Shown: in pieces, positions 1 through 29,106 of the stretch
Layout of the letters: each line of letters starts with the position of its first letter
Position numbering within the stretch: the stretch's first letter is position 1
IMG/VR virus record: IMGVR_UViG_3300047173_000129
Span: 1-29,106 of that record
Length of the DNA: 29,106 bases
Reading direction: 5' to 3' (one strand)
DNA from: a virus
Position numbers and translations under genes: made by a program
Notes under the pieces: generated by a model
The model's input: the letters and a program-made list of their open reading frames with translations, nothing else
Databases searched by the model: none
Told to the model about the DNA's origin: nothing

Positions 1-1522
1 GGGTTTTGCTTGCCGCCGCGGCCTGCATGGTGGCATCAAAATGGCTTGCGGTTTGGAGCGCCCCCACCGCCCGCGCCGCATCCATGGCCAGCGACGTACC
101 CGCCACGGGCATGTGCATCAACGAAAATAGCAGCCCGCCTTTACCCGCCTGCTCAGCCAGATTTTCCGCGAACTGGTCCGCCAACCCCTGATCGTTGAAA
201 ATAGTGTCCTCGCCGGGCGAACTGGCGGCCAATGCGGCTTGCGGCGCAAGAGCTTGGGCCGTGTAGATCGCCGCGTTGATCGCGCCGCCCAGCGCGCCAG
301 CTTTGGCGGTGCCGATCAAAAACCGATTGACGGCCTCGCCCAAATCCTGCCGTTCGGCGATCTTGCGCGCCAAACTGGTTGCAACCTTGACCTCTCCCGC
401 ACCGCCTACGCCGCCGGCGGCATAAGCAAGCCCCGTGACAATCCCGGCAATCGTGGACGCGGTTTGCGCCGTACTTTCGGGAATAGGATTGCCGTACTGA
501 TCCTGCATTTTTTTAATCTGCACATAGGTCTCGCCCGCCTGCCGGGTGGCCGCTTGGGCGGCCATTTTGATCGCCAGCCCGCGCGCAGCGCCCGTGACAA
601 AAGCCCCAGCCACGCCCACCGGCCCGCCTTCCAGGCCCAGCGGCGAACTCACCGCGCCGGCGCCAAGGGCAAACGGCACGGCCTCCTTAGCCTGTTCAAT
701 CAACCCTCCAGCGCCTTGCGCCAGCGCCGCGCCCATGCCTGGCTGCACGGTCTCCCGCGCCTGCTGCTGCGCCAAAGCGGCATCAGCGCCAAACCTAAAG
801 CGAGGCAGGATGCGCGGCGCCGGGCCTGGCGCTTGCTGCCAAGCCGTCTGCGCCGCTTGGTCCTGATCCACCATCGTTTGCATCTGGCCATTGAGCGCCC
901 CCAACAAATTCAGTTGTTGAGGACTGGCGCGGCCCATTTTTTCGGAAAAATCAATGTCGCCGATTTGTCCGGCCAGCGCCGACTCCTGGTAGCCGCGCCC
1001 GAACTGTCCAACCATACCCAGCGCGGAAACATCATCGCTCGCCACCGCGGCGTTTTGAGGGTCCGACAAAAACTTCTGCAATGGCGGGTGCTGATCTAAG
1101 ACGGCGTTATCAGCGAAGCGGTTAAAAAGCCCCTGATAATGCTCCGGGTTATTTTGGATGACAGACGGCGGCACTTTGAGGACGGGCGAAAGCGTTGCGG
1201 CCGTAGCCGCGTGATCCGGATTGACGTTTTTGGCGGCGATGAGGTTGCCCGCCGCCTGCGACTTTTGCTGCGCCAGATAATTCGACACCAGCGCATCATA
1301 GTCAGGTCCGCTTGGCGCTGGAGCCGCAGCGGGCGCGGCGGGCTGTTCGGCAGGGGCCGGCGGGGCCGGCGTGCTCGCGGGCGCTTGGTCCGCAGGAGGT
1401 GACGACACCAGCGGTGGAAGCCCAGGAAAGGCGTCCGGCGGCGTGAACGCGGGCGCAGGCGGCGGCGCGGCCGGCGGCGTTGAAACACCGCCTGGGAAGG
1501 GCACCACATTGCTGCCTGACAT
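1..1522 (-). CDS. probable large internal virion (ejection) protein, N-terminal part
   Basis: The frame stays open from an ATG at 1522 to the left edge, giving about 507 residues with no stop; the C-terminus lies outside the window. The ATG shares one base with the stop of the gene before it (TAATG), so translation is coupled. Residues about 10 to 75 are Pro/Ala-rich and probably disordered. An Ala/Gln-rich helical region follows, then an Ala/Gly-rich, partly hydrophobic stretch around residues 270 to 330 and another around 365 to 385 that could interact with membranes. I see no catalytic motif in the visible part. It is the last gene seen after gp13- and gp14-like genes, the place where T7-type phages encode their large ejected core proteins (gp15, gp16). 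The role is inferred from position, size and composition; it could also be a large polyvalent protein. Confidence 0.6.
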   Translation of the reverse strand, partial: MSGSNVVPFPGGVSTPPAAPPPAPAFTPPDAFPGLPPLVSSPPADQAPASTPAPPAPAEQPAAPAAAPAPSGPDYDALVSNYLAQQKSQAAGNLIAAKNVNPDHAATAATLSPVLKVPPSVIQNNPEHYQGLFNRFADNAVLDQHPPLQKFLSDPQNAAVASDDVSALGMVGQFGRGYQESALAGQIGDIDFSEKMGRASPQQLNLLGALNGQMQTMVDQDQAAQTAWQQAPGPAPRILPRFRFGADAALAQQQARETVQPGMGAALAQGAGGLIEQAKEAVPFALGAGAVSSPLGLEGGPVGVAGAFVTGAARGLAIKMAAQAATRQAGETYVQIKKMQDQYGNPIPESTAQTASTIAGIVTGLAYAAGGVGGAGEVKVATSLARKIAERQDLGEAVNRFLIGTAKAGALGGAINAAIYTAQALAPQAALAASSPGEDTIFNDQGLADQFAENLAEQAGKGGLLFSLMHMPVAGTSLAMDAARAVGALQTASHFDATMQAAAASKT

Positions 1523-3339
1523 TACTGGTTGCCCTGGTACGCGGGAACGCCAACAGACTGCCGAACAAGCGCCTCTAGCGTCTTCTGGTCAGGATATTGA
1601 CCTGTTTTTTTGAACCACGCATCACGGATGCCATTGACCGCAGGAGCCAAGTTTTTGTCTTTCAGGTCCAACTCGTATTTACTCGCGCCGCCGCTTTCTC
1701 CCAAAATTTCATAGAGCGGTTTCTCCGGCGGAGCGCCGCCAAAAATACTGCCCGTGCCAGGCTGAAACCCGTTGATGAGAAGCCGGTCCAACATTTCGTG
1801 CGCTTCTTTATCGTTCGGCATCCGATTGTTCTGTTGTTGAAACATATCAATTTGTTGGCGAAGTTGTCCAACTAAAGTGTTATATGGTTTGAGAGCATCT
1901 TCTGACTCACCCTTGCTCAAACTCGTTTTGATACCGGACGCTTGCATGTCAGGGCGCAGTCCCGTGATAATGCCGTCCGCTTGGCTGACAGAAACGCCGG
2001 TTTGTAGCTGCTTTTGCACCTCTAATTGGCGCGCTTCGAGCGTATTCATCTGCGCTGGTGTGAATTTCGACGCGTCAAATGTCATCGCGGCAAAGCCCGT
2101 TGGGTTGGAAACTGATAATCCCATCGTCGCGTCAAAATTTTGCCTTACCTCCGATGTGTTTATGACCTCCGCCCCCGGCGCCTGCTGCTTCGCCACCGCC
2201 TGCAACTGCGACATCATACTCGCGGGCACGCTCGCATACTGCGCCGCCATTGGCCCGGTGGCGAGCGAATTGATGTCAGTCACCTTGTGCTGCTGGATGT
2301 AATTTTGCAGGGACGTAACGTTTTCCCGCGCCACATCGTTGTAATCGGCAAACCGTTTGTTCCAGGCGGTATAGACGCCCTGGCGCGCATTTTCTTCCGC
2401 CTCCTGCTTGATGTCCGCATTGTTGGGATCATCGCCAAACCGCGCTCCCGCCAAATCCGCAGCCCTATCCGCCAACGCAGGCAAATCGGCGGAGGCGGCG
2501 GCCATGCCGTCCACATCGTGATATTGCGCCAGCGCGGGCGCCACAACCGAGTCAACCGCGCCTTTTACAGCGTATGCCACGTTAGCCCCTTTGTTCAACC
2601 GATCCAGCCTACTCGCCAACTCGGGGTACACGCCCACGCTCCCGAGCGGCCCCTTAAACCGCTCCAAAGTCTGGTTCGCCAAACCAAGCCCGCTTCCGTT
2701 TGGCTGCACCATCAACGCCTCGATGCGAGTTTTCGCCGCGGTTGCTTGCACCTCCTGTTGTCCGGCAACGATGGCTTGCTTGTCGCCAATCAGCCCATCG
2801 GCCACATCCGCGTGTAACCTGGCCGCTTGCATCTGCTGCATGGAACTTACGAAATTTTGTTCGCTAAACGGGTCCTGCGTCAGATTGCCGGCGGCGGTTT
2901 GGTTTACATACAGGCTGCCATCCTTAACCGCGTTCTTTTGCGCATCCTTCGCCGCCGTGAAAAACTGTCCAGCAAAGTAACGATCCTGCAAGGATCGCGT
3001 GTCCTGCATATACTGGTCGCGCTGATCCAGCGAAGGCAACTGATCACCGTAATAGGAATATATTTTACCCACCGCCGCCTCGTATTGCGGGGCTTGGGCC
3101 ACCTGCTGGTCTGGCGGCAGATCGTTAAACTGATTGCGCAGTTTCCATACCGTCTCCGTCGCCATCGACTGGTATTTCGTGCTCTGCATGTTGTAAAAGG
3201 CTTTGCTCAAATCCTGCAAACCCGCGCTCAGCTTCTCCGTCGCGGGACCGATCTTCTCCTCGATATGCTGGTAATCGTCTGGCGCCTCGCCTTGCGGGTT
3301 GACGCTGGGCAAACCGGCGGTGGAAGGAATATCAACCAT
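1522..3339 (-). CDS. probable internal virion (ejection) protein, 605 aa
   Basis: A 605-residue, mostly helical, Gln/Ala/Asp-rich protein without signal peptide or membrane segment. The N-terminal 100 residues include a predicted long helix (around residues 25 to 75). The rest is built of helices rich in Gln and Ala, as is typical of podovirus inner-core proteins that unfold and are injected with the DNA. The start follows the previous stop after two bases (TAATCATG) and has only a weak ribosome site, so it probably relies on coupled translation. It lies directly after the gp14-like gene, where T7 has gp15, and is of comparable order of size (T7 gp15 is 747 aa). I see no sequence motif that proves homology with gp15. 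The role is inferred from context and composition. Confidence 0.6.
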   Translation of the reverse strand: MVDIPSTAGLPSVNPQGEAPDDYQHIEEKIGPATEKLSAGLQDLSKAFYNMQSTKYQSMATETVWKLRNQFNDLPPDQQVAQAPQYEAAVGKIYSYYGDQLPSLDQRDQYMQDTRSLQDRYFAGQFFTAAKDAQKNAVKDGSLYVNQTAAGNLTQDPFSEQNFVSSMQQMQAARLHADVADGLIGDKQAIVAGQQEVQATAAKTRIEALMVQPNGSGLGLANQTLERFKGPLGSVGVYPELASRLDRLNKGANVAYAVKGAVDSVVAPALAQYHDVDGMAAASADLPALADRAADLAGARFGDDPNNADIKQEAEENARQGVYTAWNKRFADYNDVARENVTSLQNYIQQHKVTDINSLATGPMAAQYASVPASMMSQLQAVAKQQAPGAEVINTSEVRQNFDATMGLSVSNPTGFAAMTFDASKFTPAQMNTLEARQLEVQKQLQTGVSVSQADGIITGLRPDMQASGIKTSLSKGESEDALKPYNTLVGQLRQQIDMFQQQNNRMPNDKEAHEMLDRLLINGFQPGTGSIFGGAPPEKPLYEILGESGGASKYELDLKDKNLAPAVNGIRDAWFKKTGQYPDQKTLEALVRQSVGVPAYQGNQ

Positions 3340-3341
3340 GA

Positions 3342-3911
3342 TTACTGCGGCACCGCGCCATAGTTGGTAGCGTTATTATACCCAAACAAAACATTTGAGC
3401 TTTGCGTCGGCGTGGCGGTTTCTACATAAGTCGAAAGCGGCGGCGATGCGCCGGGGTCCGTAGGCGCCGTGCTTGTTGGCAGATTTCCCGCTTGTCCCGC
3501 GAGAGAGCCCGCCGCGTTATAGGCCGCGGCGGTCAAATCCTGCTGCGCCTGCGCCTTGTCGCTCTGCGCCGCCGTCTGGTAACCATAGGCTTGCAACAGC
3601 GCGTTATGGATGATGGTGCCTTGATCTACCTGGTCCGCCGCGCGCGCGCTGCCCTGCACCGCCAACGCCGAGCCGCTGCGCGTGTCCACATTGTTCGCCG
3701 CTTGATCGCTAATAATCTGGCCGAGGACATTGGCGTCTTGAAGCCCTTTGTTTTCGGCTTCCTGATACCCGGCCTGGGTGGCCCGCACGGCGTTTTGCTG
3801 CGCGATTTTGGCGTTGTTGCGTTCAACCTGCGCGGAATATAGGCCGCTCTCAATCTGTCCCATCGCGCCAATAACGCCGCCAGCTATCGCAGCGCCGCCC
3901 GCCGCTCCCAT
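3342..3911 (-). CDS. T7 gp14-like internal virion protein
   Basis: Residues 1 to 20 are a Gly/Ala-rich hydrophobic stretch (GAAGGAAIAGGVIGAMGQI). A long helical region rich in Asn, Gln and Ala follows: YSAQVERNNAKIAQQNA, then an A-x-x-A-G-Y-Q-E-A-E segment and a D-x-R-S-G-S-A-L motif near residue 80. This layout (glycine start, ARNNA/QNA helix, GSAL motif, second Gln/Ala helix, disordered Pro/Thr tail) is the pattern I know from gp14-type inner-core or ejection proteins of T7-like podoviruses. An upstream start at 3929 is in frame, but ATG 3911 has a clear GGAGG site 7 nt before it and lies one base after the preceding stop, so I choose it (189 aa). It probably forms part of the internal core and the channel across the host envelope. 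Confidence 0.75.
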   Translation of the reverse strand: MGAAGGAAIAGGVIGAMGQIESGLYSAQVERNNAKIAQQNAVRATQAGYQEAENKGLQDANVLGQIISDQAANNVDTRSGSALAVQGSARAADQVDQGTIIHNALLQAYGYQTAAQSDKAQAQQDLTAAAYNAAGSLAGQAGNLPTSTAPTDPGASPPLSTYVETATPTQSSNVLFGYNNATNYGAVPQ

Positions 3912-3912
3912 C

Positions 3913-4359
3913 TCACACCCTCCCCTCATAGCGCATGGTCACGGCCCAGGGCGGGCCGCCATCGACCACACAGAACCCCAAAAACCGGGCGAACTCAACG
4001 GCGCGCTCATCGGCGGCCACCATCAGGCTTTCTACCCGGCGGAAAGTCACGCTAACCTCGGCCAGCACGCCCAGCGTCATGCGCGCGAGAGCCAAAGCGT
4101 GGCACGTGGCGATCTCTGCCACCACCATCCAGATATACCCATCCGAGGCGGCCAGCGTGCCCGAGACCCCGCCAATGGCGCCCAACTGCCCGTCAATCAG
4201 CCAAGCGCGCCGATAGGACGACTCGTAATAGCGCCGCACAATTTCAAGGTGGGGGTCGCACCCGGCGGCGATCATCGCCACGCGGTTGGCCGCGCGCATT
4301 CGCCGGGCCATCTGTCCACAATGATGGCGCCGGCATTCCGTCAGGGTGTAGCGGCTCAT
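3913..4359 (-). CDS. T7 gp13-like (DUF2833) virion protein
   Basis: A 148-residue protein with a GNAT-like pattern. A polar start is followed by a strand with GQLGAIGG, then DGYIWMVVAE near residue 80, a helix, and a C-terminal VAADERAVEFARFLGFCV segment followed by an aromatic end. The IWM strand followed by a D-x-R helix and a W/F-L-G-F strand is the signature I associate with the phage T7 gp13 (DUF2833) family, which is needed for virion assembly but whose biochemistry is unclear. The ATGA overlap with the nozzle gene before it and a one-base gap to the gp14-like gene after it place it exactly as in T7 (gp12, gp13, gp14). A true acetyltransferase activity cannot be claimed from the sequence. 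Confidence 0.75.
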   Translation of the reverse strand: MSRYTLTECRRHHCGQMARRMRAANRVAMIAAGCDPHLEIVRRYYESSYRRAWLIDGQLGAIGGVSGTLAASDGYIWMVVAEIATCHALALARMTLGVLAEVSVTFRRVESLMVAADERAVEFARFLGFCVVDGGPPWAVTMRYEGRV

Positions 4360-7300
4360 ACGACCGTCCCCACCACCTGCAACCCAAACGGCCCGTGCAG
4401 CGCCAGGGTTTGCTCAGACGTGATCGACATATTCTGCGTGCCGTTGCCGTTGGGCAGATACCATTCGCCCGCGCAAATGCTGGTCCCCTCAAAATCCGCG
4501 TTGGCGTAGAGGCAGGACAAAATGACAGCGCCAGCCGGCAGCGCCGCGCTCCAGTTTTGGGTTGGCACGCCCACCGTCACGCCCAAAGACGTGACCACGC
4601 CATAATACAGGCTGGGTGCCGCGTTGGTCGCGCCAAAGGCGTTGATCGACGCCACATTGCCGGCCGCCGAGCCGGTTTGTTCATACGGGCCAAAGGACGT
4701 GACCCCCGAAATCTCATAAAGGCTCGCGCACCAGTTGGAACTACCGGACGAGCCAAAAGCCGGGATGGTCGCCGAATTTTGCGCCGACGAGGTGATGTTC
4801 TGGTAATAAGTCGCGGTTTGGGTGGAACTGCCTTGGATGAAGGTGAACCCGGAAATCGACAACGGCGTGTTCGCCGCCACCATTGTGACCAGAAACAGCG
4901 TGTTGCCGATGCCCACCGGGTTGGGCAGCGTCAAAGTCTGGGTCGTGTTGAAATCGGCCAGCGAGACATGCTGCACAATGACCGGAGCGCCTGGCTGCAA
5001 AATGTTCACCGGCCCCACCACCGCCAAGACGCTGACATTGTTTGTCTGCCGCGCCCAGACGTAAATGTTGCCCGAACTGGTTGGCGTCAGCGATCCGCTC
5101 CACGTGCCTTGGGTAACGGTCGTGTTGGTCCAACCGCCTTCCGGCGGGATCGACCCGCTCGCCCCAAACGCGATTTGCACCGGCTGCCCAGCCGGATAGA
5201 CGACGCCCGTAAAATTGATGGGCACATTCAAATCGCCCGTGGTCGGCGGCGAGGTGAAGCCCACACTCGGCGGGTAGTTGGTCAGAGCGAAGTAGAACCC
5301 GGTGTCGCCGGAAAGCGTGTTGCCCCCGCCCGCCGGCTGCCCGCCGCGGCTACCGGCCTCCAGATCGCCGTCCATGATCTCCGTCACCACGGCGTTGACG
5401 TTCATCGGCAGGGGATTGCTTTGCTGGAACGCCACCTGCCCCCGCGTGTCGTAATTGCCTGGCACCGGAATGCGCACATCGCCCGTGAATAACGGTGAGA
5501 CGGTGTAGTTGTATGGCGGCACGCGCGGGTTGGGCAGCGACGTAAGCCCCTGCCAAAAGGGCGCGATTTGCGGCGGCGAGAGCGTGGAGCCGTCCGGCTG
5601 GTTGGTCCCCACCAAAATGCCCTCAGACAATTCGATCCTGGCGGTGACGGCCGAGACGCGCTTGCGGCGCCCTTGGGATGCGCCCTGCGGCCCGGCGTCG
5701 AAATAGGCGGTCTGGAGTTGCGCCGTGAAGCCCAGCCCTACGGTGATCAACGTGGCGGGCGCGGGCAACGTGATCGTGCCTTGGGCGGAGACCACTTGCG
5801 GCGGGATCACATTGCCATCGGCCAGCCCCGTGACCGGCACGCCTATGAGGTGCCAAAGCCCCGTCACGGTTTGGGTGGGGGTCGTCATCGACCAGTTGCC
5901 GGCGGTCTGCGGCTGCACCGCCGGATAGCCGCTTGGGGTGCCGCTGTTCTGGTAGAGCGTCGTGATGGGCACCAGAATGTTGCCCGTCACCTGCGTTGAC
6001 GAGGTGTAGGCCGTCACCACCGCGATCCCGCCGCCCGTGCGAATGATGTCGCCAACGCTGTTCGCCGTGAACACCGCGGCACTCGCCGTGATGGTCGCGC
6101 TGTTGTTGAGGATGGCCTCGCAACTCGCCCCAGAGCCCGAATTCGTCGGATCGACAAAGGAGATTTGCGGGTAAATGTAGCCGCTTCCCGCCGCCGTGAA
6201 ATTGACCGCGGTGATCACGCCGCCCGATATGGAGACCGAAGCGGTCGCGCCCGCGCCTGGCCCCAGCCCGTTATTATCCACAATCAGGACTGCGGTGTCC
6301 GAGGCGTAGCCGCTGCCCCCCACCAGATTCGTCACGCCCGTCAGGCTGCCCGTGCCGGTGGGGCTGGACACGTTCAACGTGGCCGCCGGGTAGGTGAGCG
6401 GCATCTGCACGCCGGCATCGACCGCCCACACATCCTCCGCCACCGGCCAGAAGCGGTTATCCATGCGTTCGATCATGTAGCTGGTCTGCCCGTTGATCGT
6501 GCGCTCCACCGCCAGATAGGGCGCGTCAACCGGCAATTCGGTAATGGTGGCGACACCAACAAAATTGCCGTTTGTATCGTGCCGCGCCCAGCTTGTGATT
6601 TGCTGCACGCTGAAATAGGTCATGCTCAGCAAAATGCCGTCATCGCGCACGGACCAGATGACCTTATAGGGCTCCTCCGCATAAGCGTGCTGGACAATCT
6701 GGTGGCCGATGAAAAGCTGCGTGCTAAACTCGGTAATATCGTTGCCGGTGTAGATGTTGTAAAAATACTGGTATTTGAACATCCGGTAGATGCTGCCCTT
6801 CGATTGCACGAAGATAACTTCATCATCTATCCGAATGGGGAACACCGTGGCGCTGATACCGTTGAACATTTGCGGCTGCGCTTCCTGGCCGCTTGGCGTA
6901 ATCGGCTGCGGGTTTTGGCTGGAGCCGCCCGGCCCGGTCAACTGCCACGCTTGGCGTCCGGTGAGCGCGATCAAACCGCCCGGCATCGCAATCAGCCATT
7001 GAATGCCATCCACCGCAATCGCCCATGGAGAGCCAGTGAGCGCATCGTTGTTCACGGTTGGAAAATGCGTGTCGAAATTCAGATAGAGCCCGGTCTGGCT
7101 GGCCCAATAAGTATCAGGATTATTCTGCGTCGATGCGTAAAAGCGCCGCTGTTGAAAATATCCCACGACGCCCGGATAGGTGCCGCTCTCCGGCCCGATG
7201 GTCAGCGTGGCCGTGGCGCCCGAGCCACCGGAGCCGTTGGCGTTGATCGTAAGCGTGTCGCCCTGCGTATAATTGGACCCCGCGTTGTAAATATAGATGG

Positions 7301-10004
7301 AGCCGATATAGGCGCCAGGCAGCACATTGACGGGCGTGACAATTCCGCCAGAGCCCGTGCTGGTGCCGATGGTGCCCGTCGCGCCCTCAAATTTATAGCC
7401 GCCGCCGCCGTTGGTCACGTTGCCCGAAACGATGGCGCCGCGGGAAAACGGGTTATTGTGCTGCGGCGGCCCCAGCGAATAATCCGGCGTCACGCCGGTA
7501 TCGACAAAGCTGGTCGTGCTGGTTTGCCCGATGCGCCCGGCAATATAGGTCGGAGGATAGGTCGGCGCCGTGCTTTGGATGGCGCGCGGCGACTCCGCGT
7601 AGATGTTGTAATAGGTGGCGCCTTTGACCGCGGGCCAAGACAGCGCATTGTTTGGCGTTCGGCCGCTGCCGTTGGGCGTGCCCAAAGCCTCATTGCCCTG
7701 CACGGTATAAACGAAACCGCTCTCCTCGCCGGTCGCGCCGTTCACCGCCGTCACATAGTACCAGATGATGTAAACTTGAGAGCCGCCATCCGAGCCGATG
7801 GGCGTCACCGTCAACGAGGTGGGTGCGGCCAGCGCCGCGCCAATCGCCGGCTGCGCAATCGTCCAACTGCTATCCGTCACCCGCGCGAGATCATAAGGCG
7901 GATATTCCGTCAGGGTTTCTTGGTTCCAGCAACAAAAACTCATGACATCGGCGGATTGCGTGAACTTTAGGTAGGGTAAATCCACAGCCGCCCAGGGCGT
8001 GGTCAGGGTGAAAATCCGCGCCGCCACGCCGCCCGAGGTGTAGGTGCTATAACCCGTGGAGTTGATGTTGTTGCCAAAGACATCTTGCAGCGCGAAGCCG
8101 GAGGAGGACGCGCTGGTCACCACCGCGACACGGCCATTGAGTTGCGTCATGCCGCCGATGCCCGAGAGATAAACCCAATCGCCATTGCTGAACGCCGCCG
8201 TGGCGCCGGACGTGAAATCAAACGTCGCACCGAGCCCCGTGCCCGTGCTGCTGGCTTGCGCCACCGGATTGCTGGGAAAGGCCGAATAACTGCCCGGGCT
8301 CGCCACCGTGCAGGCATTCGGCCCGAACAGCCCGAAATAGAAGCTGGCCCCCGTGCCCGAGCCGGAGGTCGAAGCCTGGGTGAACACACCGCTGGGCGCG
8401 TTGGCCGTGAACACCCCGGCCGAGGTCACATTGACCGTGGCCACACCCATGGTCAGCCCCAACTCCGCACCCGTCAGGCCGCCGCCCGTCACCGGCTCCG
8501 CCGCGGGCGTGGTGGGGTTGACCGTGTAACTCCCCGCCACCGTCAGGCTGTTGACAGCCGTGATCGTGGCGAGGTTGCTCACCGTGAACGTCACCCCCGC
8601 GCCGGAGCCAGAGGTGGCCGCTTGCGCCACAGGATTGCTTGGGAACGCCGTGTAGCTGCCGCTGGAGGCGAAGGTCACAACGTCCGGGCCAAACAGCCCG
8701 GTAAAGGTCGCACCCGTGCCAGAGCCGCTTGTGGCGTTCTGGGTGAAGGTGCCGGCGGTGGGGTTGGCCGAGAAAGCCCCGCCCGCCGTGAAGGTGAACG
8801 TGTTCACCCCCATGGTCAGGCTCAGCGTGGCCCCGGACAAGCCGCCGCCGGTCACGGGCTCCGCCGACAAGGTGGTGGGGTTGACCGTGTAGCTGCCCGC
8901 CACCGTGAGCGCCGTGATCGCGGTCAGCACCCCGCCGGAGGAGATCGTCCCGGTCGCCTGAAATTTCGTCCCCGTCCCGGTCGTGCCGGTGAGCGTGACC
9001 GCCCCCGGCGTGCCCCCCGTGCCGCCAGAAGCGATGGTGGGCACGCTGGAGACCTTCGTGGTGGAGATCGTCACCACGGGTGCCGCGGTCGTGCTGCCCC
9101 CGCCCAGCGTGATCGTATTGCCCGGCGCGTACCCCGTGCCCGCCGTCAGGCCGGTCAGGCTCAGCAATTCCGTGCTGGTGACGCTCAGCACCGCCGGGCT
9201 GGTGAAGGTGCCCCCAGCCAGCGTCACCGTGTCGCCTGGCGCATAGCTCGCCGTCACGCCGCCATTGTTCGGGCTGGCCGACTGGCTGCCGGTGATCGTC
9301 ACACTCGCCTGAAATTTCGTCCCCGTCCCCGTGGTGCCCGTCACCGTGGCCGTGCCAGGCGTGCCCCCCGTCCCGCCGGCAACAATGGTAGGCAGCGCCA
9401 CAACCTCCGTGGTCGCCACCGTCGCCACCGCTTGGCTGGTCTGCGTGCCGCCGGAGAGGTTGATCGTATCGCCGGGCGCGTAGCCGGTGCCGTTGGCGTT
9501 CACCTGCACCGAAAGCAGTTTGGTATTCGTCACCTGCACCATGGCCGGCATCGAATAGGTGCCGCCCGCCATCGTGGCCACCTCGCCAGGCGCGTAAGAT
9601 TGCGCCACCGCGCTATCAACCGGCGTCACCGTCTCCGCCCCGGTGGCCGTCGCACTCACCACCGCCGGATTGGCCTTGGTAATGCCCGTGATGCCCACGG
9701 ACACGTCCGTCACATAAGCCCCATCGGAAATGACGCGCATATACTCGTTACCGAATTCCAACATCAAACCTTGATTGATGTTGAACTGGAATGAAATCAG
9801 CCGCGGCGGATAAGACTGCCCGGTCTGCTTGGAGTACCCGACAAACGCCGTGCCCGCCCGGCTGTTCGCGCCGCCCCTGTAGTTGACATACATATTGCGC
9901 ATCGTGGACGCGCAGGACGCATATTTTTCAGTCTCCGTGCGGCCCCAAAGCTGGGGCGACAACTCCCCGCCCAAAAAGCTGTTTTTGATGTAGGGAACTG
10001 CCAT
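4356..10004 (-). CDS. giant T7 gp12-like tail nozzle protein (tail tubular protein B) with internal repeats
   Basis: 1882 residues, over twice the 794 of T7 gp12. Residues 1 to 100 carry the family start: FLGGELSPQLWGR, a Y-x-x-C-x-x-x-R-N pattern, a GGANSRAGTAF segment, then FQFNINQGLMLEFG and YMRVISDGAYV. Residues about 135 to 600 are an insertion of Gly/Thr/Val-rich beta repeats in two families. A fibronectin-like segment lies around 725 to 770. The conserved beta-propeller-like core resumes near 940 (VGYFQQRRFYAS) and runs through GLIALTGRQAWQLTG to VERTING and MIERMDNRFW near 1190. The last roughly 300 residues look Ig-like and jelly-roll-like (PPSVGF, W-T-N-T-T) and may be surface adhesins. 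It follows adaptor genes and precedes the gp13-like gene, as in T7. In the virion it should form the tail tube and nozzle, with inserts facing outward. The ribosome site is weak. Confidence 0.85.
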   Translation of the reverse strand: MAVPYIKNSFLGGELSPQLWGRTETEKYASCASTMRNMYVNYRGGANSRAGTAFVGYSKQTGQSYPPRLISFQFNINQGLMLEFGNEYMRVISDGAYVTDVSVGITGITKANPAVVSATATGAETVTPVDSAVAQSYAPGEVATMAGGTYSMPAMVQVTNTKLLSVQVNANGTGYAPGDTINLSGGTQTSQAVATVATTEVVALPTIVAGGTGGTPGTATVTGTTGTGTKFQASVTITGSQSASPNNGGVTASYAPGDTVTLAGGTFTSPAVLSVTSTELLSLTGLTAGTGYAPGNTITLGGGSTTAAPVVTISTTKVSSVPTIASGGTGGTPGAVTLTGTTGTGTKFQATGTISSGGVLTAITALTVAGSYTVNPTTLSAEPVTGGGLSGATLSLTMGVNTFTFTAGGAFSANPTAGTFTQNATSGSGTGATFTGLFGPDVVTFASSGSYTAFPSNPVAQAATSGSGAGVTFTVSNLATITAVNSLTVAGSYTVNPTTPAAEPVTGGGLTGAELGLTMGVATVNVTSAGVFTANAPSGVFTQASTSGSGTGASFYFGLFGPNACTVASPGSYSAFPSNPVAQASSTGTGLGATFDFTSGATAAFSNGDWVYLSGIGGMTQLNGRVAVVTSASSSGFALQDVFGNNINSTGYSTYTSGGVAARIFTLTTPWAAVDLPYLKFTQSADVMSFCCWNQETLTEYPPYDLARVTDSSWTIAQPAIGAALAAPTSLTVTPIGSDGGSQVYIIWYYVTAVNGATGEESGFVYTVQGNEALGTPNGSGRTPNNALSWPAVKGATYYNIYAESPRAIQSTAPTYPPTYIAGRIGQTSTTSFVDTGVTPDYSLGPPQHNNPFSRGAIVSGNVTNGGGGYKFEGATGTIGTSTGSGGIVTPVNVLPGAYIGSIYIYNAGSNYTQGDTLTINANGSGGSGATATLTIGPESGTYPGVVGYFQQRRFYASTQNNPDTYWASQTGLYLNFDTHFPTVNNDALTGSPWAIAVDGIQWLIAMPGGLIALTGRQAWQLTGPGGSSQNPQPITPSGQEAQPQMFNGISATVFPIRIDDEVIFVQSKGSIYRMFKYQYFYNIYTGNDITEFSTQLFIGHQIVQHAYAEEPYKVIWSVRDDGILLSMTYFSVQQITSWARHDTNGNFVGVATITELPVDAPYLAVERTINGQTSYMIERMDNRFWPVAEDVWAVDAGVQMPLTYPAATLNVSSPTGTGSLTGVTNLVGGSGYASDTAVLIVDNNGLGPGAGATASVSISGGVITAVNFTAAGSGYIYPQISFVDPTNSGSGASCEAILNNSATITASAAVFTANSVGDIIRTGGGIAVVTAYTSSTQVTGNILVPITTLYQNSGTPSGYPAVQPQTAGNWSMTTPTQTVTGLWHLIGVPVTGLADGNVIPPQVVSAQGTITLPAPATLITVGLGFTAQLQTAYFDAGPQGASQGRRKRVSAVTARIELSEGILVGTNQPDGSTLSPPQIAPFWQGLTSLPNPRVPPYNYTVSPLFTGDVRIPVPGNYDTRGQVAFQQSNPLPMNVNAVVTEIMDGDLEAGSRGGQPAGGGNTLSGDTGFYFALTNYPPSVGFTSPPTTGDLNVPINFTGVVYPAGQPVQIAFGASGSIPPEGGWTNTTVTQGTWSGSLTPTSSGNIYVWARQTNNVSVLAVVGPVNILQPGAPVIVQHVSLADFNTTQTLTLPNPVGIGNTLFLVTMVAANTPLSISGFTFIQGSSTQTATYYQNITSSAQNSATIPAFGSSGSSNWCASLYEISGVTSFGPYEQTGSAAGNVASINAFGATNAAPSLYYGVVTSLGVTVGVPTQNWSAALPAGAVILSCLYANADFEGTSICAGEWYLPNGNGTQNMSITSEQTLALHGPFGLQVVGTVV
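8220..8924 (-). repeat. repeat family B in the nozzle gene, two copies of about 113 codons
   Basis: Residues 361 to 473 (8586..8924) and 482 to 595 (8220..8561) are two copies offset by 121 residues. Each has LTVAGSYTVNPTT, EPVTGGGL, a LTMGV strand, a TSGSGTGA segment, a GLFGP turn and AFPSNPVAQA in the same order. The family differs in sequence from the A repeats that come immediately before it in the protein, so the insertion is a composite of two duplicated modules. Confidence 0.85.
8955..9599 (-). repeat. repeat family A in the nozzle gene, two copies of about 98 codons
   Basis: Protein residues 136 to 233 (9306..9599) and 253 to 350 (8955..9248) are two copies offset by exactly 117 residues. 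Both end in a GTTGTGTKFQA block preceded by GGTGGTPG. Each copy itself contains two half-repeats of about 38 residues starting YAPG followed by a strand and a GG-T or GGGS turn, so the pattern occurs four times. The DNA is also similar: the segment encoding KFQA is nearly identical at 8957 and 9308. This points to fairly recent duplication in a beta-structured stalk. Confidence 0.85.
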
Positions 10005-10007
10005 AAT

Positions 10008-10907
10008 TCAATATGCGGAGCCATCCGCAAATGAGCAGGCGTCCCAGCCGCCGCCGTACCCGCCGCCATAGCCGCCCCAGCCGAGACCACCATCGAACGC
10101 GCCGCCATAGCCGCCCCAGCCGCCGCCATTGTAGCGCGCGTTCATCCAGTCAACCGGAATGTCGGACGAGGTGAACGCCTCGTTGCCATCCATCTGGCGG
10201 GCAAATTCGAGCTTCTGCTTGGCGATTTGTATTTGCTCATCGCGCAGCACGCGCCCGAGCGCCTTGTCCTTCGTGAGCGGCAGCGCGACCTGGCTGGCCA
10301 GATAAGCCACCAGCGCCTCGCGGAAAAGCGGGTCCCAAAGCGATGGGTAGAGCATCAGCGCCGTGTAGGTGCATTGCGCGTTCTTCACGTTGGTCAGAAT
10401 GACCGTGCGGCTCTGCGGGCTCAGCCCTTGCGTCTCCCACGTAATCGTCCCGGACGGCGGCGGATAGTTGCCATCGGTGGCGATGACAAACCGGGCCGGA
10501 ATGATGCGCTGACCAAACCAGGGCGCACCCAGCCCGTTCTCAATCGGCACATTCGACGGGATGGCATAGTTGCCCTGCGGCGTGCCGGCGCCGGGCCATT
10601 GATGATTCCAAGGGATGAACCGCACCCTCATGCAGTCCGGGGGATAAGCATACTCATAGACATAGTTGGACGGCACCAGCACGCCCACATCCGGCGTCTG
10701 CCCGGTCGCATCGGCGAGAAGCTGGAGCGGCGCCGTCTTGCGCGCAAAATCCCAATTCGCGCCGCGGAGTAGCTGCTGCAAACATTGCAGATAGGCGCGC
10801 AGCAAAACCTGCGCCTCGCGCGAGCCTTCCTCCAGATCGCCAATGACATATTCGCTGCCAATGGCATCAAGCGCCTGCGCCGCCACATCGGTGGGAAGGT
10901 TGGCCAT
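10008..10907 (-). CDS. T7 gp11-like tail adaptor (tail tubular protein A), copy 1
   Basis: 299 residues. The N-terminal half has the adaptor pattern: ALDAIGS, an EEGSREA segment, a helix ending LLRGANWDFARK and then YEYAYPPDCMRVR near residue 90. The C-terminal half has LYPSLWDPLFREALVAYLA followed by a long helix. Residues about 260 to 290 form a Gly/Trp/Tyr-rich tail (WGGYGG repeated). T7 gp11 forms a ring between portal and nozzle. This copy is adjacent to the nozzle gene and is the longest and most canonical of three neighbouring paralogs, so it is the best candidate for the real adaptor. A GGGGG stretch precedes ATG 10907, one base after the previous stop. Confidence 0.85.
   Translation of the reverse strand: MANLPTDVAAQALDAIGSEYVIGDLEEGSREAQVLLRAYLQCLQQLLRGANWDFARKTAPLQLLADATGQTPDVGVLVPSNYVYEYAYPPDCMRVRFIPWNHQWPGAGTPQGNYAIPSNVPIENGLGAPWFGQRIIPARFVIATDGNYPPPSGTITWETQGLSPQSRTVILTNVKNAQCTYTALMLYPSLWDPLFREALVAYLASQVALPLTKDKALGRVLRDEQIQIAKQKLEFARQMDGNEAFTSSDIPVDWMNARYNGGGWGGYGGAFDGGLGWGGYGGGYGGGWDACSFADGSAY
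10062..10122 (-). repeat. 13-codon direct repeat in the Gly-rich adaptor tail
   Basis: A 22-bp direct repeat occurs at 10062 to 10083 and at 10101 to 10122, exactly 39 bp apart. It encodes the WGGYGG units of the adaptor tail with a 13-residue period. Being in frame, it can expand or shrink without breaking the gene. Confidence 0.8.
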
Positions 10908-10908
10908 G

Positions 10909-11526
10909 CTACCCCCGGATGTCCTCTGCCATCAGCGTTTCGACTTGCTCATCCTGGCCTTCCATTTGCGCCGAGTTGGGCAGGTCCAGAACAATCGCCA
11001 GCCGCCGCCCCAGCGCGGATGCCAGGGCCTCGGTATAGTCCGGCTCCCAATCGGCCGGGTCCGTGACCTGTCCGGTGTAAACCAGGATGCCCGGATAAAC
11101 GTTGCACAACACGACCTTACTCGGCTCCGTCAAAGACGGATCGTTGTCAACCGAGAACAAATAAGGCTGCGGCGCAAAATTCGGCACGAACATCGGCACG
11201 TTTTTGACGGAGCGCACTTTCAAACAGTCCGTTGGATACACGCACTCCGCCAGCCAAGGCGGCGGCGGATAGGCCGATGACCATGTGTTCGGCGGCACGT
11301 ACCCGCCAACCGGGGCCTGTTTTATCAGCGTGAGCGCGACATTGCGCTCCGCAAATCCCCAGTCAAAAGCACGCAACATCGCATCACGGGTTTGTGCGTA
11401 CACATCAAGCGCCTTTTTCGCCGCCATCGATCCTTCCCATATCGAACCGATGCGCGTCTTATAGCCGATGCGGACAAGGGCCAGATTGATGACATCTTCC
11501 GGTGACGTAACGGACGAACTGGCCAT
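10909..11526 (-). CDS. T7 gp11-like tail adaptor paralog, copy 2
   Basis: 205 residues with the same order of motifs as its neighbours: INLALVRIG, an IWEGSMAAKKAL segment, LRAFDWGFAER, a VYPTDCLKVR strand corresponding to YPPDCMRVR in copy 1, and ADWEPDYTEALASALG corresponding to LWDPLFREALVAYLA. It lacks the Gly-rich tail. The start ATG overlaps the previous stop (TGATG). The family assignment rests on these shared motifs and on position. It could be a second ring subunit, a head-completion protein, or a divergent duplicate. Confidence 0.75.
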   Translation of the reverse strand: MASSSVTSPEDVINLALVRIGYKTRIGSIWEGSMAAKKALDVYAQTRDAMLRAFDWGFAERNVALTLIKQAPVGGYVPPNTWSSAYPPPPWLAECVYPTDCLKVRSVKNVPMFVPNFAPQPYLFSVDNDPSLTEPSKVVLCNVYPGILVYTGQVTDPADWEPDYTEALASALGRRLAIVLDLPNSAQMEGQDEQVETLMAEDIRG

Positions 11527-12101
11527 CAGACATCACCCCGCCCTTGCGCCACCTGGTCGAACTGCGCCCCGCTCTCCGTCAAACTTTGCGCGGTATCCGT
11601 GCGCCCGGCAATCGCCATGGCCAGTTTCGCCGCGAGTAGCCGCACGACCGTTTCGGTGAATAGCGGGTCCCATGTGCTTTCAGCCGGGTTGTTGTCATAG
11701 ATCACTTTTGCGCCCGCGATGTTGGCGAACACGCATTTGACCTGACTCCCCGACACCACATCGTTGCCCACGCTCCAATTCACCGGCAGCGGGTCATACG
11801 GGTCCGTGAGCGAGGCGGGCGCGACCTGCCACACCTGCACTCCATCGCTGGGAAAATAATATTCGTAACTCCACGGAAACGGCGCGGTGTTGCCGGTGAG
11901 CGTGAGCGATGCCGTCTTGCGGCTCTGGTCCCATTGAAATTGCCGCATCACGGCGGCCACCGTTGGCGCGTAGATTTGCGCGAGCGCCACACCCGCCGGC
12001 GAGGTGTCGAAATTCGGCGCCACGCCCGTCACCAGCGGCGTGTTATCGCCGATAAGCTGGATCGCCTCGTTGGCGACTTGCGTGCTGGTGAGCGAGGTCA
12101 T
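11526..12101 (-). CDS. T7 gp11-like tail adaptor paralog, copy 3
   Basis: 191 residues, again with the adaptor layout: ANEAIQLIGD, a helix ending VMRQFQWDQSRKTASL, a YEYYFPSDGVQVW strand where the others have YPPDC, and STWDPLFTETVVRLLAAKLA near residue 150. It is shorter in the middle and has lost the Cys of the YP-x-DC motif. It overlaps the fibre-like gene (TAATG) and the next adaptor gene (TGATG), so all three copies are translated together. Function is inferred as a head-tail connector component. Confidence 0.75.
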   Translation of the reverse strand: MTSLTSTQVANEAIQLIGDNTPLVTGVAPNFDTSPAGVALAQIYAPTVAAVMRQFQWDQSRKTASLTLTGNTAPFPWSYEYYFPSDGVQVWQVAPASLTDPYDPLPVNWSVGNDVVSGSQVKCVFANIAGAKVIYDNNPAESTWDPLFTETVVRLLAAKLAMAIAGRTDTAQSLTESGAQFDQVAQGRGDV

Positions 12102-13090
12102 TAATACCGCTCAACCCAGTTATTGATCGAATACGTGCCGCCCGACTGCACCAAATTATAGGTGTCGCCCGGCGATACCCAAAACGAAATTTCCTGATTG
12201 ATTTGCTGATTGCCCCCGCAAATCGTTCCGATTTGCACGCCGTTGACGGTGGGGTTGATGGTAAACCCCGCGCCGCCATTATTCACCGAAATCATAACGA
12301 ACATCTGCTTGCCGGTCGAGTTGGTATAGGTCGTGTTATATGCGCGGCTTGAAGTGACATCATGATAGGTTGGCGCGGTTGAGCCCAAGGTAAGCACGGC
12401 ACCGGCCCCGGAAAACGTAGTGTCCAGCCCCGGCGCCAAGGTCGGATACAGCGTCCCCGCATATTCCACGCCGATGGTGCCCGCCCCGCCCACCGCCGCA
12501 ATCGTCAGGGTGGCGCCGCTGCCCGTCAACGAAATATCCGTCCCGGCCGCCAAAGTGGGGTAGAGCGTGCCCCCGACTTCCACGCCGATGGTGCCAGAAC
12601 CGCCCGCAGGCCCGGTGAGGGTGTTGCCGCTCAAAGTCAGGTTCGACCCCACCGTAATGTTCCCGGTGGCCGTGGTGGCGCCCTGGATCAATTCCAGGAC
12701 CCCCTCATTGTTGATCGTGAAATCCGGCGAGGTCCCCGAAAAACTGATCCCCTGCCCGGACGCAAAGGTTTGCCCGCCGCCGCCGCCGGCCGAGCCCGAG
12801 AGCGTGCCCCCGGCATTGAGCGTCAGGTTCGCGCCGATGTCGATTGTCCCCGCCGCGGCGATGGTGCCTTGGGCAAGCTCCACCACGCCCGCATTGGCAA
12901 TCGTCAAAACCGGCGCCGTGCCGGTGATCGTGATGCCAACGCCCGGAATGTACGCCGTGCTGTTGGGCGGGTAGTAGCTGGCCACCCCATTGGCGATGAC
13001 CCAAACGCCCTGCCCACCAGGCGCGTTCACATTGCCCGCCACCCCAACCAGCGTGCCGTTATTGAAAAAATTCAGCGGATCATATGCCAT
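12101..13090 (-). CDS. short tail fibre or spike-like virion protein
   Basis: 329 residues, mostly low-complexity beta segments rich in Gly, Thr and Ala. These include repeats such as TIGVE-x-GGTLYPTLA-x-G (twice, near residues 165 and 205), GVVELAQG and GVLELIQG, and NLTLNAGG and NLTLSGN. The last about 90 residues form a distinct domain with TSSRAYNTTYTNSTGK, a FVMISVNN strand, a VPG-like WVSPGDTY turn and a final NNWVERY. This resembles the small beta-sandwich tip found at the C-terminus of many phage fibres. The N-terminus has no known anchor motif. A GGAG site lies before ATG 13090, which overlaps the previous stop (TGATG). It is likely a fibre or receptor-binding component. Confidence 0.65.
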   Translation of the reverse strand: MAYDPLNFFNNGTLVGVAGNVNAPGGQGVWVIANGVASYYPPNSTAYIPGVGITITGTAPVLTIANAGVVELAQGTIAAAGTIDIGANLTLNAGGTLSGSAGGGGGQTFASGQGISFSGTSPDFTINNEGVLELIQGATTATGNITVGSNLTLSGNTLTGPAGGSGTIGVEVGGTLYPTLAAGTDISLTGSGATLTIAAVGGAGTIGVEYAGTLYPTLAPGLDTTFSGAGAVLTLGSTAPTYHDVTSSRAYNTTYTNSTGKQMFVMISVNNGGAGFTINPTVNGVQIGTICGGNQQINQEISFWVSPGDTYNLVQSGGTYSINNWVERY

Positions 13091-13968
13091 CAGAAGACGC
13101 TCCAGTTGGTTCCGTTGAAAATCAGCATCGTGTTCTGGTAGGCGATGTTGAGGACGTAGCTGGACGCGCCATCGATCAGCTTGCCGTCCGGCGTGTTGAT
13201 CGTGATGTTGTAGATGTTGGCGTTGCCGCCGGCGTCCTTGACGTAGATGACCGGGCAGGTCCCGGCCGTGGCGGACGGACAGGTCGAATAATTGATCGCC
13301 GCCGGCAGCGTCACCGTGAGCGCCACGGAGTCGTTGCGCACCACGGCCACGCTCAGCACCGCCGGCACCGTGTAGGTGGAACCCGAGGTGACATTGACCA
13401 GCGCCTCGCCGACGCCCTGATAAGTCACGATGTTGGTGCCCGAGATCGAACCACCCGTGATCGCCACCGCGTTCGCGTTCTGGCTGGCCATGGTGCCGCA
13501 GGTCGAACAGGCCGAGGTTGGCGGGAAGGGATAATAGGTGCCGTTGACCTCAATTTGCAGCGAAAGCGGCGCCGCGGCGCCATAGGCGTTATAGGCAATC
13601 AGCCCGCCGCCCTGGCTGTTCGGCCCAAAGCAAAGCGCGTGATACCCGCCGGCCGAGGTGGTGGGGCCGTCATCATCGCAAAAATTCGTGCCATAGGGGC
13701 CGGTGCCCGCATTGGCGTAGGGCGGCGTGCTGGTGCCGCTGGGGGCGCGCTGCTGGAGGTATATTTCGGAGAGGCCCAGCCCCACCGCACCGCCCGCCGC
13801 CGGGCCGCTATCCTGCACCGTTGGCTGATAGGAGCCCATGCCAACATACATCGGCGCGTGGCCGGGCGTCATGCCGCCGGCTTGCAGGAGGGTCGATTGC
13901 GCGCGTGCCAGCCCGGGGACCACCGCCAGCGCGATCAAAGAGAGCAGAACGCGAAGCCAGACGGTCAT
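13090..13968 (-). CDS. virion-cluster protein with Sec signal peptide, 292 aa
   Basis: The N-terminus is a classic Sec signal: an Arg near the start, a hydrophobic core LLSLIALAVV and a signal peptidase I site ARA before QS at residues 24 and 25. The mature part has a Gly/Pro-rich domain (TPGHAPMYVGMGSYQP, DSGPAAGG, GPYGTNFCDDD, a Cys pair CSTCG near 158) and a C-terminal beta domain with a LPAAI strand, KDAGGNANIYNITI and a final NGTNWSVF resembling tail-fibre ends. I believe similar proteins recur in alphaproteobacterial phages and prophages, without known function. ATG 13968 has a GGAG site 7 nt upstream. It could be a fibre exported to the periplasm or a surface-acting protein. Confidence 0.7.
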   Translation of the reverse strand: MTVWLRVLLSLIALAVVPGLARAQSTLLQAGGMTPGHAPMYVGMGSYQPTVQDSGPAAGGAVGLGLSEIYLQQRAPSGTSTPPYANAGTGPYGTNFCDDDGPTTSAGGYHALCFGPNSQGGGLIAYNAYGAAAPLSLQIEVNGTYYPFPPTSACSTCGTMASQNANAVAITGGSISGTNIVTYQGVGEALVNVTSGSTYTVPAVLSVAVVRNDSVALTVTLPAAINYSTCPSATAGTCPVIYVKDAGGNANIYNITINTPDGKLIDGASSYVLNIAYQNTMLIFNGTNWSVF

Positions 13969-13982
13969 GGGGGCACTCCGGG

Positions 13983-14294
13983 TTAATCGTACTCTTTATT
14001 TTCCTCGTCCTCTGACTCAATGGCGAGGTCGGTGATCTGCATTTCCACGCGGCAGGACGAGCCTGACGCTCCGTCATTTGCGCTAACAGAAGTGATGCGC
14101 GCAAGGGCGTGCAGATGACAAATACCCCCGACAAACGCCTCCGCCGGGTCAAGCCCCAGCTTTTCAAACTCGCGGTGCGTCAGGCAAATCTGGAGCCCAT
14201 AGGGATAATCCGGCTTGTCGGGTAGCGGGAACGGCCCGGCCGCGTCCAACTTGTCCTCGTCGTCCAATTCCATCGATTGCATGATGGCGGCCAC
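13983..14294 (-). CDS. small conserved phage head protein, 103 aa
   Basis: A compact soluble protein with an acidic start, then DYPYGLQICLTHREFEKLGLD, a V-G-G turn, a strand HLHALARITSVSA and a final CRVEMQITDLAIESEDEEN. The order 'YPYGL strand, EKLGL helix, VG turn, A-x-A-x-V-T-S-V-S strand, VEMQI-x-x-L strand' is a pattern I recall from small head-associated proteins of many tailed phages, some labelled capsid staple or decoration proteins. I cannot confirm which. The start shown is GTG 14294; ATG codons at 14282 and 14273 are alternatives. It sits a few bases after the His/Met gene. Confidence 0.6.
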   Translation of the reverse strand: MAAIMQSMELDDEDKLDAAGPFPLPDKPDYPYGLQICLTHREFEKLGLDPAEAFVGGICHLHALARITSVSANDGASGSSCRVEMQITDLAIESEDEENKEYD

Positions 14295-14297
14295 GGC

Positions 14298-14726
14298 CTA
14301 CATCCCCCCGCCCATCGCCCCGTTCGGCGGCGGCCCGCCCGATGTCGCCATGCTCTGCGCCCCGGGCGCTGGCTCCGGCCCGGCCTGGCCGCCATCCTGC
14401 GCCTGTAACTCCTCGTTGTGCTTATCGTTCATCTCCTGAATCTGGCCCTCATGGCGGGCGTGCATCTTGCGCATTTCGTCACGGTGGTTGCCGTGCATGT
14501 CGCGCCGTTCCGTCTCGTGCGCCTTGTTCATGGCCTCGCGCTCATTGGCGTGCTGTTCGACCAGCTTCTCGCGGTCGCGCTTGCCCTCATCGCCGGAGTC
14601 GGCGGTGGTCTCGCGCTTGCCTTCCGCCTTGCGCTCCGTCTTCTCCGCCTTGCCCTTGTCGGAGGACTCGCCTTTGTCCCCCTTGGCGTCCTTCTCCTTC
14701 ATCGACTTGTATTCCATCCGGGCCAT
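14298..14726 (-). CDS. His/Met hendecad coiled-coil protein of unknown function
   Basis: 142 residues. The first 55 are Lys/Glu-rich and probably disordered. Residues 55 to 108 form one long charged helix in which His recurs exactly every 11 residues (59, 70, 81, 92, 103) and Met exactly every 11 (66, 77, 88, 99). A second His series is at 78 and 89, and Glu or Gln lies at each first-series His +3. The tail (110 to 142) is Gly/Pro-rich. Such an 11-residue period gives a nearly straight helical stripe, suited to a coiled coil or to metal binding. ATG 14726 has an AAGGA site 8 nt upstream; Met4 is a less likely start. The position in the head cluster suggests a virion or assembly role, but nothing proves it. 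Confidence 0.6.
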   Translation of the reverse strand: MARMEYKSMKEKDAKGDKGESSDKGKAEKTERKAEGKRETTADSGDEGKRDREKLVEQHANEREAMNKAHETERRDMHGNHRDEMRKMHARHEGQIQEMNDKHNEELQAQDGGQAGPEPAPGAQSMATSGGPPPNGAMGGGM

Positions 14727-14730
14727 CGGC

Positions 14731-14955
14731 TTAATCCTTCTGCTTGTATTTGATGCGCTTGGCGCCGTGGTGCATCCCCATGAGAGTCAGGGCCAGCCGC
14801 GCCTGTTTGCCGAGCGTCCCCGGCGCGTCTTTCTTTTCCTCGGCATATTCGCGCGTGCTCTCGCCCGCCGCCTTGGCCTTCGCGCCGAACACGCCCTTGC
14901 GGCTTTTGGGCACCGCGGCTTGTATCCAGTTTTTTTTCTTCGGCGCGTCGGCCAT
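14731..14955 (-). CDS. small basic conserved phage protein, 74 aa
   Basis: A Lys/Ala-rich protein containing NWIQAAV, then KGVFGAKAKAAGESTREYAEE and a GKQARLALTLMG segment. This 'WIQ-x-A, AKAKAAG, ARLALTL' order is seen in small proteins of very many tailed phages near capsid genes; the function is not known to me. The open frame continues upstream to 15051, with an in-frame ATG at 15000, but ATG 14955 has an AGGAG site 7 nt before it and starts the conserved part, so I choose it. Confidence 0.7.
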   Translation of the reverse strand: MADAPKKKNWIQAAVPKSRKGVFGAKAKAAGESTREYAEEKKDAPGTLGKQARLALTLMGMHHGAKRIKYKQKD

Positions 14956-15002
14956 CGGGCGGCTCCTGCTTGCCAGGTCAATCAAACCCGGCGAGGCCAT
15001 GG

Positions 15003-15497
15003 TTAAATGCTGCGCTCCCAGGTGGAGAGGGAGGCGACGTAAGTGTAGCAATACTGGGTGTTAGCGGTCATGGCGGTGATCGCGTTGGCCACCGACTGGC
15101 CGGTGTTGGCGGTGAGCGTCACCGCCGTCTGCGTCTGCGTGGAGAAAAAGCAGGTCCGCGCCCCATCGCCCGGGTTGGGCGGAAAGGTGAAGGTGCCGGT
15201 CGCCAGCGTGCCGGCCGGGTTCAAAATCTCATAGCTGACGCCGTTGGGCACGGTGATCGTAAAGCCCGTGGTCGCCACGGTGTAGCGATAGCCCGGCACG
15301 TTGGCGATTTGACTGGCGGTTGCGTAAACGCCCTGGGCGGTCGGCTGCCCGCCCACCACATCCAGGAACAAATCGCTGGTGCCAACGGAGGTGACGGTGG
15401 GCACCACGATGGTTTGCGCGTAGGCGAAAGCCGCGCAGATCGCCAAGCCCGCGACGGCGGCGAGGATGGCGCGATAGTATTTTTTGAAAAATTCCAT
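15003..15497 (-). CDS. second Sec-signal virion-cluster protein, 164 aa
   Basis: The N-terminus has a basic n-region (KKYYR), a hydrophobic core (AILAAVAGLAICAAFA) and an AYA site before QT at residues 28 and 29. This is a clear Sec signal peptide, cut just before a Gln as in the 292-aa protein of the same cluster. The mature protein, about 136 residues, is beta-rich with a GFTITVPNGVSYEILNPAG segment, two central Cys and a final STWERSI resembling fibre-end strands. The start ATG has an AAGGA site 9 nt upstream. It is probably exported; whether it ends in the virion, periplasm or outer membrane cannot be told. Confidence 0.65.
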   Translation of the reverse strand: MEFFKKYYRAILAAVAGLAICAAFAYAQTIVVPTVTSVGTSDLFLDVVGGQPTAQGVYATASQIANVPGYRYTVATTGFTITVPNGVSYEILNPAGTLATGTFTFPPNPGDGARTCFFSTQTQTAVTLTANTGQSVANAITAMTANTQYCYTYVASLSTWERSI

Positions 15498-15509
15498 GGG
15501 CGTTTTTCC

Positions 15510-16034
15510 TTATGGCGACCCAGAACCGATGTTCTGGATGGTTGCGGTGGCGTTGGCGACAGAGGTGACGGTCACGATGAAATCGCGGAACGACTGTGAC
15601 GCGATGGTGGCCGTGCCGTTCACGGTCCAGCCGGTGTTGGTCGTCACGGTCAGGGTGAAGCCGGCGGCAATGTTGATGATGCGCAGAATGTAGCTGGCGC
15701 CCGTCTGAAAATTCGGCTGCGCCACGAGCAGCGCCGCCACGGTGGGCAGCGTGATCGCCGCGGCACCCGAGAAGGTGCCGGTCATGCCCAGTACGACCTC
15801 CGTGGACGCGCCGACAATGTTGGCCCCGGTCAGGGTCGCGGCGGCGGTCGCGGCGTTGGTATTATAGACCGCCTCCGGCCCGAGCGGATTGGCCGCACCT
15901 TCCGTGAACTCGGCAATCGTGTTCAGCGACATGACCGCGATCTCGGCGCCGCCATTGTCGCACACAAACCGCTCCGCCCCGGTGGGGCTGGTGATGACGT
16001 TGGCGCCAACGCTGTAAATCGGGGTCGCGGTCAT
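15510..16034 (-). CDS. beta-rich structural protein, 174 aa
   Basis: The N-terminal 50 residues are soluble with no signal. The C-terminal 90 residues form a clear beta domain: AITLPTVAALLVAQ, a SYILRIINIAAGFTLTVTT strand pair, then a NGTATIASQSFRDFIVTVTS segment and a final TIQNIGSG. This 'LPT, L-R-I-x-N, T-I, F-R-D-F-x-V-T, I-Q-N-I-G-S-G' order resembles small phage surface or decoration proteins I have seen in alphaproteobacterial phages, but no exact family name comes to mind. ATG 16034 has a GAGG site. It lies ten bases from the paralog pair, in the same operon. Confidence 0.6.
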   Translation of the reverse strand: MTATPIYSVGANVITSPTGAERFVCDNGGAEIAVMSLNTIAEFTEGAANPLGPEAVYNTNAATAAATLTGANIVGASTEVVLGMTGTFSGAAAITLPTVAALLVAQPNFQTGASYILRIINIAAGFTLTVTTNTGWTVNGTATIASQSFRDFIVTVTSVANATATIQNIGSGSP

Positions 16035-16043
16035 GTCATTGCC

Positions 16044-16961
16044 TCATCCAAATGTTGAAAGCGAGATCGAAGACGCCGCACCGCCGGTCGTGCTCAAGCG
16101 ATAGTTGATGTTGCCGGATGAATACGCGATGCAGTTGAGCCGGTATAGCACCTCTTTCTCAGGGTTAGACGTGCTGGTGGTCACGGCGTTGCCGCCATTG
16201 AACACAATCGCCGTGGTCGTGTTGGAAAACGCAAACCCGACCCATGTGGACCCGCCGTCGAAGCTGACTTCCGTGGCCATGGTGGCGGAATAGGTGATCC
16301 CTTGCCCGGTCAAAATCGCGCCGGTATCCGTGCCCGCGACCAGCCCGTTGCCGGTGGGAAACACCGTGAAAAAACTCTTTGGCTGCTTGACGTTGAACCC
16401 CACCGTGGGCTGCGCCGAGAGCGTGATCGTGCCCTCAATCGCGGGCGCCTGCGCCGTCGCCGCGTGCGGCACCGTCACCACACCCGTTACGGTCGTCCCG
16501 GACGGAATGCCCGGCCCCGTGATGGTCGCGCCAATGACCTGCGCCGCGTAGCCGGTAACGGCCGCGGCGGCTTCCACATTGCCCGAGATCGTGATGCGGC
16601 TGATTTGCGGCACCACAGCACTTTGCTCGCCCCGGATCGTGATGGGCGGCAGGCCGAGCGTCACCGTGTACGGGCCGCTTCCGGTGACAGAGGTGACGGT
16701 CGTGCCAGGCGGCACCAGAGGCGAATTGATGGTCGTGCCCACCGAGGGCGCCGCACCCGTGATCGTGGCCGTGAGCGACCCCGCCGTGGTCGTCAGGGTG
16801 ACAACCTGAGTCGCCCACACCGCGATGTTGAAGCCGCCCCGGAACGCGAACGGAATGCCCGGCCCAACGGCGGAAAAGGTGCCGATGACAACCGCGTTGG
16901 CCTGATCGCCTGGCGGGGGAAGGCCGGAGCCGGCAATGCCGGCGGGGGCGGGAACACCCAT
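16044..16961 (-). CDS. structural protein, tandem paralog 1, 305 aa
   Basis: Closely related to the next gene at both ends but not in the middle. The shared N-terminus reads PAPAGI, then SGLPPPGDQA, then a V-x-x-GTF and F-R-G-x-x-N-I strand. The shared C-terminus has SFDGGSTW, then EVLYRLNC, then a GGAA-x-S motif and a final FG. A copy of the GPGIP-x-GTTVT motif lies in each middle part. The protein is Thr/Gly/Val-rich, beta-structured and has no signal. Its start overlaps the stop of the other paralog (TGATG), with almost no ribosome site, so expression is coupled. A decoration or surface protein is the likeliest role, but the family is unknown to me. Confidence 0.6.
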   Translation of the reverse strand: MGVPAPAGIAGSGLPPPGDQANAVVIGTFSAVGPGIPFAFRGGFNIAVWATQVVTLTTTAGSLTATITGAAPSVGTTINSPLVPPGTTVTSVTGSGPYTVTLGLPPITIRGEQSAVVPQISRITISGNVEAAAAVTGYAAQVIGATITGPGIPSGTTVTGVVTVPHAATAQAPAIEGTITLSAQPTVGFNVKQPKSFFTVFPTGNGLVAGTDTGAILTGQGITYSATMATEVSFDGGSTWVGFAFSNTTTAIVFNGGNAVTTSTSNPEKEVLYRLNCIAYSSGNINYRLSTTGGAASSISLSTFG

Positions 16962-17866
16962 CAGCCATACACCGTAAAATCAAGGGACTCAGCCGCGCCG
17001 CCGTTTTCCGACATGCGCCAAATGATGCTGCCGGCCGATAGCGCCGTGCAATTCAGCCGGTAGAGAACTTCCGAGCATTCGTTGATGAAATTGAAGGAAA
17101 TCGGCGTGCCGGTGGCAATAATTGGCTTGGTCAAGGAGTTGGGGAAAATCGCAACCAGCCACGTATAACCGCCATCATACGAAAATTCGAGTTGCACCGA
17201 GCCGGTGAAATTGATCCCCGAGCCCACCACAACACCATTGAAATCGGCGGCCAAATTCGTGGTGATCCCCGTATTCGACAGCGCGAACTGATAGGCGTTC
17301 AACTGCGGCACCGCCGGCACGCTGCCCGTGGGCTGCGCCGACAACTGGTAAATCCCGGACTGGCCGGGGCTCTGCCCGGTCGCGGCAATCGGCGGCTGCA
17401 AAATCGCCGTCACAGTGGTGCCCGCCGGGATACCCGGCCCGCTCACCGCGGCACCCAGCAAATTGTTGGAGGTCAGCCCCGCCGCCGCCGAGGAGATCGT
17501 GATTTGCGGCTGGTTGAGATTAACCGTGCCCAAATAGGTCACGACAGGCAGCGCGAAGCTGTAAATCGGGTTGGGCGAGGACCCCAAATAAGCCGAAACC
17601 GTGCTGCCGCGCGGCAGCAAAACCGTGTTGAGCGTGGAGCCAACCGACGCCACCGCCGAGCCCGTCTCGCCGCCAATCACCGGAACAACCAGAAACAGGC
17701 CGGCCGGGGTATCGCCGCCCCAAATCGAAATGTTCACATTGCCCCGAAACCCAAACGGCTGGCCCGGCCCCACAGCGGTGAACGTCCCCGTGACGACAGC
17801 CGAAGCCTGATCCCCCGGCGGGGGCAGGCCCGAGGCGCTTATCCCGGCGGGGGCGGGAATACCCAT
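16961..17866 (-). CDS. structural protein, tandem paralog 2, 301 aa
   Basis: Shares the N-terminal PAPAGI and SGLPPPGDQA segments and the C-terminal SYDGGYTW, EVLYRLNC and GGAA-x-S segments with its neighbour. The central 120 residues are clearly different, apart from GPGIPAGTTVT. This pattern of fixed ends and a changed middle suggests that ends mediate assembly while the middle is exposed or adapts. The start codon follows the preceding stop directly (TAA then ATG) without a convincing ribosome site. No known domain is recognised. Confidence 0.6.
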   Translation of the reverse strand: MGIPAPAGISASGLPPPGDQASAVVTGTFTAVGPGQPFGFRGNVNISIWGGDTPAGLFLVVPVIGGETGSAVASVGSTLNTVLLPRGSTVSAYLGSSPNPIYSFALPVVTYLGTVNLNQPQITISSAAAGLTSNNLLGAAVSGPGIPAGTTVTAILQPPIAATGQSPGQSGIYQLSAQPTGSVPAVPQLNAYQFALSNTGITTNLAADFNGVVVGSGINFTGSVQLEFSYDGGYTWLVAIFPNSLTKPIIATGTPISFNFINECSEVLYRLNCTALSAGSIIWRMSENGGAAESLDFTVYG

Positions 17867-18634
17867 TTAGGCATCAACCAAATTCTGCTTGGCGGGCTCC
17901 GCGATGCTGCCCAGAATGCGCACCTCTTTCGCGCGCGGATCGTTCGGCCCCTTGATCGCCAGCGCATCGGCAAAGTCGGGATCGCGCGCCGGAGCGGAGT
18001 CCTCATACACACCTGGCAGCGGGTTTTCGAGATTGGCCACCATGCGCCGCGCCGGCGCCGCACCGCGCACCACCAGCCCGCCCGCCGTGATCCAGGCCGG
18101 TTGCTCCTGCACTACGCGCGGGGTCGCCCCCACCGACTCCTTGTAGGCGTCGAAAATCTCCTGGGCCACCTTGTTGAGCGGCAACATCCCGTCATTCGGC
18201 ACGCCCGACCAGATGATCTCGGTGGGCACCGGCAAATTGCGGTCATCCTTTTGGTACGGATCGACCTGCCGCTCATTCAAAAACATCGTGGTCATCACGC
18301 GATATTCCGGCGATGCCTTGGCCTCCCGCGCGGCCATGATGAGCTTGCCCATCCGCTCGCGGGCCTTCGAGCGCGCGGCCAGAATCTCCGGCGCCACGCG
18401 CTTGCGGCCCGAGCCCTGATCGTTCAACTCGGCAATGGCCAGGGCCAGCAATTCCGCGAAATTGCGCTCGCTCGCCCCCACCGCGCCACCGGCCGCCGCG
18501 GCCACCGGCTCGCTCTGCTTGGCCGCCGCCTGCACCTGCAATTCCGCCGCGTACTCCGCCACGGCAGCGCGCACGGCGTCCTTGAACTGCTTGCTCTGCG
18601 CCAAATCCCCGGCAATGCTGGGTTGCTCGATCAT
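17867..18634 (-). CDS. hypothetical virion-module protein, 255 aa
   Basis: The first 60 residues are Ala/Gln-rich helix (AVAEYAAELQVQAAAKQ). The rest is mixed, with an AARSKARERMGKLIM helix, a VPTEIIWSGVPNDGMLPLNKVAQEIFDAY motif near residues 136 to 164 and an acidic end. I do not recognise the family. The frame extends upstream to 18670, but ATG 18634 (starting MIEQPSIAG) has an AAGGA site 7 nt upstream. It is placed between the Bbp16-like cement protein and the paralog pair, so a head-assembly or structural role is likely but not shown. Confidence 0.6.
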   Translation of the reverse strand: MIEQPSIAGDLAQSKQFKDAVRAAVAEYAAELQVQAAAKQSEPVAAAAGGAVGASERNFAELLALAIAELNDQGSGRKRVAPEILAARSKARERMGKLIMAAREAKASPEYRVMTTMFLNERQVDPYQKDDRNLPVPTEIIWSGVPNDGMLPLNKVAQEIFDAYKESVGATPRVVQEQPAWITAGGLVVRGAAPARRMVANLENPLPGVYEDSAPARDPDFADALAIKGPNDPRAKEVRILGSIAEPAKQNLVDA

Positions 18635-18659
18635 GCTCAATCCTTTGTATCTGCGCCCC

Positions 18660-18676
18660 CGTGGCATCACGCCACG
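18660..18676 (-). other. hairpin across the stop codon of the Bbp16-like gene
   Basis: CGTGGC and GCCACG form a perfect 6-bp stem with a 5-nt loop. The stop codon of the capsid cement gene (18667..18669) lies in the loop region. No U-tract follows on the minus strand, so it is not a standard terminator. It could protect an mRNA end or be a processing site. Confidence 0.4.
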
Positions 18677-19215
18677 AAGAAGTTTTTGGTCGCGTATTTG
18701 TTGGCCTGGTCATCGCGCACCATCGTGACGATGGCCGAGGCGATGGTCCCGGCGGTGAAATTCGTCCCCGAAACGATCTGGAAATAGAGCCGCAAATACC
18801 GGGGCGAGAGGTTCGCCGGAAAGGCGGGCGGAAAATCGAAGCGCGCAATCACCGCGCTCGCGGTGAGCGAGGAGGCGGCAATCGCGCCGGTCTCAACCAG
18901 CGTGGTCCACGTCCCAGGCTGATACGAGCCGGACGAGCCGGTGTCCGGCGCCCCCTGAAACGCCACGTTGAGCGTGGCCGAGTTGCCGGTGGTGAAGGCC
19001 GTACCGATCAACACCTCCACCTGCGGCTTGTTCATACCCACACCGGCATCCTCGCCAAACAGCGTGGCGTTGCCGATGATGTTCTGCGGCGCGGTGCCAA
19101 CGCCCGTGCCGAGAAGATCGATAATGTTCTGGGAAGCGATGGAAACGCCCGCGCCGGCCACGAGAGACTGATTGGCGCCAACCGGGACGAAACTGAGAAG
19201 CGAGTCGAGTATCAT
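18667..19215 (-). CDS. Bbp16-like capsid cement (decoration) protein
   Basis: 182 residues with the family order I know from Bordetella phage BPP-1 Bbp16: a start MILDSLLSF, then SIASQNIIDLLGTGVG, a G-x-x-M-x-K-P-Q-V-E-V strand, central beta strands (ATLNVAFQGAPD), RYLRLYFQIVSGTNFTAGT and a final NKYATKNFFVA. Bbp16 binds the outside of the BPP-1 capsid shell and stabilises it. It lies directly after the capsid gene, as in BPP-1. ATG 19215 has a strong AAGGAG site 7 nt upstream, which fits a protein needed in hundreds of copies. Confidence 0.8.
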   Translation of the reverse strand: MILDSLLSFVPVGANQSLVAGAGVSIASQNIIDLLGTGVGTAPQNIIGNATLFGEDAGVGMNKPQVEVLIGTAFTTGNSATLNVAFQGAPDTGSSGSYQPGTWTTLVETGAIAASSLTASAVIARFDFPPAFPANLSPRYLRLYFQIVSGTNFTAGTIASAIVTMVRDDQANKYATKNFFVA

Positions 19216-19243
19216 TGGATAACTCCTTGAATTGTATAGATTT

Positions 19244-19260
19244 CCTAACTCGCCGTTAGG
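19244..19260 (-). other. hairpin across the stop codon of the major capsid gene
   Basis: CCTAAC and GTTAGG form a perfect 6-bp stem with a 5-nt loop, covering the TAA stop of the capsid gene (19256..19258). It is followed by AAATC rather than a U-tract, so it does not look like an intrinsic terminator. An mRNA-stability or processing role is possible. Confidence 0.45.
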
Positions 19261-20296
19261 TCACGGTGGCTTCCGTATTCAATATCTGGTCCACGATTTT
19301 GATGGGGATGCCGCGATAGCCGTCAATCGGCACCCCGGCATAGTCCTCGATGCGCAACAGCACGTTGCGATCACGCATCGCCTGCACGTCCATCCAGTGG
19401 CGCGTCGTGCGGTTGCAGTAGAACACCGGCCGCACGGTCGCCTCCATCGTGGCGTCCGTCTTCACGATGCCCGATGTCTTGGCCGACAGCTTGGGGAACA
19501 GAAGGAGCATCTGCGCCATCAGCGCGAACAAATCCGGCGCGTTCGGCCCGGCCAGCCCGGCATTGGTCGTGTCGATATTGGCCAGCCGCACGCCATAGCG
19601 CCAATCCTTCGGGCAAAGCCCGGTCTGCTGGCGGAACCACGAGGTGTACGCCTCAAAGCGGTTGCCGAGCGAGTCAACGCCCGGCGTCACATCGCCCTTG
19701 TCCTCCATCGCCAGCCCCGCCTGGCTGCCGCGCGGGAACAGCGCGAAGATCGACTCCGGCCCCCAGCCAATCAGCCACAACGAGGTGTTGCTGGTGCCCG
19801 TGCCGCCGCCCGAAAGCACGTTCGCCGCGTTCTGCGCGTTGGCGGTGGAAACCGTGTTGTAGAAGGTGGACAGCCCCATGAAGGTGGCCGGATTGGCGAA
19901 GGTGTTGCCGTAGATGAAGGTCTGCACAATGGTCTGCGACATCCCCTCCAGGAACGCCACGTCTTCGGACTCCCGGAACTTCTCCTTGTCCCCCGAATGC
20001 TCAGCCAGCGCCCGGTCAACCTGGCTGTAATCCTCCAGCATCCCCAGGCCCACCCGCGCCTTGGCGGTGGTGGACTTCGCATAGGGCACGCCGCGGTTAT
20101 ACTGGCGCCACGCCCCGGCCGGAATCGAGGTGCGGAACACGAACTCATGCCCGGTATTCTCGTTCGCCTCCACATACGGCAAATCATCCTGGAAATCATT
20201 GCACTGAGACAACATCTCCGCGATGATGGGAATGTTGCCGCTCTTGTCCGTGCGCAGCGCGACATCGACAAGGGTGGGCCAAGCGCCGGTTGCCAT
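19256..20296 (-). CDS. Bbp17-like major capsid protein (HK97 fold)
   Basis: 346 residues that follow the BPP-1-type major capsid pattern. The start has WPTLVDVALRTD and a MLSQCNDFQDDLPYVEAN helix-strand, followed by TGHEFVFRTSIP and a LEDYSQVDRALAEHSGD segment. ESEDVAFLEGMSQ and TFIYGNTFANPATFMGLS lie near 120 and 140. The C-terminal part has NTSLWLIGWGPESIFALFPRGSQAG and DWRYGVRLANID. This order (strand RT, LEAY-like, FLEGM, YGNT, G-L, WGP-FPKG, DWRY-RIANID) is conserved in this capsid family. The upstream neighbour is the scaffold and the downstream neighbour the cement protein, as in BPP-1. ATG 20296 has a strong GAGGAG site, 8 nt upstream. It forms the icosahedral shell. Confidence 0.9.
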   Translation of the reverse strand: MATGAWPTLVDVALRTDKSGNIPIIAEMLSQCNDFQDDLPYVEANENTGHEFVFRTSIPAGAWRQYNRGVPYAKSTTAKARVGLGMLEDYSQVDRALAEHSGDKEKFRESEDVAFLEGMSQTIVQTFIYGNTFANPATFMGLSTFYNTVSTANAQNAANVLSGGGTGTSNTSLWLIGWGPESIFALFPRGSQAGLAMEDKGDVTPGVDSLGNRFEAYTSWFRQQTGLCPKDWRYGVRLANIDTTNAGLAGPNAPDLFALMAQMLLLFPKLSAKTSGIVKTDATMEATVRPVFYCNRTTRHWMDVQAMRDRNVLLRIEDYAGVPIDGYRGIPIKIVDQILNTEATVT

Positions 20297-20339
20297 TACG
20301 CGGTCTCCTCAAAATAACAGGCGGTGAAGGGGGCTGACA

Positions 20340-21248
20340 TCAGTTGACGCCCCGTTGGGCGTAGATCGACCGCAGCCCGCCGGACGGCGCGCGGCCATTG
20401 CCCGGCGGCGGTTTCGGCGATGGCGGGGGCAAACCCGGCTCATCGACATAGCGCGCGGCCCGGTGGAGCAATTTCAGAAACAAGGGATGATCCCCGGCCC
20501 CGGTCATCGCGGCGAATTCGTTGAACGCCTGCGCATCGGCGGCATATTGCGCCGTGCCGGGCTTGGCATCCGAGACCAGCGCATCGCGCACGCGCGCAAT
20601 CGCGCCCATCGCCGTGTTGTGCCCGGCCCCGCCCAAACGCGGGTCCGCCATCACTTCCTTGCGCCAATTCTCGCGCGTTTCGGCAAAGGCGCGATGCTGC
20701 ATCTCGGCCAACTGCGCCACCGCCGCCTGCTGAAACGCTTGCAGGCTGGCCACATGCAAATCCAGAAGCTCCTGGCCGACCTCGGGCGACACCCGATGCT
20801 TGCCCAGCACCTCGTTATATTTGCCGAACGCCTCCTGATCGGCCGGCAGCCCATCGGGCAATTTCCAGTCGGGATAGGCAATCGGCTCCGGCGCCACGGG
20901 CTCCGCAGGTGCGGCGGCTTCGGCGGCGGGCTTGGCGGGCTCGCCCGCCGGGGCATCGGCGGCGGATGGCCCCGGCGGCGCGTCCGCGGCGGCCGTGGCG
21001 TCAACCGGCGCAGCCGCGGGAGGTACAAGACTCGCCGGCGGCTCCGGCGCCTTGAGCGTCGATAAGAGGCTTGGCGTCTCGGTGTGCGGCGCAAAGGCGG
21101 GGGCCGGGCTGGGTGCGGCGCTGGGTGCCGGAGACGGGGTATCAGAGGGGAGCGGACTCGGCCCGATGGGCGCTGCCACGGCCTCTTGCGACACCCCGCC
21201 ACCAGCCAGGGTGTCAGGCACCAGCGGCGGTGCGCCCGTGCCCGACAT
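20340..21248 (-). CDS. head scaffolding protein
   Basis: 302 residues. The first 120 are Pro/Ala-rich and disordered, with PAPA-type repeats. The core from residue 125 has YPDWKLPDGLPADQEAFGKYNEVLGKH, then SPEVGQELLDLHVASLQ and a charged helix ending ENWRKEVMADPRLGG. This 'LPEG, D-x-x-x-x-F, E-x-A-Q-x-L-x-D-L, W, D-x-x-x-G-G' order is what I expect of scaffolds of BPP-1-like heads. The C-terminal LLHRAARYVDEPG helix and a basic tail suit binding to capsid protein. It comes just before the capsid gene. It should fill the prohead and be lost on maturation; the disordered N-terminus is unusually long. Confidence 0.72.
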   Translation of the reverse strand: MSGTGAPPLVPDTLAGGGVSQEAVAAPIGPSPLPSDTPSPAPSAAPSPAPAFAPHTETPSLLSTLKAPEPPASLVPPAAAPVDATAAADAPPGPSAADAPAGEPAKPAAEAAAPAEPVAPEPIAYPDWKLPDGLPADQEAFGKYNEVLGKHRVSPEVGQELLDLHVASLQAFQQAAVAQLAEMQHRAFAETRENWRKEVMADPRLGGAGHNTAMGAIARVRDALVSDAKPGTAQYAADAQAFNEFAAMTGAGDHPLFLKLLHRAARYVDEPGLPPPSPKPPPGNGRAPSGGLRSIYAQRGVN

Positions 21249-21655
21249 TACGCGGCCCGCCGGATTTTAACCGGCTTGGCAAAATTCGGATCGTTCTCGG
21301 TGTGCATGGCCGCCACCGTGATGGGGTCGCGCCGCAGCCAGGTCTGGTAGAGCCGTTGCCCAACCGCCTGTTCGCCGGCGTGGAACCACGTCGCCTCAAC
21401 TTGCGGAAACCCGTTCGGCCCGCAGGCAAACCGCTCCTCAAAAGCGTGCGTCACCTGCAACAGCTTCCACATCTCCCGGCGACCAACGGCGGAACGAAAC
21501 ACACCCGCCCAAAACGCCTCCGCCTCGTCCGCTTCGCGCTTGGCCTGATCGCCCGCGCGCTTGATCGCCGCCGGGTCAATCGCGTTGGCCAAACCCTTAT
21601 CCGTTGGCAGGTCAGCCGCCGGCACGTCATCGGGCAGGTCATCATCCTCCATCAT
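21248..21655 (-). CDS. Bbp19-like head-module protein, 135 aa
   Basis: An acidic start (residues 1 to 45), then AEAFWAGVFRSAVGRREMWKLLQVT, a FERFACGPNGFPQVEATWFHAGEQAVGQRL segment and a basic end. The pattern 'F-x-x-x-x-x-S-x-x-G-R-R-x-x-W-x-x-L, T-x-x-x-x-x-F, F-x-x-G-x-x-x-x-G-x-x-L' matches the Bbp19 family, a small protein of BPP-1-like phages of unknown role next to scaffold and capsid genes. The gene overlaps its neighbours at both ends, so it is translated together with the scaffold. Confidence 0.7.
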   Translation of the reverse strand: MMEDDDLPDDVPAADLPTDKGLANAIDPAAIKRAGDQAKREADEAEAFWAGVFRSAVGRREMWKLLQVTHAFEERFACGPNGFPQVEATWFHAGEQAVGQRLYQTWLRRDPITVAAMHTENDPNFAKPVKIRRAA

Positions 21656-22197
21656 GGCATGATGATCCCGGAGGGCAGCCGCTTGGGGTTGAGCGCGTTG
21701 GCGGGCAAATCATTATGCGTGCGCGGCCCGTTCCGTTCGGGCACCGGCTCCGGCGCTTTTTGCGCTTGGATCGCACCGTGCGGCCAAACGACCTGCACCG
21801 CGCGATCCTGCGTTTTGATCGGGCTCGCCAGCGGCTCCGGCAAAATCATCCCCACCCGGCCGGTCGCGTTGTGCTGGAGATCGCGCGCCGTCATGGCCAG
21901 CATCCGCAAATTCTCAGCCAGCATCAGAAACAGCTTGCGCGGATGAAAGCCCCGCAGCCAGTTGCCCGCGCGCTCATGCGCTTCGTGCATCATCAACCCA
22001 ATGGGCAGCCAACGCGTATCCTCGCGCCACGCGCTCGCCTGGCGGCACGCGCCCTCAATCAACCGCAGCCGATGACGCAGCGAATTATAGGTGGGGCCGG
22101 CGGCGGGCAAAACCGCCAACGCCTCGCATTCCTCGGCCGCAAGGGTCAGGTTTTCGGACAAGCACGAGAAGATTTCAGTCTCGGTCAAAGCGCCCAT
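21652..22197 (-). CDS. conserved phage protein before the scaffold, 181 aa
   Basis: A helical protein with MGALTETEIFSCLSENLTLAAE, then SLRHRLRLIEGACRQASAWREDTRWLPIGLMMHEAHERAGNWLRG near residues 45 to 95 and a KLFLMLAENLRML helix. The last 60 residues are Pro-rich and likely disordered. The 'EGACRQA-x-WR-x-x-RWL-x-IGL-x-M-x-x-x-H-x-x-AG-x-WLR' pattern is one I associate with unnamed proteins of podovirus head modules. The frame extends to a TTG at 22224, but ATG 22197 fits better as it starts the conserved TETEIF part. It is the first gene of the main structural operon. Confidence 0.65.
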   Translation of the reverse strand: MGALTETEIFSCLSENLTLAAEECEALAVLPAAGPTYNSLRHRLRLIEGACRQASAWREDTRWLPIGLMMHEAHERAGNWLRGFHPRKLFLMLAENLRMLAMTARDLQHNATGRVGMILPEPLASPIKTQDRAVQVVWPHGAIQAQKAPEPVPERNGPRTHNDLPANALNPKRLPSGIIMP

Positions 22198-22222
22198 TCG
22201 CCTGCATAGGACGCCGTTATTC

Positions 22223-22247
22223 AAAAAAACAAGCCGTCATTGCGGCT
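22223..22247 (-). terminator. hairpin with U-tract in the leader of the structural operon
   Basis: On the minus strand, AGCCG, a 6-nt loop and CGGCT form a perfect 5-bp stem followed by TG and seven T residues. This has the form of a small intrinsic terminator. It lies 26 nt before the first gene of the structural operon. It may stop minus-strand transcription coming through the island from the right, or act as an attenuator in the operon leader. Confidence 0.45.
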
Positions 22248-22250
22248 GTC

Positions 22251-22266
22251 GTTATGGGATGTTATG
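22251..22266. promoter_or_regulatory. GTTATG direct repeats with 10-bp spacing between divergent operons
   Basis: GTTATG occurs at 22251 and again at 22261, one helical turn apart, in the short gap between the divergent operons. Repeats in register on one face of DNA often bind a regulator; the HTH protein encoded next to it is the obvious candidate. No clear promoter could be fixed here for either side. Confidence 0.3.
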
Positions 22267-22313
22267 CCTCATGGGGGTAAATTAGAAAAAATGAGCCTGA
22301 TAGGAATATAGTC

Positions 22314-22559
22314 TTGCGAAACGCGCCCGCCGACGCCCTTTCCATCAAAGACATTCCGCTTTGGCTGACCCGCAAACAGACGGCCAGCTACCTCACCAGC
22401 CGCGGCATCCCCATGTGCGAAGGCACCCTGGCCAACCTGGCCGCCAACAACAATGCTGGTCGGGGTCCGCCTTTTTATGTGACGCGGGGCACGCGCGTGA
22501 CCTATAACCGCGATGAGCTTGCCCTTTGGGCGGCCATGCAATTCGTGAGGGTCGAATGA
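22314..22559 (+). CDS. small excisionase/AlpA-like HTH DNA-binding protein
   Basis: 81 residues. The core WLTRKQTASYLTSRGIPMCEGTLANLA, followed by GPPFYVTRGTRVTYNRDELALWAA, is a MerR-superfamily winged HTH of the HTH_17/excisionase type: recognition helix start TL, wing G-x-x-V-x-Y and a final D-x-x-x-W. The start is TTG 22314, with AGGA about 8 nt upstream. Such proteins serve as excisionases or transcription activators. Here it is the first gene of the divergent plus-strand block, next to a repeat-bearing gap, so control of the island or of the structural operon is a reasonable guess. Confidence 0.75.
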   Translation: MRNAPADALSIKDIPLWLTRKQTASYLTSRGIPMCEGTLANLAANNNAGRGPPFYVTRGTRVTYNRDELALWAAMQFVRVE

Positions 22560-22774
22560 ACAGCGAGCAATGCCTCAAAGCCGCCATGCAGGCCCTTTTG
22601 AGGGGCGACATCGCCGAGCGAGACCGGCTCTGCGATGCGGCCGAAAAAGCCACGCAGCGCGAGGAGATGGAGGAAAAAGCCAGGGCCACCGCAAAAATCT
22701 TGACCGTCGATTTTTATGTCCACGCGGACGGACGGGCGGTGGAGACCAAAAAAATGTATGCCGCGGCGCATTAG
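22556..22774 (+). CDS. hypothetical protein coupled to the HTH gene, 72 aa
   Basis: Starts at ATG 22556, overlapping the stop of the HTH gene by ATGA; an upstream in-frame start at 22526 would lie deep in the HTH gene and is less likely. It begins MNSEQCLKAAMQALLRGD, has a charged helix (RLCDAAEKATQREEMEEKARATAK) and ends in a strand TVDFYVHADG with a GRAVETKK hook. No family is recognised. The tight coupling suggests it acts with the HTH protein. Confidence 0.6.
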   Translation: MNSEQCLKAAMQALLRGDIAERDRLCDAAEKATQREEMEEKARATAKILTVDFYVHADGRAVETKKMYAAAH

Positions 22775-22787
22775 GGAAGATCGAACC

Positions 22788-23036
22788 ATGAGCGCCGTCA
22801 CCACCGAGAGCTACCTCGCTTTGTCCCGTGAAGCCTCCCGCATTGCCGCCGCCTGCGTCATCGAACTCCAAACCATCCCCTACCACCTCACCCGCGGCTT
22901 CGCCGATCAAACCATGTGGCGCCGCAAAGCCGACGAAATCATGGGCGCGGTCGAACTCGCCGCCCAGGTCGCGCAGCAAGGCAACCTCGATTACGCCTAC
23001 GACATCCTGTCGCGCACCCACCTCCCAAAATTGTGA
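22788..23036 (+). CDS. hypothetical small helical protein, 82 aa
   Basis: Starts at ATG 22788, after a GGGAAGA stretch; an open frame upstream to 22716 is in the coding region of the previous gene and is left out. The protein is helical with SYLALSREASRIAAACVIELQ, a QTMWRRKADEIMGAVELAAQ helix and a short LDYAYDIL segment. No family is recognised. It is the last gene before the terminator at 23116. Confidence 0.6.
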   Translation: MSAVTTESYLALSREASRIAAACVIELQTIPYHLTRGFADQTMWRRKADEIMGAVELAAQVAQQGNLDYAYDILSRTHLPKL

Positions 23037-23115
23037 ATTGACGGCCCCGGGCCGCCGTGCGACACCCAACTTGTCCTGCGGGCTTGTCCCCCGCTTCGTC
23101 CTGTCTTGAGAAACA

Positions 23116-23146
23116 CCCTCGGCCTGCCGCCGGGGGTTTTTCTTTT
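23116..23146 (+). terminator. intrinsic terminator of the HTH operon
   Basis: CCCTCGGC and GCCGGGGG form an 8-bp stem (one T:G pair) with loop CTGCC, followed directly by TTTTTCTTTT. This ends the three-gene HTH transcript and separates it from the glycosyltransferase operon. The 80 bases between 23037 and 23115 hold no gene that I can support. Confidence 0.85.
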
Positions 23147-23167
23147 GTGGATAACGTGGCTGTAAGG

Positions 23168-23195
23168 TTGCCGCATCCGCAGGTTGTGTTAAGAT
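23168..23195 (+). promoter_or_regulatory. probable sigma-70-type promoter of the glycosyltransferase operon
   Basis: TTGCCG, a 16-bp spacer and TAAGAT, with a TG one base before the -10 (extended -10). Transcription would begin a few bases after 23200, giving a short leader with AAGGA 7 nt before ATG 23220. Its place right after a terminator and before a new operon supports it. Confidence 0.5.
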
Positions 23196-23219
23196 TTGAA
23201 CCAGGACAAGGACACCGAC

Positions 23220-23921
23220 ATGAGCCCAAACCTCAATAAAAAAGCCAAAATCGAGGCGCAACAACTGCTGGCCGAATTGCTGCCCGCCGCGCGCGCCGAC
23301 GCCATCGCCTTCGCGGCCGATCCAGAATTCAGCTTTGAAATGGTCTCCGGCGTGGGCAAAGCCGCCTTGCCCTACATGCGCGAGGACAATTTCGCCGGCA
23401 TCCACATCTACCGGGCCCCCTTGGGCGGCTTCCATTGCGATCTTGTGCTCAAAAAAGTGCCGCCAGGCGTGGCCAACACCTTCGGCTCGCCCGTTGGCGC
23501 GCCCCTGCCCACCCGCGAGGAAGCCCTTAAATACGCCCTCCAGGTCCTGACCGGCGTGCTGGCCGCCGTCCTTAAACACGCGCCCAACCCAGCCGACACC
23601 CGGCCCGTGTTCGAGTTTTTCGGCTTCGACCTGCCGATTGACGAAACGCTGTTGGCCGCGGCGGAAAAAGTCGGAGACAACATGGCCAAAACGCTGGGCC
23701 GCCCGCTCACGCCCAACGACATCGACGAAATGCTGGCCGACATGGTTGCCGAGCATTTCCCGCGCGGCCTGACGGATGGCTTCATCCCCAACCGCCCTTT
23801 CAAAGAAAAGGCCCAAGTCACCATCTGCATCCACCTCGCCGCCCTCTGCGGCGTGTTCCGCTACCCACCGCTGCCGGACGGCACACCATCCGCCCACAAG
23901 CCGCATGAGACGCGCCAATGA
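23220..23921 (+). CDS. unrecognised 233-aa protein, first gene of the glycosyltransferase operon
   Basis: A soluble protein without signal or membrane segment. The N-terminal 60 residues are helical (KAKIEAQQLLAELLPAARADAIA). A strand-rich centre follows with NFAGIHIYRAPLGGFHCDLVLKKVPPG near residues 57 to 83, then a TREEALKYALQVLTGVLAAVL helix, DTRPVFEFFGFDLPID near 126 and a C-terminal helical part. I know no family for it. ATG 23220 is chosen because AAGGA lies 7 nt upstream; a TTG at 23196 would abut the promoter -10. It overlaps the glycosyltransferase gene (ATGA), so the two are translated together and may share a pathway. Confidence 0.6.
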   Translation: MSPNLNKKAKIEAQQLLAELLPAARADAIAFAADPEFSFEMVSGVGKAALPYMREDNFAGIHIYRAPLGGFHCDLVLKKVPPGVANTFGSPVGAPLPTREEALKYALQVLTGVLAAVLKHAPNPADTRPVFEFFGFDLPIDETLLAAAEKVGDNMAKTLGRPLTPNDIDEMLADMVAEHFPRGLTDGFIPNRPFKEKAQVTICIHLAALCGVFRYPPLPDGTPSAHKPHETRQ

Positions 23922-24619
23922 CCCCCAACATCCCCCGCGCCATCCACCGCATCTGGATCGACCCGAACGATCCCGAACGCCCCTCCGCCCCGCCCCCGGA
24001 CGTGCATGAAAACATCGCCTCCTGGATGGGCGCTTACCCCGACTGGCGCCAGACCACCTGGACCTATGCCGGCCTGCTGCGCATCGCCCAAGCCTATCAC
24101 CGCCCCGATGTCGGCAAAGCCATGACCGCCTGCGCCTTCCCCGCCATGATCGCCGATCTCGGCCGCCTCCTGCTGCTGCACATCTTCGGCGGCGTCTGGG
24201 TGGACCTCAAAGTCGGCCTCCTGGAGCGCCCGCCCGTCTTCGAGGACCCCAACCAAACCCTCATCCTCACCGAACATTGGCCGCAACCCAACCTGCCCAT
24301 TCCCAACGGCCGCATCACCAACTCCGTCATCGCCGCGTGCGGCGGCCACCCCATCATCAAAGCCGCCCTCCTCCGCGCCGCCTACAACGTCAACTCACGC
24401 CTGGACGCCTCCATCTACCACGTGACCGGCGCCACCAACCTCGACGTGGAAACCGCCAAATACCGTTTTCGCAACCCCAGCATCCAAATCCAGATCATCC
24501 CCCACCAACTCGCCTGGGGCACCTACTTCGAAATCCGCGGCGGCTCCTACAACGGCGAGCGCAACCACTGGAGCCTGCGCGAACAGCGCGAGCCAATTTA
24601 CCGGGATATGATGACATGA
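23918..24619 (+). CDS. glycosyltransferase, capsule-synthesis/GT32-like
   Basis: 233 residues. The start IPRAIHRIWID matches the 'IPK-x-IHQIW' strand of nucleotide-sugar-binding GT32-type enzymes. Near residue 79 comes ADLGRLLLLHIFGGVWVDLKV, equal to the conserved 'SD-x-x-R-x-x-x-L-x-x-x-GG-x-x-x-D' block that holds the sugar-nucleotide and metal site. Here Asp96 is present but the second Asp of a D-x-D is Lys98, closer to capsule-type enzymes with D-x-T. A NSVIAACGGHPIIKAAL segment follows, as in the family. It should move a sugar to an unknown acceptor: host surface polysaccharide, a virion protein or modified DNA. The ATGA overlaps on both sides show full coupling. Confidence 0.8.
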   Translation: MTPNIPRAIHRIWIDPNDPERPSAPPPDVHENIASWMGAYPDWRQTTWTYAGLLRIAQAYHRPDVGKAMTACAFPAMIADLGRLLLLHIFGGVWVDLKVGLLERPPVFEDPNQTLILTEHWPQPNLPIPNGRITNSVIAACGGHPIIKAALLRAAYNVNSRLDASIYHVTGATNLDVETAKYRFRNPSIQIQIIPHQLAWGTYFEIRGGSYNGERNHWSLREQREPIYRDMMT

Positions 24620-24885
24620 CCAAAAACGCCCAAATCACCATCTGGTTCAAAAGCAACCCCGAAACCGCCCTCTACGAATGCTGGGTTGGCATCCTGCAAA
24701 AACCCAACAACGCAGGTATGCTTGGCGCCGTCTCAAACTATGCCGTCTCAGACTGCCCCGAGCTACGCGAACAATGGAAAAAAATCATGACCGACATCTT
24801 CATGTTCAACCTGAAACAAATGGACCCCACCTGCCAATACGTCTCAGTCCCCATCGGCTCGCTCGCCAGCGGAGGCAACGCATGA
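24616..24885 (+). CDS. hypothetical protein, 89 aa
   Basis: Starts at ATG 24616 by ATGA overlap with the glycosyltransferase stop; the longer open frame upstream is a shadow of that gene. It reads TKNAQITIWF, then YECWVGILQKPNNAGMLGAVSNYAVSDC and a REQWKKIMTDIFMFNL helix. It looks like a small alpha/beta protein with three Cys. No family is recognised. Confidence 0.55.
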   Translation: MTKNAQITIWFKSNPETALYECWVGILQKPNNAGMLGAVSNYAVSDCPELREQWKKIMTDIFMFNLKQMDPTCQYVSVPIGSLASGGNA

Positions 24886-25142
24886 GCAAGCATGTCATTG
24901 GCGCCGGCTCCCTAACGTTTCGGCGCAACGGCGATATGTGGGAATGCCACACCATCAGCCCAGACGGCGACAAATCACGCCTCATCGGCGCCATCCACAT
25001 GGCCCTTGTGGCCACCGACGACCCGCTCATCCGCGATCAATTCGTGGAACTTATGAAACGCGGCTTCTTGTTCGCCATGCAAAAAGCCGCCGGACTCGAA
25101 GATTTGCGGGCCGAGTTTTCAGAGGAAAGGCCCGTCAACTAA
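24882..25142 (+). CDS. hypothetical protein, last gene of the island, 86 aa
   Basis: Starts at ATG 24882 by ATGA overlap, with a GGAGG site 6 nt upstream. It begins MSKHVIGAGSLTFRRNGDMWECHTISPDGDKSRLIGA, a beta hairpin-like start, then has a helix with FVELMKRGFLFAMQKAAGLEDLRAEF. No family is recognised. It stops 3 bases before the end of the convergent minus-strand gene; I see no terminator in the gap. Confidence 0.6.
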   Translation: MSKHVIGAGSLTFRRNGDMWECHTISPDGDKSRLIGAIHMALVATDDPLIRDQFVELMKRGFLFAMQKAAGLEDLRAEFSEERPVN

Positions 25143-25145
25143 ACC

Positions 25146-25454
25146 TTAAACCGGCTTCTCATCCTCAAAATGCTTCAACACCCGGTTATGCTCAAGAGCC
25201 TCCCGCGTGTTGGCCGCCAATTTCCGATAGGCGTCCGTTTCCTTAGTTGTCATCATCGCATGATAAATTTCCGCGTCCGCCACCTGACTCTGCGCAATGC
25301 GATCCGCCAAAACCACGCGACCACATTCACGCAACGCCTTTTCTGCATATTCCAAAGCAATACGCTTGGAAATCCACAAGCCAGTTACAGCCAACGCAAG
25401 GTCATACTGCGAATCGCTCGCCTGAAAAATAATTTTTTTGCGCGTAAATTTCAT
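25146..25454 (-). CDS. AT-richer hypothetical protein, 102 aa
   Basis: A helical protein starting MKFTRKKIIF, with an ALAVTGLWISKRIALEYAEKALRE helix, a VADAEIYHAMMTTKETDAYRKLAANTREALEHNR helix and an acidic end. ATG 25454 has a GGAG site 8 nt upstream. Its 3-prime half has clearly lower GC (about 43 percent in 25381..25440) than its neighbours, suggesting later arrival. No family is recognised. Confidence 0.6.
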   Translation of the reverse strand: MKFTRKKIIFQASDSQYDLALAVTGLWISKRIALEYAEKALRECGRVVLADRIAQSQVADAEIYHAMMTTKETDAYRKLAANTREALEHNRVLKHFEDEKPV

Positions 25455-25487
25455 GATGCCGCTCCGTTTTTTTTGGAACCTATCAGA

Positions 25488-25709
25488 TCACTTAAACGGC
25501 GTCATCACCCCCACCCGCCCCATCGAAATATTCTTGGCACCCCGCACCTGGCTCTGCGGCAAATCCCAAATCTCACTCGTCTCGGTTATGATCACCTTGT
25601 AAAGCGTGTCCGCCTCCTGCCCATAATCAATCAGCGCAAACGCAAACCCATCGCCCTTCACCGTCCGCACCGGCAACATCGGATCAAGCTGGAGAAGCTG
25701 CTGGCTCAC
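25488..25709 (-). CDS. small portal-linked conserved phage protein, 73 aa
   Basis: A beta-rich protein with LLQLDPMLPVRTVKGDGFAFALIDYGQEADTLYKVIIT, then SEIWDLPQSQVRG and NISMGRVG. The 'LDP, KG-x-G-x-A, IDYG-x-E, E-x-W, P-x-x-x-V-R, N-x-x-x-G-R' order recurs in small proteins next to podovirus portal genes in my memory; no function is known to me. It starts with GTG 25709, overlapping the portal stop by GTGA, so translation is coupled to the portal. Confidence 0.65.
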   Translation of the reverse strand: MSQQLLQLDPMLPVRTVKGDGFAFALIDYGQEADTLYKVIITETSEIWDLPQSQVRGAKNISMGRVGVMTPFK

Positions 25710-27643
25710 GAGCCCGGCAGCCCACCAGCCCCACCCGTCAACGCGCTCAGCGCCGTCCCCCCGCCCGTACTCGTCTGGCTCAGCGTGTGCGCCGCCTGCA
25801 CCGCGGCCATCAAATTCTGCGGCTGCTGCGCCGCCGCCTGCGCCTGACTCCGCGCCTGGTCATGCTCCATCACCTGATCATCGGTAAAGATGCACGAAAT
25901 CGGATAGCTGTTCAGGCTCGCATATTCCCGCATCGCCTTATCCAAATTCAAAATCCGCAACGGATTCGGCAAACCCGCCGCCTGCGCCGCCGACGCGAGC
26001 GCCCCACCCGTGGAGAACACATCCTTCATCGCCACCGACTCCGCCGATTGCTGCGCCAGCCGCATGATCGACGTGAAATTCACCTTCAACGGCACATTCT
26101 TGAGACTGTCCGGCAAGGGATCAATCATCCGCCGCCGAATCAAAATATCCAAAACCCGCTGAATCGCCGGACCCGCGAACTCCGTCTCAAACAGGCTGAT
26201 AAACGGCCCCAAAACCTGCAACCGCTCCAAATCCCGCTTCGTCAACTCCAACTCATTGCGCGGCTGCACACCCTCCATATTCGTGATCGCCATGAAAATA
26301 TCCACAAACAAACAACGCTGGAGCCGCTGACTCACCATCTCAATGTCCGCCGTAATCCCCTGCAACCAAGCCGGATTCGGCTCAAAAAGCGGCCAAAAAC
26401 CCTTTTGCCCGTTCGCCGTCGAGGTGTACGTGATATGCCCCGGAATAATGCTCGCCGGCTCGTTCTTCATCTCCACGCTCGCACCCATCGGCGGGCGCAC
26501 ACCCTTTTCAATAAACTCCGCCTTGCGCCGCGTTTCCAACTGTATCTGCTTGTTATCCCCCAACGCATCCATGCACGGGCTGCGCCCATACGCATCATTG
26601 CTCACCGTGCTCCACCGCGCCGCCATGAACGGAGACGACCGAAACCCACGCGCCGACAAAGGCTGATCGCTCTTATTCCCCCGCAGCCAGTAAATCTCCC
26701 GATAGGTGAACACATCCGGCACCATGCTGCCGCTCTCCTGCGTCCTCCCACCACGCGCCGTTATCTTGAAATTCGGCTCTATCGAATGCGCAACAACCAC
26801 CTCCTGGTCTATGCTGCTGCCCCCATCCATCCACAACCGCTTCACATCATCCGGGCAACACTCCAAGGTGAACATCTCCACCACCTGCGCCACCGTCAAC
26901 GTGAATTCCCGATACAACGTATCGACAGACAAACGACTCCCAATCGCCAAATAATACTCGCCCGCGCACGGCAAATAACACCGGATCACATCCTCAAAAT
27001 CCTCGTAAATAATGACCGGCGCCGTGCCAAACAGCACCACATCCGCAAACGCCTGCGCCATCACATTGTAAAAATTGCTCTGCGCCAGAACCACATAGAG
27101 CTTCTTCTGCGTCGTCTCCAGCCATTGCAGCGCCGCATCATCCGCCGTCATCCAACTCAGCGCAATGTCCAACTGAAACCACGGCCGGCTCGGACTCGTC
27201 AGCCCCGTCCACAAACCCGACGCGCACGTGTTCAACGCCTGCAAGCCCGTCGAATCAATAATCTGATCGTTGATCGGATTGCCCCGCCACGTCCGGTTCG
27301 CAACCGCCAACCACAAATACCGCCGTGGCGAAAAATACTCCGCGAGCTTGGACCAGTACACCCACCAGCTATACCGCCACGTCTTCAACGCATTCAGCCG
27401 GCTCTCACAATGCGCATAGGTCTCCGCCCACCACTTCTTCACCTCCCCCGGCCGCCGGGCCCGCGCCTCCGTCACCGGCTGCCGGCTCAACAGCGTGGAC
27501 GACATCATCTCATACGGCGCCCCCGCCATCCCAGGATCAACACTCCCCCGCGGCTGCCGGTTGCCCGCTCCAGGCACACCACCCGGCCCCGCCGGCGCGT
27601 TCCCACTCCCCGCCCGCGGCCCGTAACTAATCCCGTCAGGCAT
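25706..27643 (-). CDS. portal protein (T7 gp8-like head-tail connector)
   Basis: 645 residues, slightly longer than T7 gp8 (536). After a Gly/Pro-rich start of about 45 residues comes the portal pattern: ESRLNALKTWRYSWWVYWSKLAEYFSPRR, then INDQIIDSTGLQALNTCASGLWTGLTSPSRPWFQL near 120, a FYNVMAQAFADVVLFGTAPVIIYED segment near 185 and VDTLYREFTLTVAQVVEMF. The centre has SARGFRSSPFMAARWSTVSNDAYGRSPCMDALGDNKQIQ. This is the podovirus head-to-tail connector family, which forms a 12-mer ring at the packaging vertex. The last 60 residues are Ala/Gln and Gly-rich. ATG 27643 has only a weak ribosome site and overlaps a 21-codon frame. Confidence 0.92.
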   Translation of the reverse strand: MPDGISYGPRAGSGNAPAGPGGVPGAGNRQPRGSVDPGMAGAPYEMMSSTLLSRQPVTEARARRPGEVKKWWAETYAHCESRLNALKTWRYSWWVYWSKLAEYFSPRRYLWLAVANRTWRGNPINDQIIDSTGLQALNTCASGLWTGLTSPSRPWFQLDIALSWMTADDAALQWLETTQKKLYVVLAQSNFYNVMAQAFADVVLFGTAPVIIYEDFEDVIRCYLPCAGEYYLAIGSRLSVDTLYREFTLTVAQVVEMFTLECCPDDVKRLWMDGGSSIDQEVVVAHSIEPNFKITARGGRTQESGSMVPDVFTYREIYWLRGNKSDQPLSARGFRSSPFMAARWSTVSNDAYGRSPCMDALGDNKQIQLETRRKAEFIEKGVRPPMGASVEMKNEPASIIPGHITYTSTANGQKGFWPLFEPNPAWLQGITADIEMVSQRLQRCLFVDIFMAITNMEGVQPRNELELTKRDLERLQVLGPFISLFETEFAGPAIQRVLDILIRRRMIDPLPDSLKNVPLKVNFTSIMRLAQQSAESVAMKDVFSTGGALASAAQAAGLPNPLRILNLDKAMREYASLNSYPISCIFTDDQVMEHDQARSQAQAAAQQPQNLMAAVQAAHTLSQTSTGGGTALSALTGGAGGLPGS

Positions 27644-27701
27644 CGGCCGTCACCACTTCCGGCACCGCTTCCAACACCGCCGCCAACCGCTCTACGCTCA
27701 T
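27636..27701 (-). CDS. possible 21-codon leader frame before the portal gene
   Basis: An ATG at 27701, 3 bases after the methyltransferase stop, opens a frame of 21 codons (MSVERLAAVLEAVPEVV and four more) that ends 8 bases into the portal gene. The portal start has no good ribosome site of its own, so this frame may hand ribosomes to it. AGGA lies too close (about 1 nt) to its ATG; a GAGG is about 11 nt upstream. Real use is unproven. Confidence 0.3.
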   Translation of the reverse strand: MSVERLAAVLEAVPEVVTADA

Positions 27702-27704
27702 TTC

Positions 27705-28844
27705 CTACCCGCCCTCTTTCAAAATTATCAATTCCGACATGACCGCGTGATGGGTATTTTTCATTGGAACCAAATCAACTTTGAAACCATGCTTTGACGC
27801 CAAAGCCCGAACCTCCGGCGCGTCGTTATAGGTGGCCATTGCGCGTCCTCTAACTGATGCGACGGCGGCAAAAAGTGCCTCGTGATTGACCTCGTTGTGC
27901 TCATAGAGGCGTTTCCCGGCGCTCTTGCGCCCGGCTGTATATGGCGGATCAATAAAGAAAACCGCCGCTTGGTCATCGGCGTGCGCCTTAATGAGATCGA
28001 AAGCGTCCGTCTGGTGAAAGGCAACGCGCTCCCGAAGCGTTCGCAAAAACTCAATCCGGCGGGCCAAGGTTTCGGGATACCAGCGAGAGGTAAGACCGTG
28101 GTCGTTTTCGCCCCGTTTAATCAAACCCGCACCTTTTGCCATGATGCCGCCGCGCTGCATCCGGTTTCTAATTATCGTTTGAAAAGCCGCATCAATCCGG
28201 TCCTTTGGCTCAGATCGCAAAACTGCTTCGACAGATTCGAGGTTGACTTTAAACATCCTTATGCGCCGGCACAAAACCGCCACATCAATGTCGCGCCCAC
28301 CAAAAATCAGGCTCCATACCGCAGAAACACCTTTGTCCAACTCGCCAAGCTCAACGCGGCAACATCGGTTTTCCGCCGCCACAGTCAGGCCGGCCATCGC
28401 GCCACCAGCAAACGGCTCAACAAACACAAATGAATCGCCGGAAAACGACGACAGCCAAGCCCGAAGGCGCGGCATAAGCCACGTCTTGCCGCCAGGATAC
28501 CTAAATGGGCTTAACTGACGCACTTGCGCGACATTTACCACGGGAAATAACGCTTCCGCCGCCGTCACCGGCCCCTCCACATCCAAAAATCCCCATTCAC
28601 TCTGCGGCCGCAACACCTCCTCACAAACCACCCCACACGCCACCCGCAGCCGATCCCGCCGGTCAGCCACAAATCCACCCCCACACGCCACACAAACCCT
28701 CACCACATCATCAACCCCAGACGCCGCCCGATACGCCTCCCGACACGCCGCCGAACAAAACCGCCCCCTGGTCACAACCCCACCACACATGTCGCAGCCC
28801 GCCACAGGCCGCTCCCACGCATCCCCCCGCATCGGCCTGCCCAT
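27705..28844 (-). CDS. adenine-specific DNA methyltransferase (D12/Dam type) fused to two N-terminal zinc modules
   Basis: 379 residues. Residues 17 to 74 hold eight Cys as two units, CX2C-X9-CX3C (17, 20, 30, 34) and CX2C-X15-CX3C (51, 54, 70, 74), likely zinc knuckles. The D12-class catalytic domain begins at 112 with SPFRYPGGK, then FVEPFAGGA (141 to 149, AdoMet site), an IIRNRMQRGG segment and FFIDPPY (catalytic DPPY at 299 to 302). It should methylate adenine N6 in DNA, protecting phage DNA or marking it for packaging. I choose ATG 28844: an AGGAGG site lies 8 nt upstream, inside the previous stop region; GTG 28853 is the alternative. The catalytic part has lower GC and no C-over-G bias, unlike the N-terminal part and its neighbours. 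Confidence 0.88.
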   Translation of the reverse strand: MGRPMRGDAWERPVAGCDMCGGVVTRGRFCSAACREAYRAASGVDDVVRVCVACGGGFVADRRDRLRVACGVVCEEVLRPQSEWGFLDVEGPVTAAEALFPVVNVAQVRQLSPFRYPGGKTWLMPRLRAWLSSFSGDSFVFVEPFAGGAMAGLTVAAENRCCRVELGELDKGVSAVWSLIFGGRDIDVAVLCRRIRMFKVNLESVEAVLRSEPKDRIDAAFQTIIRNRMQRGGIMAKGAGLIKRGENDHGLTSRWYPETLARRIEFLRTLRERVAFHQTDAFDLIKAHADDQAAVFFIDPPYTAGRKSAGKRLYEHNEVNHEALFAAVASVRGRAMATYNDAPEVRALASKHGFKVDLVPMKNTHHAVMSELIILKEGG

Positions 28845-28856
28845 CACACCCACCTC

Positions 28857-29106
28857 CTACTTGCCCTTCATCCCAGCCGCCGCACCTCCACCCGCCGCCG
28901 GCCCCGGCGTGCCAGGTGCCGCCGCCGCCGTGCTCATCGGCGCCCCACTCATCCCAGCCCGAGCCCCCATCCCACCCCTCACCGTCCCCCCAAATCCCTG
29001 ATTGCCCGCCGCCGCCGCAGCCGCCATCGCCGCCTGCTGCGCCGTCACACTCTGCGCCCCCAAAGTCGGCGCCGAACCCGGCGGCGGCAACGGCTTGGGC
29101 GGACTC
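28857..29106 (-). CDS. C-terminal tail of a protein cut by the right edge
   Basis: A minus-strand frame open from the edge to a TAG at 28857..28859, 82 codons. It is Gly/Ala/Pro/Met-rich (AAAAAAGNQGFGG, GGMGARAGMSG, GPAAGGGAAAGMKGK) and surely disordered. In BPP-1-like or T7-like order a large terminase would be expected just here, but no terminase motif is in view, so the identity is open. A TTG at 29090 could start a separate 77-aa protein, but the frame runs on upstream. Its stop lies within the ribosome site of the methyltransferase gene. Confidence 0.5.
   Translation of the reverse strand, partial: SPPKPLPPPGSAPTLGAQSVTAQQAAMAAAAAAGNQGFGGTVRGGMGARAGMSGAPMSTAAAAPGTPGPAAGGGAAAGMKGK

Follow-up and report, generated by a model that had tools for sequence, protein, structure and literature searches.

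What is a block of seven small plus-strand genes doing inside the head gene cluster of a phage, and is it part of the virion-building program or cargo? The question arises from the window, the whole 29,106-nucleotide stretch of viral DNA analyzed here, in which seven plus-strand open reading frames occupy positions 22314-25142 and the surrounding head cluster lies entirely on the minus strand. The first-pass annotation, which described this strand interruption correctly, took the block for a moron carrying a glycosyltransferase (GT) between the portal and scaffold genes. The placement holds, with the qualification that m102 and m73 intervene on the portal side, and m190 and m135 on the scaffold side. 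The features are, in order of position:

19256-20296, minus strand: MCP, head cluster.
20340-21248, minus strand: protease/scaffold-like gene, head cluster.
21652-22197, minus strand: m190, conserved head-cluster gene and one border of the slot; homologues lie directly downstream of the portal gene in L004-L006, L028 and L053.
22198-22313, no strand assigned: divergent leader between m190 (minus) and the island; 91% mean column identity with L027 and L109; holds the ribosome-binding-site-like ATAGGAA of A81.
22314-22559, plus strand: A81, small HTH protein of excisionase/MerR-like type by homology, TTG start; leader gene of the slot.
22556-22774, plus strand: B72, open reading frame, ATGA-coupled to A81.
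22788-23036, plus strand: C82, small protein without assigned function; 57% identical in L027.
23115-23137, plus strand: intrinsic terminator dividing the island into two transcription units; folding z -3.0; conserved in L027.
23220-23921, plus strand: D233, partner gene of GT; 47% identical in L027, C-terminal piece in L026.
23918-24619, plus strand: GT, 233-aa glycosyltransferase of DXD/capsular-synthesis type by Pfam and homology.
24616-24885, plus strand: F89, small protein, diverged paralogue of G86 (BLASTP E 2e-5).
24882-25142, plus strand: G86, small protein with a counterpart in L026 (BLASTP E 5e-10).
25146-25454, minus strand: m102, open reading frame between island and portal; absent in L026.
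25488-25709, minus strand: m73, small conserved phage protein overlapping the portal stop; homologues in relatives.
25706-27643, minus strand: portal, the other border of the slot; PHROG 332 head-tail adaptor (E 2.5e-114), 33% identity to the eps15 and phiV10 portals.

First, we evaluated whether the island frames are genes. Five of the seven are kept as proteins in relatives (A 90%, C 57%, D 47%, GT 77-78% and G 31% identity), so the strand assignment is not a chance product of GC-rich sequence, and dN/dS of the conserved frames lies between 0.09 and 0.45. The frames of B72 and F89 are less well supported: B72 is missing from L027, where C82 directly follows A81, and F89 is missing from L026, although its paralogy to G86 supports F89 as a gene. 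L027 does not preserve the 447-aa frame that runs antisense to the D gene. The island encodes two 233-aa proteins, D233 (ATG at 23220) and GT. The three ATGA overlaps attributed to the second operon are present at 23918, 24616 and 24882, and a fourth, at 22556, joins A81 to B72. The terminator folds better than 200 of 200 shuffled sequences, and its counterpart in L027 folds more strongly still (z -4.2). Of the terminator, HTH gene and promoter with which the block had been credited, the first two stand; the case for the promoter is weak, since the single sigma-70-like match found stops 1 nt short of the start codon and does not exceed chance. The stretches 5' of A and of D are well conserved.

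Second, we compared the interval between portal and m190 in related records, which carry eps15-type head genes and whose nearest cellular relatives are found in Rhizobium and Hyphomicrobiales genomes. The block is absent from L006, L053 and L004, where the portal-m190 gap measures 15, 30 and 87 bp, respectively, and in L028, a Rhizobium BK313 prophage, the gap is 278 bp. L066, also a Rhizobium prophage, lacks this cargo. Among 31 records that span the site, 19 carry an A81 homologue, which as a rule lies opposite to the late genes, and their intervals measure 0.35-5.2 kb; in the 12 that lack the HTH gene the interval never exceeds 1.15 kb. In L094, L097 and L107 the m73 homologue itself lies inside the slot, on the cargo strand, and a relative of C82 (31% identity) in the L107 slot is likewise on the cargo strand. 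Only two other contigs carry copies of the window-type GT operon, which gains and loses genes even within the window's own lineage of three phages. The empty or short sites, the different cargo in relatives and this gain and loss together support cargo status: the block, far from being kept by all relatives, is wholly missing from several of them, and other cargo sits at the same point.

One of these other cargos belongs to a second lineage, in which an unrelated family-2 glycosyltransferase (GT2) and a methyltransferase/GT9-like protein stand behind the same HTH gene; this cargo is start-stop coupled to that gene in L069, L072 and L076. Its relatives of at least 55% identity are, wherever the record reaches far enough, all in the slot behind the HTH gene. 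The GT2 of L069 and L082 matches PHROG 13126 (phage beta-1,4-glycosyltransferase, moron category), and relatives of this type occupy the slot of L070, L072, L076 and L081; the family differs from that of the window GT, and the two are independent cargo. The two glycosyltransferase lineages stand apart on the MCP tree, and some other cargo in the slot is not glycan-related. This wider pattern, in which one HTH family heads a slot whose cargo is exchangeable and time and again includes a glycosyltransferase, goes beyond the one first described.

Two changes on the MCP tree suffice to explain the records without A81, and we accordingly dropped frequent independent jumping of A81; we claim turnover of cargo rather than frequent jumping of the HTH gene. 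Phase-variable inversion of the whole island was rejected as well, there being no long inverted repeats and A81 adjoining m190 in both orientations. The suggestion that the four genes of the second operon form an undescribed system is weakened: F is absent in L026, where the counterpart of G86 is ATGA-coupled directly to GT, and in L027 the G86 counterpart is a short remnant near a serine recombinase. The constant parts, as judged from these sequences, are therefore the HTH gene, D and GT, not a four-gene unit.

A81 is strongly conserved (90% identity in L027, where the start is ATG; dN/dS 0.09), and its family bears the signature WLTRKEAAxYLT...NNNAGxGPPF. The family profile matches the recombination directionality factor RdfS (8dgl) with E 0.0025, a value at which artificial helical-repeat chains score alike; matches of A81 to PHROG 66 (excisionase/regulator, E 0.07) and of its L107 homologue to TIGR01764 (E 0.08) are weak, and the profile of 23 homologues is too variable for a pattern scan. 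D233 has no significant match in Pfam, PHROG, NCBIfam, PADLOC, phage records or 297 genomes of the order, nothing convincing among PDB sequences and, within viral contigs, no relatives other than the L027 protein and the L026 piece; its AlphaFold2 model, built from 2 sequences, has a pLDDT of 41, too low for use.

Profile and alignment matches place GT as a homologue of bacterial DXD/capsular-type glycosyltransferases. It matches PF04488 (Gly_transf_sug) with E 1e-3 and 20.2 bits, below the curated cut-off of 23 bits, and PF05704 (Caps_synth) with E 1.6e-3, also under the cut-off; its nearest bacterial homologue, in L049, passes PF04488 with 27.8. GT is 28.9% identical to a Paracoccus glycosyltransferase (E 1e-12, 87% of the query covered) and has homologues in 8 of 297 genomes of the order (E 4e-10 to 9e-7). 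A search of genome contigs by conserved patterns gave no match, and the distant homologues were recovered only through whole-genome and plasmid searches. The DxxR...GG(I/V)(Y/W)xD core aligns with bacterial members of both families (OCH1-like and capsular), and GG..D, D80 and R83 are fully conserved across the three phage copies, under purifying selection. Unlike those families, GT is a stand-alone 233-aa protein with Lys for the second Asp of the DXD motif: the three phage copies all read D96-L-K98 at this position and the nearest homologue D-M-G, and most alphaproteobacterial homologues at greater distance have D-x-D. Because this Asp is missing, GT activity is not certain. The AlphaFold2 model of GT, from 3 sequences, is unusable (pLDDT 33). 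No transmembrane-grade segment is present in A81, C82, D233, GT or G86, the highest 19-aa Kyte-Doolittle mean being 1.78, in GT. The closest bacterial GT found adjoins a mannose-1-phosphate guanylyltransferase and a sulfotransferase, that is, polysaccharide synthesis.

Based on these observations, we propose, with roughly even confidence for and against, that the island is an accessory (moron) cassette in the portal-m190 slot whose GT cargo remodels host envelope glycans and thereby brings about superinfection exclusion. A81, divergent from the late genes, heads the slot, where it is likely to control a small operon of its own; the terminator then sets apart the second operon, D-GT-F-G, which runs against the head genes. 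With the phage resident in the cell or infecting it, a soluble GT would add a sugar to a cytoplasmic precursor of a host envelope polysaccharide (LPS/O-antigen or capsule), D, F and G may serve as partner or specificity proteins, and related phages could then fail to adsorb to the altered receptor. The dN/dS of GT, D and G (0.40-0.45), far above that of MCP (0.035), is as expected for interaction genes. Counting for exclusion are the use of one site by two unrelated glycosyltransferase cargos, the empty or short sites with long cargo only where the HTH leader is present, and the polysaccharide-synthesis neighbors of the closest bacterial GT. Counting against it are the incomplete DXD, the lack of a flippase, lipid-linked GT partner or evident transmembrane segment, the scarcity of integrases among long relatives, and the failure to identify a promoter with confidence.

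The layout resembles that of prophage moron loci such as STMMW_20121 in Salmonella prophage ST64B, which lies opposite to the late genes in its own transcription unit, is absent from relatives and is not structural (PMC7067206); prophage accessory loci are described as characteristically oriented against the lytic genes (PMC7067206). The present locus differs in being an entire slot, headed by a conserved HTH gene and divided into two transcription units. Seroconverting prophages employ enzymes such as glycosyl- and acetyltransferases (PMC12373910), and the GtrABC cassettes of P22-like and Shigella phages are likewise phage-borne glycosyltransferase operons with a proposed effect on O-antigen and receptor (PMC3688519). 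The island GT is of another family and appears soluble, and neither a GtrA flippase nor a GtrB bactoprenol transferase was found among the seven proteins in Pfam or the six scanned (all but B72) in NCBIfam; a Gtr seroconversion cassette was rejected because these partners are missing. The phage shares portal and capsid kinship with the eps15-like podoviruses (Salmonella phage eps15 and E. coli phiV10) and differs from them in its Rhizobium and Hyphomicrobiales connections and in that several relatives measure 62-67 kb; by portal, no close relative was found among 50,697 phage records. Among 11 long relatives, tyrosine integrases occur in two, serine integrases and ParA in none, and a temperate lifestyle is not established.

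The main rival, possible though on the doubtful side, is that GT, with D, F and G, glycosylates the phage's own virion proteins, for example of capsid or tail, to protect or tune the particle. The island sits inside the head cluster, phage glycosyltransferases have been proposed to act on capsid proteins (PMC11256854), and the GT2 of the slot resembles SunS, a protein S-glycosyltransferase (E 2.7e-8). L181, a very distant eps15-like relative, encodes a GT2 immediately between portal and scaffold and on the late strand, an arrangement more in keeping with late expression and modification of the virion than with exclusion. The window operon, however, opposes the late genes and has its own terminator, relatives without it have the same head genes, and some cargo at the same slot is unrelated to glycans. 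Both functions named at the outset, a change of surface sugars and decoration of the virion, are plausible readings of the sequence.

We consider it unlikely that the island is a host-takeover or counter-defence module, in which the target of a GT-like protein would be a host protein, nucleotide sugar or small molecule, or in which that protein is no longer catalytic and serves in binding. The missing second Asp would suit such a role, as would F and G, small paralogues that vary from one relative to the next, as the genes of anti-host sets do; against it stand the purifying selection on GT, whose core is fully conserved across the three copies, and the PADLOC defence families, which match none of the seven island proteins. 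The only weak PADLOC match is to m102, and membership of the island in a defence system was rejected. Finally, that the block is a fixed functional part of the phage group, such as a morphogenesis factor, is highly improbable: the HTH gene and leader are strongly conserved in the nearest relatives, but portal adjoins m190 in L004, L006 and L053, and nearly so in L028, unrelated cargo is found in other relatives, and the empty sites refute this reading for the block as a whole, leaving it possible only for the HTH gene.

Returning to exclusion, a broader version, which we offer tentatively and regard as rather improbable, is that a Hyphomicrobiales phage group keeps a dedicated exclusion-cargo slot in its head cluster. 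The conserved HTH gene would serve as address and switch, perhaps also as a recombination handle, cargos that are repeatedly unrelated glycosyltransferases would be exchanged behind it, and D-GT-F/G would represent a new soluble, flippase-free form of receptor masking. The portal-m190 interval and its HTH leader provide a sequence address for the systematic collection of exclusion and host-modification genes in rhizobial phages. They also open to experiment the question whether a soluble phage glycosyltransferase can, in the absence of Gtr-type flippases, alter the receptor in soil alphaproteobacteria, bacteria for which surface polysaccharides are important in plant symbiosis too.

The window's eps15-type head genes (portal, protease/scaffold-like protein and major head protein, MCP) all lie on the minus strand of this 29.1-kb virus record. 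The portal matches PHROG 332 (E 2.5e-114) and is only 33% identical to those of the nearest named phages; the nearest relatives in cellular genomes are Rhizobium sp. BK313 (63%) and a Hyphomicrobiales MAG (62%). Seven plus-strand genes, named by a letter and their length in amino acids apart from the glycosyltransferase GT, occupy the slot between portal and the head-cluster gene m190, exactly where the first-pass annotation placed them:

22198-22313: leader, well conserved among the three nearest phages
22314-25142, plus strand: A81 (HTH, TTG start), B72, C82, terminator, D233, GT, F89 and G86, in this order
23115-23137: terminator
27705-28853, minus strand: D12-class adenine DNA methyltransferase (PF02086, E 1e-10), immediately upstream of portal

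Two minus-strand genes, m102 and m73, separate G86 from portal. The three ATGA overlaps previously assigned to the second operon become four in the whole island: A-B, D-GT, GT-F and F-G. Comparison with L027 and L026, the other carriers of the D-GT operon, supports plus-strand coding for five of the seven putative genes: A81 (90% identity in L027, dN/dS 0.09), C82 (57%, L027), D233 (47%, L027), GT (77–78%, both) and G86 (31%, L026). Third codon positions are the most changed in each of the five, and a 447-aa antisense frame over D233 is not kept in L027. Since B72 is missing from L027, its coding status rests on frame and overlap; F89, missing from L026, is supported by frame, overlap and paralogy with G86 (BLASTP E 2e-5). 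The terminator folds far better than shuffles and has a counterpart at the same place in L027, which bears out the earlier prediction; terminator-like sites as a class are no more frequent in the region than in shuffled sequence. A promoter belonging to the island, also claimed earlier, could not be called, the sole consensus match being too near the start codon and at chance level. The stretch upstream of D233 keeps a conserved block, GGTTGTGTTAAG.

Portal and MCP searches yielded more than 80 related contigs, of which 31 records (near-copies included) contain both borders of the slot. The first-pass annotation had suggested looking for relatives without the block, and such relatives exist: portal and m190 are on one strand and 15, 30 and 87 bp apart in L006, L053 and L004, respectively, and 278 bp apart in the Rhizobium BK313 prophage. 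An A81 homologue lies within the interval in 19 of the 31 records, with interval lengths of 352 to 5152 bp, against at most 1146 bp in the 12 records lacking it. The accessory status of the block is thus well supported. When records without a portal end are included, 24 have A81 on the strand opposite portal; the six that have it on the portal strand form one clade on the MCP tree. Simple inversion of the whole island is rejected, because A81 adjoins m190 in all cases, in either orientation, and long inverted repeats at the island are absent. The side of portal bearing the D12 methyltransferase is also variable, since L026 carries different genes there. A related 65-kb phage encodes a phosphoadenosine phosphosulfate reductase auxiliary gene (L141:11008-12060, minus strand; PHROG 424, E 1e-63).

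The slot content among relatives is as follows:

(i) D-GT operon: window, L027, L002/L026
(ii) family-2 glycosyltransferase (PF00535) behind A81: L069, L070, L072, L076/L080, L081, L082; also L150 and L151, found in a separate scan
(iii) other slots: small unknown genes; a GIY-YIG protein (L068); large portal-strand proteins; A81 alone (L052, L060)
(iv) late-strand family-2 glycosyltransferase with portal and scaffold as its direct neighbours: L181, a very distant eps15-like phage (portal 26%)

The composition of the D-GT operon changes even among its three carriers: L027 has no B72, couples A81 directly to C82 and retains after GT just a G remnant, near minus-strand genes, and in L026 G is coupled directly to GT. 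One of those L027 genes encodes a serine recombinase (8239-8868, minus strand; PF00239, E 2e-43) close to the operon, where the L027 sequence diverges from both the window and L026; no such recombinase was found in 13 other related records. In the second class, A81's stop codon overlaps the glycosyltransferase start in L069, L072 and L076, and the L069 enzyme matches PHROG 13126 (moron category, E 6e-24). A methyltransferase follows in L069, L070, L076, L081 and L082 (the records reaching that far and read), and in those scanned it has a weak part of heptosyltransferase (GT9) type. PF00535 matches occur in 8 of 30 records searched whole, seven of them in the slot; relatives of this glycosyltransferase with at least 55% identity, where the record is long enough, are all located in the slot and preceded by A81. 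Large proteins of about 400–900 aa are encoded in the portal-scaffold interval of L056, L057, L058, L097, L105, L010 and L011, on the portal strand after portal. Several have a secretion-signal-like start, and a Pfam scan of four (L056, L057, L097, L105) gave no match.

Some small proteins encoded in or beside the slot include short segments similar to structural proteins of the same phage; two further portal fragments (L008, L097) are located elsewhere:

L108:5058-5348, minus: MCP 292-338-like piece (Pfam GP7, E 1e-5)
L095:4135-4485, minus: MCP 292-316-like, then portal-like YGRSPAMDAL piece (portal part by eye)
L106:512-799, minus: Tat-like signal as in L095/L108; RFEAYT stretch by eye
L064:125-220, minus: MCP 195-226-like piece
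L060:3271-3741, plus: MCP 199-222-like, then MCP 85-116-like
L008:468-755, plus: unrelated 95-aa frame that opens with a portal 361-395-like stretch
L097:13704-14402, plus: apparent endolysin that ends in a portal 374-406-like stretch

The Tat-like signal RRxFxTGLISLVAAPAIVRA precedes the MCP-like piece in L095 and L108. Fresh duplication is rejected as the origin of the fragments in or beside the slot, since their DNA identity to the phage's own gene is only about 62–68%. Such capsid- and portal-fragment mini-proteins could act as decoys in assembly or as dominant-negative inhibitors.

GT itself matches PF04488 and PF05704 below cut-off, and 87% of its length aligns to a Paracoccus plasmid glycosyltransferase (E 1e-12), which is itself above the PF04488 cut-off and neighbours mannose-1-phosphate guanylyltransferase and sulfotransferase genes. 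Homologues at E 1e-6 or better occur in 8 of 297 host-order genomes, all inside open frames of 540–1087 aa. Because the core motif D80..R83...G91-G92..D96 is retained and the second Asp of DXD is replaced (all three phage enzymes have Lys98, the Paracoccus one Gly), enzymatic activity is probable rather than certain. Structure prediction, based on three sequences, gave no usable model.

Glycosyltransferase-bearing phage morons are already known. As far as literature and databases show, what is new is this group of phages, a slot between portal and m190 that combines a single conserved HTH leader with exchangeable cargo, and D233 as an orphan partner; no publication describing the slot was found, which is weak evidence given partial literature coverage.

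Glycosylation of the virion by the slot glycosyltransferase is a less likely alternative, supported by the block's position inside the head cluster and by the late-strand enzyme of L181. We infer the role of the cassette and favor a change of host envelope polysaccharide, because: (i) unrelated glycosyltransferase cargos recur in the slot, one with a methyltransferase/GT9-like partner; (ii) the GT homologue sits in a polysaccharide cluster; (iii) the operon is transcribed against the late genes, a position characteristic of prophage accessory loci (PMC7067206); and (iv) GT, D233 and G86 evolve faster than MCP. Counting against this reading, a temperate lifestyle is not proven: among 11 long relatives, two have a tyrosine integrase and none a serine integrase or ParA. 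Seroconverting prophages use enzymes such as glycosyl- and acetyltransferases (PMC12373910). The known Gtr cassette requires a flippase and a bactoprenol transferase (PMC3688519); since neither was found in the window's island, we propose that a soluble GT would act on cytoplasmic precursors. The altered envelope polysaccharide of the host would result in superinfection exclusion.
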